DNA from: Sclerotinia nivalis
Taxonomy: Eukaryota; Ascomycota; Leotiomycetes; Helotiales; Sclerotiniaceae
Length of the DNA: 64,000 nt
Assembly: GCA_029531795.1 (NCBI GenBank)
Contig: JAPEIS010000001.1
Span: forward strand, 4,340,001 to 4,404,000
Direction of reading: 5' to 3'
Shown here piece by piece: positions 1-64,000 of the stretch. How positions within the stretch are numbered: position 1 is the stretch's first letter; each line of letters starts with the position of its first letter. The translations under genes and the position numbers were made by a program. Under the pieces are notes generated by a model that was not told the DNA's origin, ran no database searches, and saw nothing but the letters and a program-made list of their open reading frames with translations.

Positions 1-284
1 AGGACTTCCTCCTCCCATCCAACGTTGTCTCCCAAGCCGACATTGGACGTCTCATCAACTCCTCTGAATTGCAATCCGTTATCCGTGCTGCTAAGGGATC
101 CGCGCTTACCAAGCGTGCTGGTGTTCAGAAGAAGAACCCATTGCTCAACAAGCAAGTTCTCTTGAGATTGAACCCATACGCTGCCGGATATTCGAAAGAG
201 AAGATCGGTACAAAGGGATTGGATGCCGGCAAGCCTGAGCGTATTAACAAGACTCAATACGCTGAGGTCTTGAAGGAGGATTAA
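1..284 (+). CDS. RPL4: 60S ribosomal protein uL4 (RPL4), 3' end only
   Basis: The frame beginning at base 3 is open from the window edge to TAA at 282-284 and encodes the C-terminal 93 residues of a uL4-type large-subunit ribosomal protein. Recognisable stretches are DFLLPSNVVSQADIGRLINS, then LLNKQVLLRLNPYAAGYSKE, then a Lys-rich tail ending in AEVLKED. uL4 lines the nascent-peptide exit tunnel of the 60S subunit; this part is the eukaryote-specific C-terminal extension that runs over the subunit surface. The gene starts outside the window, so start, introns and promoter cannot be judged. No stop or frameshift is seen. It is the nearest intact neighbour of the decayed permease to its right, which lies on the opposite strand and is tail-to-tail with it. 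Confidence 0.93.
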   Translation, partial: DFLLPSNVVSQADIGRLINSSELQSVIRAAKGSALTKRAGVQKKNPLLNKQVLLRLNPYAAGYSKEKIGTKGLDAGKPERINKTQYAEVLKED

Positions 285-718
285 GCTGTTGTGATTGTTT
301 TTGTTTTCAAATATTCAATGAGGGATGGGACATTGTAGGCGCTTATGATAGCTTGATGGCTTCAAGCGGAGGTCTTCATAAGTAATGAAAAATATTACGG
401 ACGCCTAAATCAAAAAATGATACCTTTATCTCTCTTGCTTAATACTTCTCTTGTGATATATGCAATGATATCTGCTAGCCACCCCGTATTCAACCTATCT
501 TGGGCAAGTCCACGAAGCAGGTGCCGAATGTAACATTTTCCCTCCCGCCTCTCTGGTGCTTCCAAGCAGTTTGGCCCATCATAATTTTTCAACAACAGCC
601 ATCAGACTCATAAATTTCCTTTCTCCCCACAGCCTCCACCGTACCCAGAACAAAACCCCCAGCGTCCTCCTACATAACCTCTCCCGTTTTCCCTCGGTCT
701 TCTCCCTCCCACCTTTCT
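285..718. other. Intergenic, 3' flank of RPL4
   Basis: No gene seen. It holds the presumed 3' UTR of the ribosomal protein gene and a pyrimidine-rich stretch around 600-760 that merges into the tail of the permease relic. Confidence 0.5.
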
Positions 719-2440
719 TCACCCTCTCCCCCTCCAAAAACTCTTTTTCTCCCAATCAATCCTCTCCTTTCCCCCAAATATATTCGCATACCGTGATATC
801 ACCCTCCGACTTCCCGTCTTATATTCATAACCAAGTATCATGGCTAAATATATGAGGATTGGGATATAGTCTACTATTAGATTTGGCCAGTTTATTCCTC
901 CTCTCGTTCCGTTTACTGAGGTCTCTGCGCTCTCCATAGCGAATGTATTCAACAGAATATTAGAGCGCATAATAAGGCTTTGAGGCGGAAGGGGGGAACG
1001 TATACGAGTTGGGTGCCGGTCATGTTTTGGGCTTGTCGGGCTCAGAGGAAGAAGATGTGGCTTACTAGTATACTGATCTAGATTAAGATGCCGAAGATGG
1101 TTACCATTAAGGTTGTGAGAGTTAGAACTCGTAGTCTTTGGAAGAGGGTTATTTGAAAGGAAATGCGGAAGTAAAAGGCATCGAGAAACTGATAGTATAT
1201 CAATTGTGGACTTGGGATTGGGCCAGAAGCAAAACATTGAGGACCAGGTCGATCTTACGACTTGTGAAATAGTGGAGCATTTGAAAAGTATTGATACGTC
1301 CAGATATATATGCAATTGTACAAAGGGCAGAACTTAGCTCGAGTGCATAAATCGGCACCCCGCGAGGCTCGGCGCGAGAAAAAATGGAAGGGACATTGTG
1401 TTCGATGGAGAGGGAGTGCAAAGTAAAATTTGAGTCACTATATAGAAATCGGAGTTTGCCTGAAAAAGTTAAAATTAGGATATAGGCTTATGAGAGAAGG
1501 GAGAGCGGGAATAGAGCAAGTTTTTCGGCGACAACGGAAAGGAAGGCGTTGGCGTTCACGCCGTGGGTGGAGGCGGTAGCAGCACTCAGGGGGCCAGGGG
1601 GGGTGCTAGGGGATATTGCGCCCAAAAGGAGAATGGGGACGATGTAGACAAGAAGGACACGGGAGAAGGTTGCCCAAACAGCGCTTGGAATGGCTCGACG
1701 AGGGTTTTCCGCTTCTCCCACAGTGACGGCGACGGATTCTGCTTCGAGGAAGAAGAGGCAGTACCTGACCTTACGCACCAGAAGCCGAGAAATTTACCTT
1801 AGATCCAGCTGAATGTTTGTCAGCCTAGGCCGTGCGAATTATTGGGTATATATAAGAAGAATGGCTTTGCAGATATCACAAACGTTCTATGTAAGGGGCA
1901 AAAGCTCCAGGACTTTTTCAAGATCGAAAGCCCTTGAGTACCAAAACCATGAAGATAAGTTCAATCATGATAACTTTTGAACTCGAAAGCGCGAATTCCA
2001 ATTCTCTAAATATGCCAACGTCGAAGTGGTTGATGGCAACTATGGCAATGAGAATTATAGTAACATAATTAGCTGCGTTGGATCCAGGTCCGTCATATCC
2101 ATTTTCCTCAAAGAAGGGCTGTAAAACTAGTACTGATGCTATAATTTTGAAGAGATAATTCCAACCTAGAGCAAACTACAAAGCAGTATCAACAAAGCGA
2201 ATGGTAAACGCGGTGAATCCGGATGGTAGTGAAAACCGAGTCGCCGTTTTTCCCATGCCAGTCATTACTGTATAACATAAAACTCACACGATCGTATATC
2301 TGAATAACATCAATCCCGGACCAACTCGTGCCAGAGTAGGATTTCTTTCTCCCTTAATCACTCTTTTTCCAATGAAGTTGATATATTTGTCATACTCATG
2401 TATTCACATTCAAGCCCGTTTCAAGGGCTCCGTCAAGTTG
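719..2440 (-). pseudogene. Decayed amino-acid permease (APC superfamily, fungal AAT type)
   Basis: Reading leftward on the minus strand, permease blocks appear in the correct order but in different frames and broken by stops. About 2340-2260 reads LARVGPG then CYTVMTGMG (first helices). About 2230-1980 reads RFVDTAL-stop-FALGWNYLFK, NYVTIILIAIVAINHFDVG and FRELEFALSSSKVI. About 1760-1600 reads AVTVGEAENPRRAIPSAV and RVLLVYIVPILLLG. About 1420-1300 reads RAEPRGVPIYALELSSALC. About 930-730 reads NLIVDYIPILIYLAMILGYE and GGKERID, the usual C-terminal end. The span (about 1.7 kb) matches a full-length permease of roughly 560 residues, so this is an inactivated whole gene and not a domain fragment. 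Intact members move amino acids across the plasma membrane with protons. The far N-terminal segment is the least certain part, and the exact ends are approximate. Confidence 0.72.
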
Positions 2441-2955
2441 AACCATCTCACCCTTTTCATCTAGATTCCACTCCCCCTCAAGGTCCCATCGTCAATCATT
2501 ACGCACATCTTTTTAGAATTGCTATTTCTCTTTTTTCATCGTTCTTTACTAAACCAAAAAGAATTTGAAGAAATGGTTCAATCTTGTCTATTAGGGATAC
2601 TATGAGTGGACCCGTATGTGGTTCGAAAATAACTTGGTAGAGTTTGCAGCTACCTTTTGGAAGAAGGCCATGACCGGGCCCTAGCACCAGGGGTGAGGTA
2701 AATGCACCCAGCCTCGGAGGACCTTGCATATTCATGACACTGTTCTAGGAAATCAGAACAATACCAGAACAAACTTAAAAAAATGCAAATCTTGGGATAT
2801 GAAAGGGAGGAGAGGTCATTTCTTTCCTGAGTTTTGTACCTCATCATCCTTCACTGAACTTCAATCTCAACACAACAAGACTGATATTCACGAACGATAT
2901 TCAACCTTACAACATCACACATAACACATCCATCACCAAGAAGCAACAAGTCAAC
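2441..2955. other. Intergenic, probable leader of the small gene at 2956
   Basis: No gene seen. The last 100 bases (about 2860-2955) are rich in CA, AAC and CAACA triplets, as is typical of fungal 5' leaders just before a start codon. Confidence 0.4.
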
Positions 2956-3177
2956 ATGAATAACTTAATGCCGGTAATCGTGTTGGTGCAAGCACTCCTC
3001 TTCGCTGCCACAGTGGCCCTGTTTCGTAAGTGGATGCAAGACACACCACAGCCAAGGGCGGAAGATGCACCTGAGACAGGTGTTATCATCTGTACTCACC
3101 ATTACATCTTCGTTGAGCTACCCGAGCCAGACGCCATCAACCAGCCTTCGACAGAGACTGAATCAAGAACGGATTGA
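2956..3177 (+). CDS. Small predicted single-pass membrane protein, 73 aa
   Basis: I do not recognise a family. The frame encodes 73 residues: an N-terminal hydrophobic segment at about residues 4-23 (LMPVIVLVQALLFAATVALF) followed by a Lys/Trp/Gln-containing boundary and a mostly polar, acidic and Pro-rich tail. This would suit a signal anchor or a small inner-membrane or ER protein. The start is favoured because the ATG sits in a good fungal context (AAGTCAACATGAAT) after an unstructured CA-rich leader. No intron is needed. There is no homology evidence, so a chance open frame remains possible. A stop follows directly, and the downstream kilobase is empty. Confidence 0.4.
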   Translation: MNNLMPVIVLVQALLFAATVALFRKWMQDTPQPRAEDAPETGVIICTHHYIFVELPEPDAINQPSTETESRTD

Positions 3178-4185
3178 GTGAGAGGCGGCTATTGGGTGGT
3201 GTGCCGAGTAGAAGGTGCGAAGTGATCATTTCAATTGTCGAGAGCAACAAGAAAAGCCTTAGGGGAACAAAAACTGGACGAACAGTTGCGCTCCCTGGAC
3301 AATACTTCTTTCATTTGCTAAATACTTTCATTTTTCATATCAAAGAACAAAAAGCTCCCCATTCGGAGTGAAATTAAAAACATATTGACCGAACTAATAA
3401 GATTGCCGAATTTGCCTATGTAAAGTGACCGCTGTAACATCTGTGATATTCCCATTTACCTGATAAAGTGCTCATGAAATTAGCATCACTAACAACCGCA
3501 GATCTAAATCCCCAGACTAATTAGGCTATGATCCTAAGAAAAGGACACATAAACCAATGGAGAAGATATAAGGCAGCCCCAGGCATCAGTTAACCGCAAC
3601 TTTCCAAACATTTTATGAGTATACTATGAGTACATGTTTGTATGAAGAGTTCTCATATCTCCTATGCAACATTCCCGCATACTGCTTGATAACTTTCCAT
3701 GGGAAGTCGAAACATACTCGAGTTATTCGCGTATTATAAACGAACCCCTCTGACAATTTTTGAAATTCATAAATGATGGATGATATGACTGACTATGTAG
3801 ACCTTAATATTCAGACCAAGCTTAGTAGATTATCTTTTTCATTGCCGAGCGCTCCCGATTCCTTTGTCTGCGACTGAGCATTGTTACAAAAACAAAGGAA
3901 TCGAGACAGGCAAGGAACAAGCCATTGTTCCTTCATGGGAGAACATAGGGAACAGAAAATGCAAAGAAATACACAGAACAGTCCAAAGTGTTCATAACTG
4001 CAAGAACAACTCCTCACGATGCCTATAAATGTAGTCTTATTATCCACAATATGTCTCTCCATCCACTCCAGTCCAGACTCATCAACACTCCAACATCAAA
4101 GCTTCCGACAACAACGCCAACCAAAGCTCAACATCGTCTTTAATTTCAGTCCATATCACAGAAAAACTTCCGATCAACCAGCAAG
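3178..4185. other. Intergenic
   Basis: No gene I can support. AT-rich sequence fills most of it. From about 4050 it becomes rich in CAACA and CTCCA motifs that look like the 5' leader of the gene starting at 4186. Confidence 0.4.
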
Positions 4186-4539
4186 ATGTGCATTCACAAA
4201 CGCATGATCTTCACTCAGTGCGGTCATAGCCGCTGGGGCAAGGAATTAAAAGCCTGTGACCAGGAACTCGCCTTTCATATATCTCCAAACACATCCATCT
4301 CTTGCGACACAATGTATTCTCATCCAATGCATACTGTCAAGATCAATCAGCTTTGCAAGGTATGTGTAATCAAGAGAGATAATACGGATAGAACTGCAGA
4401 AAAATTGAAGCAGGCATTGAAGGATATCAGAGAAAGTGTTGAGAGAATGGAGAAGATACAAGCAATGTTTGTGACTGAAAAGAAAACATCGGTTGATGCC
4501 GATTTTGACGATGTGGAGGCCTTGGAATCATGGGATTAA
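4186..4539 (+). CDS. Small Cys/His-rich protein with C-terminal coiled coil, 117 aa
   Basis: A single-exon frame of 117 residues starting MCIHKRMIFTQCGHSRWGKE. Cys12-Gly-His14, Cys24, Cys40 and the pair Cys57-x-x-Cys60 resemble the spacing in small fungal proteins that begin with a C-x-H motif and are thought to bind zinc; that function is inference. Residues about 69-95 are Lys/Glu/Leu rich and should form a short coiled coil, and the tail is acidic, ending in ESWD. The ATG context (CAGCAAGATGTGC) and the CA-rich leader support this start. The stop codon lies in the first unit of a 37-bp tandem duplication (4524-4597), so the C-terminus may have changed recently. No signal peptide is seen. 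The gene lies about 350 bases left of the transposon end. Confidence 0.6.
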   Translation: MCIHKRMIFTQCGHSRWGKELKACDQELAFHISPNTSISCDTMYSHPMHTVKINQLCKVCVIKRDNTDRTAEKLKQALKDIRESVERMEKIQAMFVTEKKTSVDADFDDVEALESWD

Positions 4540-4597
4540 GTCAGATTTCTGGTAGGTCTCGGAATCATGAAATTCAGTCAGATCTCTGGTAGATCTT
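4524..4597 (+). repeat. 37-bp imperfect tandem duplication across a stop codon
   Basis: Two adjacent 37-base units, 4524-4560 and 4561-4597, both begin GGAATCATG and both contain a GTCAGAT-TCTGGTAG core, with six mismatches between them by eye. The first unit contains the last codons and the stop of the Cys/His-rich gene; the second lies in its 3' flank. Confidence 0.75.
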
Positions 4598-4895
4598 GTA
4601 AGATAGAGGAGGAGGGTCGACCACCGCAAGTCCGATGTTTTGCTGAGCAATACAAAATACATTGAAAAACAGAAATAGAAAGTCCAAGAAAACGATATAA
4701 TGCCAAAATGAATATAAGAGTGAAGTAAACGTAACACGGAACGTGAGACAAATGAGCAACATGAATACGCTGAAGACTCACTATCAGCCACTTGCTAAGG
4801 GAAAGTGTCTGGACATGAGAATTGAAAAGCCCACCTGTGGAATTTCACATGATTCGTACCCAATCTGTATTAGAGCTTGCGCTGATATGGTTGTA

Positions 4896-4941
4896 ACGTC
4901 CGTCCCTGCGTAGCGAGACGCACCCCGTCACGAAACAAATT
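4896..4941 (+). repeat. Left terminal inverted repeat of the transposon (46 bp)
   Basis: It begins ACGTCCGTCCCTGCGTA and ends with ACAAATT. It matches the reverse complement of 12736-12781 at 42 of 46 positions; three of the four differences are transitions. It is preceded by TA at 4894-4895. Confidence 0.9.
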
Positions 4942-5895
4942 ATAGATACTTCAAATTCAAGCGGCTCTAATTTTACGAAAGCATTGAATTATTTGTACTT
5001 TGTTGTTCTAAATATTTTATAAGTTTTTTTAGAATACTTCTAGCTTTTTGCTTTCGAAAATTTTCATCGTGTTATCGCCGCTCGTTTGAATCATGGATAA
5101 GCTTTTACTTTAGCACAATAGGACCTCTTTATTTGCATTATTATTATTAAGATCTTTCTTCATTTTGAATTTGTATAACGATTAGATATAAATTTTCACA
5201 TCTTATTACAATGCTGAGAAATAAGTGCAAGTTTTGTAATGGGTTAAAGTATGCTATTTTATATAGCGTTATCGCAAAAATGATACTTTTCCGATGAAGT
5301 AATTGAGGATATTAGTCAGCGATGGTGTAATTCTAGTAATCTCTGTAAAAAATGTAATGAAGTTTGTGATTGCTAAACACATGGTAATAGCACTTGTAGC
5401 TGGATACAATCTCGCCGGAGAATTCCGTTTCCCTGATATCCTATAAATAAAGTAAAAAGTGGCTGGTACAGAAATGGCCTACAATCTTAGATGTATTTAT
5501 AATTGTTTCGATTGTTTGATCTTTATTTATAGCATTTTATTGCTTTTTGATTTTAAAGAAGCCAGTATTTGAACAATAAAAAGCAAAGTTCTCTCAGAAT
5601 CCAGTTTGTATTGAACAAGGTCTCTATAAAATAAAGTGTTCTTCCCAATTTTTATTTTTTTGCCTTAGATATATAAATGGCTAATCAGATTACGCTACGA
5701 TATAGCCTCATTAGCAATGCTTGCGACGACGATTGTATATCTTTCTTATACCCAATTCTTCAATATCTCAATCTTTAAATTTTTTAACCTTCAAAATCTA
5801 GATCTTCAAATTGAAGTGTTTACGAAAATTTGTCGAATCAGCGATACAAATTATATTTGTTACAATAACGCTTACGAACCTTCAGTATATCTTTT
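4942..5895. other. AT-rich interior of the transposon, no gene
   Basis: Very AT-rich sequence between the left terminal repeat and the NLR pseudogene. I see no conserved coding segment; it may be the old promoter of the NLR gene. Confidence 0.5.
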
Positions 5896-8800
5896 ATACA
5901 TCTCTTGCAACGCAAACCTGATAGCGAAATCGTTTTTTGCGAACCGATCAGTGGCGAAGTCCCTCCTTATGCTATACTATTGTATACATGGGGATCAAAT
6001 GATGAGGAAGTTATTTTTGAGGATATTTTAAATGGTACTGGCGAGGTCAAGTCTGGCTATGAGAAAATCCGATTCTATAGAGAACAAGCTAGACAAGATG
6101 GACTAGAATACTTCTGGATCGATATTTGTTGTATCAATAAAGACGATGATGCTGAATTTTTACGATCTATCAATTCTATGTTTCATTGGTATTGCAATGC
6201 AGTTCGATGTTATATTTATTTGTCGGATATCTTTGGGTGTTTTGTTGGCGGTAACCATAAATGCATTCCGCGGCTATAGGAATCGGATTTCCGAAAAAGT
6301 AGATGGTTTATTCGAGGCTGGACATTTCAAGAGTTTCTTGCTTCAGTATCGGTCGAGTTTTTTTTTCGGGAATGTAGACGGCTTAGTGATAAGAGTTCTC
6401 TAATAACCCAAATTGGTAGGATAACTAATATTCCTTGTACAGCGTTTGAGGGACAATCGTTGTTTCGATTTAGCGTCGAAGAGCGATTGCGGTGGATATA
6501 ATACTGTCAGATTATACTGGTAGAAGATAAAGTGTATTCCTTATTAGGCATTTTCGATGTCTATATATTCTCTATCTATAGCAAAGGATTTGTATGTGTA
6601 TATGATCGGCTTCTAGATAAATTCCACAAGGTACAGAAATGCATCCAAGAATTATGTCTTTCTGATCTGTGTGACGATAAGAAGCGTATTGAAGAAATGA
6701 AAGGCGGTATACTACAAGATTCATATAATTGGATCTTGGAGAACTCCGAATTCCAACAATGGCGCAACGGTCAGCAAAACCGGCTACTTTGGATCAAGGG
6801 CGATTCTGGCAAAGACAAGACGATGCTACTCTACGGAGTTATCAACGAGCTAGAGAGGTTCAAAACCAAATCGGTTATTCTATCGTACTTCTTCTGCCAG
6901 GCTACAGACTCCCGAATTAATTATGCTATAACCGTCTTACGGGGTCTGATCTATTTGTTTGTTGATCAATAGCGGTTTCTCATCTTGTATATACGGACAA
7001 AGTATGATGAAACTAGTAAATCGCTTTTCGAGGATGCAAATGCCTGGATTGTGCTATCCGAGATCTTTATCAATATTTTGCAAGACCCGAGCTTAGATTA
7101 TGTATACTTAATAGTCGATGCGCTGGACGAATGCGTAACTGATTTGCCAAAATTGATGGAGTTCATTGTGCGGACTTCATCAATATCTCCTTGCATTAAG
7201 TGGGTTGTCTTCAGCCGTAATTGGCCAAATATCGAAAGGGCTTTCGATTTTGCGATACAAAATCTAAGGCTTTGTTTTGAGCTTAATGAAAAGTCCGTCT
7301 CTGCTGCTGTTACAGTATTTATCTAGTTTAAAGTGAAATGGCTAGCGATGCGAAACAAATACAGTAATGATATATAAGAAGCGATTCAGAAGTATTTAAT
7401 GTTAAACGCAAATGGTACTTTTCTTTGGGTAGCTTTGATCTACCAAGAGCTGTCCAATATTTCGGGATGGAAGGCTTTGCAGAAATTGATAGCATTTCTT
7501 CCCGGACTCGATGCCCTCTACCGGCGAATGTTAGATCAAATCATAGACTCAGAAGATGCTGAGTTATGTAAAAGTATACTGACTATCGTTTCGGCTGTAT
7601 ATCGGCCTATTACACTAAACGAACTGACGACTTTTGTGGATATACCTGATAGAGTTGCTGATGATTATGAAGCTCTATTAGAGATCATAGATCTTTGTGG
7701 CTCTTTTCTAATGATCCGAGAATGCACTGTATTCTTTGTTCATTAATCTGCTAAAGACTTTTTGATTGAAAAGGCATCTAAAGATATATTCCCTTTTATA
7801 ATGGAAAATATGTATAGCAAGATTTTTTCGCGATTATTGTAGGTTATGTCATTCGTACTTCGACATGACGTTTATAACCTATATGCTTCTGGAATCTCTA
7901 TCGATCAAATCAAACAACCCGATCCAAATCCATTAACATTAGTATGATACTTTTGTCTCTATTGGGTTGACTATCTTGTACACTCAAATATTGGAGGGAA
8001 CTCTGATAACGAAGTTAAAGATAGTGGCTCAATTTATAATTTTCTATCACAAAGTTTTCTTTACTGGCTAGAAGCATTTAGTCTTATAAAAAGCTTGCCA
8101 AATAGTATATTAATAATTAGGAAGCTTGAAGAATGGATAGATATAAGTTCCTGTATTATTTTAAGTAAGATTTGAAAATGGAATTAGATTATGTTTAGTT
8201 AATTTGGTAAAGGCAACCAAAGCCCTAATCTATATACATTTATAAATGATACAAAAAGGTTTGCTTTTTATAGTTGATCAATCATTGAGAAGACGTTCCT
8301 TCAAGTATATTGTTTAGTCTTTGTTTTCGCTCCTCAAAAGAGTATTGTCCGAATAACATTTAAAAAGGATATTCCGTCTTGGATTAAACAAAAGCCTATA
8401 GTAGAACCATATTGGAATGCGATGCTACAAACGCTTGAAGGCCATACAGGCTCCGTTTCTTCAGTCGCTTTTTCGCCTGATAGCAAGCAGGTCGTATCTG
8501 GATCTTATAATAATACAGTACAGCTTTGGGATACAGCGACAGGGCAACAAATTCAGCCAACACTTGAAGGCCATACAGACTCTGTTTACTTAGTCGCTTT
8601 TTCGTTTGATGGCAAGTAGGTTGTATCTGGATCTTATGATAATACAGTACGGCTTTGGGATACAGCGACAGGGCAACAAATTCAGCCAACACTTGAAGGC
8701 CATACAAGTTATGTTCATTCAGTCGCTTTTTCGTCTGATGGCAAGCAAATCGTATCTGGATCTTGGGATAAAACAGTACGGCTTTGGGATACAGCGACAG

Positions 8801-9342
8801 GGCAACAAATTCAGCCAACACTTAAAGGCCATACAAGTTACATTTCTTCAGTCGCTTTTTCGTTTGATAGCAAACAGGTTGTATCTGAATCTTGGGATAA
8901 TACAATACGGCTTTGGGATACAGCGATAGGGCAACAAATTCAGTCAACACTTGAAGATCATACAGACTCCATTTACTCAATCGCTTTTTCGCTTGATGGC
9001 AAGCAGGTCGTATCTGGATCTTATGATAATACAGTACGGCTTTGGGATACAGCGATAGGGCAACAAATTCAGCTAACATTTGAAGGCCATACAAGCTACG
9101 TTTCTTCAATCGCTTTTTCGCCTGATGGTAAGTAGGTCGTATCTGATTTAGATAATCCGATGTTGCTATATACTTTAGCCGTATCAGATGATTGGATTAC
9201 TAGAAATAGTACAAATATTCTTTAACTACTATCTGATTATCGTACAACAGTCACTATCATCTATCGTGATTCTGTTGTTTTAGTATAACCCTCTAGAAGA
9301 ATTTCTTTTTTTGGATTTTCATATAGATCAGAATTGCTGTAA
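5896..9342 (+). pseudogene. HET-NACHT-WD40 (HET-E-like NLR) pseudogene
   Basis: One frame (first base 5896) carries the whole architecture without a frameshift. The HET domain spans about 5896-6530 (PPYAILLYTWG, YEKIRFYREQA, YFWIDICCIN, RWFIRGWTFQE, VYSLLGIFDVY). The NACHT domain spans about 6640-7330, with a P-loop reading GDSGKDKT and Walker B YLIVDALDEC. A linker follows (NANGTFLWVALIYQELS, VYRPITLNELT, then SAKDFL). WD40 repeats start at 8434, and the end reads AVSDDWITRN then GFSYRSELL. Intact relatives such as HET-E of Podospora trigger cell death on heterokaryon or non-self recognition. In-frame stops are at 6277, 6499, 6970, 7324, 7375, 7744, 7840, 7945, 8164, 8275, 8617, 9133, 9223 and 9286. 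Family context implies most arose from CAG, CAA, CGA or TGG. The expected start codon reads ATA (5896-5898). The P-loop also lost a Gly (GKD in place of GKG). The gene is non-functional unless its transcripts are heavily edited, for which there is no evidence. Confidence 0.88.
8434..9150 (+). repeat. WD40 tandem array, 129-bp (43-aa) units
   Basis: Units start at exactly 129-base spacing: 8434, 8563, 8692, 8821, 8950 and 9079 (the last is cut short). Each encodes a 43-residue WD40 blade with the signature LEGHT, VAFS-D-K, VVSGS and LWDTATGQQIQ. Units are nearly identical at DNA level, and differences are largely C/T or G/A. Units 2 and 6 have TAG where the other four have CAG at the same codon. 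Confidence 0.9.
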
Positions 9343-10389
9343 TACAGGTTGCTCTGACAGTTAGTCATACGATATTGTAGGATCTACAGTAGATTCTACT
9401 ATAGCTGGCATAACATCGAAGGGCGTTACAACATCTATTCTATACCCTTTAGCTAGTTTGTTCAGTCTATGTATAATTCAATAGAGACCAGATAATACTG
9501 CATTGTGGTAATCACCACATAATGAATCTGATTACTGATAGGAATTATCAAGCGCTAAGCCTTTAGTTATAATATTATTGTAACGGCAGTGGTCTATTTC
9601 ATTAAGCTATTTATGATGACAAAAGAACGGTTAACCAGAATTATTCTAGTGTTAACGAAGCGCGGCTTGTACAAAAGACAAGGATGTACAAAAAGAACAT
9701 CGAGATCAGATCCTATTATAATAATCCTATACAGCTATTTTCCTCCCTACTAGTTTTGAATAGTAGAAGCTTAATAAGCTATCGGTCATTTTTAATTAAG
9801 GTGCTAATGATCAATACCGACAAAGGTGAAAGCAACATTAATTTTAGTATAGTATTCATAAATAGAATAATATTTTTCATATTATTCTTTTATTTATGCC
9901 TTAATAGTGTCTGTATAGTTAAGCAGTTTCCCCTAGAATAAGAAGTTTTTTTTCGATATCCAGCCCTCAAGCCAAAAAGAATTCCACCTTTGGAGTGGTG
10001 GATAGATCGCTTTCGAGTTTCGTGATGGTCTGATCATTTGATGACAGAATCTGTGAGGGTTGCAAGGGTGCCGAGAAGGGCACGTTATCAGTGCACTATA
10101 TCGTGATGACCTACTAAAGTCGTTGAGAGAAGCTCGGACAATGACAATAAAGCGATACCGCGGTGCACATCGCTTGCAGGCATAATGGAAAAATTATTGT
10201 AGAATAGAAACAGCATAGCAATGACGCCAAAGCTGTACCTATACAACTCATTCGTTATTTTAAAAATCGACACAGATTTCATTACGTCTGCTTTATGACA
10301 ATACTTCTCCAAGCCACCAGAAGCTTGTCTCAATTAAAGATCAATTCTATCAACTCTATCAAAACATCCTGCGACCGTCTCTTTGTCCG
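9343..10389. other. Interior of the transposon between NLR pseudogene and transposase
   Basis: AT-rich until about 9950, then more mixed. I see no conserved protein and no inner copy of the terminal repeat. The 10,000-10,389 part probably includes the transposase 3' flank. Confidence 0.45.
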
Positions 10390-12180
10390 CTAATACATCT
10401 GCGCTATTGGGGCTCTCCATGGTTCTGGTATAGTCTCATCTTCCGCGATCGGTATCCCGCTCATCTGCACTACTGAGACTGTCACTAGTGCTCGCCCCAC
10501 CTGATTGCCCGGCTCAATCGGATTTTGCGCAGCGCTCTTGCGTTTCCGATTACTCCTTATTGTATCTACGTTCTCTTCATCTGCCTCTGGCGTACCACTC
10601 TTACGCTTTCGACCGCATTTTCCTTTGTTTTTGGCTGCTCGGGCAGACTCCTTTACAGCGCGCTTTGCTCGTGCATCCTCAAGGTCCTCGTAGCTCATGA
10701 CCTTCGCCTTTCCTAATACCAACAACCTCGTCGATCGTCGAACCTTGGCTTCGTTGTTAATTGTGGTCAGGAACTGAATTTGGTCCTCCTGCAGGATGCT
10801 CCTAGCAGAAGATATTTGGAAAGCTTTAGTACATTTCTGCAAGTGCCTTGCCAAGTTTTTTTTGCTCGTTTCATCCATCGCATGAGCATCCTGTTGGATA
10901 ATCAGGTTCTGCAGTGACATGAAAGCTTCTGATGTCACAGGCGTCACAGGGGTCACAGGCATTTGCGATTCTATTTCTTGCCGACAAGACCCTACCTTCA
11001 TCTCATCGGCTCTTGGCATGCCTGGTTTGGCTGAGGGGGTAGGCATACTTCTGAGCACCCTATCTGGATTGAACGGGAACAAACCACTTGCAGCGAATCC
11101 GGCCTTGATATTCTTTGGCGTGAAGGCTTTTTCCCTTGCGAGATTATAGAGAGAGGTGAAGTGCTCCTTACCGATCGTATCTACGCCTCCTCGCTCGAGT
11201 CGATCGACCTGATCGCGATAAGCTGCCTTAAGTGAAGCAAACACTGCTACATCACAAGGCTGGAGCTTGTGGGACGTATGGGAGGGGAGACGACATAGAA
11301 GAATATTATTCTCGAAACAGAACTCTAAGATTTCGAGGGTCTCGTGCGTTCCAAAACCGTCGCAGATCAAGACGCGTGGTTTCTTGTTAGCTCGTTCTTT
11401 GGTTTCGGGATCAAATATACGCTTGAGCCACTCTAGGCTGATCTTAGAGTCAGTATATCCAGAGTCGGAGCACGCATATTGCCATTTAGGGGTAGGGAAC
11501 GTGGTCCAGTTGCTTCGATGGGTACTCGCTGGCCAGATAATCATAGGGTTTAGATACCTACCATCACCACTAATGCATTCGATCGCAGTCACAGTGGTGC
11601 GCTTGACTCGCGCGCCTCTATAATCTCGCGTATCGTGCTTACTTACGAGGACTTTGACAGAGCCTGGCATGGATAGCATCACTCCAGTTTCGTCCATGTT
11701 ATACACATTTTCGGCTAGGACAGCCGGATCTTGTAACACAACTTTTATCACCTCAAACCAGTGCGTGATCTTCCCATAAGTATTTTTCTCGTGACGATTC
11801 CAGTCCAATGCTTTGACTCTTCGTGCTATGAGTTCTGGATGGCGTTTCTCTAAAGCCTTTGTCCAGTTCCGGCCGGGAGGCTTGAGAGGTCTGTCGGTGG
11901 CAGGCCGATGATGGGTGACTCTAAAGGCTATAAAAGGGATAAACTTCATTCGTATCGGTTGTCCAAGGTCGGACATGTGTAGCAAATACTTAACGACAAC
12001 ATCTTCTTCATATGGTTTGAGATACTGTTGGCCTCGCGCCTTCTCTTCTATCGAGGGTCTTCCGCAAGCACGATGATGGAGTGTAGAATGAGGGACGTTG
12101 CCATGATCTGCAAGAGCACGGTATGACCTAGGCACGCCAGGAGGTACGCCTCGTGCTAGGACTTGACTGGCTCTGTCCAT
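10390..12180 (-). CDS. Transposase, Fot/Pogo type, DDD catalytic domain
   Basis: An uninterrupted 596-residue frame read from ATG at 12180. The frame is open further upstream to 12300 but has no other ATG. The N-terminal part (about residues 10-95) looks like paired helix-turn-helix DNA-binding domains of the Psq/CENP-B kind (SYRALADHGNVPHSTLHHRA, then WTKALEKRHPEL and RVKALDWNRH). The catalytic core follows: NMDETGV (Asp163), LICDGFGTH (Asp274) and SHKLQPCDVAVF (Asp310). The last two aspartates have 35 residues between them, as in the DDE_1 family, where the third residue is Asp and not Glu. The Lys/Arg-rich C-terminus (KGKCGRKRKSG) may be a nuclear signal. All catalytic residues are present, so it may be active. 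It would cut at the terminal repeats and insert at TA. Base composition is clearly less AT-rich than the NLR half of the same element. Confidence 0.9.
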   Translation of the reverse strand: MDRASQVLARGVPPGVPRSYRALADHGNVPHSTLHHRACGRPSIEEKARGQQYLKPYEEDVVVKYLLHMSDLGQPIRMKFIPFIAFRVTHHRPATDRPLKPPGRNWTKALEKRHPELIARRVKALDWNRHEKNTYGKITHWFEVIKVVLQDPAVLAENVYNMDETGVMLSMPGSVKVLVSKHDTRDYRGARVKRTTVTAIECISGDGRYLNPMIIWPASTHRSNWTTFPTPKWQYACSDSGYTDSKISLEWLKRIFDPETKERANKKPRVLICDGFGTHETLEILEFCFENNILLCRLPSHTSHKLQPCDVAVFASLKAAYRDQVDRLERGGVDTIGKEHFTSLYNLAREKAFTPKNIKAGFAASGLFPFNPDRVLRSMPTPSAKPGMPRADEMKVGSCRQEIESQMPVTPVTPVTSEAFMSLQNLIIQQDAHAMDETSKKNLARHLQKCTKAFQISSARSILQEDQIQFLTTINNEAKVRRSTRLLVLGKAKVMSYEDLEDARAKRAVKESARAAKNKGKCGRKRKSGTPEADEENVDTIRSNRKRKSAAQNPIEPGNQVGRALVTVSVVQMSGIPIAEDETIPEPWRAPIAQMY

Positions 12181-12735
12181 ATTATCCTGCCGTTGCGATG
12201 GTGATGTAGAAGGAGATGAGAGACGGCGCTCCAGCGACCAGGCACCAGGGTGCTGCCACCTGCTGATAGAATGTTCGAGAAACTTGCACTTACGCCACAC
12301 ACGTGCTATGACTTGACAATTGTGGCTAAGTAAAATATAGCGAGAACCGGGAGTGAGCTTAGTAAATTAGAACTCGGCTAAGTATACATTATTAAGCAAC
12401 AAGACATGAGGTTGTCTCTTCATATCGGAGTAACTCTCGGACTACATTATTTTCCTCATTAAGTGTCTTCAAAATTTGGGAGATACATTCTTTGAATATA
12501 GAACCTTTCCCCAAGTGCTCCTAATTTAAAAAAAACTCTAATAGTTGCAATCAAGCAAAGGGGAACAGCCGAAGCGGGGATCGGTAGCATCATTGAAACG
12601 ATCAATAGTATAATCAACCACAGTCTTTTTCTTATTGCTAAGTGATTTCCTTAGAGAAAAATGGCTACAGAAAGTGCTACATTAATAAAAACTTTATAGA
12701 CTCACTAAGAAAAGGTTTATGATCTCAAAACTATG
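12181..12735. other. Transposase upstream region
   Basis: Holds the transposase promoter or leader and AT-rich sequence up to the right terminal repeat. The transposase frame is open to 12300 without an ATG, so a short upstream exon cannot be excluded. Confidence 0.4.
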
Positions 12736-12781
12736 AATTTGTCTCGTGACAGGGAGCGTCTCGTTACGCAGGGACGGACGT
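12736..12781 (-). repeat. Right terminal inverted repeat of the transposon (46 bp)
   Basis: The reverse complement of this stretch begins ACGTCCGTCCCTGCGTA and pairs with 4896-4941 with four mismatches. TA follows at 12782-12783. The transposase reads away from this end. Confidence 0.9.
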
Positions 12782-13021
12782 TATATTTGATTTTAAACCT
12801 GCATACTCTGATCCAGTGTCTCTGATATAGTACATTGACCCCATTCCAATGATACAGTAAGACAGAATGGTTTCCTGACGAGAACAGTTTGTAATGCATA
12901 TTTGCAATGCAATTGCAGAATGATATCCAGTGGCCGTCTCTTGACTCTGGTATCAAACCCACGCCGGTCTCGACTGAGGTAACCGAAAACCGCACATGAT
13001 CTTGATGCCACAAGATCGAAT

Positions 13022-13663
13022 TTAACGCTCAATTTCCTCCACAGACTTGACCCTGAGCTCAGCAATTCTCAAAATTGTGTACTTGTGCTTGCTCTTCACA
13101 GTTTTTATTTTCCTGTTCCTCCTTTTCGTCTTCTCTTTGATCCTCATTGGTTCCGCCTCGGTGCCCATAACTCTCGCCCTGCACTCAAATATCCTTTCAT
13201 CCAGATAAGGCGTTCCTTTCAAGGTGTAATCTCTCGATCCAATGCTCGAAGCGGTATTGAGGCGTAAAACATCACCAGGCACTACACCAGGCATGCGAAA
13301 TGGAAGTCGTACTGTGTCTCCTACAGTCACAAGGTATGGCCGACTATAAATGTGTGTAGTTATGAAGTGTGATGGCTGGGCAGTGAGAAATGGAAGCATC
13401 TCCTTGACCGAGGGGGATAAAGACAGTGGCGCAACGCTGGGAGATGGCGCGACTGGTGCTGAAAATGCGATTGAGGAATCTGCTGGCTTTAAAGATGCTG
13501 CTGAGGGTAATGGGCTAGCATTGCTGTTCTCAATGGGCGATTCGACATGTTGTGCTGTAGAATTAAAAAAGCGTGCTCGACTTGGTAAGAGGAAGGTGGG
13601 TGGAAGTGTTGCACTTGGTATCCTTATGTCCAATAAGGACTTCCTAATCGTCCTGCTAAACAT
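13022..13663 (-). CDS. MRPL49: Mitochondrial large-subunit ribosomal protein bL21m
   Basis: A 213-residue single-exon frame. The C-terminal half is the L21 fold: HIYSRPYLVTVGDTVRLPFR, then VVPGDVLRLNTASSIGSRDY, TLKGTPYLDER and the basic stretch EPMRIKEKTKRRNRKIKTVK that contacts 23S rRNA. In yeast this protein is Mrpl49, part of the mitochondrial 54S subunit. The first roughly 40 residues (MFSRTIRKSLLDIRIPSATL and onward) are Arg/Ser-rich without acids, a good import presequence. A low-complexity Ser/Pro/Ala linker (about 45-90) separates it from the L21 domain. Length fits fungal orthologues, which carry long N-terminal extensions. It is head-to-head with NSA2 with 214 bases between the start codons, so both may be controlled from one promoter. 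Translation begins at ATG 13663. Confidence 0.92.
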   Translation of the reverse strand: MFSRTIRKSLLDIRIPSATLPPTFLLPSRARFFNSTAQHVESPIENSNASPLPSAASLKPADSSIAFSAPVAPSPSVAPLSLSPSVKEMLPFLTAQPSHFITTHIYSRPYLVTVGDTVRLPFRMPGVVPGDVLRLNTASSIGSRDYTLKGTPYLDERIFECRARVMGTEAEPMRIKEKTKRRNRKIKTVKSKHKYTILRIAELRVKSVEEIER

Positions 13664-13877
13664 CCTGAAGTCGACAATGTCGTATGATCGATGAAGTCTT
13701 TGATATTCAAATCTACAATGCTGATCTTGTTGAAGCTTAAATTCTGATGACTAATAACTTTTAAGCTAGATTTCTTTCTTTCTGCGCTAAGAAATTTGTT
13801 ATCGATAATCGTCGGCCTCGACCAAATATTTTTTTGAATCTCTAAAATTCCACAACCACACATCATAATAATTCATC
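13664..13877. promoter_or_regulatory. Shared divergent promoter of MRPL49 and NSA2
   Basis: 214 bases separate the two start codons, and nothing else fits between them. Both genes serve ribosome production (mitochondrial and cytosolic), so a common control region is likely. I did not identify a specific factor site. Confidence 0.55.
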
Positions 13878-14889
13878 ATGGTATGTCTGCAACTAGTCAC
13901 CGATCCTGGTAAATACTAATTGACTATTAATAGCCTCAAAATGAGTATATGGAAAGATGGCGCAAGCTACATGGTCGTCGCCTCGACCATGAAGAGAGAT
14001 CGCGAAAGAAGGCAGCAAGAGAAGGGCATAAAGCATCTGATGATGCCCAGAAATTGACTGGTCTACGAGCGAAGTTGTATCAGCAAAAGAGGCGTCATGA
14101 GAAGATTCAAATGAAAAAGCAGATCAAGGCTCACGAAGAACGAAATGTGAAGTCCTCTGCGCCAAACGAACCTTCGAGCACACCCTTGCCTCAATACTTG
14201 CTGGATCGATCGAACCCTACCAATGCTAAGGCATTGTCGAGCGCAATCAAGAACAAGAGAGCGGAAAAGGCTGCTAAGTTTAGTGTGCCGTTACCCAAAG
14301 TCAGAGGCATTGCAGAGGAGGAGATGTTCAAGGTGGTGAAGACTGGAAAGAAGACTGCTAAGAAGAGTTGGAAGCGGATGATCACGAAGGCATGTAGCTT
14401 TGATCTATCGGCAGGTAGAATTTTCGCTCCTTCGGAAGATGCTAATTTAAACTCTTTTTAGCCAACTTTCGTCGGTCCCGACTTCACAAGAAGACCTGTC
14501 AAATATGAGCGATTCATTAGACCTATGGGTTTGCGTTATAAGAAGGTATGTTCTTTCCGGGTGTCCAAAATTCCATGAAAATTCTAACACGCACCAGGCA
14601 AACGTTACTCACCCAGAGCTTGGTGTAACTGTGCAACTACCTATCATCAGCGTCAAGAAAAATCCCCAAAATCCAATGTACACACAATTGGGTGTTCTCA
14701 CACGAGGAACTATCGTTGAGGTCAATGTATCTGATTTGGGTTTGGTCACAGCTGGAGGAAAGGTCGTCTGGGGTAGATGGGCACAGATTACCAATAATCC
14801 CGAAAATGATGGATGCGTCAACGCGTAAGTTCATATCCTGTCCGCGCAGCTTACAAAAATTGACTTTTCTTAGTGTTCTTCTTGTTTAA
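13878..14889 (+). CDS. NSA2: Ribosome biogenesis protein NSA2 (eS8 family)
   Basis: Five exons give a 261-residue protein, the usual NSA2 length: 13878-13880, 13934-14389, 14462-14545, 14598-14824 and 14874-14889. The first exon is only the ATG; the protein then reads [20 protein letters not shown]. Other landmarks are the Lys/Arg/Glu-rich helix (residues about 15-80), then [60 protein letters not shown] and the invariant end GCVNAVLLV. NSA2 is a nucleolar factor of pre-60S particles needed for 27S rRNA processing. The second intron (14390-14461) starts with GC, not GT; joining it this way restores the family sequence ([15 protein letters not shown]). It shares a promoter with MRPL49. Confidence 0.95.
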
Positions 14890-15260
14890 AAACTTAACTC
14901 TGATATCAAATCTACATTTACGCATGGTGTTCAGGCGTTGGAAAAAGGGAAGATAAAGAAAAGGCTAGCGCAATCGCCATTAGAATTCAAATGGAGGAGG
15001 GTTGTACGCTCCATTGGCCATCTTGAGAAAACCAAGTGAAGTTGACATTATAATAACAATTTATATTTAAATGATTTTGACATCATTATTAGCTCAATTC
15101 ATTAAGAAATTATACGATGGCTCATGTGACTGCAGTTATGAAAACTGAACGCTAGACTACCTACTTTAGGCAGCCGCGATGGGATCTTTATTATCATCCG
15201 TATCCTTCGCAGAGCATGCCTTTAATCCTTCACACAATCTTCATTCTAAAACAAGACATC
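14890..15260. other. Intergenic, NSA2 3' flank and hydrolase promoter
   Basis: No gene seen; AT-rich. The hydrolase frame is also open back to an ATG at 15216. Confidence 0.5.
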
Positions 15261-16655
15261 ATGACATTAACAGCATCACAAATCGAAGCAATTGAGCGTC
15301 TAGCACCTATCAAGTTCCACAAAATTTTCAAAATTCCAGCGACGGAAACCCACTTAGAGCTCAAGGTATCCTATGCCATCGCAGGACCATCGGATAAAAA
15401 TGTACCGACTATCCTCTTTGTTGCGGGTATGTTAGGTGTACGATGGCTGGCATTTTCATTTGATCATGTGGCAACAGTAGAGGGCGTGAGAATAATTTTC
15501 ATAGACAGGTGGGTGGTATTGTCCCCTTATATTCAGCTGGGTGTTTGGCTGTCACCTCGTGCTGGCTGCGTTTTCCATTTCATCGTCCCAAGTTGAATTG
15601 AACATTCAAAACGAAACAATTTGAGCGTATATCTGGCTAGCCGAGCATGTCAATACCCTCAATGAGTCTATTGGCTCTTAGATGATGAGTCGCAATATCA
15701 AACAGAGCAGACCACACATTACCTCCATATGAAGTTACAACATCGTTCAAACTAATGTATCCCTAGGCCTGGGTTTGGAGGTTCTACTGCAGTCCCACTT
15801 CGAAACCGTTTGCCCGTTTATCTTGAGACGATTCCTCTTCTCCTTGATCATTTGAACATCAAACACGTTTCACTTGCGAGCCATAGTGCTGGGACAATAT
15901 ACGCTCTCAACATTATCGCCCGCCTCCCCCACATTATTTGTCCGGGCCGCCCCAGGATCACTCTGCTTTCTCCTTGGGTCCATCAAGATCTGTCATCGAA
16001 AACGTTCCTTCAGGTCGCTTCGATGCTTCCCAATAGTGTGATCAATCATTGGGGCTCGGTCATTAATTTCGTTTTAAACAACGCTACGCCTATGATAGCA
16101 AGTTCAGGAGGTGCGTTTGCTGCGTTAAAATCTTCCTTCTTTGCCCCAGGAGTTGCTGCAGAAACGCGGAGAGAGATGGCAGAGCAGAAGATCCGGGAGG
16201 GTTATGGCGTATCGAAAGAGACGAAAAAGGAGATGGATAATCTAGTATTCAAGTGGGCATTTCTAGAAGATACGACGGGCCTAAATGATGAGGCAAGATT
16301 GTGTTTGAAGAAGACAGATGACTGTAGTTGGGATGCTTGTGAGGATTACGAAGAGATGGTCAAATCTTTGGCGGAGATGTGGACCCAAAGAGTGGAAAGA
16401 AACCAAAGTGCGATGCTGGAAGTAAAAATCTACCTTGCTGAAGATGATATCATGACTGGCGAGAAGGGAAAAGAGTACTTCCGGAAGTGTTGGACCAGTG
16501 AGGATTGGGTTTCAGGAATCAAAGTAAACTGTGAGCAATTGGAGGGTACAGATCATGACAATGTTCTAGACCCATTGACGAGTTTACGAGAGATTGCGAG
16601 AACGGCGAAGCAGACATTTAATTGGGAGGCCCATTCTGTACCTCACAACGAGTAA
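15261..16655 (+). CDS. Alpha/beta-hydrolase, unknown substrate
   Basis: Two exons (15261-15508, 15767-16655) give 378 residues. The intron joins IIFIDR to PGFGGSTAVP, restoring the conserved hydrolase segment after strand beta-4 (D-R-P-G-F-G-x-S). Strand beta-3 is VPTILFVAGMLG. The nucleophile elbow is SLASHSAGTIYA, with the serine in S-H-S-A-G, close to the usual G-x-S-x-G. The catalytic acid is probably in KIYLAEDDIMTG and the His in LEGTDHDNVLDP. Two ATGs are possible: 15216 (15 residues longer) and 15261; I prefer the second because of its AAGACATCATGAC context, with low certainty. No signal peptide, so probably cytosolic. The reaction cannot be told from the sequence: esterase, lipase-like or epoxide-type activities are all possible. 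Confidence 0.82.
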
Positions 16656-16812
16656 CCACTCAACGCGCAGGAGTTCGTGTGCACATATCAATGACTTCAA
16701 GATGGATTATTGCATGGGAGGGAATGTTTTCGTCGACTATGGCACAGGTGTATTTTATTGAAAACAGAATAGAGTAAAGAAACGCTTAATGGCCTATGGC
16801 CTTTCTCTAATC

Positions 16813-17726
16813 TATTGCGCCTTGGATGCAACAATCTCTGCAGCTGTATTAGTATTATAAATATGAACGGTAGAAGGTTACGTACTCTCAACATCAGCAA
16901 CACTTTGCTGTAAGATTTGTTGCAAAACCTTGGGGTTCTCGAGTTCCTTTTGGATCTTGAAAATGATGCTTTCTGAGAGTTCTTTTTGTTGACGGATCTT
17001 GACTTGTCCCTCGTATCGTACCCATGAGTCAAGAACAGACTTGGCCTCAGCAGCGAGAGCGGTTTGTTGCTCGAGTCGGTAAGCCTTGGCCTCGAGTTGT
17101 GCAGTTTCCTGTGAGCTTTGTTAGCAAAACATCCCGAAACATTCCATACTCCGTGGCTCATCATACCTTAGAGACCTCGAAAAGAGTCTTGGTGATATCG
17201 ACAACGCTGCCCAATTGTTGGACGCTCTCAATTCTAGTCTTTACGGCCTCGGTGTGGTCTGCACGGGCAGCATTCAAGATGTTCTTGATCTTGTTAACTT
17301 GACCAGTCGCCCATTCCGAGTACAATGGTCCACCGAATTTAATGACGGATCCCCAAATGCTCAAAAGACAGAACATAGTAATAGTCTCCTCGTTGACGAC
17401 ATAGTATTCGTTGCTAAGGGCGTATAGAGAAACACCTCCGGCTGCGGAGAGGATGGCAGTCTTGGAGATGAGAGAGTTGCCTGGGAGGGAGTCGAGAAGC
17501 GATTGTGCCTTCTGCTTAGGGTCCTCTGCTGGTACATTAGAGGAAGATGATCGCGAACTCGAGATCGATGTGAGGGCCGGGAGGGTACGGGAAGAAAGAG
17601 CTGGTCGAAGACGAGCGGCCCCTACGTTGTGTCAGTCAATCGCGGCCAGCAGCAACTATGGCGTAATTTTCAATTCCATATGTGCCACATACCTAAGGCG
17701 CTTCTTGTCAATAGTCTTGATGCCAT
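16813..17726 (-). CDS. ATP4: Mitochondrial F1Fo ATP synthase subunit 4 (subunit b)
   Basis: Four exons on the minus strand (17726-17693, 17621-17167, 17108-16886, 16838-16813) give 245 residues. It begins MASRLLTRSALGAARLRPAL, an Arg/Ser/Leu import presequence, followed by PAEDPKQKAQSLLDSLPGNS, the two hydrophobic stretches of subunit b (about residues 65-115: ISKTAILSAAGGVSLYALS and ITMFCLLSIWGSVIKFGGPL), and a long charged helix (EWATGQVNKIKNILNAARAD to the end IVASKAQ). The protein is the peripheral stalk of Complex V: membrane part in Fo, helix reaching the F1 head. The last two introns are phase-correct and restore family sequence (SK/ETAQLEAKAYR, VE/KIVASKAQ). It is head-to-head with NOC4. 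Confidence 0.94.
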
Positions 17727-17937
17727 TTTGATATGAGGGGAGATAATGTACAGCAGCTCAAATTGCTTGAAAGGCTTGAGACGAGGTTCTTTCGGAATTC
17801 GCTTCCCACCTCACTTTGAAGTTTCTTATGTAAGAATGCCTCAGGTTGAGAACTCCACAAATTTTTGGGTTTTATCTTGATAAGAGAAATAAATTTCTAG
17901 ACAATTGGTAAGTGTAAACTTTGTCACATATTTCACA
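17727..17937. promoter_or_regulatory. Shared divergent promoter of ATP4 and NOC4
   Basis: 211 bases between the two start codons contain no gene. I see no site I can name. Confidence 0.5.
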
Positions 17938-19670
17938 ATGCCTGGCACAATACTTGATTCGAAACGTCCTTCAAAAAGGAAGAGAGCTGTATCGGAAAAA
18001 GGACCCTCGAAGCGTGCACGATCCGAAAGTAGCGAAGAAGATCCCCAGGCGCAAATTCTCCTCCTAGAAAACGAAATCTTCGAGTCGAAGAAGCATTATA
18101 ACAATATCGCAAGGCTAATTGGCATTGCACGAGATGATTCTGAAGGTGCCGATGCGTCAATACTCGCCGCCATATCGTTATGCCGCGTTTTTACCAAATT
18201 AATAGTACTTGGGGGTTTACAGAAAACCAAAGAGACCTCGGGGAAAGATGCGACTGTGATTCAGTGGCTCAAGGAAAGATATTCGGAATATAAGATTATT
18301 CTTCTCGATATGCTAAGCCAAGAGGATGCTGCGTCTACGGCATTGACTCTCTGCATGCGAATGTTGAAGATTGAAGGGCAGCATCTGCGAAACGGTCAGG
18401 ATTACTATTTTCCCACAGGACTTCTTACGGATATGGTTCAGGTTCTCATTCGTCCTGGAAGTGATAGTGGTGTAAGAAGAGAGTTCAGTGAAAAATTCGT
18501 TGAGGAATATGATGATGTCCGATTTTACACTCTTGAAGCTATAGAGTAGGAGTGCCCCCTACCTACCTATTTCCATCTACTGATAGTTTTAGAAAACTAG
18601 CCACAGTCTCCGACGATCGACGTTTAGGCAATGATCCATTTGATACTGCTTATGAGGTTTTAACATCAATATCATCCGTTCCTGAATCCAAGGACGAACT
18701 CGAGGACTTTTACATACCTGCACCGAAGAAAAAGGCACACGCGCTTTACTCCTTGACGGAACATAAGAAGCGAGCACAAGGAGCATGGTTAGCCGTGATG
18801 AACTTGGAGATGGTGAAAGAAAGAAGGAAAATGATACTTTCAAAAATTACTGAGTCCATTGCACCGTGGTTCACCAAGCCCGAACTCCTAATGGACTTTC
18901 TGACCGACTCATACAACTCTGGAGGATCAACTTCATTGCTATCACTCTCTGGTGTCTTTTATCTCATTCAGGAGAAGAATTTAGACTATCCATCCTTCTA
19001 CCGAAAGTTATATTCGCTATTAGACACAGGTATTCTACATTCGAAGCATCGCTCAAGGTTTTTCCGGTTATTAGATACCTTCTTATCTTCAACACATTTG
19101 CCAGTAGTACTTGTCGCAAGCTTTATCAAGAGATTATCCCGACTTACGTTACACTCCCCTCCCTCTGGCGTCGTTGCGGTCGTGCCGTGGATCTATAATT
19201 TATTGAAAAAGCACCCAACGTGTTTATTCATGGTCCACAGAGAGGCTAGAGGGGCGGAAGCGAAGAAGATTTTGGAAGAAGAAGGGCTTTCGGATCCGTT
19301 CCTTATGGATGAAGAAGATCCGATGTTGACCAATGCTATTGAAAGCAGCTTGTGGGAGATTGTTACACTGCAATCGCATTATCATCCGAATGTTGCAACA
19401 CTTGCCAAAATTATTTCAGAACAATTTACGAAGCATTCCTACAACTTGGAGGATTTCTTGGATCACTCTTATGGAAGTGTAAGTCAACATATACCACACA
19501 CGCCGATAAGTTTACTGACAACGTCACAGATGCTTGAATCCGAGTTAGCAAAGGATGTGAAGAAGGTGCCGGTTGTTGAATATGAGATACCCAAGAAGAT
19601 TTTTATGAAGCATGATGTTGATGCTGGCCTAGAAGACTCTCTACTTGTGAAGCTGTGGAACTTTAATTAG
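17938..19670 (+). CDS. NOC4: Nucleolar complex protein 4 (NOC4, CBF/Mak21 family)
   Basis: Three exons (17938-18545, 18593-19478, 19530-19670) give 544 residues, close to yeast Noc4 (about 550). The N-terminus is basic and Ser-rich (SKRPSKRKRAVSEKGPSKRA), a likely nuclear/nucleolar signal. The CBF/Mak21 domain occupies about residues 300-480 (SLSGVFYLIQEKNLDYPSFY, KLYSLLDTGILHSKHRSRFF, STHLPVVLVASFIKRLSRLT, then NLEDFLDHSYGS). Noc4 works with Nop14 in the nucleolus on 40S assembly. The first intron is 47 bases, near the fungal minimum, and turns ...LEAIE into EKLATVSDD without a frame break. The second (51 bases) is a multiple of three with no stop, so unspliced RNA would add 17 residues within SYGS/MLESELAKD. 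The start at 17938 is chosen for its ATG and context. Confidence 0.93.
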
Positions 19671-20284
19671 ATCCTATGAGCTTTAGCGGTTATAATTTTA
19701 CACTGGCGTGTCCTTGCTTTGAGGTATCGTGGAAAATGGATACCTCCCTGCAATCACCGAGATCAAATTGAAGGTGGAGCAAAACTAATGGAGGGGTTCC
19801 TACAAAATCTATACAATTTAAATACTGTGGCTTCATTCTTGACTAATAACGACAGAGAAAGCCTTTTTCTCCAAATCTGTTCTTCAATGTATGAAAAACG
19901 AAAGGGTGATGTTTCAAATAACCTTACATTGGTATAGAGTTCAATGTTTGTAAAGCTAGAAACACTATGTGACCTTGCGTAACAACCTTGCATTGAAAAC
20001 GAGCCCAATGTACCGCGCCCCTTTCCACTGCACAACATACCTCCAAAACTCAAAGATCTGCGGCAGCGACCATGTGCGACTCTGGGGTGAATAAGCTTTG
20101 CATGCCTTGTAATATGAATTGATAAATAAGTAAGGGCCGTCATTCTTGGCAACGGTCGCGGCTGGAGAGCTACACTGCATATTCATTTAGTGGTAACACC
20201 AATTCAATCACCCACAAGGCTACATACAGACAACACTGTTTCTACACCAAATCACAACTTCAGGTCTTTTAACTAACATGAATA
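19671..20284. other. Intergenic, NOC4 3' flank and promoter of the Sel1-repeat gene
   Basis: No gene seen. Short open frames on both strands have no recognisable content. The last 60 bases are CA-rich and look like a leader. Confidence 0.5.
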
Positions 20285-22996
20285 ATGCCTCTCCTTGATT
20301 TACTAAAGAAAAAGGACAAAGTCGGAGGAAATGATGCGCATTCTCCACGCGCCGATCCAGAAGCTGGTCCAGTTTTCACATTTGTGAGAAGTGTAAGGTT
20401 GCAACATACAGCGTACCAAATTGTACCTCATTGTTACAACATGGCTAACAGGACACAAGGATACACAAACAGAAGAAGTGATATCGCCACCAAGTTTCTC
20501 TTCCTCCGAAACATCCCTGCAACCTTCAGTGGGCAAACCAAACAATGAATCGCGAACGAGTCGACTATTCAGAGGACGGCCTAGGAGCAACTCGCGCGAA
20601 TCGGGAAACTCGGGCACATCTGGCGCATCAATTTCTTCAAGAATTAGTGATCGGTCACCGTCAAGACCAGTACAGAATAGCAAAAAAATATCAGAACGGT
20701 TTGGTTTGCGCAAGCATGAAGTAGGTTCTTCGCATGTTCCGAGTGATTTGCCGGAGATTACAGTGGAAGAAGCTGCGTCAGATGATAAAGGTGCGGAAGT
20801 ACAATGGGAGAAGAGGGCTACCATATTGGCACAGCAGAATGAGAGATCAATAAGCAGACCAGGTTCATCCTCTGGCAGTCCACCAGGTAGTAAGAATAGG
20901 AATACTGTGGAAATCCCCAGGGCAATAAGTCCGGGGAGAAATCCTTCGGGTGTGGTCGCTAGCAGAACTGTAGATGATGATCTTCAGGAAGCTATTCGGC
21001 TTCATGAGGAAGGTCACTTGGAGGAAGCAACAAAGTTATTCGCAAGATTGGCAGACCCTCATGGTGCAAATAATGCTCTTTCTCAAGTCTTATACGTAAG
21101 CTCTACTTAGCTCATTTCTATCACAAATCCGCCTGACATGAGGTTGGTGAAGCTTTAGCTCAACAGCTCTGCCAACCTATGTTTCTCAGGCATTACCGAA
21201 CTTGCCAGCAAAGATCTTCTGTTAGGAGCACACTCCGGTCCAATTACTAATATTTGGTACAGGGTCTTGCTCTCAGGTACGTTAACACGGCCCCTTATAC
21301 GACCTGCATCACGCCGCCTGATTGAAGAATAAGTCGATCTCTTCCGGATATCGATCATTACCATTTCGGGTCTTGACTAACAGTATAGACATGGCTGGGG
21401 ATGTCAAGCCAATCCAGCAGAAGCCGTCACCTACCTTTCGGCAGCAGCATCAAATGCAGCAGCAAGTATGTACCTACCTTAAACATCTCATCACGTTTCA
21501 AACAAGCTCCTTTTTGTCATGATTCCTCATATTGGCATAGTACTGACTTCGTGGACAAGTCGAGGAGCTTGCGCTGCAGTCCGGAAAGATGAAAGGAGGA
21601 GCTGCTAAAGGAGAGCTCGTCATTGCGATTTTCGAACTAGCAAACTGCTTCAGAAATGGTGAGGATATTCCGCTGAGTTGTCAGCTTTGTTCCTGGCAGA
21701 TTTCTGCCACGATCCCGGCTCTATGTTGATGAATTCTTTGCAACCCTTGATCGTCGTTGATGGTTTCAAAGGATGAATTTCCTAATCAAGTAATACTGAC
21801 ATTTTGGGTCTTCTTCAGGCTGGGGAGTTAAAGTAGATCCAACAGCAGCACAAAAAGTAAGTGGGCTCGAATTATTGGGTCGCGGGAAAGTCCGCTTGTA
21901 CATTACTGATGTTACTATAGTACTACCAAACTGCCGCAGAACTTGGAGATACAGGTATGCATGAAGCTTTCGCCTAACATAATTATCAGGCCATTCACTG
22001 ACATTACCGTAGATAGCATGAATGAGGTGAGCCTACGCAGTTCTTCCTACTTGGAAGGCAAAAGTCTGCCGATAGTTATGTCGGGCTACAATGTCGTACT
22101 ACATAGATCTTGATCAAGGCAAACTAACTAGTCATCACAGGTTGCACGATGTTACTTAGAAGGATTTGGTAAGCGTCCCTCTGTCTCCCCAGCAACCAAG
22201 TTCGAGCTCGAACTCGTAATCCTCACGTTTGCCTGATGTAAATATGCTGACCACTCTCCCCGTAGGCTGTAAAAAAGATAAAGTAAGTTCGCCCGGTCGT
22301 TCGCCAACCTCTCCTATCCATCCTCCTAAACACCAGCCTCGGATCCAACAAACCACAAACCACTACTGTGGCTTGCGCTGTACGCATGGTTCTTTTACAT
22401 TGCATTTGGGCAGCAATGGGGCAACCTTTTTATGCACCTTCAACCGAATGCTGAACCCCTTGCAAACCCTCAAAGTATTCCTAGCCATTCACAAGATGAG
22501 GCTGATGGTTCTCTTTGGGTATGGTCCCGTTACCATTAGCAATACTAACTCAAGTTTCTTGCAGTACCGAGCAGCGTACTATCTTCGCAAGGCCGAGAAT
22601 GCGGGTGTGAAAACTTTAGGCAATTCTTGGTGAGCTTTTTCTTTTCCTATTTGGAACCCGTATCTGAAGAAAACCCTTTCGGAAAATTTCTGCTTCATGT
22701 GAAGCTATATGTCTCAGCCTGGTTACTTTATGGTCTGTATTCTTTTCAGCGGCAGGCCCGCTCCAGTCATTTAGTGATGGTTCGTTCGTTCATTGTCTTG
22801 GTGAGTGGGGTACAACGATATGCATCTGCTATCTTCATGCATTTCATAGGTACATTGGTACGGAAGATCAATTGGCTCACATTGTCTCCTCGGCAATGTC
22901 GGTTAGATATATACCCTTGTAAAGAGATGTTTGCTGATTCTTTATTGGTCACATGAATGTAGGATTTGGAAGGATAAATACAATCCTAAGAAATAA
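20285..22996 (+). CDS. Sel1-repeat protein of the Nif1/Dsf2 type
   Basis: Twelve exons give 387 residues: 20285-20392, 20460-21095, 21263-21276, 21389-21465, 21560-21658, 21819-21856, 21921-21954, 22013-22026, 22141-22168, 22266-22282, 22565-22629 and 22963-22996. All junctions keep frame and produce uninterrupted Sel1 repeats. Residues 1-215 are Ser/Arg/Pro-rich and probably disordered and phosphorylated (MPLLDLLKKKDKV, FVRSDTQTEEVISPPSF). From about residue 220 come tetratricopeptide-like Sel1 repeats: EAIRLHEEGHLEEATKLFAR, LRHGWGCQANPAEAVTYLSA, CFRNGWGVKVDPTAAQKYYQ, ARCYLEGFGCKKDKYRAAYY. Related fungal proteins include the mitosis inhibitor Nif1 of fission yeast and Dsf2 of budding yeast; Skt5/Chs4 chitin-synthase activators share the repeat but differ in layout. 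A scaffold role at the cell cortex is likely but inferred. Exons of 14, 14 and 17 bases are notable. Confidence 0.87.
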
Positions 22997-25900
22997 AAAT
23001 TCGAAAACGGAAGTTCTAAATAATTAGGACTAGGGAAGTGAGGGTTCGCTGGAGATAAGATACCTTTTTGGACGAATGACTAATGCGTTTTGTTCACATT
23101 TGCTTATTTTTCGGCTTCGCTAAGCTTCGGGTCGGGTCGAGAGAACAAACGGTCTCCAGTTACTTGAGTTGGTTAGGTTTTTTTTCGTCTTTGGCTAATG
23201 TTATTCGTTGATATCTTACTTTCATGGAGCTGGAAACGGTCACATTGGATTGGCATCTCGGAGTTCTTTACGTATTGTGCGGTACCTGAAATACCTGGGC
23301 TGGCTTATTCATACCTCTTTTAATCCTAGTTCTATTATAAAACTTCATACTAAACCTGATTCTATTGATTTACTCGTTTGGTTCATCAGGTTCTTTGAGT
23401 TAGCTTGCTTTGGTCTTATTTTTTTAGTTTATTTAGTTTTGTCTTTTGCTGCAGTCAGCACATACCTAATTAAGTAATTAAGAAGAGTCAAAAGTCAACC
23501 CCCAGATCAGCGCAGGTCAGGTGTGGTCACGAATGAGACATACAGGAACTGGACTCGTATGCTCACGAGGTTTGCATCTTAGCATTCTCTGCCGTGCTGA
23601 AATGTCCACAGGTGGCACAGCACAGCAAATCTTTGTGTAATCCATTATGGCGGGGCATCAAGGCATTGGGGTCGAAATTTTTCGAGCTTCGTTTCAGATT
23701 CTGTCGAGGTGCCTTATGTTATGCCTGGTATGCTTGTATGTAGCTGCAAGTGGATTGCATACATGATCTAGAATGGGTCTTGGGTCATCATTCCTACCTA
23801 TGAATTTTTTTATTCGCCCATTCATGAACTATTCGTTCGTTCGCATGTCATACCCCGGGCTTGGGGTTAGCACGTTTCATCTTTCATGTATGATGTAAAC
23901 ATCCAATCCGAAGACTCAATTAGGAAAAGTTTTCACTGGTCTGTCTACTTACGTATGCGAGGCTGCGAGTGTTGGGAAAGGCGTGACATACGTATGTATT
24001 TTATGTATGGAAGGACAACTCAACGCCGCGATGCAAAAGTTGGGTTGGTGGCTTGGTAGGTGGGCTAGACACTAAGTACGGGAGTGATGTATTTTTATGC
24101 TTGTTAGAGTCTTGGAAGTGGTCTGGATGGGTGAGAAATGTGATATCTTATGATGAAATATGATAATATAACGGCAAGGCGGTGCCGGGTGCAGTGAGCT
24201 AGATGCTTAAAATAACCCGAGGAAAAGGTTTTTCTCGGGAGCTTTTTATTATATTTTGGGCATTTGTATCATATTGGGAGTACTAGTTACGACTGCATTA
24301 GAGAATCGAAAATTTTAGATTGGTTCGTCAACTGCATTCATAGTCAAATTGTGGCCCAACTACTGAAAATAACGAACGAATGGACGAACTGTGGCTGGAA
24401 TACGGCGCGGATGTCCGTCTAGTATGTTTTACATTTTACATATAAACCACGTGATTTTATATTGACTGCTTGAAGATTTTTCTTGGTTGCAGGTTTATGT
24501 GATATGTGATATGGTACGGTATCGTCATTTTTGCATGGTGTTTTTACATAGCACTTGCATTTACATTTGCATTTGTATTTGTGGTGAATGTCAAGCAATA
24601 AGGGTCTTGAATAATATATCATGTATATGTCATGTACATGCAAAACCTAGAAGAGGTTAGAAGTGAAAAAATGAAGTTTACGATCATGTAAATATTCAAT
24701 GGATGCGAAAGTAATGTATATGTCATGCGATGCGATGCGATGCGATGCTATGTAAATGTAATGTCATGCGATGTACGTTTGGTCTCGGCCGCTCCACTCT
24801 ACTCCATCTCTACTGTAGAATCTCGGGTCCTGGTTAGCAACTTGCGAAACCAAGTTTGCAGTAGTACTGTTGGTATGTACCTACAGCTCCATACTCCTTA
24901 CGCCATTTTACCATAGATATGATTCCATTGTTGGCGGTGAAGAGTCTCTACTGCACTCTACTGTACTCTACTGCGGACTCCGTGCAGAGATGTTCGCGAT
25001 AGTGGAGTCCTGGGTCTCTCGACGAGGAGAAATAGGATCATTAACTTGACTCGAGTCGACCGAAAATGGGTAGTAACGGGTGATTATGCAGCTACATTTT
25101 AGCCTATGGAGACAATGATGTACAGGTATGTACATATGGGACGAGTGTGTACGAAAAGAGCACAGTACATTTTACATACATACAAAGTACTTACATTATG
25201 CAGCTACGCTCTAGTCTCCGGAGCAGAAGAGTGGGGCTGTCAACTCAAATCACGAAAATGATATTTTACATTCTTCAAGGATAAACACGAAATGTGGAGA
25301 GCACTAGCCTGTGCAGAAATGGAGAAGAGAAAGTCACTAGGACTTAAAACTTGGTGTGCAGTGAGAGAATTTTTTGAAACATGAAACACCACGTATTTCA
25401 CGGGGTAAAGAAATAGGGTCGTGAAGAAAAGAGTTTGTTTCAGGATGGATGGGGTGGTTATTGGATGGGTCATTGGAGAAAGTTGGATGGGTGTGGAGAT
25501 GGAAGTGCGGGAGGGAGTTTGTTTGATTGGTTGGTGGGGGAAGCGTATTGGATGGTTCGGTTTACAGTGGAGTCGGGGACGAAAAATCATAGAGGAAGAA
25601 CTGGTGGTCTTGTTGGGAACGGAAGGGAGGAGAAGAGGAGATTGGCTAGGGGACTGTGAGCTAGAGGGGATGGTTTGGAGAGTGTTTGGTAGATGATGGA
25701 AAATTGGTTTGCTACGGAGATACAGGTTGATGGGAGGAACGAACGGTAATCGTGAGGTGAATACAGGCACATGCGAGGAAGGCGAGAGCAAACATGGAGA
25801 GAAGTGTCTAGATTGAGAAAACTTCATTTTGCCTGTTAAGGCATTCTAGATATGGGTGAAATCCGGAGAAGGAATACAGGACAAACCTCGAAGTCAATCG

Positions 25901-27334
25901 AGTAACACAACTTACAAACACAGCAGTAAATCATCACAAACAAATTCGTATCACCATCACCATCACTATCAAATCAAGCACAATCACAAGCACAAGCAAA
26001 GCAGAAGAAAGAATGTTTGAACATGAATCTCATGTATTATTGACTATTTTTCCGTATTTTTTATGGCTATCTGATTTTTCCATCTCATCTCGTCCTATGG
26101 TGTATGTATGTGGAGTCAAGTAAAAATTAAATACAAAAAAATTTGAGTTCCTAAAATAAGTCACTCATATCCTCCCAATCCATCATAGACAACACAAGTC
26201 AAAAGCAACAGATAGAACCGAATTAGATACAAGAAAAAATAGTCCCATGAGATAGAAATCATTCATGTCAAGATGGAAATAACTGCATCAAAATGACATA
26301 TCGAGATATTGTAAAGGAGATTTTTGGAAAGGAAAATCCCGATGATTTGTTCGTGATCGGCCGATGTGGTGTGTTTTGGATGTTTCCGGCATCTCGTCGA
26401 TATACCTCTTCGTTCATCAGTCATGATTGCATGTCATTGCTCATCATGAGTAATTCTGGAAAAAGAATCGCGAGTGCTTGTAAAACGTAAAACACTTTTG
26501 AATGGTATATGGATGAGATGGATAAATATGCGAAGATGGTCATCGATTGTGTAGTTCGAAGCAAACGCTTCATTTGGAACAAACTTGGGAGAGGTATTGG
26601 CGTGGTAAAATAAAAGAGTTCTGCTCGTGATTTTGTGTATGTGTGCATCTTCATGTCGTGGTAGTATTGAAAAAATAATATTTATGAAATAGTTCGTGAT
26701 AACGTCGTCGTAAAATGAACTTTGAGTTGTGTAAGGAAAATTGGTTGCTAGTAATAGCTTGTGATGTTGCGTGTGCGATGCGTTCGAATTTTAGCCATCC
26801 CCTTTCCTTTCCCATGTTCCGTTCCAAGTCCAAAAGAGAGAATCCATCCCCAATAACAATCCATCCTCCATCCCCATCCAAATTTACAAAATATGTATTC
26901 CCTTTGCTGTCCAGCTGCGAGCTGACGTCGTCTTATGCCTGGCGAAAAAACAATAAATAAATATGAAATTAAGAAAAAAGACCCCGCCAAGTTTGATGAC
27001 CCGTCGCTAACTATGATCGATGATGATGCAGTTGAAAAAGGAGAGAGAAAAAGAAACGCAATTTGTAAACCATCCATAAACCATAAAACCATAAAACCAT
27101 AAAGCCATGAGAGAACCATTAAGCCATAAATGAAAAGAAATCCAAAAAATCAAACGCTCGCTATTTCGCTCATTAACAATTGAGAAATTAAGAGAAGATG
27201 CGTGAGCAACAAAGTCTCTGATCGCAATGAAGCCGTAAAATCGTAAAAGCCGTAAAGTTTGAAGAGTAAGAATTCGTAGTGTCGAAGTAGAGTTTTTTTT
27301 GATGACATAAAGTTTGGTTTAAATCTCAAAAGAT
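22997..27334. other. 4.3-kb gene-poor stretch
   Basis: No gene I can support. The region holds a short GCGAT-type microsatellite (24727-24748), a repeat of TGCATTT-like motifs near 24550, and repeated CTACTGTACTCTACTGC segments near 24940-24980. At 25240-25827 there are overlapping open frames on both strands caused by purine/pyrimidine strand bias. The last few hundred bases are probably the 3' UTR of the bZIP gene. Confidence 0.45.
24727..24748. repeat. Short GCGAT microsatellite
   Basis: Four consecutive units of the pentamer ATGCG, followed by related ATGCTATG and ATGCGATG motifs. Confidence 0.7.
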
Positions 27335-29254
27335 TTAACCCGATGAGGTATCGCACTCTTCCGGACCATTCCTGGAATTACATTCCGAGACTAGCTTGGC
27401 AAAATTCCTGACAACCTCACTTGGAACTTGATCCCATAGTAATGAACGAGTGTAAACCTCTGCGGCCGACTTCTTAGAATTGGATCGCATGGCTGCAAGT
27501 GATTCACCGAGATTCTTTCGTCCTTGAGATGTTGATCTGGTGGCGGGAGAGTTGTCGAGGAAATCTTGAGACGTCAACCCATTGTATTGTGCTGCAGACA
27601 AAGAAAAGAGTTGTTCGTTGTTTTGTTCTTCCGTTGGTTGCGAAAGACTGTTGGCAAGATCTCCAAGAGTTGATGATGTGACGCCGACCATTTCATTACC
27701 TCCCATGGAAGGGTTTTGAGTAGTGGACCAGGAGTTACCAGATGGAAGAGGGGCAATTGCGTTGGTAACATCAGAGATAGCAGATACACCGGAAGCGGAT
27801 TGTTGAATGCCAGCATCCTTGAACACATCCTCGAGGAGTGTTGCAGATGCAGCACGAACATCATCCGACATTCTAGGAATGCTTGGAGAAGTACCCTTTG
27901 AAGCGACGAAAGCACCAACAAGGAGCAACATCAAGAGGAGACCTTGGGCAGCAGGCTTCTCTGGCTCACTAAGAAGGGAAGTGTCGACCTTCTTAGTGGG
28001 AACCAGTGAATTCTCAACCTTAATTTCACTTTCCATGGAAAAGTCGTTCAGGAAAGAGATGTTGTCCCAATTGCCATCCATGTTCAGACCATCAATGTCA
28101 GAGTAGTCAGCAGAGAAACCAGTCGAACTGGGAACAGTTGACATGGCGGTGCTTTCCATCTTCTGCATGTGTTCTGTGAGGACGCTCACTTTCTTGCGGA
28201 GGTCGCCGGTTTCGAGGGTGTGAGTTCGTACCATCTCTTCCTTCTCCATCTGCAAGCTCTCGATGTATTGTTGGTAGTGTTGCTCTTTACGAGCCCACTC
28301 ATCCAAAGCAAGTTTTGCTTCGGCCAAGTCCTCCTCAAGATCGTTAATCAAAGCAGTGTAGTGCTTCTTCTCGTCCTCAAGGCGCTCGGTGTGTTGCTTC
28401 TTGCGCTGGCGTGAGTCAAGACTGTAATGATAGTTAGTAACCGATTGTAATCAATTGATTAGATCATGAACTTACGCCGCTTGTCGGTTTCTCAACAAAC
28501 GTTTTTGCTGCTTCAGCTCCTTGATCTCCTGCTCATCGGTAGATTGAGAGATGAGTTGATCAATGTTGGTGAGATTTCTCTCGGCTGGAATATCAAAACG
28601 AGCATTCTTCTTTCGGATACCATCACCCCGTCTTGACATCTCAGGATGCGATCGTAGAGTTGGGCTGTGTGGGCGCATGCGTTTTGGAATGCGGTGATCC
28701 ATCTCTGAAACCGACCAGTCCTTTTGTGGGGATGGGTGACTTGAACCATTGGCGTTGGAGGAGAAGAGAGGGAGTTGATGGTTTCCGGGGTTTGTGAATG
28801 GTGTTTGCACGGGACGTTGAAAGATAGGAACATTGACCTCAAAATCAGATGGAAGCCCATCATGACCTTGCATTGGTGTGCTCATACCAGAACCATTTCC
28901 CATACCCCAACCGTGATTCGAATGTCCGTATGTTCCGTTTTGTGCAGCCTCGATACGCATGAATGGGTTGTTGCTGTTGTGTTCGACAAAGGGATTGTTT
29001 GAAGCCATTGGTTGCATCTCGACGTGTTGCCATTCATCGGATTTGGGTGAGAACAATGTCGAAGATACTGCAAAGGATTCCCGCCTGCTATTGTCCATGG
29101 GTGGTGACATTTCTAAGCCGGAGTCTAATGCAGAGTGATCGAGAATGTTATCATCAAGAATGCTCCCTTCGTCCTCTTCAAAGTAGTTGTGGGGTTGAGT
29201 GTCGACAGATAATGACGACTGTCTATAGTAATTGTGCATTGGGAAGGCGGCCAT
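27335..29254 (-). CDS. bZIP transcription factor with a hydrophobic C-terminal segment
   Basis: Two exons (29254-28476, 28421-27335) give 621 residues. The intron lies inside the basic region and its removal joins KRLLRNRQAA to LDSRQRKKQHTERLED, giving the bZIP signature N-x-x-A-A-x-x-S-R at about residues 250-270. The leucine-zipper coiled coil continues through TALINDLEEDLAEAKLALDE and further to about residue 350. The first 240 residues are Asn/Ser/Pro-rich with acidic patches, as in activation regions. Around residues 419-434 lies an uncharged run, GLLLMLLLVGAFVAS, which could be a transmembrane helix; such a layout recalls membrane-tethered bZIPs such as ATF6/CREB3. It is followed by a conserved-looking PRMSDDVRAASATLLEDVFK. 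Targets are unknown. The gene stands alone, with more than 4 kb of gene-poor DNA on each side. Confidence 0.88.
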
Positions 29255-32200
29255 AGCAAAGAATTTCCTGCTGTAGTCTGTTGTTGAGGTGGTTTGGTGT
29301 TGTGGTTAAGAAAGAGGTGGGCGGAGTGAAGCGAAGTTATTTTCGGACGAGATATGGGGTAAAATAGATAAAATAGTGGCGGTGAGAAAAGATAAAAGTT
29401 ATCGATAGGATCGTCAACGATCACGAAAACTTGAATGTGAGAGGAAGAGAAAAAGATAATTTCGTTTTGGGCGGATTAATCAATGATATGATTGAGCGAA
29501 GGGATAGATCACTTGTTGTGTTTTTCTGTCAAAGAAAAAGACAAGATTGGCAAGAGAAGTGACTGTTTATGAGGATGTTGATGTTTGATATGAATATTTG
29601 AGGTAGGAGTTGGGTGGGAGATGTTCAGTTGATATGTGAGGGACAAGGTGGTGGTGTATGAGTGGGTTGGGTCTGGGTTCCGATATAATTCGGGCGAGAC
29701 AAACAGTAGGAAGGGATTGTATGGCTTGATTTGGAGTGGAGAATGGAGGTACAAAGACTGTAAGAAGTTTAAGTCTGTTGGGTTCCTTTTTGGTTCGAGT
29801 GGTGTCGTATGGGTCGTATGGTGGTAGGAGTAGTGCAGAATTGCAAGCAGTTGCAGTTGCAGTTGCAGTAAAATGTGCAGCAAGTAGTAGAACTTGAGCT
29901 TAGCAGTCGGTGCAGCAGACAAGAGAAGTAAGAGAAGCACGTTAGACAAGTAGGTTAAGTATGCCGGTAGAAATAGAAGAATGTAGTTGGTAGATATGGG
30001 TAGATATGTGGATATCTTGGGAGAGGGGTCTGGGAATCTGGGAAAAGGATATGAAGTGAAAGAGTAAGATGGGTCGTCGCGGGTGTTCAAAAAAATAATA
30101 ATAATACTGAATTAATGAATAATGAGATATATGCTCTTCAAGGGTTCATTCTTCTAATTCTTTTTCTAGCTCTTCTAGCTCTTCTTATTTTACGTTAGTA
30201 CGATACTGCGATATTGCGAGTTGCTTGTTTTCGTTATTCTCTTATACCCAATCTTGCACCCATGGCATGATATAATACTGGGTATAACTACTTTTGGAGG
30301 GGAAGAGTGAGGGGGGGTGATGCGATGAACATGGTTACAATATGGAGCGTCGCTCATCATTACTACACTTAATTGAGTAATGCGTGACTGGGTAAAATAT
30401 AGTGAGTGGATGGTGGATGAAATGATGGGCGATGGTCCTAGCAGATAGGGAAGATTTATCGTACCACCCGAAAGGCTCAAGGAATCTCTACTCCATAGAG
30501 GTCAAGTTGTGGAAACTTCTAGCCTTTCGAATTATGAGAAACTTATGCTTCCTTCTTTTACAGTATTTGATTATTTTAATATTAGCATTGGTGTTAGTGT
30601 TATTTATTTCATGCATTACTCCATAAGTAATAAAGTACAGTATATCCTCACTGATACATCGTCTAATGAACTATTTGGGATCCCGATGCTCTCTTAAGAT
30701 CTACAATTCAATTGTTCTACATGTTTATTTGCGATACATAGATTTCCAATCTGTACACCCGGAGGATATCAACCATATGGAAATTGTGTGCATGTGGTCG
30801 TACATACACACCAAAAGGAAATAAAAAGAGCAGTTTCTTTCCTATTAAGACTAGACGTTAATTTAGCGGTATGGGAACGGGAAAAGGCAAGTTAAGTGCG
30901 GATGCTAACGATTAGTGCTTGCATTTCCATTGCATAGCAGCATTACAGTACCTACTTTTACATTTTGAATCTGAATCTAAGATGTAAGAAAAAAACCCAA
31001 GAAATCCAAATAATATTAAGTCTGGACGATTTGACCCAAGGCAATTAAACTTAAGATTTCCCGCTCAAAGCCTTGAATAAGTTGCATTTGATCAGTTGAA
31101 CCTCAAAGAAATCATGATGTTGGATAACGATACGGGAAACGAGGAGGGGTTGAAGCTTTGATTGGATTATTCATGCTCCTTCCCGGCTGACTACTATTAT
31201 TAAGGTTACTTTGACGAGACAAGATAGAAAATGATTCCACTATCGGTCGGCATTCGGTAATCTATCTGTCTTTTCTTTCCTTCTTTCGAATATTCTAACA
31301 GGCGAGAGAAGAATTCGGAAAAGAATGAGATTGGGAAAACTCCAGATAATTACATTTGCTACTAAATCTTAGCTTGGTGTAGCATGAATATTAGACTGCC
31401 CTTTTAGCTTTAATAGGTTTGTCTTAGAGCCCGGATCTAATCATGAACTAATCCTAAGAGAATTCAGATGAGTTTTCTCCATCAACCGCTTCCAGCTCTC
31501 AAAAAATACCATCCTTAACGTATATTAAAAAAAGGGCACTGATCCATATCTAAATCTCTTTAAACATTGCCCATGGGAACGCAAAGTCAACATGGATAAA
31601 ATCAAAAGTGTCTTGGCTTCTTCCTGTTCCCTGCTCATATCAGGTTGGGCATCTATGGAGTATGCTTGATGATTCTGAACGGTTGCATCAAAATTCCAAA
31701 ACGAAAGCCGCCGATAGGTTATTTCCTCAGGTGTTGCATACGATTGTTTCTTTACCCTTGTTCATCTTTTCTACACATTCTCATCATTGGAATAATTTGT
31801 TAAACTCCGACTTCCCGTTGAAACCACCAGGGCTTGGCTCGTAACGAGAAAATGATGGTGCTTCAGTACCAATCAAAAGTTTTGAGGCAATCGGTAATTC
31901 CCTGGAAAAAGGTCACTTTATGGATCACGCGTATTGCTCGTGTGGGAGGAAAAGCCTCTCAGGGTATCATTTGTTTACTTTCATCATCTTTTGTCGAAGG
32001 GGTCGTTGATTGATTCTTCAGAATGGCATTTTATCTTCGCTTAACCTCTGAAGATTCCCCTTCATCTCACTCATGATCGCTGCTGATCAAACATCATCTA
32101 GATCGTGAGTAAAGCACGGGTAACGCCGTAACGGACGGTAACGAGAGAAATCGTAAAACCTCGTCAAGATGAATCTCATTTCATACCATAATACCATAAT

Positions 32201-32578
32201 CTCCACCCTTATCCCAATCCTCGGCCCTCCCCATTCGGCAATAAGTCCATCCGTTCATCCATTTCGAAACCTAACATGACCATTCACTCGACTCATGAAT
32301 ACTTGTATTGTCACTGAACTAGGCCTCCTCAAACGGTCGCAGAATGCAGTATCTTGTAAGAGTGTGAATGTGAAGCCTCAAATGATAGGTGATATTTTCA
32401 GGTTCCCCTCTACCTAATTGACCTAATCAAATGATCGTAATCTCTGTGCCCAAGTCAGGGTATGGCAAGCAAATCATTGGTAAATGAAGTCTTCGAGCTT
32501 TCCGGTAGCTTTTCACTCTACGGATTCATAGCATCACCGCACCAAAATTCAACCTCAAGGTCTCGTCTCCCACTACCT

Positions 32579-32598
32579 GGTGCCTGCCGGCAGGCACC
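32579..32598. repeat. Perfect 20-bp GC-rich palindrome
   Basis: GGTGCCTGCCGGCAGGCACC equals its own reverse complement. It lies in otherwise AT-rich gene-free DNA. It could be a dimeric factor site or a chance palindrome. Confidence 0.85.
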
Positions 32599-34968
32599 TT
32601 GCGGGAACATGTACGGGTACGAAACCGATTTTTACCTTACTACTACTTAGGTACTGTCAAAAGAGAACGCCGCAGGGTTTATTCCGGTACCCTAGTATCT
32701 ATCATTTCTATGGGTAAGAGCCCGAACGAGACGAAAAAGCCTGGCAGCCCAGTTCCAGCCCTCCTTAAATTGAGTTGCCGTGAATATACATTCAATTTCT
32801 ATAGGGTAAGCCACCTACTACCTAGTACCTAGAGATATGATCTCTTAAGGCGCATGAATGAATTGCACGTATGACGGCATTTCTAATTTATCGTTTTCCC
32901 TCTGGGACTTTTCCCTTGACCAACTCTATGAAGTGGAGATTGGCCTAGGGAACTTCTCAGGATGAAGGGGGTTTAAACGACTGCGATGATGCTAGTAAGA
33001 GCAACATCAAAATTCCTTCTAGAACATTAAAAGAAGGATAGGGAAAAGTTTGAATAAACAATTCTATTTTATAATCCTCTTCCCGGTTGCTTAACTACCG
33101 CGAAAATGCTGTAGAGAGCTGAATCCTACTTACAGTACCTGGATGTACCTGTGTGGGGTGTAATTAGCTTCCTCTTAGGCCTTTCAAGTCTTTTTTTTTT
33201 TCACACTCCGTGCAATTGGAAGTCGCGCGATGCATGATTCTCTTTCAAAGTTTCGATTGGAAAAAATGAGGGGGCTGGGGAATTATGAATTATGATTCAT
33301 GAATGTTATACCACAACAGTTATGATTTTCACGAAAATGTTTGTTGATTCAGATGGTGATCACGATCGATACGTAAACATTCTACGCGTCTTTACTCTTT
33401 GATTCAATAATCTCTGTTCCTTTAAAGACGCGGGTATCCTCTCTAATCCTCAGCCTACCGACTGTATATCTCCCTTACTCATTAGCCTCTCCAGAGTCCA
33501 AACAGTCAAACCTGTCAAATGGGACTACCCGCACAGCCGCGGAATTCCTCCCACCCAAGCTACAGCCTCTTCTGACTACATAGTTTTAGTTATATTTACC
33601 AACAACCAAGTTCTAAGCCTTTCCAGAAATTCCAAAAATGTCAAGGTTGAGGCAGAATTTTCACATAATTTTCACACCATTTTTGTCTTCACATTCTTCA
33701 CCGCTCATCTATATTAGGATCTAATGTCGAGATCCGAATGTTCCGCCTGGGATTCGGGAAGCGAATTCCCAGACCCAATTTCGGAGGAAGATGAGAGAAG
33801 TGCAAAGCCACTAATTACGAAGTGCATCAGGTCCTATCGTCCCATGAGAAGCCTGAGAAAGAGGAGCCTGATCTGAGAAGGATTGTCGGGTCTGTGTTTC
33901 AGAAATTTTTTACGTAGTGCAAGTGAGAGTGAGATATCTAAGTCTTGAGTGAGGGTCAGTCAGATCTTGTTTCTGAGGAGGTAGGCGCGCAAGATGCGCT
34001 TGAGGGTGTTTCGTAAACCTTTCCATTTGAGTTGAATTGACTAGAGATTTTCGAGGAGAGCCACAGTAGATACAAGTCTATCGAATCACTAGAGCAATCC
34101 AATTTGTTTAGCATGAATCAAAATATAAAGTTCTAGCTTCTTTGCGAGGCATTGACTTAAACTTCCTCTATCTAGCTTTTAGCCTCTCTTGAATTCTCAT
34201 CATTAGGTTTTTCCGATATACCAATGTGGATCTGTCCATCTATCTATCTCCGTAGATCTATCTATCAATCCCATAATATCCGTCCCATATTATAACACAG
34301 ACTTTTATATCTCACCAATGACGTGCTTGCAATATAAGTTTACCATGTATAGATCGCCGGGATCACCGATGAATAAAGTGTATTTTAGTCACTAGACTAA
34401 TTATTAAAGCATGAATAAGAAATAAATTACGAATGCCAAAGTGGGTTCATCCGATCTGAAGATTTCAGGACAAAGCTCTGAAAATCCCCGAGATTCGCCG
34501 ATTAGATTGGATTGATCTGAGGATTTTCAGATTTCCTATCATTATCATATCATATCGTATCGTCGGCTCTAAGTATTGTGGGCCATGCTAATTGAGAACG
34601 GATGATTTTTTTCATTTTCAGATGAAGTGATTGATAGATCTTCCAAGCGCAATGGAACATCACGAATCACCCCAGTTCTTTCACTCTAGATCCATTTGTC
34701 AATCCCCATATCAAATGTAGCTAAGAGATTTTGCACAGATTTTTCAAGCATTACAGTACCGAGTACGGCAGAGAAAAACTTCTAGGTTACGGAGCCCTAA
34801 AATGATGAATGATGGTGCGGTGAAGACATCTCGGTGCAGGTAGCCGTTCGCTACTGTTTCGTTACTGTAGTCTTGATGGGAAGCCGCATGCTCCACATCG
34901 GGTCCTCTACCTTCTAAGCTATCAAGCTACAGACGAGCCATCCTACCGGAAACGTGATATGTGGGTTG

Positions 34969-34988
34969 CCGGTGTTGACCGCTTGGTG
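34969..34988 (+). repeat. 20-bp direct repeat, copy 1
   Basis: CCGGTGTTGACCGCTTGGTG, identical to 35158-35177. Both copies are followed within 110 bases by a CGCGGGG motif, suggesting an old, partly decayed duplication with 189-base offset. Confidence 0.8.
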
Positions 34989-35157
34989 GTCTGTCTGTCG
35001 TCGCGGGGTTACTTTTTGATCTTTTCTTTTGTTTACTTGGTAGTGTAGTGGTGATAGTGATAGTGGCGTGAAAAGTTTTCGGGAAACTAGAATGTATACA
35101 GGAGGAGAGGGGAGGCGTATTTAGCTAAGGAGGGTTCTAGGTTGGAGGGGAGAGCTT

Positions 35158-35177
35158 CCGGTGTTGACCGCTTGGTG
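35158..35177 (+). repeat. 20-bp direct repeat, copy 2
   Basis: Identical to the copy at 34969-34988. Confidence 0.8.
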
Positions 35178-38100
35178 AACTGCGAACTATGGTCTACAGT
35201 ACATTCTACTTTTTACCTCATTTTTTACTATCGCGGGGCAAGTTTACTTAGGTATGAAAAAACTTTTTATGCATTCCTGGTTTTTTATGCTTGACCGCCA
35301 GATGAGCCATACTCGGTCGGTACAACCCTTCTATTGGAATTGAAGAGATCGAAAATTCCATGAATTCTAGAAGTTACTTGGGTTTAAGCTTTTTTTTTTT
35401 TCTCTTTTTCTTAAATCAAGTGGTTAATTTGATTGCTGAATTATTGTCTGAGGTCATTCACTATATTGTCTGGGTGCAACTCAAAATGACCATCAGTCAG
35501 CGGGTCAGGATAATTGCAGGATGCTATGCTTGCTAAACCAAGTTGAGGAAGGAACTTTATCATGACCGGTAAAACATTGACAATATTTATCATCGGGCGG
35601 TACTTCTTCCCTCTGGTGTTCGAGAGATCACCAATAAACAAACGCCTTTGCGGTATCTGATGTGCGTACATTCCGGCATCTTGATCGAGCAGAAGTGAAA
35701 CCTTACTAATGTGAGGAGATTTGGATCACGAAAACTGATTTAGGTGTTATCAGGGTCTGATCCAGTTATCAGTGCATGGATTATCTACAAAAAAATGGAA
35801 CATATGGAACATATGGAGAATTGTTAGACCCTGGGTATAGAGGATGAAAGGAAGAGAAAGGAGGGGCAATCAGAACGCGGAATTGGTGTTGAAAGGACGA
35901 AAAAAAGGATTCAATAGATGTTAAACAATGTGCAAGAGTCGAATCGAGCGCACAGATCGTTAGGAATTGGCGTATAGGTCTTAAGGCTCCCAGGCCTGTT
36001 ATTGTACGTATAAGTACTGGAACGAGAGGAATATCAATGCTATAAATGGCGAATTCGTGGGCTGTGCTATTTGAAGATGAAAGGATTCTGGTAGTGGGTA
36101 CTCGTATATCTAGGCATTGATACTATTTCAGGAAATGGACATTACAATTTGAGACTTAATCATTCTATGATTCTGTCATCATGTTCGTATTACCAGATCA
36201 TCATCGGGTGCCTTGGCTGCGCAAAGCTGGGGATAGGGGCATGTACTATGATTCGCTTGAGGATCCCCTCTCGATGTCAAACAGGATATATGGGTTTATC
36301 GTGCTTCTCTTTTCGATTCTAATGATGAAAATCCCAATGAGCTACAAACGCGATGCGTACAGCTTCTCCTCTTTCATCGTCATTCCAAATAGATCTACGC
36401 AAGCCAGAGAGCGGTGAAGGAACCAGAAAAACCGCTTGGCGATTGGAGCGGGGGGAGGGGCAGCTCCACTCCACTCCACGAATACCGTTTGAGGAGAGTT
36501 ATCTCGGTACCAAACTATTCCAACACGCTTGCCCATAATGATGAACTATGTGCTAGACGTTATGGCGTTACGAGGTTTGTTGGATACCGTAGAATATTTC
36601 GGAACTTGATTTGTGTGTGGTAGTTTAGTAGTGGGTACCGTGATAAAGAGATAGGAAATATTATTAGTCAAAGTTCGATTGCATTTGAAATTTGAGACAT
36701 ACATATTCTGTACAGTAAAGCATAGCGCGGAACGTCAAAATCATATTGAGAAGTAGTATCCGGGGGTCGTTAGGACGTGGGGAGAGGGAGCCTCAACTTA
36801 GATTTCCAATGTGGGACTATTGCACTGGTACGCTGCAATTGTAAATGTACCGGTATGCAGATATCACTAGATAGTGGCAACTTTTCTCTCGAAAGAGAAG
36901 AAATCCTCCAAGAGAACCGCATCGATCCCATCGCACGGGTACCTTCGGTAGCATCAGAATGGGGTCCAGTCCAGGACTGCATGACTTTTTACGGAAGTAG
37001 GTACGAAGTACAGTAGCTTAGCTTAGCTGCGACGTCCAAGAAATCACTCCATCCATCGCTGCTTTCAACAAACTTATGCTGTTATTCAGCAGTGCTCGTC
37101 CTGCAACGTACCGGAAGATTCCAAATGCACATACTGACCAGTGGGAGTTGCAGTATCGGGTGGAAGTGAAAATGCGAATAAGAATGGGAATGCAAAGGAG
37201 CTTCACCGCCACCACTAGGGATGTATGTAGTATGCAGCATGTAAGTTTCTGCAGATGGGTCTCGGGATCTGCCAGTAATCCTCGTGATCGACCGAGGTAA
37301 GGTTCGCATTGGGATGGGGTATTAATATATTTGTTACACTCTGTATGTACTGTAGCTGTATGGGAGTGGAGTGTATTTTGACTTTCGTCTACAGTATACT
37401 TAAACCAAACAAGAACATTGGCGGAAAACTGAATATCAGAAACAATTTCAAACAATTTTCCAACTCAAATCCTATCTATAATCAGTTGAGACACAACCAA
37501 CTGGATGGCGACCGGCAAGGTATGTCAAGGTATGTTACCCTACAACGCTTACTAGGCATCTTATCGTATCCGTTTCATGTTACTTCAGGTGATCTTTGTA
37601 GTGATAAGTCTCTCCGTATCGTATGTGCCACAGGCAATAACAGATTCGTAGAAGATATGTATGTCAAGAATTGTTCTATTTTGGCATGATTCTCATGACC
37701 TTCATCCGACTAGTTGGGACGTACAGTCGGCCGATCGAAGATACGCATCTTGCACGTACATGCATCAAAAATAAAATATTCGCAACACCTTCAATGTCAA
37801 GTGAGACTTCTCCACTTCCACTGCGAATTTCCCTCGTATACTACGGAGTACAGTATGCTTAGGTGCTGTGCTCCGCTCATTCCTTCCTCCACTTTTGCAG
37901 CATCTGCAGCGGGTAAAAGGGCTATCTCGCCGAAAAGAGCACGCAAGCAAGTAAATCAAAGCAAACACCCATGTGAAATTTATGAGGCATACTATTTTTC
38001 CACTCTACAAACGTAGATAGATTTCGAATCGAACGACTCGCTAAGTTTTGTTCTCCTATCTTGGTACTAATTCTCAAAATGGGATTAAGAATCGGAAATC

Positions 38101-38513
38101 ACTTTGCAGATGGACTATTTTTCGGGAGACACATCGGAGAAACATGAATCTGTAAGAATTGAGATCAAAAAGACGGAGAGAGTATTCATGCAATCTTGTA
38201 TGTATTTTCCTTTCCCCATTTTTTCCTTTAATACTATTTTGATGTCCCAGTCCAACCGGCCGAGATGTGAAAACCTTGAAGTTAGAAACTAAAGGACATT
38301 CAAGTCCGGGTATCCCGAAAATATATTTGACGCCCTCAATAACCTAAATAGCAAAAGACTGTGTAAATCCGACGCTTGCAAGCAATTGGAGACAACACAA
38401 CGGTAGGAAAAGAAGAACATAAAATTATTTAGGGAATCTTCATAATGAAAAGACCACGAGGATCACTGTATCTCTGAAAGGTGCTCCAGGATGGAGTCTT
38501 ATGTTTGTTAGTA

Positions 38514-40199
38514 TTAGGAAAATTGCACATAATCCTGCTGTGCAAGAATTCCAGGTTCCATTTCTCCATCTTCGTCACCGAAGAATTCCTCATCGATGAC
38601 ATCTGAATCCACGTCATCGCTGCCTATCTCATCTTCTTCATCGCTTGAAACATCACTCGATTGATCACCTGGAGAGGAATCGCCAGCAGCTGCATTCCTA
38701 CGAATAACACTAGCTTTGATGCGGTGGGGAAGTTTGCATCCTTTCGTAGTGCAGGTACCTGTGTTGCTGAAATCCGGGCACTCGTGAATATGTCGCTCTG
38801 TGCAAGTAGTTCCCTTATCGCAATATCCATATATTCCAAAGGAATGGCAAACCAATGCTGTCGGCGAAACACGAACGTGGGTGTAACGACAATCCGGGTT
38901 CGAACAATTGCCCTTAGCAAAATGCAAGCAATTCGGTGTTCTTTCGGGGGTAAGGTCGTGGGAGAGGTCGCAAGAATCTCCATTAGGACATTCACCTTTG
39001 AGAAGGAAAGTTTTACATACTCCAACTTTTGAAGGGTCATGAATATATCGGCACTTAGGACCTTTGTTACAAGTACCTAAACAAGATGTGGTTAGCTGAA
39101 ACCCAGATCGCTCCTCCTCCAACGCCTCAAGATAGATGAAAGATTCGAAATATGGGAAGAAAAGCGGTACCCGTGGTGGTAAATGATTTACACGGCTCGT
39201 TGATCTTGACGACCCCGTGTTTCCTTCGATCAGGTCAGCAATTTAACACAAGAAATACAATTCGGGGACCCCATGTTATTGAGCCATACCTAGTGGCTTT
39301 GATTATCCCTTCTCGATACATGTTTCCGTTTTTGCTCCTATAAAATTTGACACCTCCAATTAAAGCAGTCTTGGGCGTAGCATTGGCGGAAGTGAGGTCA
39401 CCTGAACTAAGTGAGCATGGAACAAAAAGCGGCACCACCCTGTGGCTTGCTATTGATGTTGAATTCTCACCGGAGGCTTTGACAAGTTTGCTACCATTCT
39501 TTGTGACCATAAACCGGATTCCGTTGACAGTAACCTCATAATTGCTTGTTCCTGTAGGCTGCATTTTGGAAGAGCCAAGACTTGCACCTAGACGCTGCAA
39601 GTGTCTGCTGAGCTTCAACTTCTCCCTTTCATCCCTTTGCTTCAGTTTTTGTCTTCTAGTTTCCTCAATAGCTTTGACTCGAGTTTGACTATCCTTCTCA
39701 AAATATGATTTATTGATCAACTGGAGATGGCGGTCGGTTTTTGTGATGTAACCAGCAGAGGAAGATCGCTCGTTCTCATCTGCAGATGGAGTTACGTTCG
39801 ATGAATCAGGTTGTGATGGTGGGGCGGAAGTACCGCCATTTAACACAAGGGTGCGATGCCGCACAATGCCAACCCCGCCTCCTCGCCCACCTCGGTATCC
39901 TCTGGCAGAGTATGCGCCTCTGTGGCTACCTCGAATACCTCTCCAGCTATTGTTTGCATAAGGGTGATACGCATAAGCTCCATGGCCTCCTCGATTGCTT
40001 GGCTGTGGATGGAAGCTGTTTATGGATGAAGAGGAATGTGCTTGATTATACTGGTCCATTGACTGGTGGTTTTTATGTTGATTGATTTGGCCTATATGTT
40101 GGTATATTAGGCAAGCCAACAAAGAATGTTAATGATTATGGGCATCCTACCAGCTATGCGACTGATCCGTTCAAGGATGGCCTGGTCTTCTGATACCAT
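38514..40199 (-). CDS. CCCH zinc-finger protein, ZC3H3-like
   Basis: Four exons (40199-40151, 40091-39290, 39223-39171, 39076-38514) give 488 residues. It starts MVSEDQAILERISRIAGQIN. Residues about 45-90 are Gly/Arg/Tyr-rich (RGYRGGRGGGVG), an RNA-binding style region. Five CCCH fingers run from Cys295 to about His419: CKSFTTTGTCNKGPKCRYIH, CKTFLLKGECPNGDSCDLSH, CLHFAKGNCSNPDCRYTH, CHSFGIYGYCDKGTTCTERH and CPDFSNTGTCTTKGCKLPH. The tail is strongly acidic (SDEEDEIGSDDVDSDVIDEE). Finger spacing and the HDP-K-V linker match human ZC3H3, a nuclear mRNA polyadenylation and export factor; the role here is inferred. The 53-base third exon was found by completing finger 1, whose first Cys it supplies. 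It is head-to-head with TFG2, 404 bases apart. Confidence 0.9.
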
Positions 40200-40603
40200 A
40201 GTTGAGAATTCCTAGTTGTTAGTATATGAATGCTGTCTTGTATATTGTCTAGACCCTGAATGTATGTTATATCACAAGGATTAAACTGTCGAAAACGGAT
40301 TGCTTGTTTGTTCATGAAGAAATCTTGCAATGAAGTAGAATAGAGGAGTTGCGCAGTACAATATTTGTCAGCAGTCATTAGTACCATTACTAGCGGCAGT
40401 CCGGCCTAATTATCCGACAAGGCTGTGACTTTTCATTATTATCATTATTCATTGAGAGGCAACCAACAAAGAACTGGATTGCGCCAGCATTTGTTCTTTC
40501 CAGCAACCACAAACCACTTACTTAAGACCTATAGGGCAGCCTAGAGTTTCCAGTGAAGACAAACTTCCCATTCCCCTTTCGATAATCGATACATCCACAC
40601 AAA
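40200..40603. promoter_or_regulatory. Divergent promoter region between the ZC3H3-like gene and TFG2
   Basis: 404 bases between the start codons, no gene inside. Contains ATTATTATCATTATT-type AT repeats near 40435 and no site I can name. Confidence 0.45.
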
Positions 40604-41855
40604 ATGGCAGACGCAATCATCAAGCCAGATCCGGAGGCAGCTGTCGCATCACCTAGATTCATGGAAGATGATGATATATATGAAGATGCTGGAGATATGG
40701 CAATCAACGAAGACCCGGCATTTCAAAAGTTATGGTTAGGTCGTGTACCTAAATACGTCTGGGATGCATGGGAGGGACTAGGTGAAGATTTGGATGAGGA
40801 AATACAAATTGGTACCATTCGCAATTGCCGAGAGAGGATGCCAGATGGCACTATTAAGGTGCGGGGGAATACTTTTTACATCTAGGGAATTAGCTAACTT
40901 GAGCTGTAGGACTCCTATTCCATGTTACTGAATTCTAATCTTGCACAGCACCAGACTGTCCCCAAGGAATACAATCTTGATATTACCAATCAGAATGTCA
41001 AGAATACTTTCATTTTTTCAGAAAAAGATCTGCCAGGATTCAAATCGAAATCAAGACAAAAGTTCGCCTTGGAGACTGCGAATATGCCAGCAAGACTCAC
41101 CCGTGGAAAGATTGAGAAGCCTGCAAATAAACAGCCATGGGACCCTAACAGGAAATTTCAACCCCAATTTCGGAAGGCAATTCCAAGTACGTTGACATAA
41201 TACTTTTGATTCGGGCGTCACTAACATGATTCAATTAGAGAGAACAACTCTTGCCGGTAGGGTTGTCCATGAATTGAGTTGTATTGCCGTACAAAATGAA
41301 GAATCAGACCGTCTTCTAGCTATTAGGACTTTGGAAGCTATGAAGCCCAAAGTCGGCACTAAATTTCTCAATGAGGATCTCGATGTTGGCCAAGGTTTCA
41401 TTCAGCCTGGAACTATCAAGGCCTCAGATGCTTATAGAAGCTTCATTGTAAGACTTTTGATTCGTACTTACATTTTCTTGCGATAGTCACACTGACCCGA
41501 ACAGAAAACCAAGAATCCAACTGCTGGCAGTAAGACACAACTTACTAAGGCCGCTCGTATGCCAGAAAACGAGCTTCTCGATAGGATCTTCGACTGTTTC
41601 CGTAGGTATAACTATTGGTCCATGAAAGCACTTCGTGCCGAGCTCCAGCAGCCGGAAGCATATCTTCGTGAAACTCTCGAGAAAATAGCGTTCTTGGCGA
41701 AGACTGGTCGATTCGCAACACAATGGTCATTGAAGCCCGAGAACAAACTTAACAACTATGAGGGTGCTGGCGATGCTATTGCACCTGGTGAAGACACAGA
41801 TCTTGGCGATGATGACGAAGATGACGATGAAGATGTCAAATTTGAAGACGTCTGA
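40604..41855 (+). CDS. TFG2: Transcription initiation factor TFIIF, beta subunit
   Basis: Four exons (40604-40858, 40910-41186, 41239-41447, 41505-41855) give 363 residues. Landmarks: acidic N-terminus (MEDDDIYEDAGDMAINEDPA), the dimerisation domain beginning KLWLGRVPKYVWDAW and running through NTFIFSEKDLPGF, a linker with TTLAGRVVHELSC, and the C-terminal winged helix (ARMPENELLDRIFDCFRRYN, YWSMKALRAELQQPEAYLRE, LEKIAFLAKTGRFATQWSLK). The acidic end is DDDEDDDEDVKFEDV. TFIIF binds RNA polymerase II and brings it to the promoter; the alpha partner is not in the window. All introns are about 50-57 bases and phase-consistent. A G16 run follows 42 bases after the stop. Confidence 0.94.
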
Positions 41856-42412
41856 TCTTGTGACTGGTTTTATGGTATGTATTCTACGGCGTTTTTGGGG
41901 GGGGGGGGGGGGAGGTTGCATAATGGCGGTGTTTTTCACATGATTAGGTTGATATATGGGAAAGCATAATGGCATGGCGTTACAGTCACATATTAGTTGT
42001 CCCACGAGGATCTACGTTGGTTAAAGGGGGGAACTCACTTGTGGGCAGAAATCTCAAATTGAGTTGTAACATATCATTATAATAAAGCAAATTCTGCAAG
42101 TAACTTTGTTCCAATTACATATAATGGGGAGGTGATGATGTCGGAGGTATTGCTGCGAATATCCGATGTCAATGACGAACATTGAAGTTTCTAATCCAAT
42201 AATAAATTTGTAACAATTTCCATCTGCGTGCTATATTCTTCCATTTAAACATTTACATATAGACATTCCAAACTTTCTTACCATTCAATTGAGAAAGTAT
42301 GCTGGTAGAGGCTAGTACTTTTCTTTGATCTGCCAGATTGCAAGCCATTGGCTTTTGCATTTCGTCTTTTTGCCTGGCATCCATCTCCACTCTACAACTA
42401 AGAACTTCAAAA
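41856..42412. other. Intergenic, TFG2 3' flank and PTC7 promoter
   Basis: Besides the G16 run, no structure seen. The phosphatase frame is open upstream of its ATG to 42338 but has no in-frame ATG there. Confidence 0.5.
41897..41912 (+). repeat. Run of 16 G
   Basis: A homopolymer G run in the 3' flank of TFG2. It is likely length-variable, and its exact length may be a sequencing artefact. Confidence 0.8.
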
Positions 42413-43660
42413 ATGGCAAGTCTCGCCGGTGGGATTGTTATTAGAGCAAACACTACCAGGGCTTCCTGGAGGTTAGGTAGAGAGTTCGGAGTGTCGAGCA
42501 CCGTCGCTACTCACCTGCGACGACACAAATCCTCAATATCAATAGCGTCCTCTCCCCTCAAGCGCTCCCTCTCCAGGCCGTCGCATAACTACCAAATACC
42601 CATACGACTCTTCTCAACAACTCGACGCACCTCCTCATCCCCCAAATTTACATACGGTATCTCAGCCTCTTACTGCGCCAAAGAAAATCGTTACTCTCCC
42701 ACCAAAAACCTTACCCCTTTCAACCCCTACAATCCCATTCCTGTACCCCTCAAACCAGCCGACCGCAGGCCCGCTTCTGGCCAAGATGCATTCTTCGTGG
42801 CGCCCATATCCAACACCTCGGACATTGCTATCGGAATCGCAGATGGGGTAGGGGGCTGGATCGACTCCGGTGTCGATCCTAGTGATTTCTCACACGGTTT
42901 CTGCGAGTATATGGCGCATACGGCTTCGCTTTCAAATACAATAGACGAAGTTCCTATATCTGCGAGAAGACTTTTGCAGAAGGGTTATGATTTAATTTGT
43001 GCTTCGGGCAAAGTGCGTGCGGGGGGAAGTACGGCTGTTGTGGGAATCTTCAATTCTGGGGGAAATATGGAAGTTGCAAATTTGGGAGATAGTGGATATA
43101 TACAATTGAGGTCAGGAGCTGTGCATTCGGCGTCGGAATTCCAGACACATGCGTTTAATACACCGTATCAATTAAGTTTGGTGCCGGAGGCGGTTATGAG
43201 ACAGGCGGCGAAATTTGGGGGAGAGCAATTGATGGATTTGCCGAGGGATGCGGAAGTTGTGAGTAAGGAATTGAAGCATGGGGATGTTGTTGTGTTCGCA
43301 ACTGATGGGGTTTGGGATAATTTGAGTGGAGGGGATGTTCTTAGGATTGTGAGTAAGAGAATGAGGTATGAGAGGGCTTGGGTCAATGGAGTCGAGGATA
43401 AGGGAACTGGGGTGGGAGAGAAGCTTGGAGAATCAATAGGAGAAGGCGTTGCGGAGGGGGAGGATAAAAATATGCTAAGTTTGCAGAGCTCCTTGGCGGT
43501 GGATATTGCCGGGGAAGCTAAGGCGGCAAGTCTTAGCTTGCGGAGGGATGGCCCATTTGCAAGGGAGGTTCAAAGGAGATATCCGGATGAGAAATGGAGT
43601 GGTGGGAAGTCAGATGATATTTGCGTGGTTGTTGTCGTGGCGGTAGAGGAGGGGAAATAA
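42413..43660 (+). CDS. PTC7: Mitochondrial PP2C-type protein phosphatase, PTC7-like
   Basis: A 415-residue single-exon frame. Residues 1-75 are rich in Arg/Ser/Thr and lack acids except one Glu, ending RLFSTTRRTSSS, a typical mitochondrial presequence. The PP2C fold follows with its metal-binding aspartates: GQDAFF (Asp125), GIADGVGGW (Asp144), NLGDSGY (Asp226), FATDGVWDNLS (Asp298) and GKSDDICVVV near the C-terminus. PTC7 in yeast dephosphorylates mitochondrial proteins including Coq7, controlling coenzyme Q synthesis; the same role here is inferred. An insertion of about 60 residues rich in Gly/Glu (GVEDKGTGVGEKLGESIGEG) lies between the last two motifs. Yeast PTC7 has a coding intron giving a membrane form; I see no such intron here. 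The gene is convergent with the GT17 gene. Confidence 0.92.
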   Translation: MASLAGGIVIRANTTRASWRLGREFGVSSTVATHLRRHKSSISIASSPLKRSLSRPSHNYQIPIRLFSTTRRTSSSPKFTYGISASYCAKENRYSPTKNLTPFNPYNPIPVPLKPADRRPASGQDAFFVAPISNTSDIAIGIADGVGGWIDSGVDPSDFSHGFCEYMAHTASLSNTIDEVPISARRLLQKGYDLICASGKVRAGGSTAVVGIFNSGGNMEVANLGDSGYIQLRSGAVHSASEFQTHAFNTPYQLSLVPEAVMRQAAKFGGEQLMDLPRDAEVVSKELKHGDVVVFATDGVWDNLSGGDVLRIVSKRMRYERAWVNGVEDKGTGVGEKLGESIGEGVAEGEDKNMLSLQSSLAVDIAGEAKAASLSLRRDGPFAREVQRRYPDEKWSGGKSDDICVVVVVAVEEGK

Positions 43661-44066
43661 GCGCAAGACTTGAGGTGCAAAGAGAAAGAAGACTTACCTC
43701 TTAAAAGAAACTGTTGTATTATTATATGATGGTGGCACAATCATAAGAATAAATAGAGGGTGGACGGCAGGCATTGTGTTTAATGTATACCTCTGGCATG
43801 GAAGCGGGCGGGCAATAGACATCACATTTAGATTGTAGAATGCTACGCAGCGTGTAACTATTCATTCAAGCGATTGTGTATGCAAAATTCATTGAATCCA
43901 TCTCAACTTGAAGTGTGAGCAATAGGCATGAACGGAGTAGAAGAATCACTACTATCTAAATCTATCGATCTATGAGAATCTCATTGAGGCCGATTGCATT
44001 GTACATATATCTATCTATTGCGCATAAAAGCTTTATACATCTTTTCCGATCTAGTTCAGATTTATG
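43661..44066. other. Convergent 3' region between PTC7 and the GT17 gene
   Basis: No gene seen. It contains the 3' flanks of both genes and ATCTATC-type motifs. Confidence 0.5.
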
Positions 44067-45161
44067 TTAGGACGCCTTAACATCATCATCATCAGCGATA
44101 TAATCCACAAACCCGGCATCTTTACCCTCCCTTCTCAATAAATATCTAAACCTCTCACTATTATTGCTCACCCATCCCGGGATATCATTATTATCCATCA
44201 ATATTTCATACTCCTCCCCTTTCCTATCCCACAAATCCAACCCCTTTCTCACTCTATCCACTATCCTTGATTCATTCCTGTACACCGCAAGGTTCAAAGT
44301 TGTATGCGAAAAGCTTGCCATCTTGTTCAATGTCTCCGAAATCATGGAAAAGCAAGATGAGCAATGCCACGAAGCATTCGCCAAATCTCGCTTTTGGAAA
44401 TAGGTAAAGGGCTTGAAACCTCCTTCGCCATTTCTTAAGTCGGCTGGGAGAATGGTTTTGGTGGGACCGGCGTAGATGGTTGCTTGAGGATGAGGCCACT
44501 CGGGACCTTTATGGAGAAATTGGAAACCGTAATAGTAGAAGCGACTGCGAAGTGTGAGCCGCTTATTAAAATCACAAGCTCGTAGGAGGTCAAGAGTCTC
44601 GGGACGTGGAATCTCGTCGATATCTGAGACAATGAGCACATCTCCTAGGTTGGCAGTTTGGTCACCGTTGAGCTGGGGAATGACTTGTGTGAACATGGCA
44701 TTTCGTTGATGATCTTCATAGTCCCATGTTCGATGAGAAGTAAAAGGCCGGTTCTCAAGGAGATGATATATTATCTTAGGAGAAAATTGAGAAAAACGTG
44801 ACTGATTGTCTAGAAAATGGAGAGGTTTGGGAAGCCCGGTAAAGGTAATGTTAGATTCGACTATGACAAAATAATCGACATGGTCTGCGAGAGTGTTGAG
44901 ACGAATCTCGAGCCAGTCTAGCTCCGAACTTAACATGAAAAGATCGTAGACCTTCCGAGGCCTTTCGGGTGGATGTTGATATGGACGCCAACCTTGAGCC
45001 TCACATACATTGTGGCGTGAAGTGGGTGTTTTGGAAAATAGACCAAGCTGCGATATATTTAAACGGCTGTAAAAGACAAAATTCAAGACTAACAAAAGCA
45101 CAACATAAGGTAGCGATCGTTGAAGCAAAACTCCGGGATTTCTTCTAGTGAGAGCCACCAT
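44067..45161 (-). CDS. Glycosyltransferase family 17 (beta-1,4-GlcNAc transferase-like)
   Basis: A 364-residue single-exon frame from ATG at 45161 (the frame is open six codons further without another ATG). Residues about 17-34 (LPYVVLLLVLNFVFYSRL) form a single signal anchor after a basic N-terminus, so it is a type II Golgi membrane protein. The luminal domain has family-17 motifs: RPRKVYDLFMLSSELDWLEI, LADHVDYFVIVESNITFTG, HQRNAMFTQ, then the D-x-D metal-binding segment VLIVSDIDEIPRPETL (Asp180, Asp182), and GPTKTILPADLRNGEGGF and NASWHCSSCFS. Family 17 includes mammalian MGAT3, which adds the bisecting GlcNAc to N-glycans; fungal members have no assigned acceptor, so the substrate is unknown. 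Its upstream side is gene-poor. Confidence 0.9.
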   Translation of the reverse strand: MVALTRRNPGVLLQRSLPYVVLLLVLNFVFYSRLNISQLGLFSKTPTSRHNVCEAQGWRPYQHPPERPRKVYDLFMLSSELDWLEIRLNTLADHVDYFVIVESNITFTGLPKPLHFLDNQSRFSQFSPKIIYHLLENRPFTSHRTWDYEDHQRNAMFTQVIPQLNGDQTANLGDVLIVSDIDEIPRPETLDLLRACDFNKRLTLRSRFYYYGFQFLHKGPEWPHPQATIYAGPTKTILPADLRNGEGGFKPFTYFQKRDLANASWHCSSCFSMISETLNKMASFSHTTLNLAVYRNESRIVDRVRKGLDLWDRKGEEYEILMDNNDIPGWVSNNSERFRYLLRREGKDAGFVDYIADDDDVKAS

Positions 45162-46745
45162 AATCACTTTGGTTGCCAAATGATGCTAATCATTCGTCCC
45201 GTGGTGCTCTCGTATTTAACGACTGCAAATGAGGTGTCGAAGTAAAACCTCAGCGAGCGAAAGAACTGAATGAAATTCCGTAGATGTGCTCATAACAGTC
45301 TACGACAGCAACCAACAATTTGATATAGCGTTGCGCCGGAAACGTTTTGCGCAGCAACACGAAAGCGTTAACAATGAAAAAAAGATGCCAATGCCTCCGG
45401 CCGTAGAGGTCTTTGCTTGCACTTATCGTTTATTTATTAGTATAATTATGGAAGTTAGAAGGAACATGTCAGACTTTTTCACAGCCCCCTTTAACAAATG
45501 AACGAGAGACAGGGGAAATAGGAAACTCCAACCAAATATTTGCAAAATTGTAGATTCGGTAAAAAAGCTTATGTAGGTGAGTGAATACGGGTTACTAATC
45601 CAATTTAGGTTAGTAGAATTATGGGGTTGGGAAATTTATTATCTCCATCTTGTGTCTCTTCTGAACTTTCTATTATTGAAGACTTCATTCATGACAACGA
45701 TGACTTATGCGCACAAGTAATCTGCTGAAGCGGTCGTTTCAACTACTGCCAGAATCTGGGCTGTGGTAGCGGCAGTATCATTGGCGTATACATTGATGCT
45801 ATCTCGAACCATAGCCGCCAACACGACCTTCACCACTATGCTTGCATGCTTTCTTTGGACCACTGCATTGAAAGCCTTCCAAATGATGAAAGTGTGATTC
45901 GCCCATAAGTGACGCCCTTGTCATTTGTATAACCCAGATACAATAGAGCCTCATGGCTTAGGCTGTTGGAGGGTTTCCTTTTACCTTTTGAAGATTCCCT
46001 GGGTTGGTATTTGAGGCTTGAATGAGTATCCAAGCATGATTCAAGACCATATAAGGCCAATCCAGTATGTTGGAGTTCAAGACCTTATTTCACACTTTCA
46101 CTGGGTACTTGATCACTTTACCACTCGCGATCGACTCGACTTCATCCAAACTCTGGTTTTGTCGTTTCTTTTTCGAGGCTCGTTTTCACTACCCTGTGAT
46201 TGACATTGCTGCGCCTCAGTATTGTTCATATTACTAGAATCCTACAAGATAGTATTTTTGTTAGGTTACCAGATTGGTTACCCTGATGGCTGGAAATATA
46301 CATTTCAAGTAAACGGATACTTCCAATAGTCTGCGATACCATTGGGCCAGCTTTTGGGTTGTTTTACGGATATTTCTGGTGGGTTTTGCTCATTATAATG
46401 TGCAATATCCACAGATGCATATAAAGGTTTCTTCTGTACTTGCTACACGTTGCTCCAGCAGTTATGCTTTCGTCAAGTTTTCAACATTCAAATTCAGTCT
46501 ACATCATATCTACTGCTGGGTTCTTCTCAATGGTCTTCATTCCTTAGTACAATCGGTGACACATTTAAGTCTTCGTGAGAACCTGCATTCAACTTCAATA
46601 TTATCAATGCACCATCAGAACCTCTGTCTCAGACGAACGCTAGCCAACCAGGCAAGCTGCAAGAAAAATTCAGCAAGGTCCAAAGACGAGTCGTCGTTGT
46701 TCAGATCGGACCTATGCCACTCTGTTCGCCTTCAAGTGCTTTTCT
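45162..46745. other. Gene-poor, possibly including the decayed front of an MFS transporter
   Basis: No gene I can support. Weak membrane-like segments on the plus strand near 46,250-46,400 (for example GYQIGYPDGWKYTFQVNGYF) might be further remnants of the transporter relic that starts clearly at about 46,750, but I cannot align them convincingly. Confidence 0.35.
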
Positions 46746-47407
46746 TTGCTGTTGTCCGGTGAACTAAATGGCCAGTTGCAGGCCAATATCGAATTGATGA
46801 ACCCTACCATGTTAGCTTATATGTTTGCATCAAAACTCGGTGCGGCAATCTCCTTGCGCCTTGCCGATAGAATTGGAAGACGGCCATTGTATCTTTTTTT
46901 CGACAGGTGCCTTTCTATTCGCCAATATATCGTTGGGCACATAACAAAAATATGTAGCAATGTTGATATTGAGAATGTCTCAGAGTACAGGGTCATCAAA
47001 TATGATTGCTGAATTCCTCTTTCCATCAGCCTCTGGAACCGGAGAAAGCTTATGCGCTCTTAGGACTGGCAATAATTGTTGAAATCGCAACTGAAACCCG
47101 ACGAGGTGAATATCTTGGTATAACCGCTCTCGGCTAGAAGTTTTTTTTTCTCTTGCTCTTCACATTCAATTTAATTCTACTGACCACTACAAGTCCAGCT
47201 ACATTTCCAAGTCTGGGTCTTGTTATTGGCAGTATCGTGTCCCAAAAGCTCGGTTGGCACCATATATTCTATACATTCAGTGTCCTTGCGTTCCCCTGCC
47301 TCGTCCTCGTTTACTTTTTCCTCCCTGAATCTCTGGATAACTTCAAGATACCAACGTCTTCTTTTGCCATGAATGTTGCTACAATCGAATTTTGGAGAAG
47401 ACCTTAG
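46746..47407 (+). pseudogene. Remnant of an MFS drug:H+ antiporter
   Basis: Three segments in shifting frames follow the order of a DHA1-type transporter. First, MLAYMFASKLGAAISLRLAD and RIGRRPLYLFF at 46,800-46,900, the helix 2-3 loop motif A. Second, AMLILRMSQSTGSSNMI near 46,960-47,010 and ALLGLAIIVEIATETRRGEY near 47,050-47,120 (the usual helix 4-5 segment with A-D-I-A-x-x-x-x-R-G). Third, LGLVIGSIVSQKLGWHHIFY and LVYFFLPES at 47,200-47,340 (helix 5-6, motif C region). Frame changes and a stop (TAG near 47,139) separate them. Intact relatives export drugs or metabolites from the plasma membrane. The C-terminal half is not visible downstream, so the gene seems truncated as well as frameshifted. 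Confidence 0.6.
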
Positions 47408-50400
47408 ACATTTCAATAGTATATGGGAGGAATCATCTTGAATTAAATTCCTCACCGCTCACCCTGCCCAAAAGATTCCTCCTCTCAGAACTACTTTTCA
47501 ATTGTCAAGAGAAGTAGAGGCATTGAAATTATTTATGAGACAATCAACTCCCTCGAAAAGGTGCAAATCGCTAACGGTCTGTTGAATCAATAGATACAGC
47601 ACATCTTGGGCCCTTCATATGTCAATTCTTCACCATGGAAACTATAACAATCATCTTCGTTGTATTTTGCACTTCGTCATCGGCGTACTCCCAAACTTCC
47701 ATGCAATGCCCATAAGTAACATCTCACACTTACTGATTCTTTAGTCCGGCCATAACCACCAAACCCCGCTTAACTTTCAAAGCACTGGTTGCTGTCTCAA
47801 GAAGTGCTACGATTTTCTTCGCAGTCGCCTGGCTACTTGTAGCAGGTATTTGATCAAGACTTAGGAATTCTCACACCACTCCCTTTCCATTCTTCCCTCC
47901 AATAAGTAAGTACATGGGACTCGATCCATCTCTTATCCGCACCCCAGAAAAAACCACCGAAGCCCATAGGTTCTGGTCTAGGCTAGGCCTCTTTTAATTT
48001 TCCGGAGCTCGCAACAATGCATGTTTCAGATGATGCAGAACATAGGGAAGTTCGGATGATGATATATTTAGATACTATTAAGGGAAAGGGCTTTTGCTTC
48101 TCTGGTTTCGTTTAGATTTAATGGTAATAACATTATTTATGCTTTTATAATTTTGCTGTGAGAGAATAGATCTTGATTCTGAAAAACTATAGCGCTACAA
48201 TCCTTACAACTGAAAAATCATTATGTATTTTAGGTTGATTTATCTAAATCGCTGATTTGATGAGGAGGAAGAGGATGGCACGAGGACCCCGGTATACAGC
48301 AGATAGTCTAGTAGTAGGATCTCCTCTAATATTGGGGCAAGCAAATAAGGTTGCCGTTAGATGGGACGAACGATTAAGATACAAATATCTAGGTGAGTAA
48401 TCACATACAACATCGGATGATAGATAGAATGAAAGTAAAATAAATGAGCAAGCAATATCGGATGATAGATTGGGATGGGAAAAGGTGGGAAGCATTGACA
48501 GTTGCCGATTTCAGATTTAGGATTGTACAGTGCTTCCTAAATGGGAGGGTGGAAAGGAGGCAGGGAAGCGAGATATTACTTGAAGTTTATGGTGGTGTTT
48601 ATGTACCGTGCCGAAACCGACTGTTCGTTATGCGATGTTAACTATATGTGATCGGAGTTAAATGTTTGAAGTTATTTGAGACAAGCTGTGCTATAGCAGA
48701 AAAATGCCGAATTATATTTCTTACCTACCTACTTAAAGATTTGTTGGTCGTGTATTTATCTATGGATTGTGGTGGTGGCGAGAAGTACTTTATCAAGCGG
48801 AGAAATGCCTTAGTTGAATCGTTCGCCCGAGAAGGATGAGTTTGATCGCAAACTCACGGAAATGAGGATGAATGATTGAGCCTCAATAAGAGTTCACGAT
48901 GAAAGTCTGCAGTAAATTTGCATGGCATTGGAGGATCAATTAATTCTACGGAACCCCAGATATATCTCCGTTGGGTGCTTACGACAGGCTTGAAGGAGGC
49001 GAAGACGTGCTATGAATAGTGCGATTCCTACAGTACCACGTATACTCATGGTGTGTAGCGACGATGTGACGATATTGATGACGGCGAGGCTCTGGAAGTG
49101 TCGTGATTTTATGATTTGGAAATCGGAAGGGTGCATGGAGAGGAGTGGAGGAATGGAAGCCTGGGGATTGGCCTATACGAGTACGGAGGTACTAAGCCGC
49201 AATTTGGTTAAGCCTCTATTTGATGGTAAGAAGGTATTTTGACCTGCCTTGTATGGGAAGGAACGGCTAAGGTGCCAAGAAAATACGTAGAAATCGTATA
49301 GTTAGATGGGATTGAGGTTTGGTAATTTGGCAACACATTTTGGAGTTAAAGAACTGAGAAGGATGGTAATTGTGAGTGCCAATGTAAATGTACGAGCTCA
49401 GACGGCGAAGATGTTTGATGTTTTATGTGTGAAGCTGGGTGAAGGCGGAAAGGAGTGGTGGTTGATAGTAGAAACTCACGGACGTCCTAGGGATAAGGCG
49501 ATAGCACGCACGATGTTTTGTTTGTGTGATGGTTGGTGAGATCTTCTGGGTCTCATCACAGGATATCGAGTTTCAAATATCTATAGTGATATCCATCTAG
49601 ATGCAAACGACAATGAGCAAACATAAATGCGGATCACTAATCTGTTGGTATTGATTAAGCAGGCGTATATGAAAAACATCAGATGAAAGAATTGGGGAAA
49701 TCCGAAATGTTTGATGTTTCCCTTTCCTCCATATTTCGGCCTTTCAGGAGATTTTCCTTGGATGCTTGATCCTTTAAAATCTGATTGGAGCATGACAACG
49801 AGATGAAAACTAGGGATTCAATCCTAAGAAGATAACTTTCTCGGCAATCTTTTTTTGCTTTTCCATTTCTAATTGTACAATTGCTTTTACTTTTGACTTA
49901 GGTGGAAGGTTGAGAGATCGATTAGATGTACGAATGCCGAATCTACGATATAATTTAAAATAGAGTTGTCTGTTAGATGAAGATGTAAAACTCCGAAAAT
50001 CCGAAATGTATAGAAGTAACTATTTAATCCTTTCAACTTGCATTAACTCAATGGGATTTTGAAGATGGTAATAAATACAACTTTATTACTATCTATTTTT
50101 ATATTTTAATGATTTTTGAATTTTCTGAATTTTATATCTTTACTTAACGGATAACGGATAACCCTTTCATGATTTTTGAACCATACATGTTCAGTTAGTT
50201 CTTGAAGAGGAGACCCATCTTGGTGGTAAAAAATACATAGAGCTATCTATTGGTTGGTAATCATCCCACACTTAGCCTTGTATACATTTGATTGAGAAAT
50301 TTCGCTTATTGCCATCCAAAAAAAATATCTTGGCAGTTTACGAAGTTTAATTGGTCCACTCCTTCAACAGCCATCACAACCTCAAACACTCCTGTTCAAG

Positions 50401-51282
50401 CATCCGATTTTTGACATGAACAAAAAGTCCGACTGGCTGCGGTCATTCATCTCCCAATTCCCTGTCGCAATATTGTTTCTCAAGTTTCAGCATAATCTCA
50501 TGGTTCAGATCAAATCATCCCAGTGGATCTAGTCTGCCCGCGGGCCGGGAAAGGGGCAATGTGGCTCACCATGAGAGTGGTCAGTCTAGCTTGTTACATG
50601 TCAATGCTCCATTGTCCACTGAATCCTCCATAGGTTTCCCATATGCACATTCGCATACATGATGATTTCACTCATACTTTTACAATCTACCCCTCTCTGC
50701 TACAATAATAATTCTCGGAGCTTACTCCCTTGCTGTGAAGTCTGCAGGGCATTGACTTATCCTTAGCTGGACGGTTTAGGAAAGAAGAATTCCTTCGAAT
50801 GCGTTATTTTCTTATAATATCTCTTATCCTCTTTCTTCAAGTCGAAGAGCTTGTGAATCACTTTGTCAATTTCTAAGTATTCAATATCACCGTCACTCCT
50901 TACGCGGTGCATTCTCCTTCTATTTCGGTCATCTTTATTCTTGCTATTTTATATCTCACCTTTGACAGTTGTGTAGCTCATCTGATATTCTTCATCTATT
51001 CACTAAGCATCAATTGTTCGGCAATCCTCCTTTGTTGAGTCACAATAAGCGATATTCGTTATTGTCTTCGTTGTTCACAGTTACACACAGCAAGAACAAT
51101 AGCATTAGAACTCGACAGCTTTCCATAAATTTTCGTGATATCAGTTTGATTTGAAGGCACTCATTAAAATCACACTGTACAAACAACTTCAATACTTTCA
51201 TTCAGAATTCCACAAAATTAATCTTTCGAAGCTATCATCAGGAACAACACGCTAAGTTCACTCAATCTTTACAACTACAAAC
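47408..51282. other. 3.9-kb gene-poor stretch upstream of the GH16 gene
   Basis: No gene I can support. Short open frames on both strands lack recognisable domains. From about 50,950 on, pyrimidine-rich then CA/AAC-rich sequence looks like promoter and leader of the glucanase gene. Confidence 0.45.
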
Positions 51283-52254
51283 ATGCCTTCAAATCAAATG
51301 TTCAGTCGCATCGGTGCTGCGTTGATTCTCGCTGCTGGCAGCGCGAACGCCGCATATACAATTAACCACTTGTACGACCATACAAACTTCTTCTCGGAAT
51401 TCAGCTTCTTCTCTGATTCTGATCCAACCCACGGTCTGGTGGCATATCAAAACGCTTCTGCTTCCAACAAAACAGCACTCGCTGGATATACTAACAATGC
51501 TGGTGTCGGCTCCGTTTACCTCGGAGTAGACCACACTACCGTGCTCTCAGGAACTGCTGGAAGGGCCTCAACTCGTGTGACCTCAAACAAAGCATACACC
51601 CACGGCTTGTTCATCGCTGATGTTGCCCATATGCCAGAAGGATGTGGAACTTGGCCCGCATTGTGGAGTTTTGGTGACGACTGGCCTACACGTGGAGAGA
51701 TGGACATTATCGAGGGAGTGAACGGTGGAACCACAAATCAAATGACCCTTCATACTTCGGAAAATTGTATCATGAACAACACTGGATCTGCCGCTGGCAC
51801 CACTCTTGTTGGCGCAGACTGCAATACTGGCAACGGAAATACAGGATGTGGTCAGACAGTCAAAAACACAGCTACCTACGGTCCAGGGTTCAACGCAGCT
51901 GGAGGTGGTGTCTATGCATGGGAATGGACCTCATCTCACATTGCCATCTACTTCTTTCCCCGTACAGCTATCCCAGAAAACATCCAATCTGGCAAGCCAG
52001 ACCCAAAAAATTGGGGAACGCCAATGGCCATGTTCTCTGGTAGCGGTTGCGACATAGATACTCATTTCAAGGAGCACAACATTGTCCTCGATACCACTTT
52101 TTGTGGGGACTGGGCTGGTTCAGTCTGGTCAAGCGGAGGTTGCGCAGCTAGCACCAAAACTGCCACTTGCGCTGCCTACGTTGCTGCCAATCCAAGTGCA
52201 TTCAAGAACGCTTACTGGATCATCAACTCAATCAAGGTCTTCTCCTCAAAATGA
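51283..52254 (+). CDS. Secreted GH16 endo-1,3(4)-beta-glucanase
   Basis: A 323-residue single-exon frame. Residues 1-23 form a secretion signal (MFSRIGAALILAAGSANA then AYTINH). The GH16 catalytic motif is GEMDIIEGVN: nucleophile Glu139, Asp141 and acid/base Glu144 in the E-x-D-x-x-E pattern typical of this subgroup. Flanking family features are HGLFIADVAHMPEGCGTWPA, LWSFGDDWPTRG before the motif, and HTSENC, YAWEWTSSHIAIYFFPR and FCGDWAGSVW after it. Several Cys pairs suggest disulfides, and N-x-S/T sites suggest N-glycosylation. The enzyme should cut beta-1,3 (or mixed) glucan outside the cell, in fungal wall remodelling or plant wall attack. There is no GPI signal and no carbohydrate-binding module, so it is probably released. 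The ATG follows an AACTACAAACATG context. Confidence 0.94.
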   Translation: MPSNQMFSRIGAALILAAGSANAAYTINHLYDHTNFFSEFSFFSDSDPTHGLVAYQNASASNKTALAGYTNNAGVGSVYLGVDHTTVLSGTAGRASTRVTSNKAYTHGLFIADVAHMPEGCGTWPALWSFGDDWPTRGEMDIIEGVNGGTTNQMTLHTSENCIMNNTGSAAGTTLVGADCNTGNGNTGCGQTVKNTATYGPGFNAAGGGVYAWEWTSSHIAIYFFPRTAIPENIQSGKPDPKNWGTPMAMFSGSGCDIDTHFKEHNIVLDTTFCGDWAGSVWSSGGCAASTKTATCAAYVAANPSAFKNAYWIINSIKVFSSK

Positions 52255-53090
52255 GCCATCAAGAGAGAAGTCACTCCTATGACATTAGTGACATGGATGA
52301 GCCGATATCTTGGGGATGCTGGAGATGCTCTTTTCAAATTCAATATTTTTATATTTTTCACATTCACACTTTTCCTTTTGACCTCTTCCACTTCACACTA
52401 TGTTTTCATGAATATATTTTGTACTTTAGCTTCCGTCGATAGATTCTTTGGCGTTTAGCAAGGGAAATACCACAATTTCATTTGCAGCATTGGCAACACA
52501 TTTATAAGGTGTAGGGCGTTTTGGCTTTAAAAATACCTATAGGATTGATTGCTGGAACTGATTTACCTAAGATCCTGTCAAAAGGGAGGATTTTTTTGGT
52601 GGACATGCATGGCATACAAAATGTTATACTCTAAGATTACATTTATTTTCCTGCCAATTTTTGTTCAATTACGATTCCCGTGTGATATTCTGTGACATGT
52701 AACATGTGAAATGTGATGGTGAAAACTTAGATCTCTATATTGATATTAATACTAACGAAATTCAACCAGAGACAGGAAGCAGTGAAGATGAACTTGATTG
52801 TAGATATTTCCCAAATCTTCGGTTTTCTCCATGGAAGCGCCAAGAGCCTAGAAATAGAGCTTGATCCAAGCTCCAGGGTCTTCAAGCATCAAGAGTTTAG
52901 CGAAGATCATCACTAAACATCACTAAATCCTTGACCGTAAAGCTTCACTCCACTGCAAAATAAATTATTTCCCACGCGTAAACTTACACTTAAGTACACA
53001 ACAACACTTACCTCATATCACTATCGCATATATCCGAACTATAAATCCTCAACCCTCTGCAGCTTGTGAGATTCCTCCGGCATTATCAAT
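52255..53090. other. Intergenic between the GH16 and PRP4 genes
   Basis: No gene seen. AT-rich, with a CATGTAACATGTGAAATGTGA repeat-like patch near 52695 and an ATCACTAAACATCACTAAA duplication near 52908-52926. Confidence 0.5.
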
Positions 53091-54799
53091 ATGCATCCTT
53101 CAAGACAAGCTTATGTGGAGGAGGCCAAAGAAGTAAGTAATACCCCTCCAAGCTATTATTTTTCCAATCATGCATACGAATGAATACTAGGCAGATGAAT
53201 AAGTACACATTCACAAGCAGCTGCTAATCTACTCTCCCGCGCAGGATACAGGTATAGATCTCGCAGATGTCCGTAAGTACCATTTCCCGCGCAATCTTCC
53301 GCTGCCCACTAAACTCCACCACAGCCCTCGACCGCGACTATGATATGCCATCTGCAACCGCAGGTATTGCCCCCGAGCGCGCCAGCGCAATTCTTTCTCA
53401 ATTCGATCGCAAACGTCGCGCAGCCGCCATAGCGGTTCCTACTGATGATGGACGCGTGCGCGCACGACTTCGAGAAATGGGTGAACCTATTACATTATTT
53501 GGGGAAGGACCGGGTGATAGAAGAGATCGATTACGACAGCTGTTGACGATTGAAAGTGAGATGAAGGCGGAAGAAAATGGAGAGGGTGATGATGGCGATG
53601 TGGAGATGGGGGAGGGGGTTAAGGATGAGGAAGCGGAGGAGGAATTTTATACGAGGGGCACGAAGGAATTACTAGACGCGAGGATAGACGTTGCGAAGTT
53701 TTCGTTGCCGAGGGCCAAGAAGAGAATAGAGACCCAGAAAATTGAGAAGGATATTCCATTGAGGACTCATATTAAATTTAGACAAGGGATCAAGGAGAGA
53801 CTAAAGGATTTCGAGCTTCAGGGAAGTCAAACGGCTGGAGAGAGACCAGTTAGTATTGTGAGAATTTCGCCCAATGGGAAATTGGTCGCAGCGGGAAATT
53901 GGGGAGGTGGGATTAAGCTGCTCGGGATACCGGATTTGGAAGTTAAGAAGTCGCTGAGGGGACATACAGATAGGGTGGGTGGAATTTCTTGGGCACCGGG
54001 TGCCACGATAGAGGGATCGAATGTCTCGCCTGGTAGTGTTAACTTGGCATCGGGAGGAGCAGAAGGAAAAGTTCATTTATGGAATCTGGAGCAAGATACA
54101 CCTGTTTCGACATTGGCGGGACATAATCAGAGAGTTTGCCGAGTGGAATTTCATCCGTCGGGTAAATATGTTGCATCTGCATCCGAGGACACAACATGGA
54201 GATTATGGGATGTTGAAACTACGACGGAACTTTTACTTCAAGAAGGACATTCAAGAGGAGTTTTCTGTCTTAATTTCAATGGTGATGGATCACTTCTAGC
54301 AAGTGCAGGCATGGATAGTATTGGACGTATCTGGGATCTTCGAACAGGTCGTACAGTTATGATCTTAGATGGACATATTCGACCGATCTACGCACTGGAC
54401 TGGTCAACCGATGGTCATCGTGTTTTATCTGGATCTGGCGATGGCTGGATCAAATGCTGGGATGTGAGGAAAGTCGCAAGTACCGGTGGAGTGGGCGCAC
54501 ATCGTAGTGTGGTTTCTGATTTGAGATGGTTCAAAGGTATGGATGCTATGTCTTCACCGGAGAAAGATGAGAAAGGGGTAGTGCAACCAAGGAAGGCGGG
54601 AACATTTTTTGTTTCCAGTGGCTTTGATAAGGATGTTAATATCTTTTCGGCGGATGATTGGGCATTGGTACAGAGTTTGAGTGGTCATACGGGAAATGTG
54701 CATAGTTGTGATGTAGGAGCAGATGGAAAATGGATCGTTAGTGGTGGATATGATAGAACGGTTAAATTATGGGGAAGAAATAATGGAGAGGGGATTTAA
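53091..54799 (+). CDS. PRP4: U4/U6 snRNP splicing factor PRP4 (WD40)
   Basis: Three exons (53091-53132, 53245-53272, 53325-54799) give 514 residues. It begins [14 protein letters not shown]; the 28-base second exon reads DTGIDLADV. The splicing-factor motif domain follows at about residues 55-90 ([37 protein letters not shown]). An acidic stretch ([20 protein letters not shown]) precedes the basic segment [20 protein letters not shown]. Seven WD40 blades fill residues about 205-510, with [66 protein letters not shown] and [20 protein letters not shown]. Prp4 binds Prp3 in the U4/U6.U5 tri-snRNP. The order and the G-H...W-D signatures leave little doubt. Both introns are about 52-112 bases and phase-consistent. 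Confidence 0.93.
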
Positions 54800-56771
54800 G
54801 GATTTTTTTCATCATGTCTGGGCGTTTGGTGAAAAAAAGTAAAATCTTGCAAAAGTTTTTCATAAGATCTTACACCCGACTATAGTAGACTGGCTATGGA
54901 TCAGCTTCTTGCATTCAGCAATGGCGCTTTGGGGATTATTCATACATTTAACAGGGAATGATATAGGGCGTTTTGTTGGGATACCCGGTATATGTATGTA
55001 TGCATGGAAGTTTATGTATGTATACGGATAGAAAATAAAAATTGGAAGAGAGGTAGAGAATTTGTGAAAGAAACTGTTAAGTGAGAATAAAGCTGATGGA
55101 TACGAGGTAGTAGGTAGATATATACTTGAATTGGGAATTTTGATAAGTGATAAGTGAGATGGTTTTGATGAGTTAGTAGGTGGGTAGGCGGGTAGGTAGG
55201 TAGGTATGGTGATTATGGGAGAGGGGAGAGGAGAGATTTGCGTTTATGTATTGTGTGCTTGAGTATGATTTGGGAAGATGTGGAGATGTGAAGATATAGA
55301 GATGTGGAGATGTGAAGACTGATGTAATGACTTTGGAATGTTGAATGTTGATTATCGAACATCTGAAATTACCTTGGAATTGATTATCGAATTCGAATAT
55401 CTGAATGTTTGAATATCTAAATATAACCTGATGATTTTACACTCAAGTATAAATCGATAGATGGATATATTCGTTCGTATACTAATTATAATATAATATT
55501 ATATAGTATAGTATATATACTCCCCTTTACTCATCCATCATCTAAGCGATTTATTTATTCTCTCTTTTTTTTTCTACTAGAGTAAAGATAGATTATATAT
55601 ATTCAGCTCGGTATCTTCGAAACTTTATCTATAGATTATCTATCTAGATAGGTATTATAAGTCATCCTCCTGTCCAATTTACTCTATTACAACTTATTTT
55701 ATCTTATCCTATCCTATCTTAATTATATATCCTATCCAATCATCAATCTCATCTCATCCAAGCATAACAACTTACTATATTCCAATAGCCAATACCCAAC
55801 ACCAACAGCAACAGCAACAGCAAACATTGACCTCACTACTCGCTACCCCTTTCATTCCATTCCAATACATCCCAATTCAACCCCTAACCTTACGAGTATT
55901 CAAATCCAAATCCAAATCCAAATCCTATATCAAAGATATATATACCTATCTACCTCCAATACATCACTCAAATAAATTAAATCAATCCTCTTCCTCCTTC
56001 CCACCCAATATATCCTTTATCTTTTCTTAACTTGATATCTTAAATTCTCAATTCTCACTTCTCTTCCATCCTCACTTCTCTTTCCCTTCCATTCTATCCC
56101 GTCCTACTTGAAGGTATCTATATACTTACTTATTTACTTCCTACTACAACATTCTTATTTAATGAATATTTATCGAGTGAGGGATCATACCTAGTATACC
56201 TAGTATTCCTAATATTTCTTTCGAGGAATAGGATGAAAGCTTAGATTAAGATTACTTTATCTGTTAATACTCGAGTAGATAGATATATCTTATTATCATC
56301 ACTACACAGCACTCACGGTACTCACGCTCCAATGGAAAATATAACAAATAGCGAATAGTAGAAATATATCAAGATTCATTGTTCATTATTCATAATATAT
56401 CCAAGCTCGTAAGTCATAATATACAATAAATATATCTGTGATAAAACCATAAAAGAATTGAGTAAACTATATTATATTATATTATATGTATTGTATTGTA
56501 TAATCATTGCAAGATAGCCAACCAAAAGACTCCAGATTAAAATGGGTATCAATCGCACGCATGCATCGCCTCTTAGATGTTTTTGTTTCTTCGTCCATCG
56601 AGTTATTCCCATTCATCTCGAGGTGCGCCCTGGAAATTGGAACAGGGCGTTTAACCCCCAAGTTTCCTTGGATGTCATGATGCGCCCTATTTCCCTTCTG
56701 TCCTGTTTCAAGTTCCATTATAGGCCGTCCTTTCGTTTCGTTTCCTTTCCCTTCCCGTCCAAAGAAAAAAT
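54800..56771. other. 2-kb AT-rich simple-sequence region between convergent genes
   Basis: No gene seen. It contains many short tandem repeats: TAGG units (55175-55206), TATA-rich runs near 55490-55520, CAACAG units (55804-55822), AAATCC units (55898-55924) and TATAT runs near 56469-56488. It lies between the 3' ends of PRP4 and the Cys-rich gene. Confidence 0.5.
55898..55924. repeat. AAATCC microsatellite
   Basis: About four consecutive AAATCC hexamers, the clearest of several microsatellites in this block. Confidence 0.7.
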
Positions 56772-57548
56772 TCAACTCTCCTCCACCCTTAAACATCCCA
56801 AACAAAGTACCTCACCCTCCGTTCCTCTCTCCACACAACATCTACTACACACCATCCCCCTATGCTGCATACCTTTCTCTCCCCATCCCTCCCCACCCTC
56901 CTCCTGCTTTCCAACCTCTTCACCCATCCCCAACTTACTCCCCCATCCCCCAAGACACTCCCTAATACAAACCCAACAAGTCCTCTTCGCACACCCCTCA
57001 CAATTCGCAAACGCATCCAATTCCTTCTTCACAGTTGGTTTACGTCGACAAATATGACAAGCTCTTAAATCCATTGCTCCTGCACTTTTCTCTTTCTCCT
57101 TCATTTGTTCGATTCGCGGTTCGGTTTCGGCGGGTAGATATTCCACACGAACTCGTTTGTTCAGGCTCATTTTTGATCGGGGTAGTAAGTGTCGACGTTC
57201 GGGTTCGTGGTGCATGGTGTGTGGGTATAGGTTCTGTGGATGTGGATGAGGATGGATATGTGTATGCCTAGGACAATTTTGGTGATTAGCCAATGCTTGA
57301 TAACTTCTCTTCCTCTTCCTCTCCATTCTAACCCAAGAAACGAGGCAAATCCCAATCTGCAAAACAACAACCACATACCTATGAATCTTCATCTGTACCT
57401 CCTCCTCCCTCTCCCTCTCCCTATCCATCACACCCCCCAAATTCGCCACATCCCTCCGCCTCTTCAACAAATTAACCGTAGAACCATTCGAACCCGTATG
57501 AAAATCCATCGAAGGAATATCCCAATCTTCTTGAGCTATCGATGGCAT
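56772..57548 (-). CDS. Cys-rich zinc-binding-type protein of unknown function
   Basis: Two exons (57548-57379, 57267-56772) give 221 residues; the 111-base intron has no stop and keeps frame, so unspliced RNA would give 258 residues. I chose ATG at 57548 (MPSIAQEDWDIPSMDFHTGS); the frame stays open 30 codons upstream, but that part is Lys-rich and leader-like. The N-terminal half has GSNGSTVNLLKRRRD. The C-terminal half is Cys-rich with paired cysteines: ACHICRRKPTVKKELDAFAN, CEGCAKRTCWVCIRECLG, then after a Gly/Glu-rich insert MVCSRCCVERGTEGEVLCLGCL. The spacing of C-x-x-C pairs resembles a cross-brace zinc fold (RING/PHD-like). I recall similar unnamed proteins in other filamentous ascomycetes, so it is probably a conserved gene, but no function is known to me. 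Confidence 0.75.
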   Translation of the reverse strand: MPSIAQEDWDIPSMDFHTGSNGSTVNLLKRRRDVANLGGVMDREREREEEVQMKIHRYVVVVLQIGICLVSWVRMERKRKRSYQALANHQNCPRHTHIHPHPHPQNLYPHTMHHEPERRHLLPRSKMSLNKRVRVEYLPAETEPRIEQMKEKEKSAGAMDLRACHICRRKPTVKKELDAFANCEGCAKRTCWVCIRECLGGWGSKLGMGEEVGKQEEGGEGWGEKGMQHRGMVCSRCCVERGTEGEVLCLGCLRVEES

Positions 57549-58306
57549 ATCCTTTCTTTTCTTTTTCTTTTTTTTTTCTTCCTTTCCCTTTCCTCTTTTC
57601 CTCGAGAAAGAAAAAAACTTATCCTCCAAGTCCTTCAAATCCGTCTCTCAATATCCCTTCGAAGATTCTGGAATCGCAATCTCAGTCGCAATCTCAAAAT
57701 CGCAAATCGTTATCGATCGATCAATTGCGACAACGAAGAAACAATTAAAAAAATAAAAGACCACAGAAAACCTAAAGATTCGAAGAGGGTCGGTATTTGC
57801 AATGAAGATTATTATACCTAGACAGATCAGATCAGATCGAGATCAAGATCGAGGAAACAAATATGGTTGTGTAAGGAAGATTTGAGATCTGGATGTCTTG
57901 TCGTTGTTTACTTTGTACAATCAATCACAAGAGAGCTTTATCGGGAATACTTCGCCGTAACTGTGTATGCGTACATAACTCACCGAGGTGACAGGGGTAC
58001 TTTTATGCTTCTCTTATGTTTTATGCATATTCATTTCACTAATATCAAGAATTGGAGTTTATGTATGCTCAATTCCGAGTCATTGAAATGTACAATATAT
58101 ATTAATCATAGGAGTATTCCTGTATAATTCCTAAGTTATTCTCATCTATCATCTACTTCTGCATCTACTCGCATTTCTAATGTAGTAGGTATTCGATATT
58201 CATAATCCATGCACATTATATTGTGTCTTTTTTCCTTTCCTTTCAATTCCTTTACTTTCCTATGCACATGTCCATATCGTCATGAAAGCCATCACTATCT
58301 TCATCT
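57549..58306. other. Intergenic, promoter of the Cys-rich gene and 3' flank of the membrane-protein gene
   Basis: No further gene seen. Pyrimidine-rich on the plus strand near 57540-57620, then GATCAGATCGAGATC repeats near 57825-57850. Confidence 0.5.
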
Positions 58307-61300
58307 TCATTTTCGTCTTCCCCCAGCACTAAGGACTTCCTGAAAATTACTCCAAGAACATGAACAACCTCCCGTTCCTCCATCAAAGCCTCCAAGTGAT
58401 GAATCACTAATATTCGAGAATACACTCGGAGCCGGATTAACAATCTGGCCTCCAAATGCTCTATTTTCTCCATTGACAACTCCACTGCTGGCTATAATAC
58501 CCTCTCTATCATTCATACTATAACAGTACAACAACTTCCTCGCAGGATCTCCTCCATGACGATCCGTTGTGATAGTAATCGGGTAAGGAAACGAACCAGG
58601 TTGTGAGAAATCTTGCCCCGCTATAATAGTAGAGGCACCAGTAGAACTAGTAGCATTGTTAAGTCTGGCAGTCCCATTCATCCTGGTCCACATTTGTACC
58701 AGGAAACGAGTTTCACCCCAGGTGCAACGGAAATTGGCTTCTCCTTCAAGAGCGCCGCCATTTTGATCATCGGGGACCTCACCATTGGAAGTATTGGTAT
58801 CATTGAGCAATGAGAGAGATTTAAGGAAAATAGTACGATTGAAGTACGTGTAGAATCCATAATGCTCGGTAACGAGTCCTCGATCGTAAAGACGAATAGG
58901 TTGTTGAACGGGATATGGAAGAAGATTGGCTGGGGCGGCAGTACCATCGGCGTTCAGACTCGGGGCTGGGATACCAGCTGTGATGTTTGGGAATAGATTA
59001 GGATCGGTAGCATTTGAATCTGCACGCTTTACGCGGCTGTTACCTGTTAAAGTGGTGCTTGTAGTAGATAGGAAGGATATATAAAAAGGTGTTGGTTCTC
59101 CGGCCTTATTGGTAGAAACAATACCATCTGTAGTATCGCCCAAAAAGGCTTCTTCAGCATAGGATGGTGGAGGTGGTGAGGGATTGAAGGTTATGGTTTG
59201 TCGTGCTTTTAATATCAGGTCTCTGATGAATTTCCCGGCAGAGACTGGGTTTCCGACAAGATTTCGTGTAGGGAGGTTATTGTTCCCTGTGACATTCGCA
59301 AAAGTTGCATTTGCCGCACTGCTGTTATCCCACTGAATTTCCAGAAGGAAATTGGGTTGATTCGGTAGATTTGGTGCGACAGAAGACTGTTGCTCCTTTG
59401 GTAAAGCACAACTCCATTGCGTAGCAGGAAATACACAACCAGTGTTTGCCACAACATTGACTGGAGCTGCTACCGTCGACAGGCCGGCATAAATAGGAGG
59501 GAAGTCAGTGAGGTTCAACCATTGAGATTGCATCACAACATGTTTTGGCTTGCGCGTCAAGGTCATAGCAAGGACTAAAATCAAGACGATCAATAGAACC
59601 AATGCAATGGATATGCAGCAATACCATCTTCGTCTCTTTCGACCTTCTGGGCCTTGACGGCCATGACATCCATTTTTGGGGATGCATCCTCTACCAGCCC
59701 ACAACCCACCTGCTTTGCGAGCCATTCTATCTTCCTTTTCGTTCTTTTGATGTTTTAATTCTGCTTTTTTGGCAGCTCTAACGGCAGCTTTGTCTGCCAT
59801 TTGTTGGAGATGTTCTTGAGTCATAATTAAGAGAGTTGGGGTTGTTTGCCTAGTAGGTCCAGGATATGCCGTGCTCTGATTGGTTCTACCATGCGCCGGA
59901 CTTAGCGGAACCTCCGACAACTGAATACCACCTTTTGAGGCCATCACTTGTTGCATGCCTGGAGATATTGGACTAGGAGAAGCAGGATATTGCATAGCTG
60001 AAACTGGAACTGGGCCTGAAGCTGAAGCTGGTTCGTGTGAGGGAGGTAAAACGGCTCGATATTTTCGGACTTTCTTTGGTGACTCAGTATAGTAAGGCGG
60101 TGGAGGCGGAGGTGAAGCAGCGTGATTCACAAGTATTCTGGATTTTATTTCTGAATCATGCGAGTCCGTACTTGTAACCATACTCGAGTTGTTATAGAGA
60201 TCAATGTTACTATTTTGGGACTGAACAAAGGGATTATTGCTTCCAAGTTCTTTTGTTCTATCGGCTGTGGATGACAACGAATTGTCTTTGTTGACCGAAA
60301 TAGAATTTCTTTGCAATGAATTCGAAATACCCGAATGGTCATGAGGCGCTATAAAATTTATAGAGTGTACAGCATTGACAGTGATATTTAAATCAGTAAT
60401 GCTAGTCAATCTCGCGTCTCCCACATAACCTGAAGCTGAACGAACAAAGGGTAAAGCAGCTGTCGACGGTTTCACCGCATGTCTCGTCTCTTTGTAGACT
60501 AACCCAGGGGAAACCTGTTTCTCTGATCTGAAACCTAAAGGAGTCACATCCCACCAAGCATCAGATGCATTGGAAGTCGTTCTTTTGATCGAAAGAGGAG
60601 AAAACAACTGTTCCCAAGACTTTCGCTCCACCTTCGATTCCTGAGCTTTGGCTGCCGCAATAGCCAAGATAGGACCTTCAGGGACATCCGATGGCTTCTT
60701 CTCTGGATATGCTAGTGTGTTTGACCGAGTAAGGAATGGCGTCGTGATATAATTCCACCACCCCGAACGAGCCCGTACAGCAATGGTGTCGATACTTCCG
60801 TGATTGTCTACTTTCGGTGCATCTGCAAGGGTGAGTGCACGAGCACTTCGGACGATAATTGGATGTTCATCCTCCTCGTAAATAATACAAGACGACAAGA
60901 CCCGGGTTGAAGATGGTTCCTCATCCCATTCAGTAGTGGCATCTGAATCGGGAGAAAAGTAACTATGCTGGGCTGCCACCCTCCTCTTCTCCTCCTCAGC
61001 CAAAGCTGCTGGCATTGTCGGCAATGGTGGTGCTCCATCTCTGAATGGGTCATTGGGGCTGGCTACCGAATAAGATGTTGATAAAGTTCGTGTTCGCGAT
61101 ACATTCGAAGCTGTGCTATACGGCGACCACACAGATATCTCTTGCGCAGGTGTGATGACGATAGATGGTGTTGCCAATCCTTTTCCTGTAGGTGTCTCGT
61201 GCCCATAATTTCCCATCATAGTTGAAGCGATTGAAGTTGATGTCTGAGGGGTGGTTGTATGATGAGCTAAACGTGCAGAGGGGATGGATATGCCAATAAC

Positions 61301-61960
61301 AATTGGACGATCGTTGGGAGATAGGTCATCACCTAACTTCAAATTTGTTGGTCTCGAAGACCCGCGTCGCTCTGCTAGTGGAGAGACAGTCAATGTTTTT
61401 CTCTGTACTGGATCCAGAGCATTGACCTTGGTCTTCTCAGGTGAGTATTCGATAGCTTTGCTTTTCTTATTCTTCAGAGATGTCCATAATGTCCCGTTGG
61501 GATGAGCCGAGACATTCTCTAGTTTTCTGAGAGTTGTCAAATCAACGAAAAATCCATTGGGTCGTGATTGTTGTGAAGGAACTACTTGTGGTCGAGGTCC
61601 ATGATGTGTTGAGAAGTTTGTTTGGATTTGAAGGCGGAGTTTTGCATGAAGCTGTCTTCCTTTTGACTTCTCTCGTGTCAATCTCGATATCGAAGATTTC
61701 CTCTCCCTCCGACTGACTGTGCGGATCACGTTTCCAATGCGGCTGGTAGTGATATTTTCTAAAGATTTCGATTGTGATGGTTCCCCCGAGGGAATAATAG
61801 AGGATGAATGTTCGTCTTTCCAAGAATCTTCATCTTCGTCTTTTCCGTCAAATATGGTTTCAAAAGGGTTTCCTGTAGGTACTGTGGAAGGACTGTTCGT
61901 AGATAGAGCTGGTGGTCTCCCAACCGGGGTTTTAGATATGATTTGGTTTTTTGTATTCAT
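58307..61960 (-). CDS. Large single-pass membrane protein, unknown function
   Basis: A 1217-residue single-exon frame from ATG at 61960. Residues 1 to about 770 are low-complexity, Ser/Thr/Pro-rich and probably cytoplasmic and phosphorylated, with a PPPPPPYY run. A charged helix (EHLQQMADKAAVRAAKKAEL) and a basic stretch (GRQGPEGRKRRRWYCC) precede one transmembrane helix at about residues 778-800 (ISIALVLLIVLILVLAMTL). The remaining about 415 residues have many N-x-S/T sites and scattered Cys (VANTGCVFPATQWSCALPKE, FRCTWGETRFLVQMWTRMNG, LLYCYSMNDREG, GGTGGCSCSW), so they are probably extracellular or luminal. The arrangement resembles a conserved fungal cell-surface protein group sometimes labelled glycoprotease family protein, a label not supported by any visible protease motif. 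Signalling or wall sensing is a guess only. Confidence 0.85.
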   Translation of the reverse strand: MNTKNQIISKTPVGRPPALSTNSPSTVPTGNPFETIFDGKDEDEDSWKDEHSSSIIPSGEPSQSKSLENITTSRIGNVIRTVSRRERKSSISRLTREKSKGRQLHAKLRLQIQTNFSTHHGPRPQVVPSQQSRPNGFFVDLTTLRKLENVSAHPNGTLWTSLKNKKSKAIEYSPEKTKVNALDPVQRKTLTVSPLAERRGSSRPTNLKLGDDLSPNDRPIVIGISIPSARLAHHTTTPQTSTSIASTMMGNYGHETPTGKGLATPSIVITPAQEISVWSPYSTASNVSRTRTLSTSYSVASPNDPFRDGAPPLPTMPAALAEEEKRRVAAQHSYFSPDSDATTEWDEEPSSTRVLSSCIIYEEDEHPIIVRSARALTLADAPKVDNHGSIDTIAVRARSGWWNYITTPFLTRSNTLAYPEKKPSDVPEGPILAIAAAKAQESKVERKSWEQLFSPLSIKRTTSNASDAWWDVTPLGFRSEKQVSPGLVYKETRHAVKPSTAALPFVRSASGYVGDARLTSITDLNITVNAVHSINFIAPHDHSGISNSLQRNSISVNKDNSLSSTADRTKELGSNNPFVQSQNSNIDLYNNSSMVTSTDSHDSEIKSRILVNHAASPPPPPPYYTESPKKVRKYRAVLPPSHEPASASGPVPVSAMQYPASPSPISPGMQQVMASKGGIQLSEVPLSPAHGRTNQSTAYPGPTRQTTPTLLIMTQEHLQQMADKAAVRAAKKAELKHQKNEKEDRMARKAGGLWAGRGCIPKNGCHGRQGPEGRKRRRWYCCISIALVLLIVLILVLAMTLTRKPKHVVMQSQWLNLTDFPPIYAGLSTVAAPVNVVANTGCVFPATQWSCALPKEQQSSVAPNLPNQPNFLLEIQWDNSSAANATFANVTGNNNLPTRNLVGNPVSAGKFIRDLILKARQTITFNPSPPPPSYAEEAFLGDTTDGIVSTNKAGEPTPFYISFLSTTSTTLTGNSRVKRADSNATDPNLFPNITAGIPAPSLNADGTAAPANLLPYPVQQPIRLYDRGLVTEHYGFYTYFNRTIFLKSLSLLNDTNTSNGEVPDDQNGGALEGEANFRCTWGETRFLVQMWTRMNGTARLNNATSSTGASTIIAGQDFSQPGSFPYPITITTDRHGGDPARKLLYCYSMNDREGIIASSGVVNGENRAFGGQIVNPAPSVFSNISDSSLGGFDGGTGGCSCSWSNFQEVLSAGGRRK

Positions 61961-63715
61961 GGCGAAATGGTGTCAAAAATTGTCAAAATTGTGGTATGTG
62001 AATTGGGTAAAAGCGTGGATGATGCGAAATATTCTGATTATTGGTGGTAATGGTCGTCCTTGCTCTCCTAGGAATAAGTAGCAATTGATCTCTTCGGTTT
62101 GAGGAAGGTCGAAACATCAATTAATTATAAAAAGAAAAGGTTTAGAATTTAGGGTCCAGCCACTTCATGGTCATGAATAACGAAAGATTGAAAATTACAG
62201 GGCCGACAATAAGGATCGGACAATATGAGAATTCAAACAATAGCTATTGAAGACTCAACAATAACCAAGAATGATAAACGAAAGTGAATGTCCCACACCC
62301 CAAACAGACAAAAAGTACAATAAGAAGTGAGGATGAATCTGTAACAATACACAATAAAACTACACGCAGAAATGAATGTATGAGTAGATAGGAAATAGAA
62401 GGATGAAAAGATAATGAAACGGGAGCGGGAGTGATGATGGATGCTTCCCATGAAATAGACCTACAAAATGGCCATGAAGCACGACCTACGATCCAGAATC
62501 CAGACCTTGAAGTACCGAAAATAGCAAACTTTTCTTATTCGTTCACAAGTCGCAATGAGTCGTAACAAGTCAGAATGGTAAATCATTTATTGACCAGTCG
62601 ATTGAAGATTTTCATCGATTGCTGTAACTTTACGCGCCGACAAGAAAAGTTTGATTTGAATTGATTGGTTGGCGCGTCAAATGAAATGCTGCCCTTGGAA
62701 TTATTGCATATTGCATATTGCATATTGCGTATACGTGTTGCATAACGGTAAAGAGCTGATCATTGTTACGCAACATAACGTCGATGTCTTACATGAATTG
62801 AAAGTCATTATCGTGGATTTTCGTATGTATGGATGAAGTCAAAAGTCTGAAGAATTCGGATGAGAATTGACAAGGAGAGAGAAGTAATTGATTAGGTAAG
62901 AAAACACCCCACTCTAATAAAGTGCTTTATGTAAGATTATTTGGTGCTAGTGTGATGCAGAATTATGCGAGTAGTATAAAGTTATGAAATTTGAATTAAG
63001 GCCGCTTTACCTACCGACATGATTATATTTTCATCTCCATATTAAAATCAATGTAACCTTCCATTACAACAAAAATATAAGAATCTCGCCCTCCATCACT
63101 TCGAAGCTTCCAAAAATGTGTTTATAGAGTAACGGGTTCTCATTTCTATAATATTATGTCTCTGAAGACCACCGTTTAGCAAGCCCATATTAGAGCTTGG
63201 CAATAGAACTACGTTTCTGTTGAACAGAAGCTTTTATAACTTCGTTTACGACATTAACGACTAAAGAACTATGTCCGAAGAGAAATGATGGGAAGAGTAC
63301 CATATTTCCCTAATTGCTTACCTTCTTACCTCTGAACTCATTTACCTAAGTTTTAGAACTACAGAGTACGCACCGGCTTCTCTTCGTCTGAGTATCAAAA
63401 TATCTCGGGGCCAAGAACTTAACATTATTTTAAGCGCTCGGCTTGGAACGATTCATTTTTCCCAAACGATCTACAACAGGGTCTTCATGATTTAAATAGT
63501 ATTAACCGCAATAGATTGCCAAGTTATTTGATTGACTGGTTGATCTAGCACCGTAAAGCTTCACTTCAATCCGCGATCCTCGAGCTCCCTCTACTTCCAC
63601 AAAAACAGATTCATAACAAAGGGAAGTATTGTTTGTGAACTAGCTGTTCTACTCTGACCATACTGTCCTCCGCAACCAACGCGATTCTTCAGCACAGGTT
63701 TCCAACAAGCTGAGC
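61961..63715. other. 1.75-kb intergenic region
   Basis: No gene seen. It contains the promoter of the membrane-protein gene, a triple GCATATT repeat near 62706-62727, and the 3' flank of the gene entering from the right edge. Confidence 0.5.
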
Positions 63716-64000
63716 TTAATAAGCACGTTTGGGTATGGCAACCATGGAGATGATCTGCGGTCCATTGTAAGGTGGAGGCGGGACATCATAACGACTCCCC
63801 ACCCTGAAGAAATTTCCGGGTGGCGTATCCACAACACTACACAAGCTCTGAGCAGGCCAGAAGTTTGCACCATTGGATTTGCCATTCGCAGCACAAAAAT
63901 TAAGACAAGTTTCAAAATCATTCGTCCTCAACTCAGGACCCTGTATGGCCCGGTATATGCCGTAGGATGTGGTGGTTAACCAAGGATGTGTATAAACCAT
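63716..64000 (-). CDS. C-terminal part of a PAN-like or Cys-rich protein (cut by window edge)
   Basis: The minus-strand frame is open from the window edge to the stop at 63716-63718 and encodes 94 residues. LRTNDFETCLNFCAANGKSN and GANFWPAQSLCSVVDTPPGN have the Cys spacing and the D-F-x-x-C-x-x-x-C pattern of PAN/Apple- or WSC-like carbohydrate- or protein-binding domains of fungal secreted proteins. This is a resemblance and not a firm assignment. An ATG happens to lie at the very edge (64000), but the gene may well start further right. Confidence 0.6.
   Translation of the reverse strand: MVYTHPWLTTTSYGIYRAIQGPELRTNDFETCLNFCAANGKSNGANFWPAQSLCSVVDTPPGNFFRVGSRYDVPPPPYNGPQIISMVAIPKRAY

Follow-up and report, generated by a model that had tools for sequence, protein, structure and literature searches.

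Fungal NLR repertoires raise the question of how they expand, move, and change their domain combinations. The mobile vehicles for NLR genes that we found in print are the giant Starships and one hAT composite, and the locus described here puts such a gene inside a transposon of a common, small type. The window is the whole stretch of DNA that was analysed, 64,000 nucleotides from Sclerotinia nivalis (contig JAPEIS010000001.1, positions 4,340,001 to 4,404,000 of the forward strand). At positions 4896-12781 it contains a 7886-bp element in which a HET-NACHT-WD40 NLR gene lies together with a full-length transposase of the DD35D Fot type; the initial annotation had read this as a transposon with an NLR as its cargo. 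We sought copies of this element in the window's own genome (50.3 Mb, 31 contigs, of which C13, C4, C9, C6, C3, and C16 are named below). The evidence leads us to consider it very probable that a Fot/pogo-type, TA-target cut-and-paste family acquired NLR genes, which it then moved inside its ends as cargo.

Anatomy of the window copy

The element is delimited by inverted arms of 48 nucleotides (4894-4941 and 12736-12783), which are 92% complementary with the flanking TA counted in; the second-best inverted pair within window positions 3000-16000 measures 29 nucleotides at 76%. Without the outer TA, the left and right terminal inverted repeats (TIRs) match at 42 of 46 positions, which confirms the 46-bp inverted ends, with TA outside both, on which the initial annotation was built (Table 1). 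Across seven ends of the family, 33 of the 46 TIR positions are identical. The TIRs are 80-93% alike, vs 60-74% for the neighbouring 300 bp, in seven of nine like-end comparisons, and the margin is only about 8-9 points in the two right-end comparisons with the C4 copy. For the ends of the window and C13 copies, the values for TIR and surroundings are 91 vs 89% and 91 vs 81%. Conservation of the TIR above the adjoining 300 bp is the pattern expected of transposase binding sites, and the TIRs are predicted to be such sites from their sequence. Just left of the element, a small ORF ends in a tandemly duplicated 37-nt unit whose two copies are 84% alike (window 4517-4590). To its right lies a gene for a ribosomal-L21-type protein (PF00829; window 13022-13663), a possible anchor for the empty site in relatives.

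Table 1. Features of the window copy (window positions; el, positions within the element)
Feature	Position	Strand	Evidence
Left TA target-site duplication	4894..4895	.	TA at right end too
Left 46-bp terminal inverted repeat, starts ACGT	4896..4941	+	42/46 to right TIR
Left terminal block common to C4 element	4894..5263 (el 1-370)	+	68%
HET-NACHT-WD40 NLR gene, pseudogene here	5953..9245	+	70% aa to C3 relative; 87% DNA to C13 copy
HET domain	5968..6225	+	PF06985, E 9.6e-11
NACHT / NPHP3_N nucleotide-binding domain, two pieces	6721..7218	+	PF24883, E 8.8e-17 and 4e-7
Winged-helix domain	7558..7722	+	PF22939, E 1.5e-6
WD40 repeat array, 129-nt units	8430..9245	+	direct repeats; tblastn of C4 WD40 protein, 49% aa, E 1e-81
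Region between NLR and transposase	9713..10358	+	in C9 (el 4820-5272 and 5299-5465), partly in C13 (el 4986-5189)
DD35D Fot-type transposase, 596 aa + stop	10390..12180	-	DDE_1, E 3.4e-31
Right terminal block common to C4 element	12289..12783 (el 7396-7890)	-	74%
Right 46-bp terminal inverted repeat	12736..12781	-	42/46 to left TIR
Right TA target-site duplication	12782..12783	.	TA on both sides in 3/3 complete copies

The transposase is the only ORF of more than 150 aa inside the element. Its frame is open over 10390-12300, and its start was placed at the Met at 12180 by alignment with 11 relatives. The resulting protein of 596 aa aligns over its full length with all of them, the closest being 90% identical (Botrytis cinerea BcDW1). 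The catalytic residues D163, D274, and D310 are invariant in all 12 aligned sequences, with a spacing of 35 residues between the second and the third, and the claim of an intact DDD transposase of the Fot/Pogo superfamily is borne out. For the DNA-binding domain of the group (HTH_psq / HTH_Tnp_Tc5), the window protein gave no HTH match even at an E of 10; among the aligned relatives, P0044 shows HTH_Tnp_Tc5 (E 1.3e-5). From the sequence we infer that the window copy is a potentially autonomous member of its family.

The HET, nucleotide-binding, and WD40 parts that characterise a fungal NLR of the HET-NACHT-WD40 type are found in one gene of the window, in the state of a pseudogene. The enclosed NLR gene of the initial annotation is therefore present, its domains recovered piece by piece, with a winged helix in addition to the HET, NACHT, and WD40 parts, but it is interrupted by 8 stops.

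Copies elsewhere in the genome

The ends were searched with TIR queries and with a 15-base end pattern, which more diverged ends would escape. There are eight exact end sites: three pairs (window, C13, and C4), a left end on C9, and one site at C4:1185236. At another seven sites, each with one mismatch, the similarity to the TIR stops at the core, and they were not taken as copies. The search thus gave three complete TIR-bounded copies, of 7886, 6369, and 6251 bp, all three with TA on both sides and all three with an NLR. Other full copies with TA on both sides, which the initial annotation had proposed to look for, therefore exist in the same genome, at C13:10953-17321 and C4:1133750-1140000. 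The site at C4:1185236 was not counted, because no partner end occurs in the 4.5 kb read and no relative was matched. It consists of a perfect 15-base end and a 30-bp TIR piece next to TA (C4:1185236-1187888; L061 1501-1530, L061/L072). An open frame of 861 aa that encodes a fungal-type protein kinase domain lies about 70 bp away, and the whole is possibly a related element with another cargo.

The C13 copy carries the same NLR as the window (87% DNA identity), in a broken form, and is devoid of the transposase. Between the left TIR and the initial part of the WD40 array, both included, the two copies are 86.6% identical; over later pieces, among them the right block, the identity is 82-87%. 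What is missing from C13 is the stretch corresponding to window 10083-12246, which holds the whole transposase gene, and C13 has an insert of about 0.36 kb that is absent from the window. The homology ends at the TIRs, and the outer flanks differ. The C13 copy is itself inserted, from TIR to TIR, at a TA of an older relative of the family; the left flank corresponds to element positions 272-575 and the right one to 590-886. When these flanks are joined with one TA, their alignment with four other members of the family continues across the junction with small gaps (inner C13 copy, 74%; window, 73%; C9, 70%; L042, 68%). The joined flanks are an empty site, read in paralogous sequence. The empty site, another of the proposed checks, can thus be read for the C13 copy, at 68-74% through the junction, but not for the window copy.

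The C4 copy has TIRs that are identical at 46 of 46 positions, and its ends are 68% and 74% like those of the window. Its interior is a different NLR, of the PigL_N-NACHT-WD40 type, in open frames. The first frame (707 aa) contains NPHP3_N/NACHT together with a PigL_N match that only just reaches its cut-off; the second (762 aa) overlaps the first and gives 13 WD40 matches. A splice must join the two frames, and there are nine candidate splices. Taken alone, the C4 element gives no significant transposase match (E 0.10).

These two copies bear on the alternative that the ends belong to two separate elements flanking a host NLR, the other copies being segmental duplications. The abundance of NLR relatives in the genome (52 matches), some of them close together on C4, C9, and C16, is what such an account would build on. 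Against it, the C13 homology stops at the TIRs, with TA on both sides and different flanks, the sequence interrupted by this copy reads through, and in C4 the same ends enclose a different gene. We regard this alternative as extremely unlikely. No complete copy lacking an NLR was found in the genome, and the window and C13 copies share the sequence from the left TIR through the NLR, so that the findings named in the initial annotation as fatal to its reading did not materialise. The reading given in the initial annotation is supported.

The NLR of C4 has one close relative, at C6:343685 (88% aa), and the frames of both are open over the NACHT part. The DNA similarity between C6 and C4 covers the NLR, the upstream region, and a short piece further out, and does not include the element ends. 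In front of the C6 NLR lies the start of a window-type transposase, from its Met and in two frames (E 3e-14), and C4 aligns to this remnant in two pieces (72% and 86%) separated by an inverted-repeat insertion of 250 bp. This insertion (L033 2323-2572) has inverted arms of 54 nt, is MITE-like, lies between the right end and the NLR, and has a relative at C16:697318. Because of the C6 remnant and its alignment with C4, the two loci probably descend from one element in which the NLR stood behind a truncated transposase, the remnant in C4 being recognised by its alignment with C6. Another DDE_1 transposase, with 29% identity, starts no more than about 0.7 kb from the C6 NLR (C6:346459-347595; L073), and it may have separated this NLR from its former right end. 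Since the NLR of the window and C13 lies on the other half of the element and is of another type than that of C4 and C6, two NLR entries are the minimum.

A one-ended copy starts at C9:812603 and has the left TIR with HET and TPR parts. No nucleotide-binding domain was detected between these parts, and this cargo is therefore described as HET-TPR and not counted as an NLR. The right end is missing; the sequence found there has matches at 37 other places in the genome among the 42 matches listed, and the frame beyond the break is putatively reverse-transcriptase-like. A relative of the C9 unit, 80-83% identical and without the left end, is found at C3:1079779-1084708. On whether copies hold the same or different genes, a point raised from the start, the answer is that both occur: C13 has the same NLR, C4 a different one, and C9 the HET and TPR parts.

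Mobilisation, decay, and fate of the cargo

A protein search of the genome, with 69 of 178 candidates scored, places only two sequences in the window's own transposase family: the window copy and a 73% identical fragment at C9:1298762. The remaining 67 DDE_1-type matches scored are 25-32% identical to the window transposase. Within 10 kb, the fragment is accompanied by neither a TIR nor an NLR match, and no complete transposase-only element was found in the genome. In the course of events that we propose, the window transposase would act by binding to the 46-bp TIRs and excising the 7.9-kb unit as a whole, and the C13 and C4 copies, which have no transposase, would move in trans. One entry would have brought a HET-type NLR onto the left half, convergent with the transposase (window and C13), and another a PigL_N-NACHT-WD40 NLR behind a truncated transposase start (C6, and also C4, judged by its likeness to C6). 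In the window and C13, the repeated HET-type NLR would then have been hypermutated from GC to AT and broken, the C4 NLR having stayed open. Several facts count against this explanation: apart from the fragment at C9:1298762, a transposase of the element's own family is present only in the window copy; the NLRs of the window and C13 are pseudogenes; the transposase match of C4 by itself is not significant; and between the closely similar window and C13 copies the TIR is hardly more conserved than what surrounds it.

The units might also have been moved by another transposase, the one in the window being a later arrival. The 67 other DDE_1-type matches would leave room for this, and the GC content of the transposase differs from that of the rest of the element. 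However, C6, and by alignment also C4, has a remnant of the same transposase in the equivalent position, and besides the outer TIRs the inverted pairs that bracket the transposase within window 3000-16000 are weak (20-29 nt, 70-76%). We find this improbable and retain the window transposase as the presumed agent of movement.

The difference in GC content (0.36 in the NLR part vs 0.50 in the transposase) reflects a cargo that is strongly mutated from GC to AT and a transposase that is not. For comparison we used the gene at C3:3261712, near telomere repeats, a relative of the window NLR that is open over HET-NACHT, has WD40 repeats, and shows 70% protein identity with each of the two element copies; no TIR core occurs there within the 5.8 kb read. 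Over residues 21-760 of this relative as the query (740 residues), the window NLR has 8 in-frame stops; the C13 NLR has 11, and a codon alignment, which omits a shared stop at the frame end, gives 8 and 10. When both strands are compared with the C3 gene, T replaces C in the window at 322 of 1143 sites, vs 101 of 898 for the reverse, and C-to-T rates are similar before A, C, G, and T. On account of this directional change without CpA preference, we rejected classical CpA-type RIP of the cargo. In the comparison of the transposase with its C9 relative, the two directions are similar (69/419 and 57/405). The left parts of the window and C13 copies differ by 567 transitions and 62 transversions over 4889 aligned sites. 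If the responsible process targets repeated DNA, the sparing of the transposase and of the C4 NLR would be accounted for. For the Tc1-Mariner elements of S. sclerotiorum, no RIP-like signal is reported (PMC4188875).

Two stops are common to the NLRs of the window and C13, where 1.2-1.4 are expected by chance, and 183 GC-to-AT differences from the C3 gene are common to both, with 113 and 117 private ones. As two stops and most of the GC-to-AT differences are common to both copies, some of the decay may be older than the most recent transposition. The NLR may thus have been intact or already partly decayed when the two copies separated.

Whether the receptor matters to its carrier is a separate issue. 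We give an even chance to the NLR being a passive passenger, rare captures having drifted with the element to no benefit. The NLRs of the window and C13 are broken, only a handful of copies was found, and capture of host genes by DNA transposons is already known (PMC12730594), all of which agrees with passive carriage. The presence of an NLR in all three complete copies, the entry of at least two types, and the frames of C4 and C6 that are open over the NACHT part speak against it, although they fall short of proving selection. A bolder and rather doubtful proposal is that of an NLR-specialised lineage, in which the Fot-type ends are a standing platform for swapping different immune or incompatibility receptors and the receptor is kept because it is useful to the element. 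If so, the receptor might make loss or mismatch costly, and the family would spread and diversify the fungal NLR repertoire, perhaps between species too.

For the cargo-carrying family itself, the occurrence of different receptor architectures between the same ends within a single genome amounts to a simple, testable route for the duplication, relocation, and exchange of NLRs. It appears that immune-type receptors can be moved and reshuffled by a transposon of an ordinary type. Carriage by such an element puts the NLR copies under the genome's defence against repeats, and the clearly bounded ends make strain surveys easier.

Comparison with known mobile elements

The element has the DD35D DDE_1 transposase, the TIR length (46 bp, within about 40-60 bp), and the TA of the Fot/pogo group, and it departs from this group in its size and in carrying more than the transposase. 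With the described Fot/pogo elements (PMC7386202) and the Tc1-Mariner elements of S. sclerotiorum (PMC4188875) it shares the DDE_1 domain, the DD35D spacing, TIRs in the range of 36-70 bp, the TA target, and the ACGT ends. Most Fot elements have TAA, and TA occurs only in the FotC and FotD clades (PMC7386202). Pogo elements measure 1.2-5.2 kb (PMC7386202) and the S. sclerotiorum elements 1.8-2.3 kb (PMC4188875), and they are described with one or two transposase ORFs, whereas the copies described here measure 6.3-7.9 kb, about three to four times the length of the S. sclerotiorum elements, and each includes an NLR. The TcMar-Pogo (Flipper) family of S. sclerotiorum is described without ACGT ends (PMC4188875), which the element here has.

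The TET/JBP-encoding DNA transposons of fungi (PMC12730594) likewise captured one class of accessory gene repeatedly, but their cargo is another one and pogo/Fot is absent from the lineages named in the abstract of that study. The initial annotation had held that NLR cargo was not known in DDE elements. This was too strong, as ToxhAT is in print; the part that stands is that we found no Fot/pogo element with NLR cargo in the literature covered (open-licence PMC papers). ToxhAT is likewise a fungal TIR element with a gene of the NLR family (patatin-TPR) and with C-to-T decay in some copies, and it is reported to move as cargo inside a Starship (PMC6737239, PMC12506042). It differs in its hAT-type transposase, its length of 14 kb, its 74-bp TIRs, the lack of a target-site duplication in these descriptions, and a patatin-TPR gene in place of a NACHT one (PMC6737239, PMC12506042). 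With its DDE_1 transposase and 46-bp TIRs, the element here is not a ToxhAT. Starships are also fungal mobile elements with NLR cargo, but they are very large and use a tyrosine recombinase (PMC12134995, PMC9594970), where the copies here measure 6-8 kb and the transposase is of the DDD type. Judged from ORFs of more than 150 aa, the window element encodes the DDE_1 transposase only and no DUF3435 captain, and it is not a Starship. The nearest precedents are therefore ToxhAT, for an NLR-type gene in a TIR element, and the Starships, for NLR cargo in general.
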